Part shown: one piece after another, positions 1-64,000 of the stretch | Layout of the letters: every line of letters begins with the position of its first letter | How positions within the stretch are numbered: the first letter of the stretch is position 1 | Assembly: GCF_900113955.1 (NCBI RefSeq) | Contig: NZ_FORH01000001.1 | Location: 860,395 to 924,394, forward strand | Direction of reading: 5' to 3' | Origin: Celeribacter neptunius | Lineage (GTDB): Bacteria; Pseudomonadota; Alphaproteobacteria; Rhodobacterales; Rhodobacteraceae | Length of the DNA stretch: 64,000 nucleotides | Translations under genes and position numbers: made by a program | Notes under the pieces: generated by a model | The model's input: only the letters and a program-made list of their open reading frames with translations | The model's database searches: none | What the model was told of the DNA's origin: nothing

Positions 1-677
1 GCGATGAAGGCCGCGACCTTGTCGGCCCCGATCTCTTCGATCTTGGATTCGAGCTGACGCGCGCGTTCCAAGCCGAATTCGTCGGGCGTCATGTCGCCGC
101 CTTCGGACCACCAGTCGGGCTGGTCGATATGCGCGATATCGGGGATCGGCAGCCCGCCCTGGGCATGCATGCCTTTCATCCCGCCCAGAGAGGCCGCGCC
201 CATGGTTGAGCCGTGATAGCCATTCCAGCGCGAGATCACCACTTTGCGCTCCGGCTGGCCTTTCGCGGCCCAGTAATGGCGCACCAGACGCAGGTTGGTG
301 TCATTGGAATCCGAGCCGGAGCCGTTGAAGAACACATGGTTCAACGCGCCGGGGGCGAGCTCGGCCAGACGTTTGGCGAGCATGATCGCCGGCACATGCG
401 AGGTCTGGAAAAACGTGTTGTAGAAAGGAAGTTGCTTCATCTGACGGGCGGCAGCGTCCACGAGTTCATCACGGCCATAGCCGATATTGACGCACCAGAG
501 GCCTGCCATGGCATCCAGGATCTCTTCGCCCTCGCTGTCGGTGAGCCAGACGCCCTTGGCCGAGGTGATGATCCGCGCGCCTTTCTTGGCCAGCGCGGCC
601 CCTTCGGTAAACGGGTGCATGTGATGCGCGGCATCGAGCGCCTGAAGCTCGCCGGTGGGCAGGTGATTGTCGATCAT
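1..677 (-). CDS. spuC: Putrescine--pyruvate aminotransferase, class III PLP (5' part only)
   Basis: N-terminal 225 residues of a fold-type I class III aminotransferase that runs off the left edge. The start MIDNHLP is preceded by AGGAAAG. Seen: the MHPF substrate segment, AGLWCVNIGYGR, LPFYNTFF, FNGSGSDSND and RWNGYHGST motifs, which are those of SpuC, the enzyme moving an amino group from putrescine to pyruvate to give 4-aminobutyraldehyde. The PLP lysine lies outside the window. The product would feed the PuuC-like dehydrogenase (32905-34398) and gabT/gabD (56960-59690). It is divergent from the BMP-type importer operon, across a 485-bp gap holding a palindrome. Alternative: another omega-amino acid or taurine/beta-alanine:pyruvate transaminase of the same family; the family is sure, the substrate is inferred. 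Confidence 0.8.
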   Translation of the reverse strand, partial: MIDNHLPTGELQALDAAHHMHPFTEGAALAKKGARIITSAKGVWLTDSEGEEILDAMAGLWCVNIGYGRDELVDAAARQMKQLPFYNTFFQTSHVPAIMLAKRLAELAPGALNHVFFNGSGSDSNDTNLRLVRHYWAAKGQPERKVVISRWNGYHGSTMGAASLGGMKGMHAQGGLPIPDIAHIDQPDWWSEGGDMTPDEFGLERARQLESKIEEIGADKVAAFI

Positions 678-1162
678 GGTCTTTCCTTTGCGGTGGGCTG
701 GCACTCTGACCGATCCGGCGGGGCGGGGCGTGAAAGCCGCGCTCCGAGACCCCAAAGGATCGGCGGGTACGGGTGACAGCGAAAGCCCCGGAACATATCG
801 GTTGCGGAACGTCATTCGGTTGCCTTGAGAAATATGATCAAATTTTTGAGCGGTCAAGTTCCACCCATGAGATTCCTCGCTCTCATCGCCTCGGTCGGAG
901 CGGGGCCTGAGAGCGGATCGGGTCAGGGCGCCGTCTGGAATAGGACGATGCACATTACGATAGATGTCGCGACATGTTTTCTGCTCAATTTCTGTGCGAT
1001 ATTTGCAAATCGCGTATAGAATATGCGAGGATCGCGGCGGATTTGCCGGGCGGGGGCCTGAGGCGAAACTCCGCATTGACGGGAGGCGCCGAAAAACACA
1101 CCAATTGATCAAAATTATAACGCTGCGGGCCATCCGTGGCGAATTCCACAGGAGAGTGACAG
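678..1162. promoter_or_regulatory. Divergent intergenic region, spuC-like / BMP operon
   Basis: 485 bp without a convincing gene; it must hold the promoters of both divergent units. Seen: a perfect 12-bp palindrome ATGTCGCGACAT (964-975), a perfect 10-bp palindrome ATTTGCAAAT (1001-1010), and TGATCAAA twice (835-842 and 1106-1113, the second within TTGATCAA). Short reading frames here have no ribosome binding site or recognisable product. Confidence 0.5.
964..975. promoter_or_regulatory. Candidate operator palindrome
   Basis: Perfect 12-bp palindrome ATGTCGCGACAT in the divergent spuC-like/BMP region, 287 bp from one start and 188 bp from the other. Its regulator is unknown; assignment as an operator is inference. 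Confidence 0.3.
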
Positions 1163-2188
1163 ATGACAGAGACTTCCCGTTTCGGCGCGCCTTCGCGCCG
1201 GGCCTTCCTGAAAACCAGCCTCGCCAGCGCGGCGCTCGCCAGCGCCCTGCCGGGCATCGCCTTTGCCCAGGGCAAGGTGCTGAAAGTGGCCGGGATCTAC
1301 ACCGTGCCGGTGGAACAGCAATGGGTGAGCCGCATCCATATCGCCGCCGTCGCGGCCCAGACCCGCGGCGACATCGAATATACCTATTCCGAGAACACCG
1401 CCAACACCGACTATCCGCGCGTGATGCGTGAATATGCCGAGCAGGGCTATGACATGATCGTCGGCGAGATTTTCGGTGTCGAGCAGGAAGCCCGCGAGGT
1501 GGCCGCCGATTACCCGGATGTCGCCTTCCTCATGGGCTCGTCCTTCAAGGAAGATCCGTCGATCCCGAACCTCTCGGTGTTCGACAACTATATTCAGGAC
1601 GCGTCCTACCTGTCGGGCATCATCGCCGGCGCCATGTCGTCCTCCGGCAATATCGGCATGGTCGGCGGCTTCCCGATCCCCGAGGTGAACCGTCTGATGC
1701 ATGCCTTCATGGCGGGCGCCAAGGAAATGAACCCGGACATGAAATTCCAGGTCTCCTTCATCGGTTCCTGGTTCGATCCGCCCAAGGCCAAGGAAACCGC
1801 CTATGCGATGATCGAGAACGGTGCGGACATGCTCTATGCCGAACGGTTCGGTGTCTCGGATGCGGCAAAGGAAAAGGGCATTCTCGCCATCGGCAACGTG
1901 ATCGACACCCAGTCCGACTACCCGGACACGGTCGTGGCCTCCGCGATCTGGCATTTCGAGCCGACGATGGATGCGGCGATTGCCAAGGTCAAAGCCGGCA
2001 CATTCACCGCCGAGGATTACGGTCTCTATTCCTTCATGAAAGAGGGCGGTTGCTCGCTCGCGCCTTACGGCAATTTCGACGGCAAGATCCCGCAAGACGC
2101 GCTCGATCTCGTTGAGACCCGCTCCGCGGCGATCAAGGACGGGACCTTCGCGGTCGAGATCAACGACGAAGAGCCGAAGTCCTCGTAA
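1163..2188 (+). CDS. BMP family (PnrA-like) ABC transporter substrate-binding protein, Tat-exported
   Basis: 341 aa periplasmic binding protein of the basic membrane protein family, which binds nucleosides or related bases. The N-terminus carries a twin-arginine signal, SRRAFLKT at residues 11-18, a hydrophobic stretch and a probable cleavage after AFA (about residue 35), so it is probably exported folded. The mature part starts with KVAGIYTVPV and contains the family segments SENTANTDYPRVMREYAEQGYD and VGGFPIPEVNRLMHAF-type strands. RBS GGAGAG lies 6-7 nt before the ATG. It abuts the ATPase gene with no spacer and heads an operon that ends in a CodA-family deaminase, which suggests a pyrimidine base or nucleoside ligand. 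Confidence 0.88.
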   Translation: MTETSRFGAPSRRAFLKTSLASAALASALPGIAFAQGKVLKVAGIYTVPVEQQWVSRIHIAAVAAQTRGDIEYTYSENTANTDYPRVMREYAEQGYDMIVGEIFGVEQEAREVAADYPDVAFLMGSSFKEDPSIPNLSVFDNYIQDASYLSGIIAGAMSSSGNIGMVGGFPIPEVNRLMHAFMAGAKEMNPDMKFQVSFIGSWFDPPKAKETAYAMIENGADMLYAERFGVSDAAKEKGILAIGNVIDTQSDYPDTVVASAIWHFEPTMDAAIAKVKAGTFTAEDYGLYSFMKEGGCSLAPYGNFDGKIPQDALDLVETRSAAIKDGTFAVEINDEEPKSS

Positions 2189-3715
2189 ATGGCGACTGAA
2201 AAGAGGGGCGCGGGGCAGGGGGAACCCGTCCTGCGCCTTCTAGGCATCACAAAGCGGTTCGGGCAGGTCACGGCCAATGAGAATGTCAGCTTCTCGCTCA
2301 ACGAGGGCGAGGTGATCGCGCTTTTGGGCGAAAACGGCGCGGGCAAGACCACGCTGATGAACATTCTCTTTGGCCAATACACCGCCGATGAGGGCACGGT
2401 CGAGGCGTTCGGCCGGCCGCTCGCTCCGGGCAATCCCCGGGCCGCGCTCGATGCCGGTGTCGGCATGGTGCATCAGCATTTCACCCTCGCCGGCAATCTC
2501 ACCGTCTGGGAAAACATCGTGCTGGGCACACAGCGCCTGTCGGAGCGCAGCCTCAGCCCGCGCGCCGCCAAGGACAAGATCCGGGCGCTGTCCGGCAAGT
2601 TTCACCTGATCGTCGACCCGGATGCCAAGGTCGGCAGCCTCACGGTGGGCGAGCGCCAGCGGGTCGAGATCCTCAAGGCGCTCTATCGCGATGCCCGCGT
2701 GCTCATTCTCGACGAACCCACCGCCGTGTTGACGCCGCAGGAGACCGACGCGCTGTTCGCCACGCTGCGCGAAGCCATCGCGCTCGGCCTCTCGATCGTC
2801 TTCATCTCGCACAAGCTGCATGAGGTGATGGATATTTCCCATCGGGTGCTGGTGTTGCGCCATGGCAAGCTGGTCGCCGAACGCACCACATCCGAGACCT
2901 CGCGCGAGGAACTCGCCACGCTGATGGTCGGCGGCGAGGTGCGCGCGCCGGAGTTCCCAGCGATGCCGGCGGGACCGGCGCTTCTGTCGCTGAAATCCAT
3001 CTTTACCGACAAGCTGTTCGATCTCGATCTGGAGCTGTGTGCGGGCCAGATCACCGGGCTGGCGGGCGTCTCCGGCAACGGCCAGGGGGCGCTTTCCGAT
3101 CTGATTTCCGGCATGTCCACGCCGCTCTCGGGCGAGATGACCGTCGCAGGCCAGACCCCGAAGAGCTGGTCGCCGCGTGCCGCCATCGCCATGGGGATCG
3201 GGCGCATCCCCGAGGACCGGCACAAGACCGGCACGATCGCCGACTTTGACCTGACCGAGAATGCCATTCTGGAAACCTATCCCGAAGGGTTCTCGCGCAG
3301 GGGCTGGATGGATTGGGCCAGGGCCCACGCCCATACCGAACACCTGATCGAGACCTATGATGTGCGCTGCCCGGGGCCGGAGGCGCGCATTCGCCTCTTG
3401 TCCGGTGGCAATATGCAGAAACTCATTCTGGGCCGCGTGCTCGAAGAGAGCCCCAAGATCATCCTCGCCAACCAACCGGTGCGCGGATTGGACATCGGTG
3501 CGGTGAATTATGTTCATTCCCGTCTTGCCGCCGCGCGCGAAGCCGGGGCGGCCGTGCTGTTGATCTCCGAGGATCTCGATGAGATCATGAAACTCTCCGA
3601 CCGCATCCATGTGATCTCCGAGGGCCGTCTCAGCCCGGCGTTCGGACGTGGCGAGATGTCGGCCGCCGAGCTTGGCAAATGGATGGCCGGCGAAGGATTT
3701 GCCCATGCCGTTTGA
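2189..3715 (+). CDS. ABC transporter ATPase, duplicated nucleoside/sugar type
   Basis: 508 aa with two nucleotide-binding domains in tandem, as in RbsA and the BMP-system ATPases. Domain 1: Walker A GENGAGKTT near residue 47, signature LTVGERQR, Walker B LILDEPTAVLTPQE. Domain 2: the Walker A is degenerate (GVSGNGQGAL), the signature is LLSGGNMQK, and the Walker B region reads LANQPVRGLD, with Gln replacing the catalytic Glu; this asymmetry is usual in the nucleoside branch. The ATG at 2189 follows directly on the TAA of the binding protein, and the 3' end overlaps the first permease. It powers the importer encoded by 1163-5710. Confidence 0.92.
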   Translation: MATEKRGAGQGEPVLRLLGITKRFGQVTANENVSFSLNEGEVIALLGENGAGKTTLMNILFGQYTADEGTVEAFGRPLAPGNPRAALDAGVGMVHQHFTLAGNLTVWENIVLGTQRLSERSLSPRAAKDKIRALSGKFHLIVDPDAKVGSLTVGERQRVEILKALYRDARVLILDEPTAVLTPQETDALFATLREAIALGLSIVFISHKLHEVMDISHRVLVLRHGKLVAERTTSETSREELATLMVGGEVRAPEFPAMPAGPALLSLKSIFTDKLFDLDLELCAGQITGLAGVSGNGQGALSDLISGMSTPLSGEMTVAGQTPKSWSPRAAIAMGIGRIPEDRHKTGTIADFDLTENAILETYPEGFSRRGWMDWARAHAHTEHLIETYDVRCPGPEARIRLLSGGNMQKLILGRVLEESPKIILANQPVRGLDIGAVNYVHSRLAAAREAGAAVLLISEDLDEIMKLSDRIHVISEGRLSPAFGRGEMSAAELGKWMAGEGFAHAV

Positions 3716-4766
3716 GATGCGCCTCGAACCGATCGCCGAGCCAAGCCTCGCGCGGCGCTTGACGCCGCCGGCGCTGGCCATTGTCGCCTCTTTCGTCGTC
3801 GCAGCCCTGCTGGCGCTGATCGCTGGCGGCAATCCCTTTGCCGTGTTCGGGCTTATTTTCAAGGGCGCATTCGGATCGAAATTTGCGCTGCTCGAGACAT
3901 TGAATCGCGCCACGCCGCTGATCTTCACCGGGCTTGCGGTCTCGGTGGCCTTTCGCGCCAAGCTCTGGAACATCGGTGCCGAGGCGCAATTCTACGCCGG
4001 CGCGGTGATGACCGTGGTTCTGGGCACTGGCATGCTGACCCTGCCGCCCATGCTGATGCTGCCGCTGCTTGCGGTGACCGCAGCATTGGCGGGCGCGCTG
4101 GTGCTGTTGATCCCGGCGCTTCTGAAAACCCGCTTCGGGGTCGACGAGGTGGTCACCACGCTCCTGTTCAATTTCATCTTCCTGCTGTTCGTCTCCTACC
4201 TGCTCGAGGGGCCTCTGAAGGACCCGATGGGCATGGGCTGGCCGAAATCCGCGCGGCTCATCCCCGAGGCGCGCCTGCCGCGCATCGTCGACGGGCTCCG
4301 GCTGCATTGGGGCTTTGCCCTGGCGCTGATTTCGGCGCTGGCGCTCTGGGTGATCGACCGCAAGACCACATTGGGCTTCGAGATGCGCGCCGTCGGACAA
4401 AATGCCGAGGCCGCGCGGTTTGCCGGGATCCCGGTCACCAAGGTGATCCTGAAAACCGCGCTGCTCTCGGGCGGTCTGGCCGCGCTCGGCGGGTATTCTG
4501 AAGTGGCGGGTCTCAAAGGGTCTCTGACGCAGGATATCAGCCCGGGCTTTGGCTACACCGGGATTGTCGTTGCCATGCTGGCGCTTCTGAACCCGCTGGG
4601 CGTGGTGCTCGCCGCCTTCTTTGTCGCCGCCATCTTCGTCGGTGCCGACAGCATGAGCCGTGCCATCGGCGTGCCGAGTTACCTGGCGGATATCATGCTC
4701 GCCTCGGCGCTGTTGCTGATGGTGCTGGCGATCCTCTTGACGAAATTCCGGGTGAGGCGCGGCTGA
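3705..4766 (+). CDS. ABC transporter permease, BMP/nucleoside type (first)
   Basis: 353 aa polytopic inner-membrane protein of the BPD_transp_2 family (YufP/NupP-like). The start MPFEMRLEP (3705) has a GAAGGA site and overlaps the ATPase stop by 11 nt; a frame extending to 3648 is only read-back into the ATPase. Roughly eight to ten hydrophobic helices can be seen, with FVVAALLALIAGGNPF and LIFTGLAVSVAF early and the cytoplasmic EAARFAGI coupling segment near the middle. Together with the next gene it should form the transmembrane channel. The stop overlaps the next ATG (TGATG). Confidence 0.9.
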   Translation: MPFEMRLEPIAEPSLARRLTPPALAIVASFVVAALLALIAGGNPFAVFGLIFKGAFGSKFALLETLNRATPLIFTGLAVSVAFRAKLWNIGAEAQFYAGAVMTVVLGTGMLTLPPMLMLPLLAVTAALAGALVLLIPALLKTRFGVDEVVTTLLFNFIFLLFVSYLLEGPLKDPMGMGWPKSARLIPEARLPRIVDGLRLHWGFALALISALALWVIDRKTTLGFEMRAVGQNAEAARFAGIPVTKVILKTALLSGGLAALGGYSEVAGLKGSLTQDISPGFGYTGIVVAMLALLNPLGVVLAAFFVAAIFVGADSMSRAIGVPSYLADIMLASALLLMVLAILLTKFRVRRG

Positions 4767-5710
4767 TGGATCTTCTCGACATTCTCTTCTCCGCCGCGTT
4801 CTGGGCCGCCACGGTGCGCATCGCCAGCCCGCTAATCTTCGCCACCATGGGGGAACTGATCTGCGAACGCGCCGGCGTGCTCAATCTCGGGATCGAGGGC
4901 ATCATGGTGGCGGGGGCTTTTGCCGGCTGGATTTCGGTCTGGGCCGGGCTGCCGCTCTGGGGCGGGGTCGGTGTGGCGCTTTTGACCGGCATGGCCTTTG
5001 GCCTGTTGCATTCGATCCTCTCCGTGCCCTTTGGCCTGTCGCAACATGTGGTCGGCGTCGGCATCACGCTGTTCGCCACCTCGACCACGTTCTATACCTA
5101 TCGTGTCGTGCTGCCCGAGGTCTCCTCGCCGCCGAAAATCACCGCGTTTCAGCCGGTTGAGATCCCGTTTCTCGCCGATATTCCATTGATCGGCCCGGCG
5201 CTGTTCCACCAGACGCCCTTGACCTATGCCGCCTTTCTGCTCGTGGCGCTCACCGCGTTCGTGCTGTACCGCACGCCCCTGGGCCTGGCGGTTCGGGCCG
5301 CCGGCGAAAGCCCGTCGGCCGTCTCCGCTCAGGGCCTGTCGGTGACCGCGATCCGCATGGGGGCGGTGATCGTCGGCAGCGGCTTCATGGCCGTCGGCGG
5401 CGCCTTTCTCACCATGTCGGCCTTTGATTCGTTCTTTTTCGACATGGTCGGCGGGCGTGGCTGGATCTGTATCGCACTGGTGGTCTTCGGCGCCTGGAAG
5501 CCCGGCAAGGCGCTTTTGGGGGCGATCCTGTTTGCCGCGTTCGATGCGCTGCAAATCCGTCTGCAACAGACCGGGATCGGCGCCATCGTGCCCTATCAGG
5601 TCTTCTTGATGTTGCCCTATATCCTGTCCATTCTGGCGCTCGTGCTGATGTCGCGCCGCGCCGAAGTGCCCGCGGCCCTGATGGTGCCGTTCAACAAGGG
5701 AGAGAGATGA
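4766..5710 (+). CDS. ABC transporter permease, BMP/nucleoside type (second)
   Basis: 314 aa, BPD_transp_2 family (YufQ/NupQ-like), partner of the previous permease. Diagnostic segments: GELICERAGVLNLGIEGIM near the N-terminus and GRGWICIALVVFGAWKPG near residue 240, both typical of the second nucleoside permease. About nine membrane helices. The start overlaps the upstream stop by one base and the stop overlaps the deaminase start in ATGA, so translational coupling runs through the operon from importer to enzyme. Confidence 0.9.
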   Translation: MDLLDILFSAAFWAATVRIASPLIFATMGELICERAGVLNLGIEGIMVAGAFAGWISVWAGLPLWGGVGVALLTGMAFGLLHSILSVPFGLSQHVVGVGITLFATSTTFYTYRVVLPEVSSPPKITAFQPVEIPFLADIPLIGPALFHQTPLTYAAFLLVALTAFVLYRTPLGLAVRAAGESPSAVSAQGLSVTAIRMGAVIVGSGFMAVGGAFLTMSAFDSFFFDMVGGRGWICIALVVFGAWKPGKALLGAILFAAFDALQIRLQQTGIGAIVPYQVFLMLPYILSILALVLMSRRAEVPAALMVPFNKGER

Positions 5711-6984
5711 TGTTCGATCTACTGGTCAGGGGCGGCACGCTGCCCGATGGCTCCGTCATGGACATCGCCATCCGAGGCGACAAGATCGCCGAGGTGGCGC
5801 CGAAGATCGAGGCCGAGGCCCGCGAGGTGATCGAGGCCAGTGGCGATCTGGTCTCGCCGCCCTTTGTCGATCCGCATTTCCACATGGACGCGACGCTGAG
5901 CTACGGCCTGCCGCGGGTGAACGCCTCCGGCACGCTGCTCGAGGGGATTTCGCTCTGGGGCGAGCTGCGCGAGATCGCCAGTGTCGAGGAGATGGTCGAG
6001 CGGGCTTTGCAATATTGCGACTGGGCCGCCGCCACCGGGCTTCTGGCCATTCGCAGCCATGTCGACACCACGCCGGATCATCTCAATACCGTCACGGCGA
6101 TGCTCGAGGTCAAAGAGAAGGTCAAGGATTACATTGACTTGCAACTTGTGGCCTTTCCGCAGGACGGGCTTTACCGCGCGCCGAACGGGCGCGAGAACCT
6201 GATCCGCGCGCTCGACATGGGCGTCGAGGTGGTCGGCGGCATCCCGCATTTCGAACGCACGATGCAGGACGGCGCCGAGAGCCTGCGCGATCTTTGTCAG
6301 ATCGCCGCCACCCGGGGCCTGATGGTCGATATCCATTGCGACGAGACCGACGATCCGATGAGCCGGCATATCGAAACGCTGGCCTATGAGACCACACGGC
6401 TTGGCTTGCAGGGCAGGGTGGTCGGCTCTCACCTGACATCCATGCATTCGATGGACAATTACTATGTCTCGAAACTCCTGCCGCTGATCAGGGAGGCCGG
6501 GATTTCCGCCATCCCCAACCCACTGATCAATATCATGCTGCAGGGCCGTCACGACACATTCCCGAAACGCCGCGGCCTCACCCGGGTCAAGGAAATGCAG
6601 GCCATCGGCATTCCGGTCGGCTGGGGACAGGATTGCGTTCTCGACCCGTGGTATTCGCTTGGCACGGCGGACATGCTCGACGTCGCCTTCATGGGGCTGC
6701 ATGTGGCGCAGATGAGCCATCCCGACGAAATGGCGCGGTGCTTTAACATGGTGACCGAGACCAATGCCGAGATCATCGGCCTCGAAGACTACGGCATCCG
6801 GAAAGGCGCGATGGCCTCGCTCGTCGTTCTCGACGCGGCCACCCCCGTCGATGCGCTCCGCCTGCGTCCAGCGCGGCTCGCGGTGGTGGCGAAGGGCAGA
6901 GTGATCGCCCGGGCGCCCCGCGGCGATGCCAGACTCAGCCTTCCGGGCCGTCCCGAGACTGTCCGGCGGCGTGCGCCGCGCTGA
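5707..6984 (+). CDS. codA: CodA-family amidohydrolase, probable 5-methylcytosine/cytosine deaminase
   Basis: 425 aa amidohydrolase. All metal and catalytic residues known in E. coli CodA are found at a constant offset of -4: His57 and His59 (HFHMD), Gln152 (FPQDG), His210 and Glu213 (HCDE), His242 (SHLTSMHS), Asp309 (GQDC). The next residue, Asp314 in CodA, is Cys310 here. CodA homologues lacking that Asp, from Klebsiella and Rhodobacter, are known 5-methylcytosine deaminases, making thymine and ammonia. Hence cytosine or 5-methylcytosine deamination is the best call. Last gene of the importer operon (ATGA overlap); the importer may bring in the base. The Arg/Pro-rich last 20 residues look unconserved. 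Confidence 0.85.
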   Translation: MMFDLLVRGGTLPDGSVMDIAIRGDKIAEVAPKIEAEAREVIEASGDLVSPPFVDPHFHMDATLSYGLPRVNASGTLLEGISLWGELREIASVEEMVERALQYCDWAAATGLLAIRSHVDTTPDHLNTVTAMLEVKEKVKDYIDLQLVAFPQDGLYRAPNGRENLIRALDMGVEVVGGIPHFERTMQDGAESLRDLCQIAATRGLMVDIHCDETDDPMSRHIETLAYETTRLGLQGRVVGSHLTSMHSMDNYYVSKLLPLIREAGISAIPNPLINIMLQGRHDTFPKRRGLTRVKEMQAIGIPVGWGQDCVLDPWYSLGTADMLDVAFMGLHVAQMSHPDEMARCFNMVTETNAEIIGLEDYGIRKGAMASLVVLDAATPVDALRLRPARLAVVAKGRVIARAPRGDARLSLPGRPETVRRRAPR

Positions 6985-7046
6985 GCGCCGCACCTAAGGT
7001 CCGCCAGCCTGTCTGCCTGCATGTTGGTCGCTGCCTGTGCCGGTCT

Positions 7047-7065
7047 CGCCCCGTTTAACGGGGCG
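7047..7065 (+). terminator. Hairpin after the deaminase operon
   Basis: CGCCCCG-TTTAA-CGGGGCG hairpin 63 bp after the codA stop. There is no T-run behind it, so it would be a weak or Rho-aided terminator. Confidence 0.4.
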
Positions 7066-7090
7066 ATCCGGTTTGCGGCGGCTCACGTCG

Positions 7091-7107
7091 ATATTTTGAA
7101 AAAATAT
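7091..7107. promoter_or_regulatory. AT-rich palindrome with TTTTGAAAAAA core, candidate XRE-cupin operator
   Basis: Perfect 7-bp arms ATATTTT and AAAATAT around GAA. Its core TTTTGAAAAAA (7094-7104) recurs exactly at 8151-8161 and 8169-8179, before the polyamine importer genes downstream of this regulator. Its place in front of the regulator gene fits autoregulation; this is inference. Confidence 0.4.
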
Positions 7108-7286
7108 TTTAAATAAACTCAACAGTCGCGCGAAGATCGTCTAAGCTCTCCTGAAACAAGCATGATTTTTGGGCGAAAATCCTAATTTCTTTGCGTGAAT
7201 CAGCAGAAGGGGAACCGGGTCAGTTGCAACCGATCCGCCCTTCCGTATCTAGTGATGCGATGACGATACTGTGAGATGGTGAGCGG

Positions 7287-7868
7287 ATGGAATTTGATGT
7301 CGGAGCGCGGCTGAAAGAGGTCAGGAAGGCCAAGGGCCTGTCGCAGCGGGTTGTTGCCGAACGCTCCGGCGTGACCAATGGCATGATCTCTCTCATCGAG
7401 AGCAACAAATCCAGCCCGTCGGTGAGCTCGCTGAAAAAGATCCTGACCGTGCTCGACATCGCCCTGGCGGATTTCTTCGAAAGCGAAACGCCGGAGCCCA
7501 AGCAGTTCGTGTTCCGCCCCGCGGACTTTGTCGAGATCAATCCGCAACAGATTTTCAGCAGTGACGACGAGCCGGCGCTTGAGGCCTTATCCATTAAAAA
7601 GGTTGGGAATTCTTCGACAAACAGCCTGTTGCTGCTCTACGAGGTCTATGAGGCCGGCGCCGACACCGGTGCCGAGGCCCTGTCGCATGAGGGCGAAGAG
7701 GGCGGCTTTGTCATTGAGGGAAAACTTCTGCTCGAGGTCGATGGCGAGACCCAGGTGCTCAAGGCCGGGGATGCCTATCTGTTCGACAGCACCAAGCCGC
7801 ACCGCTTCCGCAATGTCGAGAAAGAGCGCTGTGTGATCGTCAACGCCAGCACGCCACCGACATTCTGA
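7287..7868 (+). CDS. XRE-family regulator with C-terminal cupin
   Basis: 193 aa. Residues about 8-62 form an HTH_3/XRE DNA-binding domain (VRKAKGLSQRVVAERSGV, MISLIESNKSSPSVSSLKKIL). Residues about 110-190 form a cupin_2 ligand domain (SHEGEEGGFVIEGKLLLEV, GDAYLFDSTKPHRFRN). This is the architecture of PuuR, the putrescine-utilisation repressor. A paralogue lies at 56250-56831 with the same ASTPPxF ending. It sits between the deaminase operon and a polyamine-type importer and probably controls one of them in response to an amine; ligand unproven. No strong SD precedes the ATG. Confidence 0.85.
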   Translation: MEFDVGARLKEVRKAKGLSQRVVAERSGVTNGMISLIESNKSSPSVSSLKKILTVLDIALADFFESETPEPKQFVFRPADFVEINPQQIFSSDDEPALEALSIKKVGNSSTNSLLLLYEVYEAGADTGAEALSHEGEEGGFVIEGKLLLEVDGETQVLKAGDAYLFDSTKPHRFRNVEKERCVIVNASTPPTF

Positions 7869-8276
7869 TCCGCGCCCATCGCAGCCCGGCCCCTGTCGCG
7901 GCACCCGCCGCAATGTCATGGGGCAGGGCTTGGCCGGGGCAGGGATTCGCTGCGCGCATAACCCGCGCGCGGGGCTGGTCCTGGCGGCGCGATCCCGTCC
8001 TCTCCGGTACGGTCTGGATCGGCTTTCAGCCCGGAAATCACCTGTCTATCCTTGCACAGGAAGGGTGCGTTTTTTCAGGATGCCCAATTTTTGCGCCGAA
8101 TCCCCGCGCGACGCAAGAATTTTCAATATATTTAACGCCTGTATGAAAATTTTTGAAAAAACACTTTATTTTGAAAAAACACCGGCTAACCTGACGGCAA
8201 TTGAAGCGAGCAGCGGAGCCGGCGTTAAACATGCTCGCAATGGCTGTCAAACAAGCGCACCGGCGCGCATACAGGG
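7869..8276. promoter_or_regulatory. Intergenic region before polyamine importer operon
   Basis: 408 bp without a supported gene. The 3' half becomes AT-rich and ends in two exact 14-bp direct repeats (8151-8182). It probably holds the promoter of the 8277-12852 operon. Reading frames of 77 and 120 codons cross it but lack an RBS and any recognisable product. Confidence 0.5.
8151..8182. repeat. Two direct repeats TTTTGAAAAAACAC, candidate operator pair
   Basis: Exact 14-bp copies at 8151-8164 and 8169-8182, spaced 18 bp start to start, about 95 bp before the ATPase start. The TTTTGAAAAAA core also occurs in the palindrome before the XRE-cupin gene (7094-7104). Confidence 0.55.
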
Positions 8277-9386
8277 GTGACCGTGGGGAAACATAGGAAA
8301 GCAAATGCGTTCGTCGAGTTCGAACGCGTGCAGAAGAGCTACGACGGTAAAACGCTCGTCGTGAAAGATCTCAACCTCTCGATCGGCAGGGGCGAGTTTC
8401 TCACCATGCTCGGGCCGTCGGGCTCCGGCAAGACCACCTGCCTGATGATGCTGGCGGGGTTCGAAACCGCCACCCACGGGGAAATCCTCCTCGATGGCAT
8501 GCCGATCAACAACATCCCGCCCTACAAGCGCGGCATCGGCATGGTGTTCCAGAACTACGCCCTGTTCCCGCATATGACCATTGCCGAGAACCTCGCCTTT
8601 CCCCTGGAAGTCCGCAAAATGGGCAAATCCGAGCGTGAGGAAAAGGTCAAACGCGCTCTCGACATGGTGCAGATGGGACAATTCGGCGGCCGTCGCCCGG
8701 CGCAGCTTTCCGGGGGTCAGCAACAGCGGATCGCACTCGCCCGTGCTCTGGTGTTCGAACCCGAGCTCGTGTTGATGGACGAACCCCTGGGCGCGCTCGA
8801 CAAGCAGCTGCGCGAGCACATGCAATTCGAGATCACCAATCTGGCGCATCAGCTGGGCATCACCACGGTCTATGTCACCCATGACCAGACCGAAGCGCTC
8901 ACCATGTCCGACCGGGTCGCCGTGTTCAACGACGGCCGCATTCAACAGCTCGCCCCGCCGGCCTCGCTCTATGAAGAGCCGGAGAACAGCTTCGTGGCGC
9001 AATTCATCGGCGAAAACAACACGCTCGAAGGCGTGGTGAAGGAGCTGAGCGGCGAGAAGGCCCTCGTCGAACTGGACGATGGCGAGCTGATCGACTGCAA
9101 GCCAGTCAATGTCACATCGGTCGGTCAGCGCACCCGCGTGTCGATCCGTCCGGAGCGGGTCGAGGCCAACCCGGACCGCCTGCATCCCGATGCCCATACG
9201 CTCAAGGCCGAAGTGCTCGAGTTCATCTATATGGGCGATGTGTTCCGTACCCGCTTGCGGGTTGCCGGACGAGATGATTTCATCATGAAGAGCCGCAACG
9301 CCCCGGATCAGGTTCGCCTGAAACCCGGCGAGCATATCAAGATCGGCTGGATGCCGTCCGATTGCCGGGCGCTGGACGCGCTGTAA
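8277..9386 (+). CDS. ABC transporter ATPase, spermidine/putrescine (PotA) type
   Basis: 369 aa. Walker A GPSGSGKTT at about 46-54, Q-loop, signature LSGGQQQRIALARAL, Walker B LVLMDEPLGALDKQ, switch His in YVTHDQTEAL, then a C-terminal TOBE-type domain. This is the CUT1/PotA pattern. No ATG is available: the frame opens with GTG 8277, and GTG 8283 is preceded by AGGGG at better spacing, so the true start may be two codons later. First gene of an ATPase - binding protein - permease - permease operon for a polyamine-like cation; two direct repeats lie upstream. Confidence 0.9.
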   Translation: MTVGKHRKANAFVEFERVQKSYDGKTLVVKDLNLSIGRGEFLTMLGPSGSGKTTCLMMLAGFETATHGEILLDGMPINNIPPYKRGIGMVFQNYALFPHMTIAENLAFPLEVRKMGKSEREEKVKRALDMVQMGQFGGRRPAQLSGGQQQRIALARALVFEPELVLMDEPLGALDKQLREHMQFEITNLAHQLGITTVYVTHDQTEALTMSDRVAVFNDGRIQQLAPPASLYEEPENSFVAQFIGENNTLEGVVKELSGEKALVELDDGELIDCKPVNVTSVGQRTRVSIRPERVEANPDRLHPDAHTLKAEVLEFIYMGDVFRTRLRVAGRDDFIMKSRNAPDQVRLKPGEHIKIGWMPSDCRALDAL

Positions 9387-9472
9387 TACGGCGCCGATGA
9401 CGCCAGAGAACACCGAAATCTCGGCCCTGAGCCGGGTAAAATCCATAAAAAAACTCAACATGGAGAAGAGAC

Positions 9473-10570
9473 TTGACTCATAAGACACTTGCAGCGCTGC
9501 TTGCGGCCACTGCTCTGAGCACCCCGGCGATTGCCGCCGATATGACCGTCGTATCCTGGGGCGGTGCCTACCAGACCAGCCAGCAGAAAGCCTATGCAGA
9601 CCCCTATATGGAGATGCACCCGGATGTCAGCATCATCTGGGACGAGAGCTCCAATGACGCCACCGCCAAACTGCGCGCCATGGACGAAGCCGGCAACGTG
9701 ACCTGGGACGTGGTCGACGTCGAGGGCCCGGACGCCGTGCGTCTGTGCGACGAAGGTCTGGCGATGGAAATCGACGTCGACGCCCAGCTGGCGCCGGGCG
9801 ATGACGGTTCCACTGCCACCGCCGACTTCGGCGACTCGCTGATCAGCGAATGTTTCATCCCGCAGATCGTGTTCTCCACCACCTTCGGCTACCGCACCGA
9901 TGTCGAAGCCTGGGGCGGCAACACCCCGTCCGATCTCTGCGCCGTGTTCGATCTCGACACCTTCCCGGGCAAACGCGCCCTGCAGAAATCGCCGAAGAAG
10001 AACCTCGAATGGGCGCTGCTCTGTGACGGCGTCGAGAAAGACGATCTTTACGACGTGCTGGAATCCGATGGCGGCATCGAGCGCGCTCTGGCGAAGCTCG
10101 ACACCATCAAGGACGAAACCGTCTGGTGGTCCGCCGGCGCCGAAACCCCGCAGCTTCTCGCCGATGGCGAGGTTGTGATCGGCTCCACCTACAACGGTCG
10201 TCTGTTCTCGGTGATCGAAGAGCAGCACCAACCGGTCGCCATGCTCTGGGACTACCAGGTGTTCGATTTCGACGGCTGGATCATCCCGGCGAACCTGCCG
10301 GCCGAGCGTGAAGCCGCAGCGCTTGAGTTCGTGAAATTCGCCACCGACACCCAGCGTCTCGCCGATCAGGCCGCCTATATCTCCTACGGTCCGGCCCGCG
10401 CCTCGTCGCAGCCGCTCGTCGGCAAGCACGCCGAGCTCGGCATCGAAATGGCGCCGCATATGCCGACCAACCCGGAAAACGCCAAGCGTTACCTGGTCAA
10501 CAACCTCGATTGGTGGGCTGACAACCAGGACGACGCCGAAGCGAAATTCCAGGCCTGGCTTGTGAAATAA
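9473..10570 (+). CDS. Polyamine-type ABC substrate-binding protein (PotD/F-like)
   Basis: 365 aa with a Sec signal peptide (KTLAALLAATALS, cleavage after AIA near residue 21); the mature protein begins ADMTVVSWGGAYQ, typical of SBP_bac_8 polyamine-type proteins. Start is TTG 9473, preceded by GGAGAAGAG. Trp/Tyr/Asp-rich segments (VWWSAGAETPQLLADGEVVIG) are consistent with binding of a cationic amine; the ligand is unproven. Codon use is strongly biased to C-ending codons, as expected for an abundant binding protein. A terminator-like hairpin follows, which should keep binding-protein mRNA above that of the permeases. Confidence 0.88.
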   Translation: MTHKTLAALLAATALSTPAIAADMTVVSWGGAYQTSQQKAYADPYMEMHPDVSIIWDESSNDATAKLRAMDEAGNVTWDVVDVEGPDAVRLCDEGLAMEIDVDAQLAPGDDGSTATADFGDSLISECFIPQIVFSTTFGYRTDVEAWGGNTPSDLCAVFDLDTFPGKRALQKSPKKNLEWALLCDGVEKDDLYDVLESDGGIERALAKLDTIKDETVWWSAGAETPQLLADGEVVIGSTYNGRLFSVIEEQHQPVAMLWDYQVFDFDGWIIPANLPAEREAAALEFVKFATDTQRLADQAAYISYGPARASSQPLVGKHAELGIEMAPHMPTNPENAKRYLVNNLDWWADNQDDAEAKFQAWLVK

Positions 10571-10581
10571 ACCCTTGCGAG

Positions 10582-10609
10582 AGGGGCGGCGAAACGGTCG
10601 CCCCTTTCC
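10582..10609 (+). terminator. Intra-operon hairpin after binding protein
   Basis: AGGGGCGGC / GGTCGCCCCT stem with a short loop, followed by TTTCCTTT. It lies between binding protein and permease genes, so it is likely a partial terminator or 3' mRNA stabiliser. Confidence 0.6.
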
Positions 10610-10726
10610 TTTGATCCGCGCGGTCCCCGGTGACCGCGAGCGAGGATCGTATTCCTATTCAGTCTGCAAGATCGCGGCGTTTCCCGCCGCAGAGATCGAA
10701 CGCATATCCAAAGCAAAGGAAGTTGC

Positions 10727-12001
10727 ATGAGCGCGCCCATCGAAGAACCCGGGGAAGTTCTCGCCGCTGACGGAACCCCTCTCAAACGCTCTCTCGCGCG
10801 TGCGCTTCGCGTGCAGAAACTGCGGGCGTTGATGCTGATCGCGCCTTTGCTGATCTTCATTCTCGTGACCTTCATTCTCCCGGTTGCCGATATGCTCTAT
10901 CGCTCGGTCGAGAACCAGATCGTCTCCGAAACCCTGCCGAAAACCGTCGTCGCGCTGGAAAGCTGGGATGCGGATTCCGGAGAGGCGCCCGACGAGGCGG
11001 TGTTCGCAGCACTTGCCGCCGATCTCCAGATCGCCGCGGAGCAAAAGATCCATACCAAGCTCGGCACGCGTCTCAACTATGAGAACCCGGGCATGGCCTC
11101 GCTGTTCCGCAAATCCGGGCGTCAGGTCAAGAAGTGGGATCTCGAGACCGACGGGCCGTTCAAGGAACAATTCGTCGATGTCGATGAGGATTGGGCCGAC
11201 CCGGAAGTCTGGCAGACGATCAAGACCTATGCGCCGAAAATCACCGCCGGCTATTATCTCAATTCCGTGGACATGAAGCTCGGCGCCGACGGCGTGGAAG
11301 TGCGCCCGGAAAGCGAGAGGATCTACCTGACGCTGTTTGGCCGCACCCTGTTCATGTCCTTCGTCATCACCGCCAGCTGTATCGTTCTCGGCTATCCGGT
11401 GGCCTGGCTCCTGGCCAACCTGCCGATGAAGACCTCGAACCTGTTGATGATCCTCGTCCTGCTGCCGTTCTGGACCTCGCTTCTGGTGCGCACCTCGGCC
11501 TGGAAAATCCTGCTGCAACAACAGGGCGTGATCAACGATATCCTCGTGTGGATCGGACTTGTGGCCGATGACAACCGACTTGTGATGATCAACAACCAGC
11601 TTGGCACGATCATCGCCATGACCCATATCCTTCTGCCCTTCATGATCCTGCCGATGTACTCGGTCATGCAGTCGATCCAGCCGACCTATCTGCGCGCGGC
11701 CAAGAGCCTTGGCGCAACCAACTGGACGGCGTTCTGGCGGGTCTATTTCCCGCAATCGGTGCCGGGCATCGGCGCGGGCTCGATCCTCGTCTTCATCCTC
11801 GCCATCGGCTATTACATCACGCCGGCCTTGGTCGGGGGCACCTCCGGGACCTTCATCTCGAACCGTATCGCCTTCCATATCTCGATCTCGCTCAACTGGG
11901 GTCTGGCGGCGGCGCTCGGCGGCATCCTTCTCGCCGTGGTTCTGATTTTCTACTACGCCTATGACAAGATCGTCGGCATCGACAACGTGAAGCTGGGGTA
12001 A
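10727..12001 (+). CDS. ABC transporter permease, PotB type, with large periplasmic insertion
   Basis: 424 aa against about 280 for E. coli PotB. TM1 is at residues 35-55 (LMLIAPLLIFILVTFILPV). A hydrophilic stretch of about 145 residues (60-205) then precedes the conserved permease core, whose five helices begin with LFMSFVITASCIVLGYPVAWLL and include the EAA-like coupling loop LRAAKSLGATNWTAFWRVYFPQS. The extra segment should be periplasmic, facing the binding protein. RBS AAAGGAAG before ATG 10727. Longer PotB-like permeases of this sort occur in proteobacterial amine importers; the role of the insertion is unknown. Confidence 0.88.
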   Translation: MSAPIEEPGEVLAADGTPLKRSLARALRVQKLRALMLIAPLLIFILVTFILPVADMLYRSVENQIVSETLPKTVVALESWDADSGEAPDEAVFAALAADLQIAAEQKIHTKLGTRLNYENPGMASLFRKSGRQVKKWDLETDGPFKEQFVDVDEDWADPEVWQTIKTYAPKITAGYYLNSVDMKLGADGVEVRPESERIYLTLFGRTLFMSFVITASCIVLGYPVAWLLANLPMKTSNLLMILVLLPFWTSLLVRTSAWKILLQQQGVINDILVWIGLVADDNRLVMINNQLGTIIAMTHILLPFMILPMYSVMQSIQPTYLRAAKSLGATNWTAFWRVYFPQSVPGIGAGSILVFILAIGYYITPALVGGTSGTFISNRIAFHISISLNWGLAAALGGILLAVVLIFYYAYDKIVGIDNVKLG

Positions 12002-12006
12002 CAGAC

Positions 12007-12852
12007 ATGAGCCTTCCTTCTTACGCCACCACCGGTGAAAAAGCCTGGTACTACGGGTTCCGCGTCATTACCGGGTTGATCTTCTTCTTCCTGATCGCGC
12101 CGATCCTCGTGGTGATCCCTCTGAGCTTCAACGCCCAGGACTTCTTCACCTTCACCCCGGAGATGCTGCGTCTCGACCCGGAAGGGTATTCGCTCAAGCA
12201 CTATCGCGATTTCTTTTCCAACAGCGACTGGCAACATGCGATGGTGAACTCGCTGAAGATCGCACCGATGGCGACCGTCCTGTCGGTGAGCTTCGGCACG
12301 CTGGCCGCGATCGGGCTGAGCCAGCCGCATGTGCCGTTCCGCCGGGCGATCATGGCGATCCTGATCTCGCCGATGATCGTGCCGCTGATCATCTCCGCTG
12401 CCGGCATGTATTTCTTCTACAGCCGGATCGGTTTGCAGGGGACTTATATCGGTGTGGTTCTGGCCCATGCCGCGCTTGGCATTCCCTTTGTCATCATCAC
12501 AGTGACCGCGACGCTCGTCGGTTTCGACCAGTCGCTGACCCGTGCCGCCGCCAATATGGGCGCCAACCCGGTCACGACATTCTTCCGGGTGCAGATGCCG
12601 CTCATTCTGCCGGGGGTGATCTCCGGGGCGCTGTTTGCCTTCATCACCTCATTTGATGAGGTGATCGTGGTGCTCTTCGTCGGCTCAGCCGGCCAGAAGA
12701 CGCTGCCATGGCAGATGTTCATCGGGCTGCGCGAACAGATCAGCCCGACGATCCTCGCGGTCGCCACCATCCTCGTCGCCATCTCGATTGCGCTGCTGAC
12801 CACGGTCGAACTGCTGCGGCGCCGGTCCGAGAAGCTGCGCGGCATCGCCTGA
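12007..12852 (+). CDS. ABC transporter permease, PotC type
   Basis: 281 aa, BPD_transp_1 family with six predicted helices (GLIFFFLIAPILVVIPLSF first) and the coupling motif LTRAAANMGANPVTTFFRVQMPLI. It starts 5 bp after the PotB-type stop and completes the importer 8277-12852. A strong terminator follows at 12902. Confidence 0.9.
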   Translation: MSLPSYATTGEKAWYYGFRVITGLIFFFLIAPILVVIPLSFNAQDFFTFTPEMLRLDPEGYSLKHYRDFFSNSDWQHAMVNSLKIAPMATVLSVSFGTLAAIGLSQPHVPFRRAIMAILISPMIVPLIISAAGMYFFYSRIGLQGTYIGVVLAHAALGIPFVIITVTATLVGFDQSLTRAAANMGANPVTTFFRVQMPLILPGVISGALFAFITSFDEVIVVLFVGSAGQKTLPWQMFIGLREQISPTILAVATILVAISIALLTTVELLRRRSEKLRGIA

Positions 12853-12901
12853 GCGCGACAGCCAGGGGTGAGGACCGAAAATCGGATCGCACCGAAAACC
12901 G

Positions 12902-12932
12902 GGCAGGGGCGTTTGGCGCTCCTGCCTTTTTT
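12902..12932 (+). terminator. Rho-independent terminator of polyamine-type importer operon
   Basis: GGCAGGGGCG / CGCTCCTGCC 10-bp stem (one G-T pair), loop TTTGG, then six T. 50 bp after the last stop; faces the 3' end of a convergent gene. Confidence 0.88.
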
Positions 12933-12980
12933 CATGCCTGACGGTATGCTCTGCGACTGAAAGGACCGTGGTGCTCCGGC

Positions 12981-13997
12981 TCACCTGTCCTTTGGCGCCG
13001 GTGTCTCCAGCGTGAACTGCCGGAGCTGCGAGGGCGAGGTGCCGAAGAACTCCGAAAAGCAGCTCGAGAAATAGGAGCCGGAGCGGAACCCGGTGGCGAT
13101 GGCGACATCGAGGATGGTCATGCTGCTGTGAAGCAAGAGATCGCGGGCCCGTTCGAGCCGCTGTGCCTTGCTGTATTTCGACGGTGTCAGCCCGGTGTAT
13201 TTCAGGAACAAGCGCTCGAGCGTGCGCCGGCTGGTGCCCACGGCCGAGGCCAGCTCATTGGGCGAGAGCGGATGTTCCAGCCCGCTGTTGATCAGCTCGA
13301 TCGCCTTGCGCACCTGTTTCGGGGCGGTGTCGAGAACCCGGCTTGCGCCGGTGTTTTGCGGCGAGATGCTGGTGCGCACCCGGTCGGTTTGCAATTGGTT
13401 GGCAATGGCCCGGACCATCCGTTCGGAATGATCCCGCCCGATGATCTCGAGAAACATGTCGAAAGACGACAGCCCGCCGGCACAGGTCATGATGCCGCGG
13501 TCGATCTCGAAAATCGCGGTGCTGAGATCGATATCGGGGAATTCCTCGACAAAGGCCGGCTGACCTTCCCAGTGAATGGTGCAACGCACGTCTTTCAAAA
13601 GCCCGGCGCGGGCGAGAAAGATCGTGCCCATGGAAATCGCCCCCAGGGTGACGCCGGCGGCCTGGCGGCGGCTGAGAAAGGCGTTGAGACGGCTCTGGTT
13701 CTCGGCAATCAGGCTGAGCCCGGCACAGGCAAAGGTATAATCCGGCAGGCGGCCCTCGCCGACGCGTCCCTCGCTTTCCACCACGATGCCGTTCGAGGCC
13801 CTGACCGGCGCACCGCTCTCAGAGGTGATCTTCCAGGCGTAATAGCCATAGCCCAGAATGCGATTGGCCACGCGCAGGGGCTCGATGGCGGAGATCACCG
13901 AGAGCATGGAGAACGCGTCCAAAAGCACAAATTCGAACAGGATCGGAGCCTGATCGTCGCGTGTGCGTTGGGGGTGAGATCTGGCGGTGTCGCTCAC
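12981..13997 (-). CDS. GlxA/GbdR-like AraC-family regulator with DJ-1/PfpI domain
   Basis: 338 aa from GTG 13997 (AAGGA site 8 nt upstream). Residues about 20-190 are a GATase1-like DJ-1/PfpI domain (PILFEFVLLDAFSMLSVISAIEPLRVAN, YTFACAGLSLI). The last ~100 residues are an AraC double HTH (ASAVGTSRRTLERLFLKYTG, AIATGFRSGSYFSSCFSEFFG). In Pseudomonas the same architecture is GbdR, which senses glycine betaine/dimethylglycine and activates gbcA and gbcB, the two genes just upstream here. The frame stays open to 14204, but that extension is a Gly-X-Y run made by a 9-bp DNA repeat and would overlap gbcB. ATG codons at 14036 and 14039 are alternative starts. Confidence 0.85.
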   Translation of the reverse strand: MSDTARSHPQRTRDDQAPILFEFVLLDAFSMLSVISAIEPLRVANRILGYGYYAWKITSESGAPVRASNGIVVESEGRVGEGRLPDYTFACAGLSLIAENQSRLNAFLSRRQAAGVTLGAISMGTIFLARAGLLKDVRCTIHWEGQPAFVEEFPDIDLSTAIFEIDRGIMTCAGGLSSFDMFLEIIGRDHSERMVRAIANQLQTDRVRTSISPQNTGASRVLDTAPKQVRKAIELINSGLEHPLSPNELASAVGTSRRTLERLFLKYTGLTPSKYSKAQRLERARDLLLHSSMTILDVAIATGFRSGSYFSSCFSEFFGTSPSQLRQFTLETPAPKDR

Positions 13998-14094
13998 GAG
14001 GCGGGGTCCTTGGCTGGACTTGGGGAACCGGCCCATCATAGCAAGCCGGGACAGCGAAGCGAAAGCCTGTTTCCGACCGGGCCGCCCGGTTGCC

Positions 14095-14157
14095 CCCGGT
14101 TCCCCCGGTCGGCCCTGTCGGCCCTGTCGGTCACATGGGCCACATGGGCCACATGGG
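14095..14157. repeat. Degenerate 9-bp minisatellite between gbcB and the GbdR-like gene
   Basis: Seven consecutive 9-bp units: CCCGGTTCC, CCCGGTCGG, CCCTGTCGG twice, TCACATGGG, CCACATGGG twice. CACATGGGC itself repeats perfectly three times (14132-14158), up to the gbcB stop. In the minus frame it would read as a collagen-like Gly-X-Y run. Prone to slippage, so copy number may vary among strains. Confidence 0.8.
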
Positions 14158-14158
14158 C

Positions 14159-15235
14159 TCAGGCCGGATCTTCCAGGCTCAGATCGCTTTTCGCCGTCGA
14201 ACAACAGGCGAGGATATAGCCGGCCGCCTCATCGCGCGCGGACAGCCCGCCCTGATGGTGCATCTCCACCTGACCTTCGGTGAGGCGCAGACGACATGTG
14301 CCGCATTGGCCCTCGCCACAGCCGGTCGGGATGCGCAGCCCGGCGCGGGCGGCGACTGCGGTCAGGGGCTGACCTGCGATAGCGTCAAAGCTTTTGCCGC
14401 GATAGCTGATCTTGTGGCCTGTGCCGGGCGCGACCGGCTCGGTCGGCTCCGCGGGGGCGGGGGCTTTCGTCGGGCCGAAGCTCTCGGTGAGAAACCGCGC
14501 GGGATCGCCGCCCTCGGCGCGATGGATCTTGCCGACCTCGGCCATGAAACCTTCGGGACCGCAACAGAACACCCGACGCCGTGCCAGATCCGGCACCATG
14601 CTCCGCAACAAGGCCCGGCTGACCCGCCCGCGATAACCGCTCCAGGCGCTGCCCTCCGGTACGGTGCTCACACAGTCGACGCGGTGCAGATGCGGCATCT
14701 CGCGATCGATCTGCGTCAGCTCGTCTGCAAACAGCAGATCCTCAGACGCATGGGCAAATTGCGCCACCACGACGTCGACGTGCTCGCCACGCCCGTGCAG
14801 CCAGCGCAGCATCGACATCATCGGGGTAAAACCGCTGCCGCCACCGATCAGCAACAGCGGCTCGCCCGGGTGAAAGGCCAGCGAGAAATGCCCGAAAGGG
14901 CCACGTGCCGAGAGCCGGGTGCCGGGGGTGAGCGCCGCATGCGCCCATTGCGTGGCATGGCCCGAGGCGGCGGCCTTCATCGTCACGGTGAAACTGCCGG
15001 GGGTGAGCCCGGCGCTGGCGATGGTGAACATCCGCGTCGCGACCCCGTCCTGCATCGGCAGGTTCAGTGCCACGGCCTGACCCGGCAGGTGGCGAAAATC
15101 GCCATCCGTGCCGAAGGTGAAGCTCACGATATCGGCGGTCTCGCGCCGGATCTCGATCACCTCGAGAGCGATCTCCTGGATCGCCGGCACGGGCACGGCG
15201 CGTTTCGGGAAGGCGTGGGGGTTCAACGCAGTCAT
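14159..15235 (-). CDS. gbcB: Glycine betaine monooxygenase reductase subunit (FNR-like + 2Fe-2S)
   Basis: 358 aa. An FAD/NAD(P)-binding ferredoxin-reductase module (RMFTIAS flavin motif, LIGGGSGFTPMMSML nucleotide motif, FCCGPEGFM) is followed by a plant-type 2Fe-2S domain with Cys306, Cys311, Cys314 and Cys344 or 345. It passes electrons from NAD(P)H to the Rieske oxygenase encoded 3 bp upstream in the same unit. With GbcA it oxidatively demethylates glycine betaine to dimethylglycine and formaldehyde. Could also serve a stachydrine/carnitine-type Rieske oxygenase, but the GbdR-like neighbour favours betaine. Confidence 0.85.
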   Translation of the reverse strand: MTALNPHAFPKRAVPVPAIQEIALEVIEIRRETADIVSFTFGTDGDFRHLPGQAVALNLPMQDGVATRMFTIASAGLTPGSFTVTMKAAASGHATQWAHAALTPGTRLSARGPFGHFSLAFHPGEPLLLIGGGSGFTPMMSMLRWLHGRGEHVDVVVAQFAHASEDLLFADELTQIDREMPHLHRVDCVSTVPEGSAWSGYRGRVSRALLRSMVPDLARRRVFCCGPEGFMAEVGKIHRAEGGDPARFLTESFGPTKAPAPAEPTEPVAPGTGHKISYRGKSFDAIAGQPLTAVAARAGLRIPTGCGEGQCGTCRLRLTEGQVEMHHQGGLSARDEAAGYILACCSTAKSDLSLEDPA

Positions 15236-15238
15236 CGC

Positions 15239-16522
15239 TCACTCCGCCGCCGTGCGGCTCTCGGTGTCGCCGGCCTCATAGCGGCTCAGGCAATCGCGAT
15301 ACCATTCGGTGAAATTGATCAGCATGAATTCGGAAATCTCCGAATAGGGACCGGGCGTGTAAGAGGGCGAGGTGACGCCTTTCTGGTTGTTCTCGGCCAG
15401 CTCCTTGTCCTGGGCATTGGTGGCGACCCAGACCTCGGAAAGCCGGTCCACATCGTAATCCCAGCCCTCGATCGCGTCCTCATGCACCATCCAGACCGTG
15501 CGCACTTCGGTGCGGTTCGGACCCAGCGGCAGGATGCGGAAATGGATGATCATTTCCGAGAGGAAATGGTGCCAGTTGTTCGGCACGCGGAAGGCCCGGA
15601 CGGAGCCGAGATCAGGTTCTGTCAGCTCGCCCAAAAGCTTTTTCGAGGCCGGCTGACCATCCATGGTCATGGAATAGGCGCCTTCGCGGAACGGCAGACG
15701 GATACAGCGGAATTCGACCCCGCCATCGACCGGCGCATGCGGCAGGTTCAGCGCGTCCCACTCGCGGGCTTTCTGCTCCATGATGCGGAATTCATCGGCA
15801 AAGCGCTGATCATTCGGCAATGCCATTTCCACCAGCGAGACCAGAAGCTCGGGATGGGCGCCGGCGCAATGATAGCATTCGCGGTTGTTCTCGATCACCA
15901 GCTTCCAATTGGCCTCTTCGACAATGGTTGATTCTGCGACAATCTTGGTCTTTCTCGGCTCATGCGGGGCGATATAGGGCGTGATCGCGGCGCGGAAATT
16001 CTCGATATCCGGCGGGGTTTCTGCCAGGCAGATATAGACCAGCCCCTCGATCGAGGTCACATGCACCGGTTTGAGCGGGAAATCCTTCGGATCGAAATCA
16101 CCGCCCATGAAGCGGGTGACGATCAGCTTGCCGGTGAGATCGTAGGTCCATTGGTGATAGGGACAGACCAGCCGGGCGGCATTGCCACGCTCTTTCTGAC
16201 AAAGTGTGGACCCGCGGTGGCGGCAGGAATTGTGAAAGGCGCGCAGCTGGCCGTCATTATCCCGCAGAACGATGACCGGGGCCTCGTGCACCTGAAGCGT
16301 GACGTAATCGCCGGGTTCGGGCAGCTCGCATTCCGGACCGACGAACAGCCATTCGCGGTAGAACACCGCATTCATATCGTCCTCGAACACCGCCTGATCG
16401 GTGTAGAAGGCGCGCGGCAGGGCATGTCCCGGCCGGCTCTCGGCAAGGGCCGCGCGCGTGGTGTCGGAAAGCATGTGCGTCTGCGGCTGGGCAGGCCTGT
16501 TGGATGGCATCTGGGATGGCAT
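15239..16522 (-). CDS. gbcA: Glycine betaine monooxygenase, Rieske oxygenase subunit
   Basis: 427 aa. Rieske cluster ligands Cys100-x-His102 and Cys120-x2-His123 (SCRHRGSTLC, CPYHQW), then a RHO alpha catalytic domain with the mononuclear-iron segment ENNRECYHCAGAHPE. The start MPSQMPS has GGAGG at 5-nt spacing; the frame extends to 16765 without an RBS and with no Rieske-like content. Same family as GbcA, which hydroxylates a methyl group of glycine betaine. Divergent from the FAD oxidase at 16821, with 298 bp between for shared regulation, probably by the GbdR-like regulator. Confidence 0.87.
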   Translation of the reverse strand: MPSQMPSNRPAQPQTHMLSDTTRAALAESRPGHALPRAFYTDQAVFEDDMNAVFYREWLFVGPECELPEPGDYVTLQVHEAPVIVLRDNDGQLRAFHNSCRHRGSTLCQKERGNAARLVCPYHQWTYDLTGKLIVTRFMGGDFDPKDFPLKPVHVTSIEGLVYICLAETPPDIENFRAAITPYIAPHEPRKTKIVAESTIVEEANWKLVIENNRECYHCAGAHPELLVSLVEMALPNDQRFADEFRIMEQKAREWDALNLPHAPVDGGVEFRCIRLPFREGAYSMTMDGQPASKKLLGELTEPDLGSVRAFRVPNNWHHFLSEMIIHFRILPLGPNRTEVRTVWMVHEDAIEGWDYDVDRLSEVWVATNAQDKELAENNQKGVTSPSYTPGPYSEISEFMLINFTEWYRDCLSRYEAGDTESRTAAE

Positions 16523-16820
16523 GAGAACCTCCGGCTGTCTTGATCTCGGGTCTTTAAAAGCTGTGCTGCGAAAGACTGTGGTTTGTTTTTCTGCAGTCTC
16601 GCCAGATCCGCCGCCGGATGTTTTCAAAATCGCGACAGGTTTGGCGAAACCCTGACCAAAATTCCGTTTGTTACGGGGCAAAATCCGTATCGAAACAGCG
16701 TCACCAAGCTGACGGGCAATCGAAAATAAATGTCGGATTTCCGGCGTGGGGCGGGGCGGGCGCACGGCAGTATCGGGACAACGACATCCAGTCGGCTTGC
16801 TAAGACTTCGGAGAAAGAAA
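16523..16820. promoter_or_regulatory. Divergent promoter region gbcA / FAD amine oxidase
   Basis: 298 bp with no gene. Both divergent promoters must be here. AT-rich patches around 16560-16600 and 16720-16735; I see no clear long palindrome. Confidence 0.45.
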
Positions 16821-18167
16821 ATGGCATTTCCGCAAAGCGCACCCTATCTCATCATCGGCGCCGGGATTCACGGGCTCTCGACCGCCCTGCATCTCGCCCG
16901 CCGCCTCAAGGCCACCGGCAAAGGCACGGGCGAGGACATCCTCGTGATCGACAAGACCGGCATTGCCGCCGGGGCGTCGGGCATCGCCTGTGGCGTGGTG
17001 CGCAACAACTATTTCCAGCCCGCCATGCGCGAGCTGATGGCGCATTCGGTCGGTCATTGGGAGGCGAACCAGAAGGCGTTCCAATACAACCCGGTGGGCT
17101 ATATGCAGATCTCTGCCGAGAGCATGCATGAAGACGTTGCCACGATCTATGAGCAGCAACAGGCGATCGGTTACGAGAGTAGCTTCATCGAGGGGGCCGA
17201 GGCCTGCGACGCCTATATGAAAGACATCTTCTCGGACTGGCGCGCCAAGGGCATCACCTCGGTGCTGCACGAGAAAAAGGGCGGCTATGCCCATAACGCG
17301 GCGGCGATCTATGCCCTGGCGAAAATGGCCGAGGAAGAGGGCGTGCGCATTCTCACCGGCGTCACCGTCACCGGGTTGAAATTCGCCAATGGCGCCTCTT
17401 CCGCCGTCACCGGGGTCGAGACCGACAAGGGCGAGATTGCCTGTGACTATCTGGTGATCGGCGCCGGGCCCTGGGTTCGGGATTTCTGGTCGATGGCGGA
17501 GCTGCCGGAGACCATTTCGATCAAGGGGGCCGATGGCGAGATGCATGACGATATCCCGATGTGGAAATTCTGGCAGCTCGAAGAGGGCGTGCTGCGCGTC
17601 GATCCGGAAAGCTTCAAGACCAACGATGGCAACCTGCCGCCGGTGGTCCATGTCGACACCGATGCGCCGCTCTATTCCGATGTCGATGGATCGCTGATCA
17701 CCGATGAGATGTGGGGCATCTATTACAAGCCCGACTTCAATTTCGGCGGCATCCAGGGCGGCGCCATGCCCTACAAGGTCGAGACACCGGTGAACGAGGT
17801 GGCGATCGATCCCTATGGCCCGTCCTCGCCGGAATTCATCGCCTCGCCGGAGTTTGCCCATATGTGGGTCTCGGCCCTGGCGTTTTGCAACGAGCGTTTC
17901 TCCGGCACCATGCCGAAGTTTCACAAGGAGCCCTCGGGCGGCATCGGCTGTTTCACCCCGGACAGTTTCCCGGTCTTCGATGTGTTCCGCGAGAATTGCT
18001 ACATCATCGCCGACAGCAACCACGGCTACAAGATGATCGGCGTCGGCGAACTGGTGGCCGAAGAGATCACCGGCGGCAAATCCGCATTGTTGGAACCGTT
18101 CCGCTTCAGCCGCTACGCAACCGGCAAGCTGCACCCGGTGTCGCACAGCCCCTATCCTTGGAGCTGA
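16821..18167 (+). CDS. FAD-dependent amine oxidase (DAO family), probable dimethylglycine/sarcosine-type
   Basis: 448 aa from ATG 16821 (GGAGAAAG site); the frame runs back to 16746 without support. The N-terminus is an FAD Rossmann motif, LIIGAGIHGLSTALHLARR, and GIAAGASGIACGVVRNNYFQ follows as in the DadA/glycine oxidase/sarcosine oxidase group. Conserved C-terminal FAD-contact segments GCFTPDSFPVFD and YIIADSNHGYKMIGVGELVAE are present. It probably oxidises an N-methylated amino acid; beside gbcAB the natural candidate is dimethylglycine, the product of betaine demethylation. It is far shorter than folate-linked dimethylglycine dehydrogenases (~800 aa) because the GcvT-like half is missing. 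Substrate is inferred. Confidence 0.78.
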   Translation: MAFPQSAPYLIIGAGIHGLSTALHLARRLKATGKGTGEDILVIDKTGIAAGASGIACGVVRNNYFQPAMRELMAHSVGHWEANQKAFQYNPVGYMQISAESMHEDVATIYEQQQAIGYESSFIEGAEACDAYMKDIFSDWRAKGITSVLHEKKGGYAHNAAAIYALAKMAEEEGVRILTGVTVTGLKFANGASSAVTGVETDKGEIACDYLVIGAGPWVRDFWSMAELPETISIKGADGEMHDDIPMWKFWQLEEGVLRVDPESFKTNDGNLPPVVHVDTDAPLYSDVDGSLITDEMWGIYYKPDFNFGGIQGGAMPYKVETPVNEVAIDPYGPSSPEFIASPEFAHMWVSALAFCNERFSGTMPKFHKEPSGGIGCFTPDSFPVFDVFRENCYIIADSNHGYKMIGVGELVAEEITGGKSALLEPFRFSRYATGKLHPVSHSPYPWS

Positions 18168-18187
18168 GTGTGGGAACAAAGCGAATG

Positions 18188-18212
18188 AGGGAGGCCTTCG
18201 GGCCTCTCTTTT
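18188..18212 (+). terminator. Terminator after FAD amine oxidase
   Basis: GGGAGGCC-TTCG-GGCCTCTC stem with a UUCG tetraloop and a CTTTT tail, 20 bp after the stop. The convergent gene ends at 18217. Confidence 0.85.
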
Positions 18213-18216
18213 GCGT

Positions 18217-19551
18217 TCAGGGGATCGGAAAGATCCGGGATTGCAAGGTTCGGAGCGACGCCTCGGTTTCATCCAACCCCATCACGGCATCGTGGATCGC
18301 GTCGAGCCGCTCCCGCGAGGCGGTATCCCCGGCAAGATCGTAGAATTTCGCGATCATTTCGGCCTCGGTATAGGGCGTCTCCGGGTCGCCCTTGGCCTGT
18401 GTTGCGGGCGTGTGCCGTACTTCACCGGTTCTGAGCGTGACCTTCAGCCGGGCCCAACGTTCCGCCGGGAAGCGGGCATTGAACGCGTCGCTCTCGGTGA
18501 ACGAGAGGCAGGCCGTGAGGGCACAAAGATCGGCATCCTGAAAGGCCGGGGCAGAGATTTCCGCCACGCCGACGCGGCCGCGCAACAGCGCCGCCGCCAC
18601 CGGAAACCCGATGGCATATTGCGCCTCTTCGGTGCTTGCGGGCACGCCTTGGAACAGGCGCGTGGCCTCGTGAAATGTCTCGACCTCGACCGCGGCGATC
18701 TCTTCGGCCTTCAACGGTTGATCCTGTGTGAGATCGAGCGCGGCCTGCACCGCGGGTTGCGCCCAGCGGCAGACCGGGAAGCCTTTGACATATTGGTTCA
18801 ACACGTCCCAGTCCGTCCCGAGCGTCGCCCAGATCCCCGCCAGATCGGGGGCCATAACGGTGATCGCGGGCGCGCCGGTGAAGCCTTCGGCCGCCAGTGC
18901 CGCCGCCGAGACGCCCGCCATCGCGCCCCAGCCGGAGCCGTCCTTGAGCATGGTCGGATGGTCGATCACCCGCATCATCTGGCTGCGCGGGCCATGGTAT
19001 TCGGCGATGCCAAGCGCATGGGCAAAGGCTTCCGGCGACAGCTCCATCAGATGGGCGGCAAGCGCAGCGGCGCAGACGGCGATCCAGGCGCCGCTGGTGT
19101 GATAATCGGGAGCCGAGGCATGCAGCGCAATCCCGGCGCGCGTGCCGATTTCATAGCCCGCCGTCAGGAGTGTCAGGAATTCCTCTCCGGTGAGTGCGGT
19201 CTCTCGGTCATCCTTGGCGGCCAGCAGCGCCGGCAGAAGCCCGCAGCCGACATGGCCCTTGGTCAGCCTGTGACCGTCATGGGCATCCACCGAGTCGATG
19301 GTCAAGCCGCCGACGAGGGCGGCGCCCTCGGGAGACAGAGCTGTTCCGGAGAACAAGGCGCGTGACTTTCCGCCGGAAAGATTGCGCGAGGCGTAGCGTA
19401 GAACCGCACCGTGCAGCTCGGTCCCGGTGCCGGCCAGCGCCGTACCCAGCAGGTCGAGCAACAGAAGCCTGACCCGCGACTGGACCGGGGCCGGCAGGTC
19501 CTGCCAGCGCAGCTCTTGCAGAAAGTCACGAAGAGAGGCGCTGGCAGGCAT
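18217..19551 (-). CDS. MmgE/PrpD family protein
   Basis: 444 aa, full length for the family. Characteristic segments: DLLGTALAGTGTELHGAVLRYA near residue 35, DSVDAHDGHRLTKGHVGCGLLPALLA near residue 85, AHALGIAEYHGPRSQMM near 180, and DGSGWGAMAGVSAA. Members include 2-methylcitrate dehydratase, cis-aconitate decarboxylase and iminodisuccinate epimerase, so the reaction cannot be named from family alone. No prpB/prpC genes are nearby, which argues against the methylcitrate cycle. Last gene of the OpuC-type importer unit, 3 bp after the nitrilase-family gene. Confidence 0.82.
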   Translation of the reverse strand: MPASASLRDFLQELRWQDLPAPVQSRVRLLLLDLLGTALAGTGTELHGAVLRYASRNLSGGKSRALFSGTALSPEGAALVGGLTIDSVDAHDGHRLTKGHVGCGLLPALLAAKDDRETALTGEEFLTLLTAGYEIGTRAGIALHASAPDYHTSGAWIAVCAAALAAHLMELSPEAFAHALGIAEYHGPRSQMMRVIDHPTMLKDGSGWGAMAGVSAAALAAEGFTGAPAITVMAPDLAGIWATLGTDWDVLNQYVKGFPVCRWAQPAVQAALDLTQDQPLKAEEIAAVEVETFHEATRLFQGVPASTEEAQYAIGFPVAAALLRGRVGVAEISAPAFQDADLCALTACLSFTESDAFNARFPAERWARLKVTLRTGEVRHTPATQAKGDPETPYTEAEMIAKFYDLAGDTASRERLDAIHDAVMGLDETEASLRTLQSRIFPIP

Positions 19552-19554
19552 GTG

Positions 19555-20415
19555 TCACTCCATCAGGCCGGGCAATTCGCGCAGCATGAGCTGCGGCATC
19601 AGGGTGCGCACCGTCGGCATGGTCTGGCGCGCGTGGATCACATCGGCATAGGCGATCTCGGCGGTCAGCAGCTCTTCGCCCGCACCCGCATGGGCGTAGC
19701 GTGTGCCGTCGGGGCCAAAGATCGAAGAGCCGCCCCAGAAAGTCATGTCGAGATGTGGTCCGGTCCAGTTGCACATCAGGATCGGCAAGCCGTAGATCAT
19801 CGCGGTATAGCGCCCGACAATGTCCCAACCGTGTTCATTGGAAAACCCGCCGCCAACGCCCTCTTTGGTCGAGGCGATGGGCAGCGCCAGCACCGTGCTC
19901 TTGCGCATGGCGGAGAGGTAGAGCTGACCGGGGTCCCAGCTGTCGGCACAGATCATGCCGCCGCAAATCCAGTGCCGGTCGATGTCGAGCGTCATGCTGC
20001 GCTTGCCGGCGGTGAAATATTTTCCCTCGTCGAGACGGCCATAGGTCGGCAGGTTGATCTTGCGATAGACCTTGAGCACCTCACCCTTGTGCAGCCAGGC
20101 GATGGAATTGTAGAAATTGCCGCCGCGCCCGTGTTCGACAAACCCGACGACACCGTAGCTGTGGCGGCATTTCTGCGCCAATGCGGTGAGTTTCGCATCA
20201 TCGGCCCAGATCGCCATCTTGCGCACCGCGTCGCCGCCCGGCGGATAGCCGGTCAGCGAGGTCTCGGGGAAGACCACCAGATCCATCTGCCCATCATGGG
20301 CCTGTTCGAGGAACTCCACATGCTTGTGGAACAGCGTGTCGGGACTATGGGGGGTATGTTCGATCTGCGCGCAGGCGCAGCGCAGGATATCGCGGTGATG
20401 CATCGTTGGGTCCAT
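19555..20415 (-). CDS. Carbon-nitrogen hydrolase (nitrilase superfamily amidase)
   Basis: 286 aa. The catalytic triad of the superfamily is seen: Glu51 (FPETSLTGYPP), Lys119 (YRKINLPTYG) and Cys156 (GMICADSWDPG). The YPP and CADSWDP contexts fit the amidase/carbamoylase branches (hydrolysis of an amide or N-carbamoyl bond) better than true nitrilases. The start is unclear: ATG 20415, TTG 20418 or ATG 20403; none has a good SD because a terminator-like hairpin sits right before it. It lies between the binding protein of the betaine-type importer and mmgE/prpD, suggesting hydrolysis of an imported amide. No signal peptide: cytoplasmic. Confidence 0.85.
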   Translation of the reverse strand: MDPTMHHRDILRCACAQIEHTPHSPDTLFHKHVEFLEQAHDGQMDLVVFPETSLTGYPPGGDAVRKMAIWADDAKLTALAQKCRHSYGVVGFVEHGRGGNFYNSIAWLHKGEVLKVYRKINLPTYGRLDEGKYFTAGKRSMTLDIDRHWICGGMICADSWDPGQLYLSAMRKSTVLALPIASTKEGVGGGFSNEHGWDIVGRYTAMIYGLPILMCNWTGPHLDMTFWGGSSIFGPDGTRYAHAGAGEELLTAEIAYADVIHARQTMPTVRTLMPQLMLRELPGLME

Positions 20416-20456
20416 CAAGAAAGAGCCGCTCCCCGGTCCGGGCAGGAGGGGAGCGG
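20416..20456 (-). terminator. Intra-operon terminator-like hairpin
   Basis: CCGCTCCCC / GGGGAGCGG 9-bp perfect stem followed on the minus strand by CTCTTTCTT. It is between the binding-protein stop and the nitrilase start, covering the region where an RBS would be. Confidence 0.7.
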
Positions 20457-20466
20457 CGGGTCCGTA

Positions 20467-21354
20467 TCAGATCAGCCCCTGATCCTTCAGGAAGGCTTCC
20501 GAGACGTCTTCGATGGTCTTCTTGTCGACGTCAACCTCGGCGTTGAGCCCCTGCATGACAGAGTCGTCAAGTTTGGCGGCGAGACCATTCAGAAGATCGC
20601 CGAGCTCCGGATTGGCCTCGAGCACCTCGGTGCGGATCGTCGGCGCCAGCGCGTAGTTCGGGAAATAGCCCTTGTCATCCTCGAGCACCTTGAAATCGAA
20701 AGCGGCGATGCGACCGTCTGTGGCAAAGACCAGACCGACATCGACCTTGCCGTCCTTCAGCGCCTGATAGACCAGACCGGATTCCATCGGCGCCAGATCC
20801 CGACGTTTGGTTTCGAACCCGTAGGCTTCTTCGAGCCCCGGCAGACCGTCGGCGCGTTTCGGGAATTCGATGTTCACGCCCATTTTCGGATTTTCGCCGT
20901 CGCTGTAGGCCGTGGCCAGATCGGAGAGCGTCGATAGGCCTTTGTCATCGCCCGCGCGCACGGCGAGCGCATAGGTGTTATTGGCGTTCGACGCGTCGAG
21001 CCAGGTGATGCCGACACCGGCATCGAGTTCCTTGACCTTGGCATAGGTTTCCGCGGCGCCCATCGGCTCGGTGATCTTATTGAAGGTCACCAGCGAGGTG
21101 CCGGTGTATTCCCAGTAGAGATCGACCTGACCGTTCTCCATCGCCGTGCGCAGCACGGTGGTGCCCATGCCGTCGAGCTTTTCGGTGTCATAGCCCTTCG
21201 CCTGCAACAGCTGGTCGGTCATTTCAGCCAGAATGAGCTGTTCGGTGAAATTCTTGCCGCCGACCTTGAGGGTCTCGGCCTGGGCCGAGAGGGGCAGGGC
21301 GAGGCTGGCGGCGAGGGCGACCCCGGCCAGGAGCGTTTGCGTTTTCTTGATCAT
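20467..21354 (-). CDS. Glycine betaine/choline-type ABC substrate-binding protein (OpuAC/OsmF family)
   Basis: 295 aa with a signal peptide (KKTQTLLAGVALAASLALPLSAQA, cleavage before ETLKVGG). OpuAC-domain motifs: GGKNFTEQLILAEM, GQVDLYWEYTGTSL and LKDGKVDVGLVFATDGRI, the pattern of OsmF/OpuCC/ChoX-like proteins that bind quaternary ammonium compounds. Start 21354 has GGAGGTCA; the longer frame to 22248 is read-through of the neighbouring permease. Fourth gene of a permease-ATPase-permease-SBP unit. Confidence 0.88.
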   Translation of the reverse strand: MIKKTQTLLAGVALAASLALPLSAQAETLKVGGKNFTEQLILAEMTDQLLQAKGYDTEKLDGMGTTVLRTAMENGQVDLYWEYTGTSLVTFNKITEPMGAAETYAKVKELDAGVGITWLDASNANNTYALAVRAGDDKGLSTLSDLATAYSDGENPKMGVNIEFPKRADGLPGLEEAYGFETKRRDLAPMESGLVYQALKDGKVDVGLVFATDGRIAAFDFKVLEDDKGYFPNYALAPTIRTEVLEANPELGDLLNGLAAKLDDSVMQGLNAEVDVDKKTIEDVSEAFLKDQGLI

Positions 21355-21398
21355 GGTGTGACCTCCGTTGGTGTCTTTGTGCTTGATATGTTTTGAAA

Positions 21399-22151
21399 TT
21401 ACTTGCGCAGCGGGTTCACACCGCGTGGGATCAGCCAGTATTGCGCCTGTGCCAGCAGGAAATCGGCGAGCATCGACAGGAGCGCCACCGGGATGGCGCC
21501 GGCCAGAAGCATGTTCATGTCGTCGAGGCTGATGCCGGAAAAGATCAGCTCGCCAAGGCCGCCACCGCCGATCAGAAAGGCCAGCGGCACGGTGCCGACG
21601 TTGATCGCCACGGCGGTGCGGATGCCGGCGAAGATCACGAAGAGCGCATTCGGGATCTCGACCGTGCGCAGGATGTGCAGAGGTGTCATCCCCATGCCAG
21701 TTGCGGCTTCTTTCAGATAGCCGGGGACCTCTCGCAGCCCCTGATAGACATTGCGCACGATCGGCAAGAGCGTGGCGACCCAGAGCCCGAAGACGGCGGG
21801 CACGAAACCGATGCCCAGAAGCGTGATCGACAGCGCCAGGATCGCCAGCGTCGGAATCGTCGTGCCGATGTTGAAGACCTGCAGTGCACCCTCGGCATAG
21901 CGCTCCATGCGTGGCCGGCTGAGCCAGATCCCCATTGGTACGCCGACGAGGACCGCCAGGGAGGCGGAGATCAGCACCAACACCACATGCTGGCCGGTGA
22001 GATAGAGGATATCGTCGCTGAAATCGGCCCAGAGCCGGCCGAAATAGCCAAGTTCTCCGGTCATCAGGCCAAAGGTGAAGGCGGCGCCGACGGCAACGCC
22101 CGCCACCGTGCGCAGGTGATCGCTCAGATCGATCTTGTTGGCCGCACTCAT
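21399..22151 (-). CDS. Betaine-type ABC transporter permease (OpuCB/YehW-like)
   Basis: 250 aa, BPD_transp_1 with about six helices and the coupling segment LKEAATGMGMTPLHILRTVEIPNAL. Segments HVVLVLISASLAVLVGVPMGIWLSRP and GLGELIFSGISLDD are typical of the osmoprotectant family. Its ATG overlaps the ATPase stop (ATGA, 22148-22151). It pairs with the second permease at 23323-23997. Confidence 0.88.
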   Translation of the reverse strand: MSAANKIDLSDHLRTVAGVAVGAAFTFGLMTGELGYFGRLWADFSDDILYLTGQHVVLVLISASLAVLVGVPMGIWLSRPRMERYAEGALQVFNIGTTIPTLAILALSITLLGIGFVPAVFGLWVATLLPIVRNVYQGLREVPGYLKEAATGMGMTPLHILRTVEIPNALFVIFAGIRTAVAINVGTVPLAFLIGGGGLGELIFSGISLDDMNMLLAGAIPVALLSMLADFLLAQAQYWLIPRGVNPLRK

Positions 22152-23284
22152 TCCGCCGCCTCCGCAGAATCGCGATAGGTGGCGCCCAGAGCATGCGAAA
22201 TCGCGCGCTGGGTGATCGAACCCTTGAAGAACCCGTCGTCATCGACACAGGCCAGCCAGCTCACGTCGTGGCGGAACATTTTCGACACGGCGGTGCGCAG
22301 GTCGTCTTTGACATGCACGGTCGAGGGCAGGGCGTTGTGATGCTCGGCCACGGTGCCGCGGGCCTCGAGAATGTCGTTGAGATGCAGAAAACCGCGGGCC
22401 CGGCCCTGTGGCCCGACCATGACGATGTTCTTGTGACCGGCCTCCTGCATCAGATGGCGGGCCTTGCCGACCTCGTCCTGGGCGGTGACGCGGAGCTGAT
22501 CGCCATGCATCACCTCACCGACGCGCAACAGGCTCAGGCGTTTGAGCGTGCGGTCGGAGCCGACGAAGCTGGTGACGAAATCATTCACCGGCCGGGCCAG
22601 AAGGTCATCCGGCGACGCATATTGCACCAGTTTGCCATCCTTGAAGATCGCTACCTTGTCGGCCATCTTGATCGCCTCGTCGATGTCATGGCTGACAAAG
22701 GCGATGGTCTTGCGGATCTCGCTCTGCATTTTCAGGAATTCGTCCTGGATCACCGCCCGGTTGATCGGGTCGATGGCGCCGAAAGGCTCGTCCATCAGCA
22801 GAACCGGCGGATCGGCGGCCAGGGCCCGGATCACGCCGACGCGCTGTTGCTGCCCGCCGGAAAGTTCCTTCGGGAAGCGTTTCAGGAAGATCGCCGGGTC
22901 GAGATTGACCATCTCGAGCAAGTCTCCGGCGCGGCTGCGGGATTTTTTGCGATCCCAGCCGAGAAGATCCGGCACGACGCAAATATTGTCCTCGATCGTC
23001 ATGTTCGGGAACAGGCCGATCTGCTGGATCACATAGCCGATGGAGCGGCGCAGCTCGACCGGGTTCAGCGTATCGACATCGCGCCCGGCCACGGTGATCT
23101 TGCCAGACGTCTTTGGGATCAGCGCGTTGATCATCTTCAAGGTCGTGGTCTTGCCACAGCCCGAGGGCCCCAGAAGGACGCAGATCTCGCCTTCGTTCAC
23201 CTCCATCGACACCTGATCGGCGGCGATGACCGAGCCCCCGCCCGGGGTCTCGAAGACTTTGGAGAGTTTTTCGAGTTTGATCAT
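22148..23284 (-). CDS. Betaine-type ABC transporter ATPase with CBS domains (OpuCA/ProV-like)
   Basis: 378 aa. N-terminal ATPase: Walker A GPSGCGKTT, signature LSGGQQQRVGVIRALA, Walker B VLLMDEPFGAIDPI, switch His in FVSHDIDEAI. The last ~120 residues form two CBS domains (VMHGDQLRVTAQDEVGKARH ... VSKMFRHDVSWLACVDDDG), which in OpuA/OpuC systems sense ionic strength or nucleotides. Start MIKLEKLSKVF at 23284 with AAGGGAC upstream; the frame to 23389 is read-back. Suggests an osmotically gated betaine importer. Confidence 0.9.
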   Translation of the reverse strand: MIKLEKLSKVFETPGGGSVIAADQVSMEVNEGEICVLLGPSGCGKTTTLKMINALIPKTSGKITVAGRDVDTLNPVELRRSIGYVIQQIGLFPNMTIEDNICVVPDLLGWDRKKSRSRAGDLLEMVNLDPAIFLKRFPKELSGGQQQRVGVIRALAADPPVLLMDEPFGAIDPINRAVIQDEFLKMQSEIRKTIAFVSHDIDEAIKMADKVAIFKDGKLVQYASPDDLLARPVNDFVTSFVGSDRTLKRLSLLRVGEVMHGDQLRVTAQDEVGKARHLMQEAGHKNIVMVGPQGRARGFLHLNDILEARGTVAEHHNALPSTVHVKDDLRTAVSKMFRHDVSWLACVDDDGFFKGSITQRAISHALGATYRDSAEAAE

Positions 23285-23322
23285 ATCGGGTCCCTTGAAA
23301 TCTTGGGGTGAAGTTTGTCGGC

Positions 23323-23997
23323 TCAGGCGTTCGAGGGCGACGCGGAGGTAGAGGAGGAGGACGCCGGGGTCAGGCGCCTTTGCGCCCACATCAGCGCGTA
23401 ATCGGCGGCAATCGCCAGGAGCGAGACCATGACGGCGCCGGTGATCAGCTGGCGCGGATCGGTCTGGGAAATGCCACGGCTGATGAAAACGCCAAGCCCT
23501 CCAGCGCCGATATAGGCGGCAATGGCGGTGATGCCGATGTTCATCACGACGGCGATGCGCACCCCGGCCATGACCACCGGAATGGCCAGCGGGATCTCGA
23601 CCTTCATCAGCCGCTGCATCGGCGTCATGCCCAAGCCCCGTGCCGCTTCGCGCAGCGCCGGGTCGACATTGGAAATCGCGGTATAGGTGTTGCGGATGAT
23701 CGGCAGCTGCGAATAGAGCAGCACCGCGATCACCGCCGGCAGGTAGCCGACCCCGTGGCCGATCAGCGACAGAATGGGGATCATCAGGCCGAAGAGCGCG
23801 ATCGACGGGATGGTGACAATGATCGCCGCCACATAGAGCACGATATTGGCGGCTTTGCGGTTCAGCGTGATGGCGATCCCGATCGGCACCCCGGTCAGAA
23901 TCGCGAGGCTGATGGCAACCCCGACGATGGCGATATGCTGGAGCGTCCTCTCAAGGATGACGTCCAGATTGTCCATGAAAAAGACAATCGTCTCCAA
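23323..23997 (-). CDS. Betaine-type ABC transporter permease (OpuCD/YehY-like)
   Basis: 224 aa, six-helix BPD_transp_1 protein; DNLDVILERTLQHIAIVGVAISLAIL at the N-terminus and the coupling segment LREAARGLGMTPMQRLMKVEIPLAI. First gene of the unit 23997 to 18217 (permease, ATPase, permease, binding protein, nitrilase, MmgE/PrpD). The C-terminus is Ser/Thr-rich (SSSSTSASPSNA). Confidence 0.88.
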   Translation of the reverse strand: METIVFFMDNLDVILERTLQHIAIVGVAISLAILTGVPIGIAITLNRKAANIVLYVAAIIVTIPSIALFGLMIPILSLIGHGVGYLPAVIAVLLYSQLPIIRNTYTAISNVDPALREAARGLGMTPMQRLMKVEIPLAIPVVMAGVRIAVVMNIGITAIAAYIGAGGLGVFISRGISQTDPRQLITGAVMVSLLAIAADYALMWAQRRLTPASSSSTSASPSNA

Positions 23998-24322
23998 TGT
24001 GTATTCCTCGTGTTGGACCAGATGGCCTGCCGGATGACAGGCGGAGCATCGGGATATGCGTTGCTGCGGAACTCATTTGGCGGTTCCTGTCTGTCCGGTA
24101 TGTTGCAAAGCCGGGCGCCATTGCCTTTTTAAAAAAACGACAATTGTTGCGAATTTTACGTCAGTGCCGCAGATCGCGCGGGATGAGACCCGCCGGCAGC
24201 GCCCATCGCCCGCGGAGAGGCCATCGGGACAGATATCCCCTTGGGTCGCTCCCCCTTGGATCGGCCTGTGGCAGAGGGGTGGATCGGCGCGCCTGGCGGG
24301 CCAGCGCTTGCCCCGGTCGCGG
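23998..24322. promoter_or_regulatory. Intergenic region, betaine operon promoter
   Basis: 325 bp between the betaine-type permease start and the P-type ATPase stop. The palindrome ACAATTGT and a TTTTTAAAAAAA tract near 24125-24150 mark the likely promoter zone of the minus-strand operon. No gene seen. Confidence 0.4.
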
Positions 24323-27079
24323 CTATGCCGCAGGCAGCAGACGGCGCACCAGCATCACCACTTGCCAGATCAGGGTCGGCAACAGGCTCATCGACAGCAC
24401 CACCATCCACATCGTGGCGTCGGGGGCCACGAGGCCGAGCACGGCCCCCAGCGGCGGCAGATAGGAAGGGATCAGCAACAGTATCATGCAAAGCGCCAGC
24501 GCGGCCCAGACCCATGGGTTGCGGGTAATCTCGTTGCGGATCAGCGGCGCGGTGCCGGCGTGCATGTTGAACACCTGCCAGAGCTGGGCCGTGGCCAGGG
24601 TCAGGAAGGTCACTGTCACCGTCGCCTCCGGCGTAATGCCGAGCCGGGGGCTGAGCCACATGGCGCCAAAGACCCCGGCGCTCATCAAAAGGCTCTGGGC
24701 GCCGAGCCGGAGCCATTGCGGCCGTCCCAGGATCGGTTCCTGCGGTGGCCGCGGCCGCCGCTCGAGCACATCGCTTTCCCCCTCGCCAAGCGCCAAGGCG
24801 AAGGCGGGAAACACATCGGTGATCAGATTGAGATAGAGGATCTGCAGGGGCAGGATCGGCAAGGGCAGGGACAAGAGCACGGCGAGCCCCACCACCAGAA
24901 CCTCGGTCAGGTTGCAGGCCAGAAGATAGGCGGCAAAACGGCGGATATTGCCGAAGATGATCCGACCCTCGCGAATGGCGGCGACGATGGTCGGAAAGGC
25001 ATCATCGAGCAGGATCATCGCCGAGGATTCCCGCGCCACATCGGTGCCTCTGAGCCCCATGGCCACGCCGATATCCGCCTGTCTGAGCGCCGGCGCATCG
25101 TTGACGCCGTCACCGGTCATCGCAACGATCTCGCCCGCGGCCTGATAGGCGCGTACCAGTTCGAGTTTCTCCTTTGGGCTGACCCGGGCGAAAATCCCGA
25201 TCCGGGCGAAATTGTCGGCGCCATCGGCCGTGAGCTTTGCCACCTCGACGCCTTCGACGACATTTTCCGCCGCGCTTTCGAGGCCGACGCTCTGACCGAT
25301 GCTGCGCGCCGTGGCGGCGTGATCGCCGGTGACCATGACGACGCGGATGCCGGCGCGGTGACAGGCGGCGATGGCATTGGGCACATCGCTGCGCGCCGGG
25401 TCCTCCAGCCCGATCAACCCGAGAAAGGTCAGCGCCTCATAGGGGGCGGGCTCCGGTCCGGATTCGGCTTTCGCGGCGCAGGCCAGCACCCGCAAACCGT
25501 GACGGGCCAACTCGGCGGCGCGCGCCAGCCAGAGTTGCCGGTCCTCTTCTTTGAGCGCGGCGAGCTGGCCTTCGGGAGAGATGAAATCGCTGTTGCGCAG
25601 CACCGCTTCCGGCGCGCCTTTGATCGCGTAGAGCGCATCCTCGCCGCGGCGGTGGATCGTTGCCATCATTTTGCTGGTGCTGTCGAAGGCCACCTTGCGC
25701 AGCAAAGGATAGCGCTGCAGCAAGCTGTCGCGGGCATGGCCAACCGTGAGCCCGGCGCGCAGCAGTGCCACCTCCATCGGGTCGCCGGTGCCCTCGGCCT
25801 CGGCATCCTCGAGCGCGGCATCGTTGCAAAGCACCGCGACCTCGATCAGCGTGGCAAGCTGGGCGTCGCTCTCACCGGGGCGGGCCGCGTCGTCTGTCGT
25901 CATGCCCTGTGTCGTCAAGCCCGGTGTCGCCATACCCGGTGTCGTGATGCCGTCCAGCGGGCCGTCCAGCCCGACCTCGCCCGAGGGCAGCCAGACCCGC
26001 CGCACCGACATCCGGTTCTCGGTCAAGGTGCCGGTCTTGTCTGTCAGGATCACGGTGGTGGCGCCCAGCGCCTCGACCGCCGAGAGATGTTCGACCAGCG
26101 CATTCTGACGCGCCATGCGCCACATGCCGCGGGCCAGTGTCAGGGTCGCCACGACCGGAAGCCCCTCCGGGATCGCCGCCACGGCGAGCGCAATCGCGGC
26201 TTCGGCCATCATGAACGCGTCCTTGCCGCTCAGAATGCCGATCCCGGCGATCAGGACGGTCAACACGAGCGTCGCCCAGACCAGCTGCGACGACAGATGC
26301 GCCAGTTTCTTTTCGATCGGCGAGCTTTCCGTTCCGGCCTCGGCCACCAGCTCGGAGACCTGACCGATTTCGGTCGCAAGCCCGGTCCCGGTGACCACGC
26401 CAAGCGCGCTGCCGGCGGTCAGGGAGGTGCCGCGGTAGAGCATGGAATGTCGGTCTGCCAGCCGCGCCTCCGCCGCCACCGGTGCGGCGGATTTGTCGAC
26501 GGCAAGGGATTCCCCGGTCAGGGTGGATTCATTGACCTGAAGATTTGCGGTCTCGATCAGCCGCAAATCGGCGGGCACGGCATCGCCGGCATCCAGCAAG
26601 ACGATATCGCCGGGCACGAGCTCTTCCGAGGCGATCATCCGGTCATGGCCGTCACGGCGCACCCGGGCTTTCGGGGTTTCCAGCGCCTGCAGCCCCTCGA
26701 TCGAACGCGCCGCCTTGTATTCGGTGAAAAAGCCGATCAGCGTGTTGATCAGCAGCACGATCACGATGGCGATCGTCTCCGCCGCCTCGTGAAACAGCGC
26801 CGCGAGCACCGCCGCACCGGCCAGCAGGAACACCACGGGGCTCTGCAATTGCCGCAAGAGCAGGGTGAGGAGGCCAACCCTTTGTTTCGAGGCGATCCGG
26901 TTGGGGCCGAATTGGCTGCGTCTCTTTGCGACCTCCGGCTCGGCAAGCCCCTTATCCGCCGTGACGCCAAGCCGGGTCAGGATCTCATCGCCCGACTGCG
27001 CATGATATCGGAGCACCGGATCGATCTGTTCTGTCACCTTGGTCACGTTGAGTCGCCCTAATTGCTTGTGTTCAAACAT
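24323..27079 (-). CDS. Cation-transporting P-type ATPase, probable Ca2+ (P2A-like)
   Basis: 918 aa, the length of P2-type pumps. N-terminal cation ATPase domain, actuator TGES (residue 188), phosphorylation motif DKTGTLT at 347-353, KGAP nucleotide site, TGDGVNDAPA hinge. Ion-site residues known in SERCA are conserved: PEGLP in M4 (304-308), Asn and Glu in M5 (CNLTEV), Asn-x2-Thr-Asp in M6 (NLITDVFPA). These favour Ca2+ over Mg2+ (MgtA) or K+. A 15-bp tandem repeat adds TTPGM-like units after the phosphorylation site. No SD is evident before ATG 27079; GTG codons at positions 12 and 15 of the protein are alternatives. A palindrome overlaps the presumed promoter. Confidence 0.88.
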   Translation of the reverse strand: MFEHKQLGRLNVTKVTEQIDPVLRYHAQSGDEILTRLGVTADKGLAEPEVAKRRSQFGPNRIASKQRVGLLTLLLRQLQSPVVFLLAGAAVLAALFHEAAETIAIVIVLLINTLIGFFTEYKAARSIEGLQALETPKARVRRDGHDRMIASEELVPGDIVLLDAGDAVPADLRLIETANLQVNESTLTGESLAVDKSAAPVAAEARLADRHSMLYRGTSLTAGSALGVVTGTGLATEIGQVSELVAEAGTESSPIEKKLAHLSSQLVWATLVLTVLIAGIGILSGKDAFMMAEAAIALAVAAIPEGLPVVATLTLARGMWRMARQNALVEHLSAVEALGATTVILTDKTGTLTENRMSVRRVWLPSGEVGLDGPLDGITTPGMATPGLTTQGMTTDDAARPGESDAQLATLIEVAVLCNDAALEDAEAEGTGDPMEVALLRAGLTVGHARDSLLQRYPLLRKVAFDSTSKMMATIHRRGEDALYAIKGAPEAVLRNSDFISPEGQLAALKEEDRQLWLARAAELARHGLRVLACAAKAESGPEPAPYEALTFLGLIGLEDPARSDVPNAIAACHRAGIRVVMVTGDHAATARSIGQSVGLESAAENVVEGVEVAKLTADGADNFARIGIFARVSPKEKLELVRAYQAAGEIVAMTGDGVNDAPALRQADIGVAMGLRGTDVARESSAMILLDDAFPTIVAAIREGRIIFGNIRRFAAYLLACNLTEVLVVGLAVLLSLPLPILPLQILYLNLITDVFPAFALALGEGESDVLERRPRPPQEPILGRPQWLRLGAQSLLMSAGVFGAMWLSPRLGITPEATVTVTFLTLATAQLWQVFNMHAGTAPLIRNEITRNPWVWAALALCMILLLIPSYLPPLGAVLGLVAPDATMWMVVLSMSLLPTLIWQVVMLVRRLLPAA
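25896..25955 (-). repeat. 15-bp in-frame tandem repeat in P-type ATPase gene
   Basis: Four 15-bp units (GTCGTCATGCCCTGT, GTCGTCAAGCCCGGT, GTCGCCATACCCGGT, partial GTCGTGATGCCGTCC on the plus strand) encode TTPGM-ATPGL-TTQGM-T in residues 379-394, an exposed linker between the P and N domains. In frame, so copy change would not break the gene. Confidence 0.8.
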
Positions 27080-27089
27080 GATATGGATC

Positions 27090-27102
27090 TGTGATATTCA
27101 CA
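27090..27102. promoter_or_regulatory. Candidate operator TGTGATATTCACA
   Basis: Perfect 5-bp arms TGTGA/TCACA with a 3-bp spacer, ending 11 bp before the ATPase start. The arms resemble CRP half-sites, but the spacer is 3 rather than 6. Placement suggests repression of the ATPase gene; inference. Confidence 0.35.
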
Positions 27103-27327
27103 ACCATCGGTCACCACCTTCGCTGCGCGCAATGCCCGGATCGGAACCGGGCGTGCACGATGTGAGATCTCGGCGGGTCGATTTTTCACCGACTTCTCAA
27201 AACGGACGCAATAGGGCTATGTTGGACGGAGGGCGCCAAGGCGTGCCATGTCAAAGCGCCGGCCGAAGGACGCTACCCGGAGGCGGCAACATGGACGCGC
27301 CTTCAGAACCTTTTGGGAGAGTTCCGG

Positions 27328-28422
27328 ATGAAACCTGTTCCTTTGGGCATGGTCGGTGGCGGGCAGGGCGGTTTTATCGGCGCGGTGCATCGCATCGCCG
27401 CCCGGCTCGACAATCGCTTTGAACTGGTGGCGGGGGCGCTGTCCTCCGACCCGGAAAAAGCCCGGACCTCTGCCGAGGCGATCGGGCTCGAGCGCAGCTA
27501 TGACAACTGGGCGGAGATGGCCCGGTCCGAGGCGGCCCGCCCGGACGGCATCCGCGCCGTTGCCATCGTCACGCCCAATCATCTGCATTTCGGACCCGCG
27601 AAAGCCTTTCTCGAAGCGGGAATTCACGTGATCTGCGACAAGCCGATGACCGCGACGCTCGAAGAGGCCGAGGCGTTGGCCGAGATCGCCACACAGTCGA
27701 AAGCCCTGTTCATCCTGACCCACACCTATGCCGGTTATCCGATGCTGCGCGAGGCCCGGCGGCTGGTCGCCGAAGGCGCGCTCGGGCACCTGCGGCTGGT
27801 CAATGTCGAATATGTTCAGGACTGGCTGGCCGAACCGCTGGAGCAAAGTCAGCCGATCTGGCGCACCGATCCGAAACAGGCGGGGGCCGGCGCGATTGGC
27901 GACATCGGTACCCATGCTGCGCATCTGGCACGCTTTGTCTCCGGCCTGCCGATCGAGGCGGTCTCCGCCGAGTTGCACAGTTTCGTCGCGGGCCGTCAGG
28001 TCGATGACAATTGCCATGTCATGCTGCGCCTAGCCGATGGCGCGCGGGGGATGCTCTGGGCCTCACAGGTCGCGCCGGGCTTCGACAACGATCTGCACCT
28101 GCGGGTGATCGGCGAGGCGGGCGGGCTGGAATGGCATCACGATCGCCCCGACGAGCTGCGTTTTACGCCCCTGGGCGAGGCGACGCGCATCCTGAGCCGC
28201 GGAGGTCCCGGATTTCAGGGGCAAGCCCGTGTGCCTGCTGGCCATCCCGAGGGCTATCTCGAAGCCTTTGCCTCGCTCTATACCGACGCCGCCGATGCCA
28301 TCGCGGCCGGGCAGATGCCCGAGGGGCTGCCGGGGATTTCCGACGGGCTGAGCGGGCTGCGGTTCATCGCGGCCTGTCAGGCCTCGAGTACCGCCGACGG
28401 GCGCTGGACCGCGCTTGTCTGA
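27328..28422 (+). CDS. Gfo/Idh/MocA family NAD(P)-dependent oxidoreductase
   Basis: 364 aa from ATG 27328 (GGGAGA at 7-nt spacing); an upstream TTG at 27313 is less likely. N-terminal Rossmann motif LGMVGGGQGGFIGAVH, the family CDKPMT segment (EKP position, about residue 110) and the C-terminal catalytic-type motif GDIGTHAAHL near residue 190. Acts on a sugar, inositol or similar polyol; substrate not deducible. It is alone, divergent from the P-type ATPase and convergent with the argE-like gene. Confidence 0.85.
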   Translation: MKPVPLGMVGGGQGGFIGAVHRIAARLDNRFELVAGALSSDPEKARTSAEAIGLERSYDNWAEMARSEAARPDGIRAVAIVTPNHLHFGPAKAFLEAGIHVICDKPMTATLEEAEALAEIATQSKALFILTHTYAGYPMLREARRLVAEGALGHLRLVNVEYVQDWLAEPLEQSQPIWRTDPKQAGAGAIGDIGTHAAHLARFVSGLPIEAVSAELHSFVAGRQVDDNCHVMLRLADGARGMLWASQVAPGFDNDLHLRVIGEAGGLEWHHDRPDELRFTPLGEATRILSRGGPGFQGQARVPAGHPEGYLEAFASLYTDAADAIAAGQMPEGLPGISDGLSGLRFIAACQASSTADGRWTALV

Positions 28423-28474
28423 CCGTTTCCGACGGTGATCGTCTGACCCCTCCGGTCCCCGGGCGCAGAGTGGC

Positions 28475-29620
28475 TCAGGCCCGGAGGCTGTCGAGAATGC
28501 GATCCATCATGGCGTCGCAGGCAAGGAGCTCGGAGAGTTCGAGATATTCGTCGGGCTTATGGCCTTGCCCCTCCATCGAACCGGGGCCGCAGACCACGGT
28601 CGCAATCCCGAGCCCCTGAAAGAACCCGGCCTCCGTGCCGAAGGCGACCTTGGTCACGGCGTTGGTTTTGGCGAGGGTTTTCGCCAAGGTCACGATCTCC
28701 GCCTCCTCCGGCACGTCGAGACCGGGATAGGCGTTGACTTCCGTGACCTCGATACGTGCCACGGGGCACTGTGTCGCAAAGCGGTCGGTAACGCGCGCCG
28801 CGGCGGCGTAGATCCGGGCGGCGATGTCTTCGGCGGCATCGGCGGCGAGGTGGCGGTATTCGAACCGCATCTCCGCCCGGTCCGGCACGATGTTCAGAGC
28901 GGTCCCACCCGAAAGCGTGCCGACATGGACCGTGGAATAGGGCACGCCGTAAGCCGGGTCACGCGCGCCCTCTGTGGCGTAATAGTCCTGAAGGACGCGC
29001 AGCTCGGTGGTGAAGTCGGCGGCCAGATGCAGCGCATTGGTGAACAGGGGCGCCAGCGCCGAGTGCCCGCTTTCGCCATGACAGATCGCTTCAAACGCCG
29101 CCTTGCCCTTGTGCCCGATGGCCACCTGCATCCCGGTCGGTTCGCCGACGAAACAGGCGCGGGGGTGACCGAGGGCCGCGGGCAGGGCACTGATCATCTG
29201 TTGAATGCCGACACAGCCCACTTCCTCGTCATAGGAAATCGCCAGTTTGAGCGGTTCTTTGAGAGGGACCTTGGCGGCGCGGTCCGCCAGCGCCAGCATG
29301 GCGGCCAGATAGCCCTTCATATCCGTCGTGCCGCGGCCATAGAGCCGGTCGCCTTCGCGGGTCAGGCGAAACGGATCGCGGCTCCAGTTTTGCCCGGTCA
29401 CCGGCACCACATCGGTATGCGCCGACAGCATGATCCCGTCGCCCTCGGGCCCGAGCACGGCAAAAAGCCCCGCCTTCTGACCGGTCGCATCCGGCACGCG
29501 GGTGATGCGAAATCCGCGGGCGCGCAGATAGTCTTCGACAAAATCGATCAGCGGCAGGTTGGATCTGGCGCTGGTGGTGTCAAAGGCGATCAGCCGGTCG
29601 AGAAGGGTCAGGGTGTCCAT
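28475..29620 (-). CDS. argE: M20 family deacetylase, acetylornithine deacetylase (ArgE) type
   Basis: 381 aa, close to E. coli ArgE (383). Metal-site motifs: LSAHTDVVPV (His, then Asp two residues on), RGTTDMKG (bridging Asp), DEEVGCVG (catalytic Glu) and CGPGSMEGQGHKPDEYLE near the C-terminus. Hydrolyses N-acetyl amino acids such as N2-acetylornithine. It is co-directional with and 30 bp from a class III aminotransferase, so in this setting it may instead deacylate an acylated polyamine or diamine intermediate. Biosynthetic versus catabolic role is unresolved. Confidence 0.82.
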   Translation of the reverse strand: MDTLTLLDRLIAFDTTSARSNLPLIDFVEDYLRARGFRITRVPDATGQKAGLFAVLGPEGDGIMLSAHTDVVPVTGQNWSRDPFRLTREGDRLYGRGTTDMKGYLAAMLALADRAAKVPLKEPLKLAISYDEEVGCVGIQQMISALPAALGHPRACFVGEPTGMQVAIGHKGKAAFEAICHGESGHSALAPLFTNALHLAADFTTELRVLQDYYATEGARDPAYGVPYSTVHVGTLSGGTALNIVPDRAEMRFEYRHLAADAAEDIAARIYAAAARVTDRFATQCPVARIEVTEVNAYPGLDVPEEAEIVTLAKTLAKTNAVTKVAFGTEAGFFQGLGIATVVCGPGSMEGQGHKPDEYLELSELLACDAMMDRILDSLRA

Positions 29621-29650
29621 ATGTGCTGTGCTCGGTTGGGGGCGGCGGGC

Positions 29651-31012
29651 TCAGAGACCCGCCGCGACTTCGGTGATGGCCTCGCGCAGAATGCCCTCGA
29701 TCTCGTCGATCATCGCCTCATCCATGATGAGGGTCGGCGAGAGGATGAGCACATTGCCCAGAGGCCGGGCGATGAGACCGCGTTTCTGACAGGCGCGGGC
29801 GACCTTGAGACCGACCTCGACCTCGGCGGGATGGCTTTCCTTGGTGGTGCGATCCTTGACGAATTCGATGCCGATCATGAAATGGCTGCCGCGCACTTCG
29901 CCGACCAGCTCAATGTCCGAGAGCCCGCGCAGTTTGCGCTCGAAATAGGCGCCGGTGGTGCGGACGCGCTCCGGGATGGCTTCGCGTTCCATGATCGCGA
30001 TATTGGTCAGCGCGGCGGCGGCGGCGGCGGGGTGGCCGGAATAGGTCATGCCGTGCAGGAACATGCCGTCGGGGCCGGAGATCACGTCGTGAATCTCGTC
30101 CGACACGATGGTGGCCGACATCGGCTGATAGCCCGAGGTCAGACCCTTGGCGGTGTTGATGATGTCGGGCGTGGTGTCGAACACGGCCTCGGAGGCAAAG
30201 AAATGGCCGAGCCGACCAAAGGCGGTGACCACCTCATCGGCGATATATTTGATGTCATGGGCGCGGCAGATCTCCTGCATCCGGCGGTGATAGCCCTGAG
30301 GTGCTGCGATCACGCCGCCCGCGCCCTGAATCGGTTCGGCGATGAAGGCACAGATGTTTTCCGCCCCGATACGATCAATGCTTTGGCTCAGATCCAGGGC
30401 CAGCGCGTCGAGGAATTCGGCTTCTGTCATCTCGCCGCCCTCGCGCCAGTGATGCGGCGCGCGCAGGTGATGCACGAGCTCTGAAGCGGCGGTCCAGCCC
30501 TCCGAATAGCCGGGCGTGGTCATCGCCATCGAAAGGTGGGTCGAGCCGTGATAGGCGCCATGCCTTGAGAGCACCTTGAGCTTGTTCGGGCGGCCCTTGC
30601 GGATGTTGTAATGGTGCAGAATGCGGATCGCGCTGTCATTGGCGACCGAGCCGGAATTGCCGAAATAGACCGCGTTGAGATCGCCGGGGGCGAGCTCTGC
30701 AAGCTTTTGCGACAGGGCCGCCGCCGTCGGGTGGGTGAAATTGTAGAAGGTCGAATAATAGTCGAGCGTCTGCAACTGATTGGCAATCGCCTCGATCATC
30801 TCGCGCCGCCCATGACCGATGTTGACACACCACAGGCCGGCGATGCCGTCGATCATCTTCTGCCCGTCATTGTCATAGACATAGGCCCCCTCGGCACGGC
30901 TGATCACGGTGCGGGCGCCTTGGGCCTTGAGCGCGTTGAGATCGGCGAAGGATTGGATGAGATGGGCATCCTGGTCGAGAATGGCGGCGGTGGAGGCGCG
31001 TGCGAAGGTCAT
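29651..31012 (-). CDS. Class III PLP aminotransferase (omega-amine:pyruvate type)
   Basis: 453 aa. Motifs: GIAGLWCVNIGHGRREM near residue 55, YFGNSGSVANDSAIR (PLP phosphate), HGAYHGST, FIAEPIQGAGGVIAAP and the PLP lysine in NTAKGLTSGYQPM. Related to the SpuC-like enzyme at 1-677 but distinct (SDS/TNS site reads GNSGSVAND). Likely converts an omega-amino group of a polyamine or beta-amino acid to the aldehyde, with pyruvate as acceptor. AGGAGACAG precedes the start. The divergent region to the LuxR-HTH gene carries two related palindromes. Confidence 0.85.
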   Translation of the reverse strand: MTFARASTAAILDQDAHLIQSFADLNALKAQGARTVISRAEGAYVYDNDGQKMIDGIAGLWCVNIGHGRREMIEAIANQLQTLDYYSTFYNFTHPTAAALSQKLAELAPGDLNAVYFGNSGSVANDSAIRILHHYNIRKGRPNKLKVLSRHGAYHGSTHLSMAMTTPGYSEGWTAASELVHHLRAPHHWREGGEMTEAEFLDALALDLSQSIDRIGAENICAFIAEPIQGAGGVIAAPQGYHRRMQEICRAHDIKYIADEVVTAFGRLGHFFASEAVFDTTPDIINTAKGLTSGYQPMSATIVSDEIHDVISGPDGMFLHGMTYSGHPAAAAAALTNIAIMEREAIPERVRTTGAYFERKLRGLSDIELVGEVRGSHFMIGIEFVKDRTTKESHPAEVEVGLKVARACQKRGLIARPLGNVLILSPTLIMDEAMIDEIEGILREAITEVAAGL

Positions 31013-31049
31013 GATCTGTCTCCTGGACTGTTTCCGGTGCGGCGAAATC

Positions 31050-31064
31050 GGGATAAATTACCCC
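31050..31064. promoter_or_regulatory. Candidate operator, distal copy
   Basis: GGGATAAATTACCCC, an imperfect version of the palindrome at 31102-31115. Centre-to-centre distance is about 51.5 bp, close to five helical turns. Confidence 0.45.
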
Positions 31065-31101
31065 TTTTCTTACAGGCCTTTTTTCTTCTATTTCCGACAG
31101 A

Positions 31102-31115
31102 GGGGTATATACCCC
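31102..31115. promoter_or_regulatory. Candidate operator GGGGTATATACCCC
   Basis: Perfect 14-bp palindrome directly 5' of the AAGGAGGT ribosome site of the LuxR-HTH gene. The position suits autoregulation and control of the divergent aminotransferase. Confidence 0.55.
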
Positions 31116-31128
31116 CAAGGAGGTATGC

Positions 31129-31950
31129 ATGATCCCCGAACCGTCTCATGCGCCAGAACAGCAGCGCGCCGCAGATCATCTGGCCGAGGCCATCACGCGC
31201 CTCGGAGAGGAGGATTTTGCCGCCGCTTTCACCGCATGGCTGCACAGTGAACTGGCTTTCGACAATATGACCATTCTGGCCTATGCCGAGGCCGGACCTC
31301 CGGCGCCGGTGTTTCGCGCGGCAGGGGATCGGCGCGTGCACGCCCGGCTCGACAGCGCCTATCTCAACGGCGCTTACCTGCTCGACCCGTTTCATCAGCT
31401 GCATCTCGACGGCGCGCCCGACGGGCTGTACCGGCTTCAGGACATCGCGCCGGATCATTTTACCCGTGGCGAATATTACCTGACCTATTATGCGGCGACG
31501 ACGCTGACCGATGAGATCGCGTATCTGATCGCGCCCGGGCCCGGCGTGAGCGTGACCGCCTGTCTGGGGCGCGACGCCTCCACAAACCGAAAGTTTTCCG
31601 CCCGTGATCTGGCCGAGGCCGCGCGCATTGCGCCGGTCTGTCTGGCGCTGATGCGACGGCATTGGGCAGAGCTCGATACTGATATGCCGGGGCAGGGGAC
31701 CGAAACCGTGCCGGACCGATTGCGCCGGAACGCGGCAACGCTTGGCATCGCGCTGACGCCACGACAGGCGGAGGTCGCGTTTCTGATCCTGAAAGGGCAT
31801 TCGACCACCTCTATTGCATTGCGGCTTTCGCTCAGCCCGCAGACCGTGAAAGTCTTTCGAAAACAGCTCTATAGCCGCTGCGGCATCAGCTCTCAGGCGG
31901 AGCTGTTTTCGCTTTTTCTGCCACTGCTGGGCTCGCCAGAGGGCCGCTGA
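31129..31950 (+). CDS. LuxR-type HTH transcriptional regulator
   Basis: 273 aa with a near-perfect SD (AAGGAGGT) 4 nt before ATG. The C-terminal ~65 residues are a GerE/LuxR HTH (LTPRQAEVAFLILKGHSTTSIALRLSLSPQTVKVFRKQLYSR, written here only to mark the helix region at about 205-245). The N-terminal 190 residues have no receiver Asp pattern or clear autoinducer domain that I recognise, so the signal is unknown. It is divergent from the aminotransferase at 29651 and probably regulates it through the paired palindromes. Its last 65 bp overlap the 3' end of the convergent LysR gene. Confidence 0.83.
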   Translation: MIPEPSHAPEQQRAADHLAEAITRLGEEDFAAAFTAWLHSELAFDNMTILAYAEAGPPAPVFRAAGDRRVHARLDSAYLNGAYLLDPFHQLHLDGAPDGLYRLQDIAPDHFTRGEYYLTYYAATTLTDEIAYLIAPGPGVSVTACLGRDASTNRKFSARDLAEAARIAPVCLALMRRHWAELDTDMPGQGTETVPDRLRRNAATLGIALTPRQAEVAFLILKGHSTTSIALRLSLSPQTVKVFRKQLYSRCGISSQAELFSLFLPLLGSPEGR

Positions 31951-32878
31951 TCTCGCGGGGTACACCGCCCGGCGAAAATCCGTCCCGGACCCAGGATTGC
32001 GCGAACTCGAGAAAGCTGCGCACCACATGGGTGGTCTCGGCATGCGGTGGCATCAACAGCCCCATTTTCAAGGGCCGCAGATTGCCCGCGAGCGGTATGA
32101 ATTTCAGCGACTTGCCATCGGGGGACATGCCGTTGAGCGGTCGCAGGTTGGCGATCGAATAGCCAAATCCATTGGCCACCAGGCTGCGCACCACGGCAAT
32201 GTCGCGCGAGCGTTCGGAAATCTCCGGCTTGATGCCCTTGTCCTGAAAGAACGACAGGAAATAATCCGCGCTTTGCGGCAGGTCGAGCAGCACCATCGGC
32301 AGGCTGCGCAGCTCCTCGACGTCGATCTCCACCCGATCCGCCAGCGGGTGATCCGCCGGGATCAGCACAAAGGGCGGCATTTCGATCAAGGGAATAAAGG
32401 TCAGATCGGGCGGCACCACCAGATCATAGGCCAGGGCCACATCGATCTCCGCCCGTCTGAGCGCGCTGACCAGATCGTTGGCGTCATATTCGCTCTGGGA
32501 AAACCGCACCTCTGGGAAACTGTCGGTGAAATCCTTGCGCAACGCCGGCAGGACAACCTGGGCAAAGGTCAGCATGCAACCGACCATGATCGGCCCGCGC
32601 ACCTGACCGGAAATATCCCCGGCCAGATCGACCAGCCGGTCGGCCTCGCGCAGCACGGCGCGGGCCTGATCCATGAGTACGCGCCCGGCCTGTGTCAGCG
32701 ACAGGCCCTGCGCGTGCTGGCGCACGAACAAGGGCATGCCGAATTCGGTTTCGAGCTGGGAAATCGCCGTCGAGATCGAGGGGGACGAGACATTGACGCG
32801 ACCGGCGGCCACCGTGATGCTGCCGGCCTCTCCGACCGCGACGAAATATTCAAGCTGTCGGAGAGTGAAACGGATCAT
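31886..32878 (-). CDS. LysR-family transcriptional regulator
   Basis: 330 aa from ATG 32878 (MIRFTLRQLEYFVAVGEAG); earlier ATG codons at 32896 and 32926 would overlap the aldehyde dehydrogenase gene. N-terminal winged HTH at about 4-62 (AAGRVNVSSPSISTAISQLE), then a periplasmic-binding-like effector domain (residues ~90-295). The C-terminal ~25 residues are an extra Pro/Ala/Lys tail encoded in the region overlapping the LuxR-HTH gene on the other strand. It is the last gene of the 41176-31886 minus-strand unit, 26 bp after the aldehyde dehydrogenase, and so probably regulates that unit. Confidence 0.87.
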   Translation of the reverse strand: MIRFTLRQLEYFVAVGEAGSITVAAGRVNVSSPSISTAISQLETEFGMPLFVRQHAQGLSLTQAGRVLMDQARAVLREADRLVDLAGDISGQVRGPIMVGCMLTFAQVVLPALRKDFTDSFPEVRFSQSEYDANDLVSALRRAEIDVALAYDLVVPPDLTFIPLIEMPPFVLIPADHPLADRVEIDVEELRSLPMVLLDLPQSADYFLSFFQDKGIKPEISERSRDIAVVRSLVANGFGYSIANLRPLNGMSPDGKSLKFIPLAGNLRPLKMGLLMPPHAETTHVVRSFLEFAQSWVRDGFSPGGVPREISGPLASPAVAEKAKTAPPES

Positions 32879-32904
32879 AGGTCGCCTTTTGTCCATGCTG
32901 CGCC

Positions 32905-34398
32905 CTACAGTTTGTACTTGATCCACGTGGTTTTCAACGCAGTGTATTTGTCGAGCGAATGCAGCGAGAGATCGCGGCCAAAACCCGACTGTTTCATGCC
33001 ACCAAAAGGTGTCTGGGCCGAGAGTGCATCGACCGTGTTCACGGAGACGGTGCCGACGTTCAGACGCTCCGACACCCGAAGCGCGCGGCTGAGGTTGTCG
33101 GTCCAGACCGAGGCGGCGAGGCCATAGATGCTGTCATTGGCCATGGCGATAACCTCGTCCTCGCTGTCAAATGGGATGACCGCCAGCACCGGGCCGAACA
33201 CCTCGTCGGTGGCGATCGGATCGTCTTGGGCCACATCGCCGAAAATCGTCGGGGTGACGAAACAGCCCGTGCCTTCGAGCGTCACGCGCTCGCCACCCGA
33301 CACCAGTCGCGATGTGTCGGCGGCGGCCTCGATCCGGGCCATGATGGATTGCGTCTGTTTCTCATCGACGATGGCGCCGAGCTTGGTTGCGGGATCGAGC
33401 GGATTGCCGGGCTTGAGCGCTTCGGCGCGGGTCTTCATCAATTCGAGGAACCTGTCCTGAATCGAACGCTCCACATAGAGCCGGCTGTTGGCGGAACAGA
33501 CCTGCCCGCCGTTGAAGAAGATCCCGAAAGCGGCCATGTCGGCGGCGGCCTCGAGGTCTTCGCAATCGGCGAAAATGATGTTCGGGCTTTTGCCGCCGGT
33601 CTCCGGCCAGACCTGTTTCAGATTCGATTGCCCGGAATATTCCATGAATTTCTTGCCGACAAAGGTCGAGCCGGTGAAGGCCAGACAATCGACATCCATA
33701 TGCAGGCCAAGCGCCTTGCCCGCCGTCGCGCCAAAGCCCGGCACAACATTGAACACGCCATCGGGGATGCCGGCCTCTTGTGCCAGTTCCGCCAGACGCA
33801 GCGCCGAGAGCGGCGATTGTTCGGCGGGTTTCAAGACGACGGAATTGCCCGCGGCCAGTGCCGGCGCGGATTTCCACGTCGCCATGTCGAGCGGGAAGTT
33901 CCACGGCACCACCGCGCCGACGACGCCCAGCGGCACACGCCGCACCAGCGCCAGATCACCGGCGGCGGTGGGGGCCACCTCGTCATAGAGCTTGTCGATC
34001 GCCTCGGCATACCATTGGAAGAAATGCGCCGATCCCGGCACATCCACGGTGGCGGCATCCGTGACCGGCTTGCCCATGTCGAGACTGTCCAGAAGCGCCA
34101 GTTCCACAAGGTTTTCGCGAATGAGGTCCGCGAGTTTGAGCATCACCGCCTTACGCGCGCCCGGCTCCATCCGCGACCAGCGCCCGTCCTCAAAGGCCGC
34201 CCGTGCGGCCTTGACGGCGTGGTCGATGTCGGCGGCATCGCATTCGGCGATCTGCGCGATCTCCTCGCCCGTGGCCGGGTTGATCGTGGCAAATGTCTTG
34301 CCGGAGAGCGCATCGACGAATTGCCCGTCAATGAAGGCCTGTGTGCGAAAGCTCAAAGCCGCGGCATGATCTTGCCAGTCGGAAAAGCTCAGTTCCAT
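32905..34398 (-). CDS. Aldehyde dehydrogenase, PuuC/KauB-like
   Basis: 497 aa NAD(P)+-dependent dehydrogenase. Motifs: VPWNFPLDMATWK (cofactor), FTGSTFVGKKFMEYSG, catalytic Glu in WPETGGKSPN, catalytic Cys in FFNGGQVCSANSR, and PFGGMKQSGFGRD. The ETGGKSPN and GSARFLQWY-like segments match gamma-glutamyl-gamma-aminobutyraldehyde and 4-aminobutyraldehyde dehydrogenases. Placed in a unit with a PotFGHI-type importer and Rid protein, it probably oxidises the aminoaldehyde made by the SpuC-like transaminase to GABA. SD AAGAGG before ATG. Confidence 0.87.
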   Translation of the reverse strand: MELSFSDWQDHAAALSFRTQAFIDGQFVDALSGKTFATINPATGEEIAQIAECDAADIDHAVKAARAAFEDGRWSRMEPGARKAVMLKLADLIRENLVELALLDSLDMGKPVTDAATVDVPGSAHFFQWYAEAIDKLYDEVAPTAAGDLALVRRVPLGVVGAVVPWNFPLDMATWKSAPALAAGNSVVLKPAEQSPLSALRLAELAQEAGIPDGVFNVVPGFGATAGKALGLHMDVDCLAFTGSTFVGKKFMEYSGQSNLKQVWPETGGKSPNIIFADCEDLEAAADMAAFGIFFNGGQVCSANSRLYVERSIQDRFLELMKTRAEALKPGNPLDPATKLGAIVDEKQTQSIMARIEAAADTSRLVSGGERVTLEGTGCFVTPTIFGDVAQDDPIATDEVFGPVLAVIPFDSEDEVIAMANDSIYGLAASVWTDNLSRALRVSERLNVGTVSVNTVDALSAQTPFGGMKQSGFGRDLSLHSLDKYTALKTTWIKYKL

Positions 34399-34469
34399 GG
34401 TGAACCTCTTATGATCTGCGGCCTTGGCCGCGCATGTCGTTTGAAACGCTCATGGCGCTGATTTGGCGC

Positions 34470-35144
34470 TTATTCGTCGCCCGGCACGCCGTAGGAGGGC
34501 GCTTCGCGCGGGTCGAGGGCGCGTTGAATATAGGCGTCGAGTTGGGGCCTGTAGACCTCCCAGGCGGTGGCGATGTTCTCGATCGGGCAGTCCTCGGTCC
34601 AGTCACAGCGTAGTTCGGCCACGGGCCAGGAGACCTTGTCGACGATCAGCATGCCGGCGGAATGCACCGGTCCGGCTTCGCCTCCGGCGGAGAGCCCCGC
34701 GCGCATCGCGGCGATCAGCCGGTCACCAATGTGGCCGGAGCTGGCGAGGTACGCATCGACGATGGCCTGTGGCACCGTGTCATTGGCCAGAAGATTACCG
34801 CCGGAGGCGACGTTCTCGGCCCGGGCCTCGGTCCAGATGCCGAGGGAATTCGGACCGGAGTGAACCGCCGTACCGCCCTGGGTGTCGACCGCGAGCACCT
34901 GTCGGTACGCGATGTATTTCCCCGTCGCCTGGATCTCTGCAATCGCCTCGGCGGCGCTCATGCCCTCTTCCATCAAATCAAGGGTGAGGGGACCAAGCGT
35001 CGGATCGGTGACGTTTTGCGAGGCCACCGCACCGACGCCCGCACGGGCATAGGCACAGCGCGCGGCGACGGCCGGGGAGGAGGAGGAAATCGCGACACCG
35101 AACATGCCGGTCTCGGGACAGCGGGCGACGAGGGAAAAGGTCAT
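34470..35144 (-). CDS. DUF1028 family protein
   Basis: 224 aa, full length for DUF1028, an Ntn-hydrolase-like fold family of unknown reaction. The N-terminus MTFSLVARCPETGMFGVAISSSSPAVAARCAYARAG-type strand (residues 1-36) and GAVASQNVTDPTLG are the family signature. No signal peptide, so cytoplasmic. It starts 4 bp after the Rid-family stop, and the pair probably acts together in the amine catabolic unit, perhaps on an imine or amide by-product. Function not known. Confidence 0.82.
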   Translation of the reverse strand: MTFSLVARCPETGMFGVAISSSSPAVAARCAYARAGVGAVASQNVTDPTLGPLTLDLMEEGMSAAEAIAEIQATGKYIAYRQVLAVDTQGGTAVHSGPNSLGIWTEARAENVASGGNLLANDTVPQAIVDAYLASSGHIGDRLIAAMRAGLSAGGEAGPVHSAGMLIVDKVSWPVAELRCDWTEDCPIENIATAWEVYRPQLDAYIQRALDPREAPSYGVPGDE

Positions 35145-35148
35145 CGGA

Positions 35149-35586
35149 TCAGGCCTTTTTCTGGATGTAATCGTCGGGGATCACTGCCGTGCCGTCGATC
35201 TCGACCAGCCAGTCGGGGCGCGCCAGTGCGTTGACCACCAGCCCGGTGGAGACCGGGTGCACGCCTTTGATATATTCGCCCATGGTGCGATAGACCGCCT
35301 CGCGGTGACGCACGTCGGTGATGTAGACGACCACCTTGACGAGATGCTCCATCGCGCCGCCGGCCTCTTCGATCAGCTGCCGGATATTCTGCATCACCTT
35401 GTGGGTCTGTTCGACCGGATCGTGGCTTTCGATATTCTTGGCATCGTCGAGGTTCTGCGGGCACTGACCGCGCAGCCAGACCGTTTTCCCGCCCTGGGTC
35501 ACGACGGCCTGACACAGGTCGTTGTCGAGGTTCTGCTCGGGATAGGTTTCTTTGGTGTTGAATGTGCGGATGCGCGTGTGGGCCAT
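35149..35586 (-). CDS. Rid family (RidA-like) protein lacking the deaminase arginine
   Basis: 145 aa, Rid/YjgF fold (residues ~20-135): QNLDNDLCQAVVTQGGKTVWLRGQ, a MQNIRQLIEEAGG helix, KVVVYITDVRHREAVYRTMGEY. RidA hydrolyses reactive imines or enamines using Arg105; in this protein the aligned segment reads HPVSTGLVV where E. coli has FPARSCVEV, so the Arg position appears to be Ser. That places it with non-canonical Rid subfamilies. First gene after a terminator-like hairpin following the binding protein, and followed by DUF1028. Confidence 0.82.
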   Translation of the reverse strand: MAHTRIRTFNTKETYPEQNLDNDLCQAVVTQGGKTVWLRGQCPQNLDDAKNIESHDPVEQTHKVMQNIRQLIEEAGGAMEHLVKVVVYITDVRHREAVYRTMGEYIKGVHPVSTGLVVNALARPDWLVEIDGTAVIPDDYIQKKA

Positions 35587-35632
35587 CGTGGTCTCCAGTC
35601 AGTGTGCGGGCATACCCTCCCCGCGGGGTCTT

Positions 35633-35671
35633 TGAAAATCCTCCCGCCCCCAGGGGAAACGGGGCGGGAGG
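35633..35671 (-). terminator. Terminator/attenuator after PotF-like gene
   Basis: CCTCCCGCCCC / GGGGCGGGAGG, a perfect 11-bp stem 10 bp after the binding-protein stop, followed on the minus strand by ATTTTC. Genes continue downstream on the same strand, so it probably attenuates. Confidence 0.75.
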
Positions 35672-35680
35672 CAGGCAAGC

Positions 35681-36694
35681 TTACTGTAGCAGGTCTGTCC
35701 AGACCTTGGTCACCAGATCCTGTGCCGCCGGGCTACAGGCCTGGGCAAAAACCACCGGGACAGTCGGGAAAAGTTCCGGCGCGTTTTCCGGTGTGTAGAG
35801 GGCCTTGCTCTCATCGATCGCCACCGGGGCGGAGTGGGCGTAGTAGTTGTACTGCTCCGTGGCGTTCTCGACGGTGGACATGAAGTCGATAAAGGCCTTG
35901 GCATTGTCGACATTCGCGGCCCCTGCCGGAACGACGAAGCTGTCGAGCCAACCGACGAGCCCCTCTTTCGGTGCGGCATATTCGACATTGGCGCCGGAGT
36001 TGCGCAGGCGCAGCGTGTTGCCATCCCACCAGAAATGCGCGGCAACCTCGCCGGAGCCGAGACGGTTCTCGATATTGTCGGAAGTGTACGCCACGACCGA
36101 GGGTTTCTGAGCCACGAGAAGATCGTAGACCTTTTTCATCTCGGCCTTGTCCTCGGAACAGAATTCGACGCCGAGGTAAAGCTGGGCGGCGGAGACCACT
36201 TCGTCCGGGTAGGACAGGAGCGCGATGGAGCCGGCAAGATCGGTCGGTTCGAACAGCACGGACCAGCTGTCGACCGGGCCATCGTATTTGTCACGGTTCA
36301 CCGAGAAGCCGGCGGTGCCATAGGCAAGCGGGATGGAATAGTCGTTCTCCGGGTCCCACCACTGGCCTTTCCAGCGCGCGTCGAGCTGGGCGTAGGCGGC
36401 GAGCTCATAGGCGTCGATGTCTTCAAGCAGACCTTCGTCGGCCATGATCTTCACAAAGTGCTGCGACGGCGTCACCAGGTCATAGCCCGAGGACCCGGCC
36501 TGCAGCTTGGTCAGCGCGTCCTCGTTCGAGGAAAAGCTGTCGACATTGACTTCAATGCCGGTCTCTTCGGTGAATTTGGCGATCAGATCGGGCGAGATGG
36601 AATCCGCCCAGGCGTAGATATTGAGCGTGCCTTCTGCCGCGGCAGGGGCCGCAAACGGCAGGATCAGCGTGGTGGCAAGCAGAAGTTTCTTCAT
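35681..36694 (-). CDS. Putrescine-type ABC substrate-binding protein (PotF/PotD-like)
   Basis: 337 aa; signal peptide KKLLLATTLILPFAAPAAA cleaved before EGTLNIYAW. The NIYAWADSISPDLIAKFTEETG opening and SGYDLVTPSQHFVKIMADEGLL are hallmark SBP_bac_8 polyamine-binding segments. Start 36694 with GGAGAG; the frame to 36799 is read-back. Two Cys in the mature protein (VEFCSED, FAQACSPAA) could form a disulfide. Fourth gene of the importer 39513-35681. Confidence 0.88.
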   Translation of the reverse strand: MKKLLLATTLILPFAAPAAAEGTLNIYAWADSISPDLIAKFTEETGIEVNVDSFSSNEDALTKLQAGSSGYDLVTPSQHFVKIMADEGLLEDIDAYELAAYAQLDARWKGQWWDPENDYSIPLAYGTAGFSVNRDKYDGPVDSWSVLFEPTDLAGSIALLSYPDEVVSAAQLYLGVEFCSEDKAEMKKVYDLLVAQKPSVVAYTSDNIENRLGSGEVAAHFWWDGNTLRLRNSGANVEYAAPKEGLVGWLDSFVVPAGAANVDNAKAFIDFMSTVENATEQYNYYAHSAPVAIDESKALYTPENAPELFPTVPVVFAQACSPAAQDLVTKVWTDLLQ

Positions 36695-36714
36695 TGGGTG
36701 TCTCTCCTTGTTGC

Positions 36715-36752
36715 GCCCTTGATGGTTGATATGTGGAGGATGGCCCAAGGGC
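36715..36752 (-). other. Inverted repeat between permease and binding-protein genes
   Basis: GCCCTTG / CAAGGGC, 7-bp arms with a 24-nt loop, upstream of the PotF-like RBS. A possible mRNA processing or stabilising hairpin that would raise binding-protein expression. Confidence 0.35.
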
Positions 36753-36773
36753 AGGACCGGAACGTATCGGGGA

Positions 36774-37571
36774 TCAGCCTCGCCGCATCGCCCTGACATT
36801 GAGGATCAGAACGAGGGTTGCCAGCAGCAGCGACGCGGCGATCAAAAGCGTCGAGATGGCGTTCAGCTCGGGCGTGGTGCCCTGACGGATCAGGCTGAAG
36901 ATATAGACGGGCAGGGTGGTCGCGCCGCCGGAGTTCAACAGGTTCGAGGTGATGAAATCGTCCATCGACATGACGAAAGCGGTCATCGCGCCGGCAAAGA
37001 CACCGGGCAAGATCATCGGCAGGGTGACCAGCCGGAAGGCGGTAAAGGGCGCGGCGTAGAGATCGCGGGCCGCCTCTTCGAAATCCAGTGACATGCCCTG
37101 AAGCCGCGCCCGGATCGGCAGGAAGGCGAAAGGCGTGCAAAAGGCCGTGTGGGCAAGAACGAGTTTCAACAGCCCGTTGGTCAGGCCGATCTGGGAAAAC
37201 AGGATCAAGACGGCCACGGCCAGGACGATTTCGGGCAACAGAAGCGGCAGGTTGACCACGGTTTCCGAGACCCGGCGGAACCTGAGATCCGTCGCGCGGG
37301 TCAGCACGATGGCCGCGAGAAGCGCGATCAGCGTGGCGCAGAGGGTCGCGATGACAGCGACCATGACGGAGATCTCCAGCGCGCTCATCAAGGCCTCATT
37401 TGCCAGAGCGGCGGCGTACCATTTCGTCGAGAACCCGGTCCAGACCGACACCAGACGGTTGTCGTTGAAGGAATAGACCACCACCACGGCAATCGGCAGA
37501 TAGAGCCAGAGAAAGAACAGGATGCTGAGCGGGCGCAGGCCGGGATAGGCGCGGATATTGGGCTGTTTCAT
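36774..37571 (-). CDS. Polyamine-type ABC transporter permease (PotI/PotC-like)
   Basis: 265 aa, six-helix BPD_transp_1 protein (LSILFFLWLYLPIAVVVVYSF first). Coupling segment FEEAARDLYAAPFTAFRLVTLPMIL. FVMSMDDFITSNLL is characteristic of PotC/PotI. Its ATG overlaps the stop of the preceding permease (37568-37571). Confidence 0.9.
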   Translation of the reverse strand: MKQPNIRAYPGLRPLSILFFLWLYLPIAVVVVYSFNDNRLVSVWTGFSTKWYAAALANEALMSALEISVMVAVIATLCATLIALLAAIVLTRATDLRFRRVSETVVNLPLLLPEIVLAVAVLILFSQIGLTNGLLKLVLAHTAFCTPFAFLPIRARLQGMSLDFEEAARDLYAAPFTAFRLVTLPMILPGVFAGAMTAFVMSMDDFITSNLLNSGGATTLPVYIFSLIRQGTTPELNAISTLLIAASLLLATLVLILNVRAMRRG

Positions 37572-38443
37572 AGCGTCGCCTCCATTTGACGGCCGGCGCG
37601 GCGGGCGTTGAGCAAGAGCGTGAGCACCACGAGGATCAGCAGGACCATGGCGATCGCCGCCCCGAAGGGCCAGTTGCGCGCACCGCCGAATTGGGTCTGG
37701 ATCAGCGTCCCCATCATCAATTGCTTGCCGCCGCCCAAGAGCATGGGTTCGAGCACCGTGCCGAGACAGGGCACGAAGACGAGGATGCTGCCGGCGGTCA
37801 GGCCGGGGGCGGCAAGCGGAAGGATCACGCGTTTGAGCGCGGTCCAGCGCCCGCCATAGAGATCGTGGCTGGCCTCGATCAGCGCCGGGTCGATCTTTTC
37901 GACCGAGGCATAGACCGGCAGGATCATCAGCGGGATATAGCTGTAGACCATGCCGGTGATCATCGCACCCGGCGTGAACAGAAAACCGGAAATATCCGCC
38001 CCGCCGAAGATCCGGTAGATGCGTTCGAGCAAGCCATCATTGCCGAGAATGATCAGCCAGGCATAGACCCGCACAATCATCGAGACCCAGAATGGCAGGG
38101 TCACGAGATAGAGCAGGATGGTTTTCAGCCGGCTCGATTGCTGGGAGATATAATAGGCGACGGGCAGGGCGAGGAGCAGCGAAATCAGCGTCGCACCGCC
38201 TGCAAACAGAAGTGTCCGACCGATGATGAGGACATATTTCGGATCGAACTCCAGCTCGTCGGTCCAGCCGACGGTATAGAGGATCTGACGATAAGAGCTG
38301 AGATCGAAGGCCCAGTTGAAGCCGCCGTAAGCGCCGCGCTCGGCGACGCTGACGCCCGCGACGATCAGGATCGGCACGATCAGCGTCAGAATCATCAGCG
38401 CCCAAGCGGGCACGAGGCCCCAGAAACGAAACGCCTTGCTCAT
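37568..38443 (-). CDS. Polyamine-type ABC transporter permease (PotH/PotB-like)
   Basis: 291 aa, six-helix BPD_transp_1 protein of normal length, unlike the long PotB-type protein at 10727. Coupling segment LIEASHDLYGGRWTALKRVILPLA; SRLKTILLYLVTLPFWVSMIVRVYAW is the PotB/PotH signature region. ATGA overlap with the ATPase stop (38440-38443). Confidence 0.9.
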   Translation of the reverse strand: MSKAFRFWGLVPAWALMILTLIVPILIVAGVSVAERGAYGGFNWAFDLSSYRQILYTVGWTDELEFDPKYVLIIGRTLLFAGGATLISLLLALPVAYYISQQSSRLKTILLYLVTLPFWVSMIVRVYAWLIILGNDGLLERIYRIFGGADISGFLFTPGAMITGMVYSYIPLMILPVYASVEKIDPALIEASHDLYGGRWTALKRVILPLAAPGLTAGSILVFVPCLGTVLEPMLLGGGKQLMMGTLIQTQFGGARNWPFGAAIAMVLLILVVLTLLLNARRAGRQMEATL

Positions 38444-39513
38444 TGTCCCAACACCCTTGCGTCGCTTTCGCGAAAGCCGACCTGCACGGCGGCGCCGATT
38501 TCCAGCGAATCCTGATGCGAATGGGCGTTGCGGCGCGATAGGCGCAGGGTCTGTTCGCCGATTTGCACGGTGTAATGGGTGAACCCGCCCATGTAATTGC
38601 GCGCACGCACCGTGCCGGTGAGGACCACACCCTCGGCCTGATCGCCGACGCCGATCTTTTCCGGCCGGATCGACATGGTGGCCGGGCCGGGACCGGTCAG
38701 GCCCTGATGCGTCGTGGTGATCTCGGCCCCCAGGGCCGTGCGGATCGTTGCCTTGGCGCCGTCGAGCAAGATCACCTCGCCCTCGAGGAAATTCGTATCG
38801 CCGATGAAATCCGCGACAAAGCGGTTGGTCGGGTCCTCGTAGATTTCCTTTGGCGAGCCGATCTGTTGCACGCGGCCCTTGCCCATGACCGCGATCCGGT
38901 CGGACATGTCGAGCGCTTCTTCCTGATCATGGGTCACGAAGACAAAGGTGATGCCGGTGTCGCGCTGCAGCGCGCGCAGCTCGTCGCGCATCGCCTGGCG
39001 CAGTTTCAGATCGAGCGCCGAAAGCGGTTCGTCCAGCAGCAGCACCTCGGGCTCCGCCGCCAGCGCGCGGGCCAGCGCGATCCGCTGCCTCTGACCGCCC
39101 GAAAGCTGATCGGGTTTGCGCTGTGCGAATTGCTCCATATGGACCATTTCGAGCATCTGCCCGACGCGTGCGGTGATCCGCGCCTTGTCCCAGCCGAGGT
39201 TCTTGAGCCCGAAGGCGATGTTCTGGCTCAGCGTCATATGCGGAAACAGCGCATAGTTCTGGAACACCGTGTTCACCCGGCGTTTGTGCGCCGGCATCTG
39301 GGCGATTTCCTGACCGTTGAGCAACAGCGTGCCCGAGCTCGGCGTCTCGAACCCCGCGATCATCCGCAAGAGCGTGGTCTTGCCGCAGCCCGACGGCCCC
39401 AGAAGCGTGAAGAATTCGTTCTGGAAAATTTTGAAATCGACATGGTCGAGCGCCGTGTAATCGCCGAAATTTTTCGACACGTTCACGACTTCGATCGCGG
39501 AGGAACGGCTCAT
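38440..39513 (-). CDS. Polyamine-type ABC transporter ATPase (PotG/PotA-like)
   Basis: 357 aa. Walker A GPSGCGKTT, signature LSGGQRQRIALARAL, Walker B VLLLDEPLSALDLK, switch His in FVTHDQEEAL, and a C-terminal TOBE_2 domain (MSIRPEKIG). First transporter gene, 64 bp downstream of the GMC oxidase gene and probably cotranscribed with it. Order ATPase-permease-permease-SBP as in potGHI with potF moved to the end. Confidence 0.9.
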   Translation of the reverse strand: MSRSSAIEVVNVSKNFGDYTALDHVDFKIFQNEFFTLLGPSGCGKTTLLRMIAGFETPSSGTLLLNGQEIAQMPAHKRRVNTVFQNYALFPHMTLSQNIAFGLKNLGWDKARITARVGQMLEMVHMEQFAQRKPDQLSGGQRQRIALARALAAEPEVLLLDEPLSALDLKLRQAMRDELRALQRDTGITFVFVTHDQEEALDMSDRIAVMGKGRVQQIGSPKEIYEDPTNRFVADFIGDTNFLEGEVILLDGAKATIRTALGAEITTTHQGLTGPGPATMSIRPEKIGVGDQAEGVVLTGTVRARNYMGGFTHYTVQIGEQTLRLSRRNAHSHQDSLEIGAAVQVGFRESDARVLGQ

Positions 39514-39577
39514 GCGTTAAGTCCTTGGGTTCGGCCAGTTCTTTGTGGCTGGCTTGTCGTTGTCTCGGGGCTTCGTT

Positions 39578-41176
39578 TCAGGCGGCCTCGGTGAGGATCA
39601 TGCGGGCGCATTTCTCACCGATCATCATCGTCGGCGCGTTGGTGTTGCCGCCGATCAGCGTCGGCATCACCGAAGCATCCGCCACGCGCAGCCCTGTGAC
39701 CCCGCGCACCTTCAGCGTCGCCGGATCGGTCACCGCCATCTCGTCGGTGCCCATCTTGCAGGTGCCGACCGGGTGGAACACGGTCAGCGCCGCGTCGCGC
39801 AGGTAGTCAAAGATCCTGGCATCGCTGTCGACCTGTTTGCCCGGCAGCATCTCGACGCCGCGGATCGCATCGAAAGTGCTGTCACCCAAAATGCTCCGCG
39901 CCACCTTGATGCCTTCGACCAGCACTTCGGCATCCTGCGGGTCGGAGAAGAATTTCGGATCGATCGCCAGCGCGCCATTCTGACCGAGGCGGATTTCACC
40001 GATGGATTTCGGACGCAGCACACAGGTGTGTACGGCATAGCCATGGCCGTATTCGATCACCCGGCCGCGGTGGCTGCGATAGCCGGGGACGAAATGGAAC
40101 TGAATATCCGGGTTGTCGCCCGCGTATTTCGTGCGGGCAAAGCCGCCCGCCTCGACATAGTTGGTGGTGAACATGCCCTTGCGCTGCGCCAGCCAGCGGA
40201 ACGGGGCGGCGATCATCGAGGGCAGGTTGCGCACCGACAGGCCCAGCGTCTTGGTGGATCTCGAACGCACCGTGATCATGCCGTCGACATGGTCGCGCAG
40301 GTTCTGGCCCACGCCCGGAAGATCATGCGCCACGCGCACGCCCGCCGCCTGCAACATCGCCGCCGGACCGATGCCGGAGCGCAAGAGCAACTCGGGCGAA
40401 TTGATCGCGCCGGCCGACAGGATCACCTCCTTTTCGGCCTTGAGCAGCTTTTGCCCCTCCGGGCCGGAGACCTCGATACCGGTCGCCTTGCCGTTCTCCA
40501 CGACCACCCGCTTGGTGTCGGTGCCGGTCAGGATGGTGAGATTGGCGCGGTCGCGCACCGGATGCAGGAAGGCGCGATACGACGACCAGCGCTTGCCGTC
40601 ATGCTGCGTGACATTGTAGATCCCGAGGCCTTCCTGGGTCTCACCGTTCATATCGGTATTTTCCGCGAGCCCGGCCGCGCGTCCCGCCTTGATGAACATC
40701 TTGCCGACCGGGTTCGGGTCGCGGTGCAGCTCGACATGGAGCTCGCCGCCGGTGCCGTGGTATTTCGGGTCCTGGCCGATGGCGTTGTTCTCGAGATCCT
40801 TGAACACCGGCAGCACATCGTCCCAGGCCCAGCCGTCACAGCCCAGCTCCGCCCATTCGTCATAGTCGGAGGCGGCGCCGCGAATGTAGAGCATCGAGTT
40901 GATCGCCGAGGAACCGCCAAGCGCCTTGCCGCGATTGAGCGGAATGCGGCGGTTGTTCAGCCCCGGCTGCGGCACGCTCATGTAGCTGTAATCGTATTTC
41001 GGATCATTATAGAGCGACAGGATGCCGGCGGGCACCTGCACGCGCGGCGAGCTATCCTTGCCGCCAGCCTCGACAATGCACACCCGGGTCTGCGGGTCTT
41101 TGGACAGCCGGTTTGCCAGGACGCAGCCCGCCGATCCGGCGCCAACGATGATATAGTCGAAGCTGTCTTTGTGCAT
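39578..41176 (-). CDS. GMC family oxidoreductase (choline dehydrogenase-like)
   Basis: 532 aa flavoprotein. ADP-binding motif DYIIVGAGSAGCVLANRL at the N-terminus, GMC signature 1 around GKALGGSSAINSMLYIRGA (residue ~85), signature 2 GAINSPELLLRSGIG (~255), and the active-site C-terminus HPVGTCKMG plus NTNAPTMMIGEKCA. Close to BetA in length and motif, but BetB/BetI genes are absent nearby and it heads a polyamine-importer unit, so an amino-alcohol substrate other than choline is possible. A 12-bp palindrome lies 24 bp before its start. Confidence 0.86.
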   Translation of the reverse strand: MHKDSFDYIIVGAGSAGCVLANRLSKDPQTRVCIVEAGGKDSSPRVQVPAGILSLYNDPKYDYSYMSVPQPGLNNRRIPLNRGKALGGSSAINSMLYIRGAASDYDEWAELGCDGWAWDDVLPVFKDLENNAIGQDPKYHGTGGELHVELHRDPNPVGKMFIKAGRAAGLAENTDMNGETQEGLGIYNVTQHDGKRWSSYRAFLHPVRDRANLTILTGTDTKRVVVENGKATGIEVSGPEGQKLLKAEKEVILSAGAINSPELLLRSGIGPAAMLQAAGVRVAHDLPGVGQNLRDHVDGMITVRSRSTKTLGLSVRNLPSMIAAPFRWLAQRKGMFTTNYVEAGGFARTKYAGDNPDIQFHFVPGYRSHRGRVIEYGHGYAVHTCVLRPKSIGEIRLGQNGALAIDPKFFSDPQDAEVLVEGIKVARSILGDSTFDAIRGVEMLPGKQVDSDARIFDYLRDAALTVFHPVGTCKMGTDEMAVTDPATLKVRGVTGLRVADASVMPTLIGGNTNAPTMMIGEKCARMILTEAA

Positions 41177-41199
41177 TGGAACCTCACTTTGTCCTTTTG

Positions 41200-41211
41200 C
41201 ACCTAGGTGCC
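41200..41211. promoter_or_regulatory. Candidate operator GCACCTAGGTGC
   Basis: Perfect 12-bp palindrome, 24 bp upstream of the GMC oxidase ATG, where a repressor would block RNA polymerase. Regulator unknown; the LysR gene at the end of the unit or a distant repressor are options. Confidence 0.4.
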
Positions 41212-41341
41212 AGCGCGCGGCGTCTGATGCCCATTCATAAGATTTAACGCGCTGATTAGACGGGCTCTAACATCATTAAATTCAATTAGTTGGCAGGCTT
41301 TTCAATTTTTCGGCGGTCGCTCTCGCTTGAGAAATGGGCAG

Positions 41342-41362
41342 TGCGCATAAAATATATGCACA
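41342..41362. promoter_or_regulatory. Inverted repeat TGCGCAT-N7-ATGCACA
   Basis: 7-bp arms with one mismatch around AAAATAT, 166 bp upstream of the GMC oxidase gene. Dyad with an AT-rich centre, as in activator sites. Confidence 0.3.
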
Positions 41363-41512
41363 ATAAATCATACAGCAGGGGCGGAAGCTCGGGGCGGCAG
41401 ATATCGCGATGCCGCGGGATCGCTCTGCGCCGGGCTGCCTTGGATTGCGCAGGCGCGCGCAAGCGGACATGGCACAGGTTGTTTCAGGAATTCCTATGCA
41501 GCCCCCGACAGA

Positions 41513-41547
41513 TAAAAAGCCCCGCCCGGAGACCGGGCAGGGCGGGG
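41513..41547 (-). terminator. Terminator of FAD monooxygenase gene
   Basis: CCCCGCCC / GGGCGGGG stem followed on the minus strand by CTTTTTATC, 25 bp after the stop. Confidence 0.88.
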
Positions 41548-41571
41548 TATTCAGGCTTTGGGGCGGTCAGT

Positions 41572-42855
41572 TCAGGTGCCGACGGCAGCGCCTTTCAACG
41601 CGTCTTCCGAAGCCTCGTAATCGGCATAGGTGCGTCGGGTGGCGATATGGTCGGCAATATATTTGGCGTCGTGCCAGACGCCCCAGATAAAGGTCGATCC
41701 GCGCCGCGACAGCCATGGCAGGCCGAGGAAATACACGCCTTGCTCGGTGGAAACGCCGCGCTGATGCGCAGGTTTGCCCTCCGCGTCGAAGGCATCGACC
41801 TTGAGCCAGCTGTAATCCTGCCCGAAACCGGTCGACCAGATGACGGTTTTGATACCGGCCTCGGCGAGATCCAGCTCGGACAGCGGGTTGACCATGCAGT
41901 CCGGGTCCGGACGTTTGATCCGGGCGGAGGGTTCCTCCGGCAGGTCGAGCCCGTTGCGGAGGATATAGGCATCGGCGGCATCCAGCAGGGAGCGCAGATT
42001 TTCATCGCCGCCGTTCACATTGGCGACCAGATCGGTCCCGAAGAACACCTTGCCATCGGCATAGCTGTTGCTGCGTCCGACCAGCGTCATGCCGCGTGCG
42101 GCAAGGTCGCGAAAATCGATGGTCTTGCCGCCGTCGGCACCGCTGACCGCGATGGTGACATGTTCCTTGCCGGGTTCCATGGCGGGGGCATCCCAGAGGC
42201 CCAGAACGCCGAGCCACCAGACGAAATCGCGGCCACGATAGCTGCGCGGCGGGCGGTCGTGCGGACCAACGGAGAGGTACACCTTGCGCCCGGCTTTCAT
42301 CAGCTCCTCGGCGATCTGCACGCCGGAGGAGCCGGCGCCGACCACAAGGATCGCGCCATCTTCGAGCTGGTCGGGATTGCGATAGGCGCTGGAATGCATC
42401 TGGGTCACCGGAACGTCAGACGGGATCACCGGCGGGATCACCGGGGTCTGGAACGGGCCGGTGGCGGCGACCACGGTGTTGGCCTCATAGGTCCCGTCGG
42501 AGGTCTCGACGATGAACCCCGGCGCGCCCTCTTTCTTGCGCACTTCTTTCACATCGACCCCGCAGCGGATCGGCGCGTCGATCATTCTGGCGTAGTCTTC
42601 GAAATATGCGGCGACGCCGTCTTTCGGGACAAAGTCATCCTGGCCGTATCCTTCGAATTCGAGCCCGGGAAAACGGTCGTGCCAGGCCGGACCGTTGGCG
42701 ACCAGCGAATCCCAGCGCTCGCTGCGCCAGCGTTCGGCGATCCGGGAGCGTTCCAGCGCGACGTGCGAAATGCCAAGCTTGCCGAGATGCTCGCACATCG
42801 CGACGCCGGCCTGTCCTCCACCCACAATCAAGGTTTCGACTTTTTCAATCGCCAT
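41572..42855 (-). CDS. FAD/NAD(P)-binding monooxygenase (CzcO/FMO-like)
   Basis: 427 aa from ATG 42855 (AAAGGAAGAG upstream); the frame to 42909 is unsupported. FAD Rossmann motif TLIVGGGQAGVAMCEHLGKLG at residues 7-27, RWRSERWDSL as in class B flavin monooxygenases, and the NADPH motif VVGAGSSGVQIAEELMKAG near 180. YRNPDQLEDGA and IWSTGFGQDYSWL fit the CzcO/flavin-containing group. Substrate not deducible; may hydroxylate an amine or act in metal-linked redox. Monocistronic, with its own terminator and a 456-bp empty region upstream. Confidence 0.83.
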   Translation of the reverse strand: MAIEKVETLIVGGGQAGVAMCEHLGKLGISHVALERSRIAERWRSERWDSLVANGPAWHDRFPGLEFEGYGQDDFVPKDGVAAYFEDYARMIDAPIRCGVDVKEVRKKEGAPGFIVETSDGTYEANTVVAATGPFQTPVIPPVIPSDVPVTQMHSSAYRNPDQLEDGAILVVGAGSSGVQIAEELMKAGRKVYLSVGPHDRPPRSYRGRDFVWWLGVLGLWDAPAMEPGKEHVTIAVSGADGGKTIDFRDLAARGMTLVGRSNSYADGKVFFGTDLVANVNGGDENLRSLLDAADAYILRNGLDLPEEPSARIKRPDPDCMVNPLSELDLAEAGIKTVIWSTGFGQDYSWLKVDAFDAEGKPAHQRGVSTEQGVYFLGLPWLSRRGSTFIWGVWHDAKYIADHIATRRTYADYEASEDALKGAAVGT

Positions 42856-43311
42856 CGGCTCTTCCTTTCGTGACATCGTGCATGTGGCGCTGATCCGCGC
42901 CTTTGCCACGATGATTACGGAACTGCCGGCGCAGCGAAAAACATGATTTATTGAAGCCTTGATTTTGTTTCGGCTAATGGCACGCGTGACACCATCTGTC
43001 CTGCGATGAGCGCCTCAGGACGCGACCTGGGTGCGTTGGGGGTGCGTCCGGGGTAAGCCGGCGCGGCGGGGGGACACAGGCAGGGGGTCTGGCGAGGGCT
43101 GGCGTTCGGTGATCTCCAGTCTCAATGATGAGTCTCGGTTTTAACCCGGTTTTCCAACCCATGTTACATCTGCTCAAAACTGAGACCGGAAGATCAACCT
43201 TTTCAAACGCGCTCATCCAAGAAGTCTGAGACCAATGTCGCATCCGTCCCGGGGCTCGGCATATGCTCGAACAGGTGCGGCTGGCGTCTTGCGCTCGCGT
43301 CAGTCAGGCGG
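42856..43311. other. 456-bp non-coding region with repeats, possible mobile-element scar
   Basis: No convincing gene. An 89-codon minus frame (42974-43243) lacks a good RBS and a family match. Between about 43118 and 43235 the string AGTCTC or its complement GAGACT/GAGACC recurs: CCAGTCTCA and AGTCTC near 43118-43136, TGAGACCGG near 43181, TGAGACC near 43227. CCAGTCTCA and TGAGACCGG are near-inverted, as at the ends of a degraded insertion. The promoter of the monooxygenase gene is at the left end. Confidence 0.4.
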
Positions 43312-44766
43312 CTACGGCTGTTTCAGGGCAATCTCATGACATGCCGCATCCGGGGCCGCGAAAAGCGCGCCGGGATTGAGGAGGCCGTGCGGATCGAGCT
43401 GGGCTTTCAAGCCGCGCATCAGGGTCAATTCCTCGGGGCTGCGGCTGCAACCGATCCAACGGGCCTTGATGCGGCCGATCCCGTGTTCTGCGGTCACTGC
43501 ACCGTGCCAGTCGCGCACCAGCTCGTAGATGACGGACTCGATCCGGTCTTCGGAGATGTCACGACCATCATGGGCCACCAGCAAATGGACATTGCCGTCA
43601 CCGATATGACCAACCTTGAGCACGGCACCGGCCTCAGGCAGGGTCGCAAGCCTTGCGTCGGCGGCCTCACAGAACTGGCCGAGGGCGGACGGCGAAACCC
43701 CAATGTCGAAATTGATGTGGGGACCGAACGCGTCATCCACCTCGCCGACCGCCTCGCGCAACTTCCAAAGCGCCTGCGCCTCGGCACCGGATTTCGCCAG
43801 AACCCCGTCCAGCGCGATGCCCTGTTCAAACAGTTCGGTAAAAAGAGCCTCGAGCTCTTCTTCCGCCCGGCCGGTTTCGGCGTCGATCTCGATCAACACG
43901 TAAAAGCCATACCTGTCAGCCAGCGGCGAACTGGTCAGCGTGGTCTCCCTGCAGACGAAATCCCAGTAGTCGGGCCACATGCCTTCGAACGCGACGATAC
44001 GCCCGCCGAACATGCTCCGTGCGAGGTTCAGGCAGTGCAGGGCGGCCGCATGGTCGGGAAGCGCCAGAAGGGCGGTCGCGGTACCCGGAACTTGGCGATG
44101 CAGCCGAAGCACGGCCCGGGTCACCAGACCAAGCACGCCTTCCGAGCCGATGAACAGGTGTTTGAGATCAAACCCGGCATTGTCCTTGACCGTTTTCGCG
44201 AGGCGGGAGATCACGGACCCGTCCGCCAGCACCGCTTCAAGGCCCAGCACATTGTCGCGTGTCATGCCGCGCTGGAGCACACGGATGCCGCCGGCATTGG
44301 TCGCGATCGTGCCGCCGATCGTCGCCGTGCCACGCGCGCCGATGTCGACGCAGTATTCGAGACCGACGGCACGCGCCGCCTCCTGCACCGTCTCAAGCGG
44401 CGTGCCGGCCCATGCGGTCAATGTCATCGCCTCCTCGTCGATCTCGATGACGCCGGTGAGGCGTTCCGTCGTGACCGCGACCACGCCCGCCGGACAGCTC
44501 GCGCCGCCGGACAGGCCCGTGCGGCCGCCCTGCGGCACGACGCTGAGCGCGTGACGATGGCAGATGGCCATGAGCTGCGACATTTCCTCGGTAGAGGCCG
44601 GACGCAGCACGGCGAGCGGCGGCGTGCCTGCCAGCCCGGACTGATCCGTGGCATAGCGGGCGCAATCTTCGGGTGTCGTAAGAACACCATTGGGTCCAAG
44701 CGTTTCGGTCAGCTCAGAGATTGCCGCTTTGGGGGCACTGTTCGGTTGAATGCCGGTGCTGTCCAT
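43312..44766 (-). CDS. FAD-linked 2-hydroxyacid dehydrogenase (GlcD/D-lactate dehydrogenase family)
   Basis: 484 aa. PCMH-type FAD domain (VVPQGGRTGLSGGASCPAG at about 95, IGARGTATIGGTIATNAGG at about 140) and C-terminal FAD-oxidase cap with TAEHGIGRIKARW, a segment of D-lactate, glycolate and D-2-hydroxyglutarate dehydrogenases. Oxidises a D-2-hydroxyacid to the 2-oxoacid with electrons going to the respiratory chain or an electron-transfer protein. It is divergent from the LysR gene 44815 with only 48 bp between, so it is the likely target. The 2-oxoacid product could feed the ThDP enzyme at 54105. Confidence 0.87.
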   Translation of the reverse strand: MDSTGIQPNSAPKAAISELTETLGPNGVLTTPEDCARYATDQSGLAGTPPLAVLRPASTEEMSQLMAICHRHALSVVPQGGRTGLSGGASCPAGVVAVTTERLTGVIEIDEEAMTLTAWAGTPLETVQEAARAVGLEYCVDIGARGTATIGGTIATNAGGIRVLQRGMTRDNVLGLEAVLADGSVISRLAKTVKDNAGFDLKHLFIGSEGVLGLVTRAVLRLHRQVPGTATALLALPDHAAALHCLNLARSMFGGRIVAFEGMWPDYWDFVCRETTLTSSPLADRYGFYVLIEIDAETGRAEEELEALFTELFEQGIALDGVLAKSGAEAQALWKLREAVGEVDDAFGPHINFDIGVSPSALGQFCEAADARLATLPEAGAVLKVGHIGDGNVHLLVAHDGRDISEDRIESVIYELVRDWHGAVTAEHGIGRIKARWIGCSRSPEELTLMRGLKAQLDPHGLLNPGALFAAPDAACHEIALKQP

Positions 44767-44814
44767 CTATGATACGCTCCTTGGCGCTGAATTGTTCGAT
44801 CCCTGGAGACCCTC
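44767..44814. promoter_or_regulatory. Divergent LysR promoter region
   Basis: 48 bp between the start of the FAD-linked dehydrogenase and its LysR neighbour. Promoters therefore overlap the coding starts; typical LysR arrangement. Confidence 0.5.
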
Positions 44815-45735
44815 ATGCCCCCCAGCAAAATTCTCGGGCGACTGCCCGGCCTGCGGCATTTCATCGAAGTGGCCCAGCTTGGCTCGTTCCGGGCCGCAGC
44901 CGACAAGCTGCATGTCGCACCTTCCGCGGTCAGCAAACAGATCAAGAATCTCGAACTGGCGCTCGACATCGAACTGTTTCGCCGCGACCGGGGCCGGGGC
45001 GGGCTTGAACTCACGGAAGCCGGAGAGATCCTGTTGTTTCGCTGTGCCTCGGTGATCAACGAATTGACCATCGCCCAGGACGAGATCGATCAGCTGCAGG
45101 GGCTGCAGCGCGGTCATCTCCGGCTTGGCGTCAACGAGGTGCTGGCCTCCGATCTTCTGCCCGGTCTCCTGCGGGACATGAGCTACAACCATCCGGGGCT
45201 CAAATTCACCATCTATGTCGAGAACACCCGCGAGATCGTCGATCGGATGCAGGACGGCGATATTGACATCGCCCTGGGCTATAACTTCCCGCCGACAGCC
45301 GAGATCGAGATCCTGGCGACGCTGAGACGGCGCACCTATGTGGTCACCTCGCTGGATCATCCGTTGGCGCGGCTGCGTTCCGTGCAACTGACGGATATCG
45401 ACGGCGAGCGGATCATCTTTCCCGATCATTCCGTGCCGATGCGACAGTTGTTGGAGGACGCGCTGGTGCAGAGCGGCGTGAGCCTGCACGAGGTCATGAG
45501 CACCAACAGTTTCACCCTGTTGCGGCAGATGGTCGAAAGCGGCATGGGCATCGGCATCGTCTTTGGACGGTTCCTGCAGATCCGGCGCGAAGAGATTGCC
45601 TTTGTCGAGCTGACCGACCTGCCATTCGACAGCCCGCCGGTCGCCTGTTGCCGCATGGCGGGACGGACACCGACGGCCTCTTCGGTCGCTTTTGCGGCCG
45701 CGATCAAGACCCTGTTCGCCAATTATGGCGGCTGA
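44815..45735 (+). CDS. LysR-family transcriptional regulator
   Basis: 306 aa. HTH at residues ~8-65 (LGSFRAAADKLHVAPSAVSKQIKNLE), LysR_substrate domain 95-300. Divergent from the FAD-linked dehydrogenase and convergent, with a 6-bp gap, to the last gene of the ureide-like operon. Placed to control the dehydrogenase and possibly that operon. Confidence 0.9.
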   Translation: MPPSKILGRLPGLRHFIEVAQLGSFRAAADKLHVAPSAVSKQIKNLELALDIELFRRDRGRGGLELTEAGEILLFRCASVINELTIAQDEIDQLQGLQRGHLRLGVNEVLASDLLPGLLRDMSYNHPGLKFTIYVENTREIVDRMQDGDIDIALGYNFPPTAEIEILATLRRRTYVVTSLDHPLARLRSVQLTDIDGERIIFPDHSVPMRQLLEDALVQSGVSLHEVMSTNSFTLLRQMVESGMGIGIVFGRFLQIRREEIAFVELTDLPFDSPPVACCRMAGRTPTASSVAFAAAIKTLFANYGG

Positions 45736-45740
45736 GACCC

Positions 45741-46478
45741 TCATCGCTTGTCCAGCGGCCCGCGGTTGTAGTTCTTGTAGATCAGATAGCGGGAGCTGTC
45801 CCGACCGAGCGCGCCGAACCATTGCGGCACATGCGGTCCCATCCAGATCGCGTCACCGGCCCCGACCGGATACCATTGATCATCCAGGCGATAGACGCCG
45901 CCGCCATCGAGCATGAGCAGCCCGTGCTCCATGAAATGGGTCTCGACATAGGCGAGTGACGCGCCGGGATGAAAATTCATGATGTTGAATTCCGCATCGA
46001 ACCCGGCCTCGGTCGGCAAGAGCTTTTGCACCATCAGCCAATCGTCGCCCCGCAGTGGCGTGCCCTCAATCTCTGCGACCGAGCCGAAGACCGGGGCGGG
46101 CAGATCGCCGCGCGCGAGGAAATGCCATTCGAACAGCACGAAAGACGTGCCTTTGGAGGCGCTCAATGTGGTCTCTTCCTGCGGCGGCAGGAAGGCATAG
46201 CCCTCGGGTCCGAGCGCGGGGTTTCCGGGGAAACGGACCTCACCCCCAAGCACGAAGATGAAGCGCGCGACACCTGCCGCCGCCGGGGCGATCTCGCTGA
46301 GATCCTCCACCGCCCGCACCAGCCCCATGGCGAATTTCGCGCCCATATCCGGGCTGATGAGAAAGGCCAGCTCGGCCCCCGGCCAGTCCGGCTGGGTGAT
46401 CCATTCATGGCTTTCCGGGGTCAGAAGGGCGTGGTTGCGGCGGATATCGGAACGGGTCTGTCCAAAGCTGGGGTTCAT
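45741..46478 (-). CDS. (S)-ureidoglycine aminohydrolase-like bicupin (AllE/YlbA family)
   Basis: 245 aa from ATG 46478 (GGAGAG); the frame to 46601 overlaps the M20 gene. Two cupin halves; the C-terminal one has the Mn-site pattern ETHFMEHG (Glu, His, His) and Gln in PHVPQWF, as in E. coli AllE, which releases ammonia from ureidoglycine. The opening SDIRRNHALLTPESHEW also matches AllE. Classical allantoin genes (allB, allC, ureidoglycolate dehydrogenase) are absent, so the true substrate may be another alpha-amino ureide. Last gene of the minus-strand operon; ATGA overlap with the M20 stop. Confidence 0.82.
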   Translation of the reverse strand: MNPSFGQTRSDIRRNHALLTPESHEWITQPDWPGAELAFLISPDMGAKFAMGLVRAVEDLSEIAPAAAGVARFIFVLGGEVRFPGNPALGPEGYAFLPPQEETTLSASKGTSFVLFEWHFLARGDLPAPVFGSVAEIEGTPLRGDDWLMVQKLLPTEAGFDAEFNIMNFHPGASLAYVETHFMEHGLLMLDGGGVYRLDDQWYPVGAGDAIWMGPHVPQWFGALGRDSSRYLIYKNYNRGPLDKR

Positions 46479-47611
46479 GAGTTCTCTCCGGTCGGGCAGG
46501 GGGCCGGGCGCTGGCCCGCATAGGTCAGGATCAGGTCGCGCAAAAGCGCCATGCGGCGCGCCAGTGGCGAGACCAGGATATGTTCTTGCGGCGAATGCCA
46601 ATTGTTGCCGATCGCACCGAGCCCGTCGAGGGTCGGCACACCGGCCGCACAGGTGAAATTACCGTCGCTACCGCCGCCCGAGCGGGTCTCGATCATCGGA
46701 ACGCCGAGGGCTGCGTTGATCTCGGTAGCGCGTGCAAACATGGAACGCGTCTCGGGCGTCCGCGCGAGACAGGGCTTCTCGATCTCGCCCGAGAGCCGGA
46801 TTCTCACATCCGGATCGTCGGATCGGAGCGCCCTGAGCTGGCTTTCGATGTCATGCCCCAGAGCATCCTCGGCAAAGCGGATATCGAGATCACAGGCGGC
46901 ATGACCCGCCACCACGTTGGGTTCGGTGCCGCCGCGAACACGGCCGACATTCACCGTGGTTTCGGTTGCGAGATCCGTCATCGCCTCGATCCTGCCGATG
47001 CTGCGGGCCAGTTGCAGAATGGCGGAGCGACCGTCGGCGAAGGCGGAGCCGGCATGGCTTTCCCGACCATGGAAATCGAGCGTGTATTTCGCGCGCCCTT
47101 TGCGAAAGGTGATCGCCTCGTCGCCGCGCGCCGGTTCAGGGATCAGCGCCGCGCCGTGTTTGCGCGCCTCTGCCTGAATGAGCCCGTGCGAGGTGGGCGA
47201 GCCGATTTCCTCGTCGGAATTGTAGATCAGCGTGACCGGACCGGGCAGGCCCCTGCCGCTTTGCACGATATCGCGCATGGCGCAGAGCGCGAGATAACCG
47301 CCGCCTTTCATATCCGCGATGCCCGGGCCGTATTGCCGGTCGCCGTCGCGGCGGATCTCGACGCTTCCCGGCTCACAAACCGTGTCGATGTGGCTGGTCA
47401 CCAGCACACCGGGGCCATCGCCGCCCTTGAACCGGGCGATGAGATGATCGCCCATGCCGTCACGACCTGGGATGCGCTCGATTGCGCATCCCAGTGGCGC
47501 CAGCTCTGAGGCGATCTGATCCACCAGCCGGGTGATGCCGGAAATATCGCCGGTGGGCGTGTCGATTTCGACCCAGCGCATCAGGCCGTCGAGAATGTCT
47601 TCGCTTGTCAT
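46475..47611 (-). CDS. M20 family amidohydrolase/carboxypeptidase (CPG2-like)
   Basis: 378 aa. Dinuclear-zinc motifs: LVTSHIDTVCEPG, YGPGIADMKGG, NSDEEIGSPTS (catalytic Glu plus ligand Glu), and NNWHSPQEHI near the C-terminus; the insert between is the dimerisation domain. Glutamate carboxypeptidase-type enzymes cleave an N-acyl or N-carbamoyl amino acid. Seems cytoplasmic (no signal peptide). In this operon it could hydrolyse the linear amide left after ring opening of the imported compound. Between the degenerate NodB-fold protein (3-bp gap) and the AllE-like gene (overlap). Confidence 0.85.
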   Translation of the reverse strand: MTSEDILDGLMRWVEIDTPTGDISGITRLVDQIASELAPLGCAIERIPGRDGMGDHLIARFKGGDGPGVLVTSHIDTVCEPGSVEIRRDGDRQYGPGIADMKGGGYLALCAMRDIVQSGRGLPGPVTLIYNSDEEIGSPTSHGLIQAEARKHGAALIPEPARGDEAITFRKGRAKYTLDFHGRESHAGSAFADGRSAILQLARSIGRIEAMTDLATETTVNVGRVRGGTEPNVVAGHAACDLDIRFAEDALGHDIESQLRALRSDDPDVRIRLSGEIEKPCLARTPETRSMFARATEINAALGVPMIETRSGGGSDGNFTCAAGVPTLDGLGAIGNNWHSPQEHILVSPLARRMALLRDLILTYAGQRPAPCPTGENS

Positions 47612-47614
47612 GTC

Positions 47615-48553
47615 TTAACTCAGGCTGTCTTCAAAATCCTGCCAGATGCTTGGCGCGAGTTGGAGGGCGGTCTCCTTCGGGTGTGCCTGTTGCCAATGGG
47701 CTTCGATCTCGGCGCCCGTTGTGGCCCAGACACCGGGGTGGGACATCGCTTCGCCGAGGAGAGCGGCCAGATTGGCGAAGCGATGTCCCCAAGCCGAACG
47801 AGCCGGCGAGACGCAGAGGTTGAAATAGCGCCCGCGCCGATACTGCGCCCGGAATTCTGCCCGCCAGTTGTTGAGAAGCGCCTGCGGGCGTTCCAGCCCG
47901 GTGCCCTCGCGGGGAAACATCAGAAAGAACGTGTCGTCGAAATGGTAGTAATAGGGCAGCGCCAGAAGTGCCTCGGCCTTTGCAGCATCACTCACCCAAT
48001 AATAGGGCGCGTCATCGGCGAGCCCGTTGCCGATATAGGTATAGCCCTGAGCTTTCAGCAGGCTGATGGTGTCATCCGTGGCGCAGCCGGTGGCGGCACG
48101 ATCGTCAGGACGCGAGAGCGCGAACCAGCCCTTGGGCTTGGCACCGGTCACGCGGGTGAGCACCTCGGTGGCGCGGGCCATATGCTCCTCTTCCTGACCC
48201 GCCTCCAGCAGGGCGGGATCTTCGCCATAAAGCCCCTGGGCCGCGATCTCGTGACCGGCGGTCAGGATGCGCCCCATGAGATCGGGATAGCTCTCGGCGA
48301 CAAGCGCCGGGGTCGCGAAGGTCGCGCGAATCCCGAGATCCTCAAAGAGCGCGAGAAAGCGGTCCAGCCCCTCGTTTATCCCATAGTGCCATGTCGGGTA
48401 GGCAAGGTCCTTGGCGGTGATGCCGGTGCCTGTACCCGCCGGGTTCAGGTTCACCGTCAATCCGAGCGCCATGCTCCGCCCCTCGGGCCAGCGGATCTGG
48501 GCGTCACGCATGCCGATTTCGTCGGAGGTGGTGTAAAAGTCTTTCCAGGGCAT
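47615..48553 (-). CDS. NodB-fold (polysaccharide deacetylase-like) protein with lost metal site
   Basis: 312 aa, homologous along its length to the next gene: AGHEIAAQGLYGED corresponds to NGHELADHMWEHE and LCVSPARSAWGHR to LLHPFVSGHAMR. The first motif Asp pair is replaced (GLTVNLNPAG) and the His-x3-His motif is missing, so the metal triad Asp-His-His is gone. It does not show the Glu-His-Trp set described for PuuE allantoinase either. Probably a regulatory or structural partner of the upstream paralogue, or an enzyme with a new mechanism. 4 bp from its paralogue. Confidence 0.75.
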   Translation of the reverse strand: MPWKDFYTTSDEIGMRDAQIRWPEGRSMALGLTVNLNPAGTGTGITAKDLAYPTWHYGINEGLDRFLALFEDLGIRATFATPALVAESYPDLMGRILTAGHEIAAQGLYGEDPALLEAGQEEEHMARATEVLTRVTGAKPKGWFALSRPDDRAATGCATDDTISLLKAQGYTYIGNGLADDAPYYWVSDAAKAEALLALPYYYHFDDTFFLMFPREGTGLERPQALLNNWRAEFRAQYRRGRYFNLCVSPARSAWGHRFANLAALLGEAMSHPGVWATTGAEIEAHWQQAHPKETALQLAPSIWQDFEDSLS

Positions 48554-48557
48554 GGGG

Positions 48558-49454
48558 TTACTCCGAGACTGACGTGAGGGGATAGGTGGTGAGAATATGC
48601 TGTGCGAGCGTGTCGCAGGTCGGGAACCAGACCCCGGGCAGGGTTTTCATCCGCTGGATCAGCCGCTGGATCATGTCGACGCGCATGGCATGACCGGAGA
48701 CGAACGGGTGCAGCAGGAAATTGACGTAGCCGCCCTGTTTATATTGCTGCAGAAACGCCGCCCACCAGATCTCGAACACCTCGTCGACATCCATGACGCG
48801 CTGCGCATCATTGGGTGTGTCGAGCCAGCCGAAGCTGAAATACATCGCATCGTCGAGCGCGTAATGGAACGGCAATTGCAGGATCGGGTTTTCACCCATC
48901 TTGTCCAGCTCGTAAAATGGCATGTCATGAGCGGAGGTGAAGGAGTTGTAGACCACGCCCTTGGATTTCAGCAGGGCGGGCGTGTGACTGGACCGGGTGC
49001 CGGTGACGGGTTTTCCCTGCACCGCGCTCAGAGCCGCGAGGGTCCGGGACAGATGCGCCTCTTCGATCTCGGGGTCGGGATAGACCTCGTGTTCCCACAT
49101 GTGATCGGCCAGTTCGTGACCGTTCTTCACCACATCTGCCAGCGCCTCGGGATACAGCTCGCAGATACGTCCGGGGGTGAACAGCGTGACTTTCACATCC
49201 TCCGCATCGAACATCTCCATGATGCGCCAGACACCGACACGGCCGCCGAATTCGCCCTTGGCCTTCTGGCCCCAGGGTTCATTCAGAAGCCGGCGCAGCA
49301 GCATGGCGTCGAAATCGAGGGTGAAGTTCACAGCGATCTTCACGCCCTCGGGATAGGCGAAATCCGCGATGGGGATCCGCCGGGAGCGCTGGAACCGCGC
49401 GGTGTCCACAAGGCTTTGAAAGGCATCTGGGGCAGGGGGGGTATCGGGTGTCAT
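48558..49454 (-). CDS. NodB-fold metal-dependent hydrolase (polysaccharide deacetylase/allantoinase family)
   Basis: 298 aa. Motif 1 NFTLDFDAML (Asp pair), motif 2 HELADHMWEHE (His-x3-His), later RSSHTP and LLHPFVSGHAMR; this is an intact CE4-type Asp-His-His site. The lineage with FTPGRICELYPEALADVVKNGHE is the cytoplasmic PuuE-like branch acting on small amides, not exported chitin deacetylases (no signal peptide). PuuE allantoinases are metal-free with Glu-His-Trp, so this one is probably a different, metal-dependent amidohydrolase of a cyclic ureide. ATGA overlap with the racemase-like gene upstream. Confidence 0.82.
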   Translation of the reverse strand: MTPDTPPAPDAFQSLVDTARFQRSRRIPIADFAYPEGVKIAVNFTLDFDAMLLRRLLNEPWGQKAKGEFGGRVGVWRIMEMFDAEDVKVTLFTPGRICELYPEALADVVKNGHELADHMWEHEVYPDPEIEEAHLSRTLAALSAVQGKPVTGTRSSHTPALLKSKGVVYNSFTSAHDMPFYELDKMGENPILQLPFHYALDDAMYFSFGWLDTPNDAQRVMDVDEVFEIWWAAFLQQYKQGGYVNFLLHPFVSGHAMRVDMIQRLIQRMKTLPGVWFPTCDTLAQHILTTYPLTSVSE

Positions 49455-50188
49455 GTCTCACTCCGGGCAATGTGGGATGTCTTGGGGCCCCGCGGCAGGC
49501 CCGCGTGGTAATGGACGGCCGCTTCGGCGGCCTTGAGCCCGGCGATCACCGGGTTGATCACGGGCACGCCGGTGGCGCGCGACAAGGCCTCGGGCAGACC
49601 GGGGATGAAGGAGAGGGCAAAACAGCCCAGCACCAGAACATCCGCGCCCTGTGCAACACTCTCGCGGGCCTGCGCCTCGATCGCAGGCAAATGCCTGTCC
49701 GGGTCTCGAATGAGATCGGCAACCGAACCACCGACCATCACCTCGCCCGCAAAGCTGCCCTCGAGGCCGATGCCGCGGATCCGGCGCCGCAGACCGGGCG
49801 GGGTGGGATCGGAGGAAAGGACGGCGAAGCGCTCGCCGAGCTGCGCGGCTGCAAGCAGGCCCGCCTCACCCGGTCCGATCACTGGCAGACCGGCAACCTC
49901 GCTCAGCGCCGTCACGGCGGGATCGCTGAAACAACCGATCAGCACCGCGTCATGGTGCTCGGCCCAAGTCGCAGCCACCTCACGCAACGCCGGAAACACC
50001 ATGGCGGCATCCGCAGCGCTTTCGATGGCGCGGGGGCCTTTTTCCGGGGAGGCGATCTCCACCCTGGCGGAGGGCGCCCACTCGCGCAGCATCTGCAACC
50101 GTCGCGCGACAACATCTTCTCCGGCTGTGCGGTGAAGCGGGCTGACGAGTTGATAGAGCAAACGGGGAGGCGCCGACGGATCGGTCAT
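49451..50188 (-). CDS. Asp/Glu/hydantoin racemase family protein
   Basis: 245 aa from ATG 50188. Two-Cys racemase pattern: IGCFSDPAVTAL (about residue 80) and LVLGCFALSFIPGL (about residue 190), the catalytic pair in HyuE-type hydantoin racemase and allantoin racemase. Epimerises a hydantoin ring carbon so that a stereospecific hydrolase can take the whole racemate. It lies between the importer and the NodB-fold hydrolases, which supports a hydantoin/ureide substrate. The SD is weak (GAAAGAT). Confidence 0.85.
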   Translation of the reverse strand: MTDPSAPPRLLYQLVSPLHRTAGEDVVARRLQMLREWAPSARVEIASPEKGPRAIESAADAAMVFPALREVAATWAEHHDAVLIGCFSDPAVTALSEVAGLPVIGPGEAGLLAAAQLGERFAVLSSDPTPPGLRRRIRGIGLEGSFAGEVMVGGSVADLIRDPDRHLPAIEAQARESVAQGADVLVLGCFALSFIPGLPEALSRATGVPVINPVIAGLKAAEAAVHYHAGLPRGPKTSHIARSET

Positions 50189-50228
50189 GTCTATGATCTT
50201 TCTATAGGTGTCTTCCGATCCCGCAGGA

Positions 50229-51041
50229 TCAGAAGGCGCGTTGCAGGCCGACGAGTTTCTGGACAAGCGCCACACCGCCGATGGACAGCAGGATCGAAAT
50301 CGTTGCGGCGGCGGCGGCGGTGGGTTTGAATTCGTAGGTCAGGAAGTCGAACAGCGCGAGCGGCAGGGTGTTGCCCCCCAGCGGCTTGAGCAGAAGCGAG
50401 ATCGTGTAGAGATCGAAACTGTTGATGAAAGCAAAGATCGCTCCCATCGCCAGCCCCGGCATGACCAGCGGCAGGATGACCAGCCGGAAGGTCTGCCACC
50501 CCGTCGCGCCCAGTGAGGCGGAGGCCTCTTCGAGCGACGGCGGCACCTGTCGCAGCGCGGCCGAGATCGACACATAGGCATAGGGGAAGGACATCAGGAT
50601 ATGGCCGAATTGCAGCCCGGTGACGGTCTTGCCCAATTCGATCTTGTAGAGAAAGAACAAGAGACCGACCGCGGTGAGCAGCTCTGGCACCAGAAGCGGC
50701 AGCGTCATGCCGAGCTGAAACAGGCCGGAGAGCCTGCCCGAAAGCCCCTGTCCGGCCAGCGCCGCCATCATCGCAACCGTGCTGGTGACGACGGCGGTGA
50801 TCGCTCCGATCCGCAGCGACATCAGCAAGCCGTCGACCAGATCCTGACGCGCGAAGAATTCCTGATACCAACGCAGAGACAGGCCGCGCGGCGGGAATTC
50901 GATCATCAGCCCATCGGTCAGCGAGGCACCGACGATGGTGACGACCGGCACCAGCAGGAAAATGTAAAGCGCAATGATCAGCACGGCAAAGCCGAGATTC
51001 ACGCTGCGTTGCCCTCCAAAGGTTTGTGCGGCCATGCTCAT
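50229..51041 (-). CDS. ABC transporter permease, PotC type
   Basis: 270 aa, six-helix BPD_transp_1 protein from ATG 51041; a second ATG is at 51035. Coupling segment LEEASASLGATGWQTFRLVILPLV and FAFINSFDLYTISLLL are PotC-like. ATGA overlap with the upstream permease. Confidence 0.9.
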   Translation of the reverse strand: MSMAAQTFGGQRSVNLGFAVLIIALYIFLLVPVVTIVGASLTDGLMIEFPPRGLSLRWYQEFFARQDLVDGLLMSLRIGAITAVVTSTVAMMAALAGQGLSGRLSGLFQLGMTLPLLVPELLTAVGLLFFLYKIELGKTVTGLQFGHILMSFPYAYVSISAALRQVPPSLEEASASLGATGWQTFRLVILPLVMPGLAMGAIFAFINSFDLYTISLLLKPLGGNTLPLALFDFLTYEFKPTAAAAATISILLSIGGVALVQKLVGLQRAF

Positions 51042-51891
51042 GCCCGGGCCCTCTCGTTGAGTTTCCATGTCAGACGGGTGAACAGCACCACGACCAGCAC
51101 CGTGGAGAACGACAGAACGATCGCCAGTGCCGAGCCGAAGGGCCATTGAAAGGTTCCGGTCAGCTCGCCGATGATCAGGGTCGGCATATAGCTCACCATC
51201 TGCCCGCCCAGAAGCGCCGGGGTCACATAGGCCGCGACGGCCAGCACATAGACCAGGATCACGCCGGGCTGGATGCCCGGAAAGCTCAAGGGCAGGATGA
51301 TGTCGCGAAACACCTGATAGCGGCTCGCCCCCATGGAGGCCGAGGCCTCGGTCAGGCTTTGCGGGATATTGCGCAGGGCATTGTTGATCGGCAGCACCAT
51401 GAAGGGCACGAAGACATGCACCAGCGCCAGGATCACCAGCGACTGGGTGAACAACAGCCGCAACGGCCGTTCGATGATCCCCAACGCGATCAGACTCTCG
51501 TTGAGCGGGCCGTTGAGCGCGGCGACGATCATCCAGCCGAAGTTGCGCACCAGCACGCCGGTCATCAGCGGCGAGGCGATACAGGCGTAGAGAAACACCG
51601 CCTTGAAGCCTTTCGCCCGCGACAGGTGCCAGGCGATCGGATAGCTGACGACGAGACAGAGCAGGGTGACGATCCCGGCGGTGTAGAGCGAGCGCCTGAG
51701 CACGCCCCAATAGTATCCGTCCCCGAGAATCCGGGTGTAATGCATCCATGTGTAGTCTTCGCCGAAAGGTTCGGAACTGCCTGGTGTGCGAAAACTCATC
51801 TCGACCATATTCGTGATCGGCAGGATCATGAAAACGAAGATCAGCGCCAGCGCCGGCAAGGCCAGCGCCCATGTCAGTTTCTTCGACCGGA

Positions 51892-51895
<4 letters not shown>
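51038..51895 (-). CDS. ABC transporter permease, PotB type
   Basis: 285 aa, six-helix BPD_transp_1 protein (LALPALALIFVFMILPITNMV first), periplasmic loop of normal size, coupling segment LTEASASMGASRYQVFRDIILPLS. ATGA overlap with the ATPase (51892-51895). Confidence 0.9.
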
Positions 51896-52959
<1,064 letters not shown>

Positions 52960-52962
52960 TTC

Positions 52963-53994
52963 TTAGATCGTCCGTTCCCAGAGGTCGTTCAGAGCCGGCA
53001 TGATGGACAGGGTCTCATCCCAGTCAAACCGGATCGCTTGTGAAACCACTTCGGGCTGAAGCGGCCATTTTTGCAGTTCTTCGGGCAGCTCGACGGTCTT
53101 GTTCGTCGGAGCGATCAGCCAGTTTTCCGCCATCCAGAGCTGGATCTCCGGGCTGAGCACGAAGTTCACATAGTCCAGACCAAGTTGCTTGTCGGGGCTG
53201 TTCTTGAACACGGAGAAGGAGTGGTCGAACACCATCATGCCTTCTTCCGGCACGACGTAATCGATCGGCACGCCCTGTTCCTGCATGGTCTTGATCTCGC
53301 CGAGATCGATCGGCGCGACGGCGATCTGACCCTGTGTCAGAAGCGGCGTCAACTGGGCCGAATAGCCGATCTGCGGGAACGGCCCGAGTTCCTTGAATTT
53401 CGCGACGGCGGTTTCGATGTCGTCGCGGCCCGAGCCGAAATGCTCACCGGCCCAGAGCGCCATCATGGTCGCGGCCGAGTTGGTGATCTTGTAGAGGCCC
53501 AAGAGGCCACGGAACCGCTCGTCCCAGAGATCTGCCCAGCCTTTGGGCGGCTCATCGACCATGTCGGTGCGGTAAGCCAGAACCAGCGGCGCCAGCATGC
53601 CGGTGACGGCGGTATTGCCCTTGAGGACCGCAGGCTCGATGACATCGGCCATGTTCGGCACCAACGCGGGGGTCAGCTCTTCGAAATAATCGTCATTGCG
53701 GATCATCGCGGTGTATTTTTCGTTGAGCATCACGGCGGGGAAGGGCGGGTTTTCCGGGCCGGCGGCGCGGAAGTTGGAAATCCAGGCCATGCCGAGACCG
53801 ATGTCGAGATCGAAATCCTTGCCGATCTGCTCGGCGAATTTCGGCATCACGAATTTGCGCCAGTCGTTTTCCCAGCGGCCGCCGAACATGTTCACGATGA
53901 ACGTGTCCGACTGCGCGAAAGATGGAAGGCCAATGGCCCCGAGGGCTGCCGCCCCCGCGCTGGTCTTTAGAAAGTTGCGTCGCGTCAGAGTCAT
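52963..53994 (-). CDS. ABC substrate-binding protein, Tat-exported (PotD-like)
   Basis: 343 aa from ATG 53994 with AGGAGACAC; the frame to 54648 is read-back through a neighbouring gene. Twin-arginine signal TRRNFLK at residues 4-10, cleavage after SFA (about 27). SBP_bac_8 fold (FGGRWENDWRKFVMPKF, AAGPENPPFPAVMLNEKYTAMIRN). Ligand unknown; the operon enzymes suggest a ureide or amide rather than a polyamine. Confidence 0.87.
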   Translation of the reverse strand: MTLTRRNFLKTSAGAAALGAIGLPSFAQSDTFIVNMFGGRWENDWRKFVMPKFAEQIGKDFDLDIGLGMAWISNFRAAGPENPPFPAVMLNEKYTAMIRNDDYFEELTPALVPNMADVIEPAVLKGNTAVTGMLAPLVLAYRTDMVDEPPKGWADLWDERFRGLLGLYKITNSAATMMALWAGEHFGSGRDDIETAVAKFKELGPFPQIGYSAQLTPLLTQGQIAVAPIDLGEIKTMQEQGVPIDYVVPEEGMMVFDHSFSVFKNSPDKQLGLDYVNFVLSPEIQLWMAENWLIAPTNKTVELPEELQKWPLQPEVVSQAIRFDWDETLSIMPALNDLWERTI

Positions 53995-54104
53995 GGAGTG
54001 TCTCCTGTTGGGTTTCTTTGTTGTCGGACGACGGCAGCAAGGGGAGGAACGCTGCCGCCGACCGTGTCTGCCCGCTTGTTTGAGAGCGGGATTCTGGTGG
54101 CGAT

Positions 54105-55748
54105 CTACATCTCGATGTTCTCGGGATCGAGGTGCAAATCGATCAAGAGGGGGCCGGAACGGTTCTGGATCGCGCGACAGGCCGCGTCGAGACTGTCCGC
54201 GTCGGTTACGCGCTGAGTGGCAAATCCGAGGGTTGCGCAGGTCGCCGCAAAATCTATGCGCGCGATCATCGACAGCTCCGGATCCATGTTGCGGTTGGTG
54301 AACTGGACATGCTCCGCGCCGTAACTGCCGTCGTTGCAGAGGAGGATGATCACGTCCGCCTTTTCGCGCACGAGGGTGACAAGCTCGCTCAGGCCAGACA
54401 GGGAGAACCCGCCATCGCCCGCCACCAGCACGGTCGGGCGATCCGTGATCGCGGTTGCGGCGCCGATGGTTTCGCCCAAACCGCAGCCGATGGCGCCGAA
54501 ATGCGAGCTGTAAACCAGATCGGCGGGCCGCGTCACCGGCAGGTTGCGCCAGGCGGTGGTGACGAAGCGCCCCAGATCGGTGACCAGCACCCGCGCTTCG
54601 GGCAGGGCTTGGTTCAAGCGCCGCAGGGCAGGGACCATGTCGACACACCCGGAGGCGACATCTGCCGCGTCGGGAATGCGGGCAAAGGCGTCGGCTTCCA
54701 TCGCGAGCCGTGGCGCGAGATCATGCGTCGCACCGGAGCCGGGAATGTCGGCCAGATCCATGAGTTCCGTGAACGCCTGGGCCGTGCCCGCGATGTCTCC
54801 GATCAGACGCAATGTCGGCATGTCCAGACGCGGGTTTTCTTCGGCATCGGCCAAAATCTGCACCACACGTTTGCCCTTGGTATAGGCGCGCTCTTCGGTG
54901 GTGTGTTTGCTGAGGCTGGCCCCGAAGGCGAGGATGCAGTCGGATTGCATGATGACCTCGATCGCTGTCGGATGGCTCAGCCCGCCGCAAATGCCGATAT
55001 TGCCGGGCTCGCCGTGGAACAACCCCTGGGCTTTGAGCGTCGTGGCCAACGGGGCCTCGATCCGCTCTGCAAGCGCGACAAGCGCCGCGCGGGCCTCCGG
55101 CGTACAGGCGCCGCGACCGGCCAGGATCAGCGGACGACGGGCAGAGGCCAGCATTCCGGCAGCCTCTTCAAGAAGCTCCCCCGTGGCCGGGGCAGAAACA
55201 TAGTGCGGGAGCGGCGCGGTCGGCGCGCTGCCGGGCAGGGGCTCCCACATCAGATCGACGCGCATGTTAAAGACAACCGGGCAGCGACGCTGCGCCGCGA
55301 TGCAGAAGGCACGGTTGAGATCTTCGAGCGCCGTCGCGGCACTGCGCATATCGACGAACACGGCACCCGTGCTGGCGACGACCTCTCTCTGGTTGATATT
55401 CTGCAGATGTTGCAGGTCGCCGGGCGGCGTATCACCGCAGAGCACCACGAGGGGAATGCCGCCGCGCGCAGCCTCGGACAGCGCGGTGACCACATTGGTC
55501 AGCGCCGGGCCATGGGTGATCGTCGCAACCCCGGTGCGCCCGGTGGTCTGGGCAAAACCGATGGCCGCCAGAACAGCGTGCGCTTCGTGGGTGCAGGCGA
55601 CATAGCGGCCGATGTTTGCATCGACATAGGCCTCGACCATGAACAGGTTGGCGTCTCCGACGAGTCCGTAGAGATGCGTGGTGTTATGGGCCACCAGTGC
55701 CTTGGCCAGCCCCTGGTGCAATTTCATGTCTGTGGCAGTATCTCTCAT
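54105..55748 (-). CDS. ThDP-dependent enzyme, acetolactate synthase-like
   Basis: 547 aa with the three-domain POX/AHAS layout: N-terminal pyrimidine domain with the activating Glu in CTHEAHAVLAAIGFAQ (about residue 55), central domain, C-terminal PP domain with GDGGFSLSGLSELVTLVREK and NDGSYGAEHVQF. Decarboxylates or condenses a 2-oxoacid. Glyoxylate carboligase has Val at the Glu position, so this is not Gcl. First gene of the operon toward 45741, but separated from the binding-protein gene by 110 bp. Start 55748, or the ATG at 55727. Confidence 0.83.
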   Translation of the reverse strand: MRDTATDMKLHQGLAKALVAHNTTHLYGLVGDANLFMVEAYVDANIGRYVACTHEAHAVLAAIGFAQTTGRTGVATITHGPALTNVVTALSEAARGGIPLVVLCGDTPPGDLQHLQNINQREVVASTGAVFVDMRSAATALEDLNRAFCIAAQRRCPVVFNMRVDLMWEPLPGSAPTAPLPHYVSAPATGELLEEAAGMLASARRPLILAGRGACTPEARAALVALAERIEAPLATTLKAQGLFHGEPGNIGICGGLSHPTAIEVIMQSDCILAFGASLSKHTTEERAYTKGKRVVQILADAEENPRLDMPTLRLIGDIAGTAQAFTELMDLADIPGSGATHDLAPRLAMEADAFARIPDAADVASGCVDMVPALRRLNQALPEARVLVTDLGRFVTTAWRNLPVTRPADLVYSSHFGAIGCGLGETIGAATAITDRPTVLVAGDGGFSLSGLSELVTLVREKADVIILLCNDGSYGAEHVQFTNRNMDPELSMIARIDFAATCATLGFATQRVTDADSLDAACRAIQNRSGPLLIDLHLDPENIEM

Positions 55749-55832
55749 GTCTCGCCGTCGGTCTGATCTGTGTATGAGAGGACTATAGGCGCGGCCAAAG
55801 GCCTACAAAAGTTCATTTTAATTCATAAAATA

Positions 55833-55847
55833 GTTCCAAAATGGAAC
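55833..55847. promoter_or_regulatory. Candidate operator GTTCCAAAATGGAAC
   Basis: Perfect 5-bp arms around AAAAT, about 85 bp before the ThDP gene start, in an AT-rich stretch that looks like its promoter. Confidence 0.4.
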
Positions 55848-56163
55848 CTTTCAAAACAATGTATCGCGACGGGTTCTTTGACCAGGACTCCTGTGCTGAC
55901 CCTACGTGTTTTCGAGAAACTTGCGGGCGTCTCAGACGTGTTGAGACGGATCCTTCAGGCAATTCTGTGAAAACCGCCCCCAAGACGTCAGCCTGCGGAC
56001 CGAGAGGGCATGCAGAGGTTCGCGCGCGTTGCGACCTCGAACGCAGACATCTCAAGCGCTCTGTTCATGTAATCCAACCGGAGCAGCAGGGCGGCTTTCT
56101 GCAATTTCCAGCCTCAGCACCTGAGGCTCAGCTTTCAGCCAGTTTTCCCGCTCGCGCGACAGG

Positions 56164-56188
56164 ATATCAATATTCCGATAATTGATAT
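56164..56188. promoter_or_regulatory. Dyad ATATCAAT-N9-ATTGATAT
   Basis: Perfect 8-bp arms, half-site centres 17 bp apart, in a notably AT-rich patch between the XRE-cupin gene and the ThDP gene. No T-run, so an operator is more likely than a terminator. Confidence 0.4.
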
Positions 56189-56249
56189 TATGTATATTTA
56201 GTAGATCGTCCAAATATAAGATATGCCATGCAAGCCTCTGTAAATACGC

Positions 56250-56831
56250 CTAGAAACTCGGTGGCGTCGAGGCGCTGATGACTTCGCAAGGTTCCGGTCC
56301 CACCTGACGGAAACGATGCGGTGTGCGGCTTTCGAAATAATACGCGTCGCCGGGACCGAGGATCTTGCGCTCTTCGCCGACGGTGACCTCGACGCGGCCG
56401 GAAATCACGATGCCACTTTCTTCGCCCTCGTGGCCGTACATCACGCGACCCGTGTCGGCGCCGATCTCGTAGCGCTCTCTGAGCATCATCAGTGCACGGC
56501 CGAAGAGCGATTGTCCGACCTGTTTCAACGAGACCTTGCCTTTGCCGATCTCGGTGAGCTCCTCGGCGGCGTAGAAGATCTGCCGCTCGCTTTCCGGCTC
56601 GAAGGCGAAGAATTCCGACAGGCTTACCGGAATGCCTGCGAGGATCTTGTGCAGCGCGCCGACGGACGGGTTCATCTTGCCGGACTCGATGAGAGAGATC
56701 GTCGAGTTCGGCACGCCGACCTTTTTCGCCAGCGATCGCTGCGACAGACCGGCACGATCACGCACGACGCGCAAACGATGGCCAAGGCCCAAATCATCCT
56801 GTGAGGTGTTCGGAGTGTTCATTATTCGCAT
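56250..56831 (-). CDS. XRE-family regulator with C-terminal cupin (PuuR-like)
   Basis: 193 aa, or 190 if it starts at ATG 56822; neither has a clear SD. HTH_3 domain at ~15-72 (VVRDRAGLSQRSLAKKVGV, ISLIESGKMNPSVGALHKIL) and cupin_2 domain ~110-190 (YGHEGEESGIVISGRVEV, GDAYYFESRTPHRFR). Divergent from gabT-gabD (128 bp between), so it is the likely regulator of GABA catabolism. Paralogue of 7287-7868, with the same total length. Confidence 0.87.
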   Translation of the reverse strand: MRIMNTPNTSQDDLGLGHRLRVVRDRAGLSQRSLAKKVGVPNSTISLIESGKMNPSVGALHKILAGIPVSLSEFFAFEPESERQIFYAAEELTEIGKGKVSLKQVGQSLFGRALMMLRERYEIGADTGRVMYGHEGEESGIVISGRVEVTVGEERKILGPGDAYYFESRTPHRFRQVGPEPCEVISASTPPSF

Positions 56832-56914
56832 AACATTGTATTTTTCACACGCAATTATAATGCCTTACAAAATAAAAGAAACAGAGTTTTTAAAGATCGG
56901 GAAACCGCGTAGCC

Positions 56915-56926
56915 TTTTTTTCAAAT
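56915..56926. promoter_or_regulatory. ATTTGAAAAAAA box in the gab divergent promoter
   Basis: Minus-strand ATTTGAAAAAAA resembles the TTTTGAAAAAA boxes linked to the other XRE-cupin gene. It is 33 bp before the gabT start. Weak single-site evidence. Confidence 0.3.
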
Positions 56927-56959
56927 CGCATAAACCCCGTTTTCCAAAGGAAACTCCAG

Positions 56960-58234
56960 ATGACGAACGCAGATCTCGCGACCCGCCGCGTCGACGCCAT
57001 GGCCCGTGGCGTCGGTGTCATGACCGACCATTTCATCACCCGTGCCCAGAACGCGGAAGTCTGGGACGAAGACGGCACTCGTCTGATCGATTTTGCCGCC
57101 GGCATCGCCGTGGTGAACACCGGTCACCGTCACCCGAAAGTCATGGAAGCGGTGAAAGCCCAGCTCGACGGGTTCACCCATACCTGCCATCAGGTTTTGC
57201 CCTATGCGCCCTATGTCCGCCTCGCCGAACGCCTGAACGAGAAGGTTCCGGGCGACTTTGACAAGAAGAGCGTCTTTGTCACGACCGGCGCAGAAGCCGT
57301 TGAAAATGCGATCAAATGCGCCCGCGCCTATACCGGTCGCCCGGCGGTGATCGCCTTTGGCGGCGGTTTTCATGGCCGGACGTTCATGGGCATGTCGCTG
57401 ACCGGCAAGGTGGTGCCTTACAAGGTCGGTTTCGGCGCGATGATGCCCGACGTGTTCCACGTCCCCTACCCCTGTGCGCTGCATGGCGTCTCGGTCGATG
57501 ACAGCTTTGCCGCCATCGAGGCGCTGTTCAAGGCCGATGTCGATCCGGCCCGCGTTGCCGCCGTCATTTTCGAGCCGGTTCAGGGCGAAGGCGGGTTCTA
57601 CCCGGCACCGGCCGAGTTCGTCACCCGCCTGCGGGCGCTTTGTGATAAACATGGCATCGTGATGATCGCCGACGAGGTGCAGACCGGGTTTGGCCGCACC
57701 GGCACGCTCTTTGCCATGGAGCAATATGACGTCGCCGCCGATATCACCACCATGGCCAAAGGTCTGGGCGGTGGTCTGCCGATCTCGGCGCTGACCGGCA
57801 AGGCGGAGATCATGGACGCAGCCGCGCCGGGTGGCTTGGGTGGCACCTATGGTGGCAACCCGCTGGGCATCGCCGCCGGCAACGCCGTTCTGGACGTGAT
57901 CGAGGAGGAAGGCCTTTGTGCACGCGCCAATGAATTTGGCAGTAAACTCAAATCTGTACTGGGCGACATTCAGGCCGAGACCCCGGAGCTTGCCGATATC
58001 CGCGGCCCCGGCTTCATGGTCGCCGCCGAATTCATGACCACCGATGGCAAGCCCAATCCGGAGCTGACCAATCAAATCCGCATAGAGGCTTTGCAGCGCG
58101 GGCTCGTGCTTTTGACTTGCGGCGTTTACGGCAACGTGATCCGTTTCCTCGCGCCTCTGACCATCGAAGAGACGGTGTTCGACGAGGCGATGGAGATTCT
58201 GAAAGAGGCGGTGAAAGCCGCCCGGAAAGGCTGA
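56960..58234 (+). CDS. gabT: 4-aminobutyrate aminotransferase
   Basis: 424 aa (E. coli GabT 426). Motifs: IDFAAGIAVVNTGHRHPKV, TGAEAVENAIKCAR (PLP phosphate), FGGGFHGRTFMGMS, FEPVQGEGGFYPAP, DEVQTGFGRTGTLFAME and PLP Lys in TMAKGLGGGLPISA. Transfers the amino group of GABA to 2-oxoglutarate, giving succinate semialdehyde. SD AAAGGAAAC. One base from gabD. Confidence 0.92.
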   Translation: MTNADLATRRVDAMARGVGVMTDHFITRAQNAEVWDEDGTRLIDFAAGIAVVNTGHRHPKVMEAVKAQLDGFTHTCHQVLPYAPYVRLAERLNEKVPGDFDKKSVFVTTGAEAVENAIKCARAYTGRPAVIAFGGGFHGRTFMGMSLTGKVVPYKVGFGAMMPDVFHVPYPCALHGVSVDDSFAAIEALFKADVDPARVAAVIFEPVQGEGGFYPAPAEFVTRLRALCDKHGIVMIADEVQTGFGRTGTLFAMEQYDVAADITTMAKGLGGGLPISALTGKAEIMDAAAPGGLGGTYGGNPLGIAAGNAVLDVIEEEGLCARANEFGSKLKSVLGDIQAETPELADIRGPGFMVAAEFMTTDGKPNPELTNQIRIEALQRGLVLLTCGVYGNVIRFLAPLTIEETVFDEAMEILKEAVKAARKG

Positions 58235-58235
58235 C

Positions 58236-59690
58236 ATGCGCGCACTCAATGATCCGAGCCTGTTCGAGACCCGTTCCTATGTGAACGGCGTCTGGATCGA
58301 GGGGAAAAAGACATTCCCGGTCGAAAACCCGGCCACCGGCGAGGTGATCGCCCATGTCGCCGATCTCTCTGCCGAAGACGTCGCCATGGCGATCGACGCG
58401 GCCCATGAAGCGAAACGCGTCTGGGCGCAGGCGGATGTCAAGACCCGCTCGAACACCCTGCGCAAACTCTTTGATCTCATGGTGGAAAATGCCGATGACC
58501 TGGCGACCATCCTGACCGCCGAAATGGGCAAGCCCTGGGCCGAGGCCCGTGGCGAGATCCTCTATGGCGCCTCCTATATCGAATGGTTCGCCGAAGAGGC
58601 CAAGCGCGTCTATGGCGACATGATCCCCGGGCCGCAGAACGACAAGCGCATGGTGATCGTCAAGCAACCGGTGGGGATCGTCGGGTCCATTACGCCGTGG
58701 AACTTCCCCAATGCCATGCTGGCGCGCAAGATGGCCCCTGCCCTCGCCGTCGGCTGCACCATGGTGGCGCGGCCCTCCGAGTTCACGCCGCTTTCGGCGC
58801 TGGCTCTGGCGAAACTGGCCGAACGGGCCGGCATTCCGGCGGGCGTGTTCAACGTGCTCACCGGCCTGGACGCCTCCGGCATGGGCCAGGAGCTTTGCGC
58901 CAACCCGAAAGTGGCGAAGATCACCTTCACCGGCTCGACCCGCGTCGGCAAGATCCTGTTGGAACAGGGCGCCGGCACGGTAAAGAAAATGTCGATGGAA
59001 CTGGGCGGCAATGCGCCGTTCATCGTGTTTGACGACGCCGATGTCGATGCCGCGGTCGAGGGCTGCATGCTCGCCAAGTTCCGCAACAACGGTCAGACCT
59101 GTGTCTGTGCCAACCGGATCTATGTGCAATCGGGCGTCTATGACGAATTCGCCGAGAAACTCGCCGCAGCGCTTGGGTCGCTCAAACTCGGCGACGGCTT
59201 TGCCGAGGGTGTCAACACCGGCCCGCTGATCAACGCCGCGGCGGTGGCCAAGGTCGAATCCCATATCGCGGATGCGGTCGAGAAAGGTGCCGAGGTCGTC
59301 ACCGGCGGCAACCGCTCCAATCTCGGCCAGACCTTCTTTGAGCCGACGCTTTTGAAAGGCGTGACGCAGAAGATGAAAGTCGCGACCGAAGAAACCTTTG
59401 GCCCCTTGGCGCCGCTGGTGAGGTTCGAGACCGAGGACGAGGCTTTGGGCTTTGCCAATGCCACGGAATTCGGTCTGGCCTCCTATTTCTACACCTCGAA
59501 CCTGAATCGCGCCTGGCGCGTCGGCGAGGCCCTGGAGAGCGGCATGGTCGGGATCAACACCGGGGTGATCTCCACCGAGATGGCGCCGTTCGGCGGGGTC
59601 AAACAGTCGGGCATGGGGCGTGAAGGCTCCAAGTATGGCTGTGACGACTACCTTGAGATCAAGAATCTCTGCTTTGGCGGGCTGTCGTAA
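58236..59690 (+). CDS. gabD: Succinate-semialdehyde dehydrogenase [NADP+]
   Basis: 484 aa (E. coli GabD 482). NPATGEVIAHVADL opening, cofactor segment TPWNFPNAMLARKMAPALA, catalytic Glu in MELGGNAPFIVFDDAD, catalytic Cys in NNGQTCVCANR, C-terminal GGVKQSGMGREGSKYG. Oxidises succinate semialdehyde to succinate. Immediately after gabT and followed by a strong terminator. Confidence 0.93.
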   Translation: MRALNDPSLFETRSYVNGVWIEGKKTFPVENPATGEVIAHVADLSAEDVAMAIDAAHEAKRVWAQADVKTRSNTLRKLFDLMVENADDLATILTAEMGKPWAEARGEILYGASYIEWFAEEAKRVYGDMIPGPQNDKRMVIVKQPVGIVGSITPWNFPNAMLARKMAPALAVGCTMVARPSEFTPLSALALAKLAERAGIPAGVFNVLTGLDASGMGQELCANPKVAKITFTGSTRVGKILLEQGAGTVKKMSMELGGNAPFIVFDDADVDAAVEGCMLAKFRNNGQTCVCANRIYVQSGVYDEFAEKLAAALGSLKLGDGFAEGVNTGPLINAAAVAKVESHIADAVEKGAEVVTGGNRSNLGQTFFEPTLLKGVTQKMKVATEETFGPLAPLVRFETEDEALGFANATEFGLASYFYTSNLNRAWRVGEALESGMVGINTGVISTEMAPFGGVKQSGMGREGSKYGCDDYLEIKNLCFGGLS

Positions 59691-59720
59691 GACGCCGCCA
59701 GATCCTTTCCCCTGCAGAGC

Positions 59721-59748
59721 GCCCTCCGGTCACCCGGAGGGCTTTTCT
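59721..59748 (+). terminator. Terminator of gabTD
   Basis: GCCCTCCGG-TCAC-CCGGAGGGC, perfect 9-bp stem with TTTTCT tail, 30 bp after gabD. Confidence 0.92.
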
Positions 59749-59769
59749 GTGCCGGTTTGAGATTTACGC

Positions 59770-60846
59770 TCAGCCCCGGGCGCGGGTCACCATGCCAAAG
59801 AGATCGCGCGGATCGTCCGGGTCGGCCAGCATGTCGAGCGGTTCGGCGTAATCCGTGCCCGCCACCTTGTCGCGCAGGAAGCGCAGCGCCGAGAAATCCT
59901 CGATCGCGAAGCCGACACTGTCGAACAGAGTGAGTTGCTTGTCATCGATCCGCCCCGGTGCCTCGCCGCGCATCACCTGCCAGAGCTCGGTAACCGGATG
60001 ATCCTTGGCCAATTGCTGGATCTCGCCCTCGATCCGGGTCTGTTCCGGATATTCGACGAAAATCTCGGCGCGGCTGAGGATGTCGCGATGCAGCTCGGTC
60101 TTGCCCGGGCAATCGCCGCCGATGGCGTTGATATGCTGGCCGGCACCGACCATGTTGTCGGTGAGAATGGTGGCATATTGCTTGTCGGCGGTGCAGGTGG
60201 TGATCACCTGTGCCCCTTCGACGGCCTCCTGGCCGCTCTTGCAGGCGGTGATTTGAAACCCCTGCCCTTCAAGATTGCGCCGGGCCTTCTCGGTGGCCTT
60301 GGGATCGATGTCATAAAGCCGTAGCCGGGTGATACCGGTGAGCGCCCGGAACCCGAGCGCCTGAAACTCGCATTGCGCGCCATTGCCGATCATCGCCATC
60401 ACCTCGGCGCCCTTGGGCGCGAGATATTTCGCCACAAGCGCGGAGGTCGCCGCCGTGCGCAGCGCGGTCAGGAGCGTCATCTCGGTCAGAAGCACCGGAT
60501 AACCGTTCGAAACCTCGGACAAGACACCAAAGGCGGTCACCGTCTGATGACCGGTTTTCGTGTTCTTCGGGTGGCCGTTGACGTATTTGAAGCCGTAAAG
60601 CTCCGCATCGGCGGTGGGCATCAGCTCGATCACGCCGCCGGGCACATGCGAGGCAACGCGCGGGCTTTTGTCGAACTCCGGCCAGCGTTTGAAATCCGCC
60701 TCGATATAGGCTGCCAGCTCGGCCATGAAGGTCTCCGCCCCCATGGCATTGACCAGCCGCATCATATTGTGGACCGAGACGAAGGGCACATAGGCCAGCT
60801 CAGAAGGCGCCAGATGCGCGGGGGCGGGTTTTGTCATATCCATCAT
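59770..60846 (-). CDS. ocd: Ornithine cyclodeaminase
   Basis: 358 aa, full length for the OCD/mu-crystallin family. NAD-binding region MIGNGAQCEFQALGFRAL with DIDP at the next strand, substrate-side segment LRTAATSALVAKYLAPKG, catalytic-type Asp in INAIGGDCPGKTELHRDIL. Converts L-ornithine to L-proline and ammonia. ATGA overlap with the arginase gene, so arginine to proline in two steps. Confidence 0.92.
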   Translation of the reverse strand: MMDMTKPAPAHLAPSELAYVPFVSVHNMMRLVNAMGAETFMAELAAYIEADFKRWPEFDKSPRVASHVPGGVIELMPTADAELYGFKYVNGHPKNTKTGHQTVTAFGVLSEVSNGYPVLLTEMTLLTALRTAATSALVAKYLAPKGAEVMAMIGNGAQCEFQALGFRALTGITRLRLYDIDPKATEKARRNLEGQGFQITACKSGQEAVEGAQVITTCTADKQYATILTDNMVGAGQHINAIGGDCPGKTELHRDILSRAEIFVEYPEQTRIEGEIQQLAKDHPVTELWQVMRGEAPGRIDDKQLTLFDSVGFAIEDFSALRFLRDKVAGTDYAEPLDMLADPDDPRDLFGMVTRARG

Positions 60847-61784
60847 CCGAAACTCCGGGTCATACGGTCAAGAACGCGGCGACCAAACAGGCTCGCCGTG
60901 AGATCACACAAAAGCTTGGCGGTGCGGCCACGCTCATCGAGGAAGGGGTTCAGCTCGACCAGATCGAGCGAGCCAACAAGGCCACTGTCGCAAAGCGTTT
61001 CCATGATCAGATGCGCCTCGCGAAAGGTCGCGCCACCGGGCACGGTGGTGCCCACCGCAGGCGCAATCCCCGGCTCGAGAAAATCGACATCGAAGGAGAC
61101 ATGCAGCCGGCCATTGGCGGCCCTGACCCGTTCGAGAAAGGCCCGGAGCGGCACCAGCACGCCGGTCTCGTCGATGGCGCGCATGTCATGCACCTCCATG
61201 CCGAGATCAGAAATCCGTGCACGTTCCGCCGCATCGACCGAGCGAATGCCCATGAAACACATGTTTTCCGGCGCCACGGCGGTTTTCAATGGCGGATAGG
61301 CGGCAAGCTCCGCCTCCGAGGAAAACTGTCCGGTGAAATAGGCCACCGGCGTGCCGTGCAGATTGCCACTCTCGGTGCTCTCAAGCGTGTGCAGATCGGG
61401 ATGGGCGTCGAGCCAGAGCACGAAAAGCGGCCGCCCCTCTTCCGCCGCGCGCCGCGCCACACCCGGGACCGTGCCCGCCGACATGGAATGATCGCCGCCG
61501 ATGAAAATCGGCAGATCACTGTCGCGCGCCGCCGCATAGGCCACGGGTTCCAATGCGGCGATCCAGGCGTGGGTCTCGGCGAGGTTGTGCACCGCAGGAT
61601 TGCCGAACGCCATCGGGGCCTGCGGGGCGATCTGAACGTCGCCGCGATCTTCGACCGCCCAGCCCAACGAGGCGAGCGTCTCGATCAGCCGCGCGGTGCG
61701 CAGGCTGGCGGGGCCCATCAGGCAACCGCGTTGCGATGCGCCGGTTTCGATCGGCGCCCCATGGATCAGACAGGATCGGGTCAT
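60843..61784 (-). CDS. rocF: Arginase
   Basis: 313 aa. Mn-binding motifs GGDHSMSAG, WLDAHPDLHT and SFDVDFLEPG, plus the C-terminal DLVELNPFLDERGRTA. Hydrolyses arginine to ornithine and urea. Urease genes are not in the window. First gene of the rocF-ocd operon; divergent from an Lrp-family gene with a 216-bp gap. Confidence 0.93.
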   Translation of the reverse strand: MTRSCLIHGAPIETGASQRGCLMGPASLRTARLIETLASLGWAVEDRGDVQIAPQAPMAFGNPAVHNLAETHAWIAALEPVAYAAARDSDLPIFIGGDHSMSAGTVPGVARRAAEEGRPLFVLWLDAHPDLHTLESTESGNLHGTPVAYFTGQFSSEAELAAYPPLKTAVAPENMCFMGIRSVDAAERARISDLGMEVHDMRAIDETGVLVPLRAFLERVRAANGRLHVSFDVDFLEPGIAPAVGTTVPGGATFREAHLIMETLCDSGLVGSLDLVELNPFLDERGRTAKLLCDLTASLFGRRVLDRMTRSFG

Positions 61785-61949
61785 GTGTCATCCTTTGTGC
61801 GTGTCAAGCTGTTGAAAAGGCGGGCCCGCGGGGTCAGGGAATTCGCAAAAGCTGTGCGTTTTTCGAAGACAGGCCAATTGGGGCCGGGCCAATTCAACAA
61901 TAGTCCGCGTCCACTATCCCGCAATTCCTTGCGGTCTTCGCCTTTAAAA

Positions 61950-61978
61950 TTGCTCATTTTTCAGATAGTTTTGAGCAA
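61950..61978. promoter_or_regulatory. Candidate Lrp operator TTGCTCA-N15-TGAGCAA
   Basis: Perfect 7-bp arms with half-site centres 22 bp apart (two turns), 22 bp before the Lrp start in the rocF/lrp divergent region. Confidence 0.5.
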
Positions 61979-62000
61979 ACTGATAAGCGAGAAAAGCAAA

Positions 62001-62447
62001 ATGCGGAATTCCTTCCCCGAGAGCCCCCTCTCCGAGAACGATCAGGCCATTATCGCCGCCCTGCGCCATAATGCCCGCATGTCGATCACCGAACTGGCGC
62101 AACAGACCGGCCTGTCGCGCAACACCGCCAAGGCCCGGCTCGAGACGCTTGTCGCCGACGGGCGGATCCGGCGGTTCACCATCGAGACTGATGTGGATGT
62201 CGAGGGCGAGGTGCGGGCGATCACCCTGGTGGCGCTGCAAGGCAAGATGTCACGCCAGGTGATCCGCACCCTGACCCGCATTCCCGGTGTCTCCACCGTC
62301 TATGCCACCAATGGCGCCTGGGACCTGGTCGTCGATATTCGCACAGATACGCTGGTCAATTTCGACCGGATTCTGCGCGACATCCGCGAGGTCCCCGGGG
62401 TGGTGAATTCCGAAAGCTGCCTGCTTCTGGCGCATGTGGTGGGGTAA
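62001..62447 (+). CDS. Lrp/AsnC family regulator of arginine catabolism
   Basis: 148 aa from ATG 62001; a long frame from 60831 covers it but is a shadow of arginase. HTH at residues ~10-60 (LRHNARMSITELAQQTGLSRNTAKARLETLV), then a RAM effector domain (VEGEVRAITLVAL, VYATNGAWDLVVDI). Divergent from rocF-ocd, as for known arginine- or ornithine-responsive Lrp members that switch on arginase. The candidate operator lies just upstream. Confidence 0.9.
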   Translation: MRNSFPESPLSENDQAIIAALRHNARMSITELAQQTGLSRNTAKARLETLVADGRIRRFTIETDVDVEGEVRAITLVALQGKMSRQVIRTLTRIPGVSTVYATNGAWDLVVDIRTDTLVNFDRILRDIREVPGVVNSESCLLLAHVVG

Positions 62448-62630
62448 CTGAGCGCATTGGCACAGGGGCGGTGACAGATTGGGGCGGCGACAGATTCGAA
62501 ATGGATCGCGCTTGCACCTCCCTCGCCTCAGGAGTAACCGCAATATATCGTGGCTTGAGCCGCGCCGCTATGGGGCATCTTGCGCCCGCCCGGCGTTGTT
62601 CCTATTCTAAACGCAACGGGAGACAAGCGA

Positions 62631-63365
62631 GTGCAGGATCTGGTTCAACACATTCTTGCTACGACGGATGTGGAAACAGTGTGGGAAACCGTTTTGGAAC
62701 GGCTGAAACAGGCCGGGTTTCATCATGCGCTCTATGGCTTCACCCGCTTTCACACCGACTCCGGTTTCGGCGACAACAATGACCATCTGTTCCTGACCAA
62801 TTTCGGCCCGGAATACATGAAGGGCTATTTCCTCGAAGGCCGCTATCGCAATGGTCCGATGGTCCGTTGGGCGGTGGAGAACACCGGTGCCTGTTCCTGG
62901 GGCTGGATCCGCGACAATCTGCACAACCTGAATGACAAGGAACGCGAAGTCGTGGATTTCAATCAGAAATCCGGCGTCACCGCGGGGTATACCCTGGCCT
63001 TTCCGCATTCCCTGAAACGGGCCAAGGGCGCGATCGGCATGTCGCTCGAACCGCACTCCGGGACACAGGAGGATGCCGATGCGATCTGGGCCGAACATGG
63101 CGCCGAGATCGAGCTGATCTGTGGCGTCGCGCATCTGAAGCTGATCAGCCTGCCCCTGCCGAAACGCATCCTGACCAAGCGCCAGCGCGAGGTGCTCGAA
63201 TGGATCGGCGATGGCAAGACGGTCGGCGATACCGCCCAGATCCTTGGTTTGAACAAGGCCACGGTCGAGAAACATCTGCGGCTGGCGCGCGAGTCGCTCA
63301 GCGTCGAAACCACGGCACAGGCGGTGCTGAAAGCCTCGTTCCACAATCAAATGTTCACCTTCTGA
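62631..63365 (+). CDS. LuxR solo with autoinducer-binding-like domain
   Basis: 244 aa from GTG 62631 (GGGAGA at 9-nt spacing); the frame opens at TTG 62580. Residues ~10-165 are Autoind_bind-like (VWETVLERLKQAGFHHALYGF, SWGWIRDNL, YTLAFPHSLKRAKGAIGMSLE); 175-240 are a LuxR HTH (LTKRQREVLEWIGDGKTVGDTAQILGL). In LuxR/TraR the ligand-amide Asp precedes Pro (DP); here the site reads RNGPMV. No luxI gene in the window. It may sense a non-canonical acyl-homoserine lactone or another compound. Confidence 0.85.
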   Translation: MQDLVQHILATTDVETVWETVLERLKQAGFHHALYGFTRFHTDSGFGDNNDHLFLTNFGPEYMKGYFLEGRYRNGPMVRWAVENTGACSWGWIRDNLHNLNDKEREVVDFNQKSGVTAGYTLAFPHSLKRAKGAIGMSLEPHSGTQEDADAIWAEHGAEIELICGVAHLKLISLPLPKRILTKRQREVLEWIGDGKTVGDTAQILGLNKATVEKHLRLARESLSVETTAQAVLKASFHNQMFTF

Positions 63366-63445
63366 AGCGGTTCACGGGCAATCTCTAAAATTTGACGGAA
63401 TATTTCGCCCGAAAGTAAGGGATCGCGTACTTTCAAAATCGCGGC

Positions 63446-63607
63446 TCACGGAACACACTGATATTGTTCCGGCTTTCGAGGCTTAGCCTTTGGGACATTG
63501 AGTATGGGATCGCCAGAGTCATTGGGCTTACCATCGCTCTGTTCAAGGATCGCAGGTCTATAGTCGGCCTTGCGGTCCTTTTTTAGTTGCAAATTTAACC
63601 AGTTCAT
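63446..63607 (-). CDS. Possible small hypothetical protein (53 aa)
   Basis: Lys/Asp/Pro-rich frame starting MNWLNLQLKKDRKADYR and ending KPEQYQCVP. It can be extended to an ATG at 63724, but that codon sits in the tsf terminator. Codons TTA, CTA, AGA and ATA are rare in the surrounding genes, so it is either foreign DNA or not a gene. No SD seen. Confidence 0.2.
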   Translation of the reverse strand: MNWLNLQLKKDRKADYRPAILEQSDGKPNDSGDPILNVPKAKPRKPEQYQCVP

Positions 63608-63722
63608 CCGGGCACGCCGTCGCTCTCCCGTGCGAAAATCGGCCAACTGTTGATGCGCGCGGTGCAAAACAAACGCATGCCAAAATGCGACAGGCCCACC
63701 AGCTTCCCCCCGCTCTCGCATC

Positions 63723-63750
63723 AAAAAAGGGCCGCCCCTGGGGCAGCCCT
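63723..63750 (-). terminator. Rho-independent terminator of tsf
   Basis: AGGGCTGCCCC-A-GGGGCGGCCCT type stem (central mismatch tolerated, loop enlarged by opening) with TTTTTT on the minus strand, 64 bp after the tsf stop. Confidence 0.9.
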
Positions 63751-63813
63751 CTCGATCTCATCTGGTGTCATCGGACCTTTGCCTGCGGTTCGCGAGAAAC
63801 GCTGGCTGTGGCC

Positions 63814-64000
63814 TTAGCCCTGAAGGGTTTTCGCAACTTCAGCCGCGAAATCTTCTTCGGCTTTCTCGATGCCTTCACCGACTTCGAGACGCACGAAGCC
63901 GAGGATTTCGGCACCGGCTTCCTTGGCGGCTTTCTCGACGGTCAGATCCGGGTTCACCACGAACGCCTGACCGAGCAGGGTCGACTCGGCGATGAATTTC
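63814..64000 (-). CDS. tsf: Elongation factor Ts (3' end only)
   Basis: 61 C-terminal codons and a stop; the gene runs off the right edge. The translated end reads [20 protein letters not shown] and finishes with AEVAKTLQG, the conserved EF-Ts C-terminal region. EF-Ts recycles EF-Tu-GDP in translation. Core gene; rpsB is expected beyond the window. Confidence 0.95.

Follow-up and report, generated by a model that had tools for sequence, protein, structure and literature searches.

The window, a 64,000-nucleotide stretch of the Celeribacter neptunius genome, carries a five-gene operon in which a BMP-family periplasmic binding protein, an ABC ATPase, two ABC permeases and a CodA-type deaminase follow one another in an order that is conserved (Table 1). 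The binding protein begins with MTETSRFGAPSRRAFLK, which holds a twin-arginine motif, and a loose version of this pattern was found in 65 of its 69 homologues from loci where importer and deaminase are linked (one of the four misses is cut by a contig end), in line with the Tat export first proposed for this protein. The ATPase scores 402 bits against NF047930, under the cut-off of 670 for that family. Permease 1 probably starts at the ATG at 3717 rather than at the first codon of its frame, as suggested by its own sequence and by locus L008, with homologues beginning with MRLEP. The shared ATGA at the junction of permease 2 and the deaminase agrees with the initial annotation, which had called the enzyme translationally coupled to its importer, and the offset is the same in 44 of the 69 linked loci. 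A putative hairpin downstream of the deaminase is a possible end of the operon; no T-run follows it in the sequence. Searches of the window detected no RNA family at gathering scores, and 21 matches to sigma-54 sites against 30.7 expected, none of them upstream of the operon.

The operon is enclosed by a polyamine-type cluster (positions 1-1133 on the minus strand and 7287-12852 on the plus strand, extending upstream in L158), with a class III aminotransferase, an FAD oxidase and an aldehyde dehydrogenase on one side and a PuuR-like regulator and a PotABC-like transporter on the other. The aminotransferase, named from 29% similarity to a S. medicae gene and from its own sequence, was considered as a sign of thymine breakdown through beta-aminoisobutyrate and rejected, since its company is this polyamine-type cluster.

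Table 1. Features of the operon and of two further loci in the same genome. Positions are those of the window unless a locus (L) or a genome contig (G000 C9) is named.
Feature	Position	Strand	Basis
BMP-family periplasmic binding protein, twin-arginine motif SRRAFLK	1163..2188	+	PF02608, 133.5 bits
ABC ATPase, two nucleotide-binding domains	2189..3715	+	PF00005 in two stretches
ABC permease 1	3648..4766	+	PF02653, 138 bits
ABC permease 2	4766..5710	+	PF02653, 93.9 bits
ATGA overlap of permease 2 stop and deaminase start	5707..5710	+	sequence
CodA-type deaminase, Cys-type	5707..6984	+	NF005748, 755.8 bits; active-site alignment
Codon TGC of Cys310 (CodA Asp314 position)	6634..6636	+	sequence, alignment
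Short hairpin CGCCCCGTT-T-AACGGGGCG, 3' of deaminase	7047..7065	+	by eye from sequence
BMP importer followed by 8-oxoguanine deaminase, an importer-deaminase operon of the same design	L201 8349-14658		570.6 bits, cut-off 532
Second deaminase	L195 8772-10076 = G000 C9:60.8-62.1 kb		NF005759

A CodA-type active site with cysteine at the Asp314 position

The deaminase (425 amino acids) belongs to the cytosine deaminase family NF005748 (PRK07572), whose curated cut-off of 438 bits it exceeds; among proteins of solved structure it is most similar to E. coli CodA and to the Klebsiella enzyme 4R7W. Alignment with CodA from E. coli NC_000913, with residues in literature numbering, placed every aligned active-site residue at an offset of -4, pairing H61 with H57, H63 with H59, Q156 with Q152, H214 with H210, E217 with E213, H246 with H242, D313 with D309, D317 with D313 and W319 with W315. 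The metal-binding and catalytic residues (H61, H63, H214, E217, H246 and D313) are all kept, as is Gln156, which in CodA holds the 2-oxo group, and Asp314 is replaced by Cys310; this is the arrangement that had been read from the window sequence before any alignment. The absence of Asp314 is the mark of bacterial 5-methylcytosine deaminases, and the Klebsiella 5-methylcytosine deaminase (4R7W, 4R85, 4R88) has lost the same residue, with Ser at this position; the codA gene of Klebsiella NZ_OP378648 matches the 4R7W chain across its 412 residues. The window and Klebsiella enzymes are about 44% identical and fall in separate clades. According to PMC6186785, which cites Hitchcock 2014, removal of the Asp lets CodA act on 5-methylcytosine. 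Since Cys replaces an Asp that crowds C5, the window enzyme should accept this base, and 5-methylcytosine is, judged from the sequence, a plausible substrate.

To follow this position among relatives, we used three sources: the best 80 of at least 594 matches from one scan of named genomes, a set biased toward near relatives; 13 matches read from plasmid records, of which 372 gave a match, 6 of these 13 falling in the subfamily; and all 32 matches above 735 bits, the window included, in 299 genomes sampled evenly across the phylum. The resulting subfamily has 117 aligned members that are at least 59% identical to the window enzyme and include the best 80 of at least 594 named matches. Cys occupies the Asp314 column in 117/117 of this set, and Cys310 is thus no chance substitution; His57, His59, Gln152, His210, Glu213, His242 and Asp309 are likewise invariant across the same 117 sequences. 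Among 33 more distant relatives taken as an outgroup, the column holds Asp in 14, Ser in 18 and Asn in one. This outgroup consisted of every match scoring 420-484 bits in the 299-genome sample (25 sequences), one match of 295 bits and 7 additions from E. coli and plasmid records; weaker matches of the sample lay outside the reading, save the window genome's own paralogue. A single branch of a quick tree separates the Cys-type proteins from 14 outgroup rows (SH-aLRT 94).

A BMP importer beside Cys-type enzymes

The full importer, in fixed order, precedes the deaminase in 51 of the 80 named loci (the best 80 of at least 594; the binding protein of L040 is cut by a contig end), while 4 loci have a partial importer at contig ends and 25 lack all four genes on that strand, although for 5 of the latter the sequence upstream is shorter than 5 kb. 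Of the 32 sampled genomes with the deaminase, 13 have the full importer, 1 has a rearranged one, 2 have a partial one and 16 have none, and at one of these 16 loci, L133, a BMP match lies on the opposite strand at the locus edge; all six subfamily loci from plasmid records carry the full importer. Neighbours were then compared between enzyme types by tblastn within 8 kb, requiring an identity of at least 40-45% for importer genes and at least 28% for CodB, some flanks being shorter than 8 kb and locus L095 being excluded on account of a broken deaminase. In this comparison, 76 of the 117 Cys-type genes (the set that includes the best 80 of at least 594 named matches) had the BMP importer or its permeases nearby, versus 0/33 others, showing that the pairing is specific to the Cys type in this set. 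The other 41 of these 117 loci have no importer within 8 kb, for some of them because of a contig end, so the enzyme need not always have one at hand. A CodB homologue lies within 8 kb of 7/14 Asp-type and 14/18 Ser-type genes (together 21/32) and, by the same tblastn search, of none of the 117 Cys-type genes, again including the best 80 of at least 594; at the window operon no CodB (NCS1) adjoins the deaminase and the BMP ABC importer stands there instead.

The linkage is clustered on the tree, where it takes 20 changes against 43.6 for shuffled labels; as this is still many changes, linkage must have been gained or lost repeatedly. Distances among BMP proteins and among deaminases are correlated (Spearman 0.80, n=69, 0/500 permutations as high), a correlation that shared species history produces equally well.

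In two known systems, an importer also lies beside a deaminase of this family. E. coli codBA, the textbook importer-deaminase operon, shares with the window operon a base importer and a deaminase encoded in overlapping genes, but its importer is CodB and its enzyme keeps Asp314. The Klebsiella 5-methylcytosine deaminase (Kpn00632) shares the CodA family, the catalytic residues, the loss of Asp314 and a base permease nearby, a CodB-type permease encoded next but one; it differs in having Ser rather than Cys, and CodB (NCS1) with a PucR-type regulator instead of a BMP importer. An importer beside a 5-methylcytosine deaminase is therefore already known, and the initial claim that the linkage of importer and enzyme is new was too wide. 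Its narrower part holds, in that a BMP-type ABC importer replaces CodB beside Cys-type enzymes in the examined loci; as far as we searched, the new element is this pairing with an enzyme that has a distinct active-site residue. Among the papers listed by full-text searches on BMP importers with cytosine deaminase and on 5-methylcytosine deaminase, in a literature with few subscription journals, none was recognisable as dealing with this pairing. The 5-methylcytosine deaminases described by Hitchcock in 2014 reportedly include Rsp0341 of Rhodobacter sphaeroides, which is probably a direct orthologue of the window deaminase, and two named Rhodobacter records (L015, L016) carry a Cys-type enzyme with a full importer. 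NCgl0075, reportedly one of three enzymes in that study, is presumably the CodA of C. glutamicum.

The binding-protein pocket

The nearest solved relatives of the binding protein within the BMP family are 3S99 (E 5.8e-34) and AtzT (6PI5, E 1.5e-33). The AtzSTUVW system of Pseudomonas sp. ADP, to which AtzT belongs, shares with the window importer a Tat-signal BMP-type design, service to a heterocycle-degrading pathway and the stacking frame, but it has guanine-type polar contacts and works with enzymes of another pathway. As described in PMC6834077, AtzT stacks guanine between Tyr45 and Trp194 and holds it by Ser97, the Phe98 main chain, Glu165, Asn218 and Asn220; it binds guanine with an affinity of 0.11 uM but cytosine with only 800 uM and thymine with 620 uM, and 3S99 showed density for a purine. 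The BMP-type importer recognised at the outset thus has a binding protein of a base-binding kind.

We compared the pocket across 71 BMP proteins from deaminase loci, the window's included. The aromatic sandwich and Glu165 of AtzT are present: Trp194 corresponds to W203 (Trp in 66, Phe in 5), Phe98 to F104 (Phe in 65, Tyr in 6) and Glu165 to E174 (Glu in 71/71), and a Trp54 found in all 71 lies one column beside Tyr45, the Tyr45 column itself being Val in 63. The guanine contacts Ser97, Asn218 and Asn220 are not retained as a set in these 71 proteins. Ile, Val or Ala fills the Ser97 column in 68 of them and Ser is kept in 3; the Asn169 column is Leu throughout (71/71); and in place of Asn218 and Asn220 there are Tyr225 or Phe (70) and Glu227 (70), one protein being gapped there. 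How gaps should be placed around 218-220 is uncertain. Two acidic residues are conserved, Glu102 (70/71, one Asp) and Glu227 (70/70). Because the polar contacts differ from those of AtzT, the ligand is probably not guanine. We read the pocket as a base-type stacking site rebuilt for a different ring, and one that might suit a pyrimidine carrying a methyl group.

Candidate substrates and the fate of the product

From these features we infer, with slightly more confidence than doubt, that the operon scavenges a free pyrimidine base by import and deamination, accepting 5-methylcytosine and very likely cytosine. The Tat-exported BMP protein would catch a flat heterocycle in the periplasm and stack it between two aromatic rings, the ATPase and the two permeases would pass it to the cytoplasm, and the Cys-type enzyme, translated from the overlapping frame, would hydrolyse the exocyclic amine of the base, converting 5-methylcytosine into thymine and very likely also cytosine into uracil. 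Product and ammonia could then serve as carbon and nitrogen sources by way of the reductive pyrimidine pathway, whose genes lie at another place in the genome, and the operon may feed on bases of degraded DNA. 5-Methylcytosine is common in DNA and little is known of its uptake or recycling by bacteria, a question that a conserved operon including a dedicated binding protein would open to tests with two purified proteins. The operon would further add a pyrimidine-type base to the ligands of BMP importers, whereas AtzT and 3S99, the closest relatives of known ligand, bind purines or triazines.

The pathway genes lie at G000 C9:7.5-15.5 kb and encode PreA (716 bits) and dihydropyrimidinase (594 bits), both over their cut-offs, a carbamoylase-family amidase (690 bits to NF006769), a RutR-like regulator (227 bits, under cut-off) and an NAD(P)-binding protein called PreT-like from its position. 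When we surveyed 149 genomes of the window's family, one per genus and 58 of them with the deaminase, PreA was found in 128: 50/58 with the deaminase and 78/91 without. An association between the deaminase and pyrimidine catabolism was thus rejected, PreA being equally common with and without the enzyme. This independence, the poor binding of cytosine and thymine by AtzT, the changed pocket contacts, the location of the operon among polyamine-type rather than pyrimidine genes, and the 41 of 117 Cys-type loci with no importer within 8 kb, some of them at contig ends, all count against pyrimidine scavenging. The window genome encodes eight BMP proteins, and of its other BMP importers one adjoins the gene for XdhB, a xanthine dehydrogenase subunit, and another adjoins that for an 8-oxoguanine deaminase, so the coupling of a BMP importer to a base-degrading enzyme recurs in this genome.

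More specifically, the operon could be a dedicated 5-methylcytosine scavenging system of Alpha- and Betaproteobacteria, a proposal that we make tentatively and hold at less than even chance. Both halves of codBA would then have been replaced where the methyl group is blocked, the Asp of CodA by the Cys that does not vary and CodB by an ABC importer of the BMP type, whose base pocket is rebuilt and has turned hydrophobic at Ser97, a polar contact of AtzT. According to PMC9379551, Proteus vulgaris CodB does not bind methylcytosine, presumably owing to Phe33, which would make a change of importer sensible for a user of 5-methylcytosine. This argument is weak, because Phe33 is kept beside Ser-type enzymes and the Klebsiella 5-methylcytosine deaminase is encoded near such a CodB; tried as a covarying residue, Phe33 failed, with Phe in 21/21 CodB homologues beside Asp- and Ser-type neighbours alike.

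No sequence or genome feature in the genomes read separates 5-methylcytosine from cytosine or creatinine, of which plain cytosine is a strong rival and creatinine a weaker one. If the operon served ordinary cytosine scavenging, the Cys-type enzyme would be the lineage's cytosine deaminase, with 5-methylcytosine as a side activity. Its catalytic residues are those of CodA, no other protein of the window genome passes the NF005748 cut-off, and free cytosine is commoner than 5-methylcytosine. However, Cys at the Asp314 position in all 117 aligned sequences (including the best 80 of at least 594), the known effect of losing Asp314 in CodA, and the change of importer class along with the residue speak against this account, which we rate clearly below even chance. 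The genome also has a second 'cytosine deaminase', of PRK07583 type (NF005759, 596 bits, cut-off 403), which speaks against the cytosine account even though it is only 29% identical to the window enzyme and has Asn at the Asp314 position. This second deaminase is accompanied by transport genes, and about 3.5 kb downstream of it lies a gene that is creatininase-like by sequence, with no NCBIfam match at 1e-30.

Creatinine, imported and deaminated to N-methylhydantoin and ammonia, is an improbable substrate, and it nevertheless bears on how the active site is read: in our own drawing its N-methyl maps onto the C5-methyl of 5-methylcytosine and would need the same loss of Asp314, which is therefore no proof of 5-methylcytosine. 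PMC8864220 and PMC1578569 call C. glutamicum codA a creatinine deaminase and report it with a transporter, CrnT; this pair shares with the window operon a CodA-type deaminase reported with a transporter and used for nitrogen, and differs in its substrate. Sponge-microbiome papers assign COG0402 to the same conversion by annotation only (PMC6742649, PMC7848895), and Glu102 and Glu227 of the binding protein could hold an amidine. Against this, the stacking frame of the binding protein fits an aromatic base, no N-methylhydantoinase or carbamoylsarcosine amidase was seen beside the window operon, and the only Hydantoinase_B match of the genome is a 1231-aa HyuA-HyuB-type fusion. C. glutamicum strains without HyuB still use creatinine, according to the same sources, so that a missing pathway is compatible with creatinine use. 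Less probable still is that the true substrate is some other heterocycle with a C5 substituent or a 4-amino group, such as 5-hydroxymethylcytosine, isoguanine or a base of plant or xenobiotic origin. In favour of this are the unlikeness of the pocket to that of AtzT and, according to PMC13054789, amidohydrolase relatives that accept alkylated bases; the retained Gln156 speaks against it.

Several variants were seen at related loci. CodB homologues beside Ser-type enzymes (L089, L099, L165 and L210-L216 among them) have Phe at Trp38 in 10/14, and five of them (L089, L099, L213, L214, L216) also have Glu at Gln105, a cytosine contact of CodB; both Trp38 and Gln105 are kept in 7/7 CodB homologues beside Asp-type enzymes. 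An amidase-signature gene lies between binding protein and ATPase in L092 (3055-4341; 206 bits to NF005899, under cut-off) and in L130, L131, L159 and L095, its carriers being some rhizobial and other members, and may point to an additional substrate or to a subsequent reaction step. Dimethylglycine or sarcosine dehydrogenase-like genes occur near the deaminase at 23 loci and were considered as a sign of creatinine use, but we do not count them as linked in an operon; their distance is about 2-4 kb in the Mesorhizobium loci read, and they are close in L008 and L039. A DMT-type transporter is encoded directly downstream of the deaminase in 20 loci, such as L056 (11365-17436) and other Mesorhizobium loci, among them L048, which carries the BMP importer too; L056-type loci have a GntI-like kinase and a dimethylglycine dehydrogenase-like gene farther downstream, with family scores under the cut-offs.
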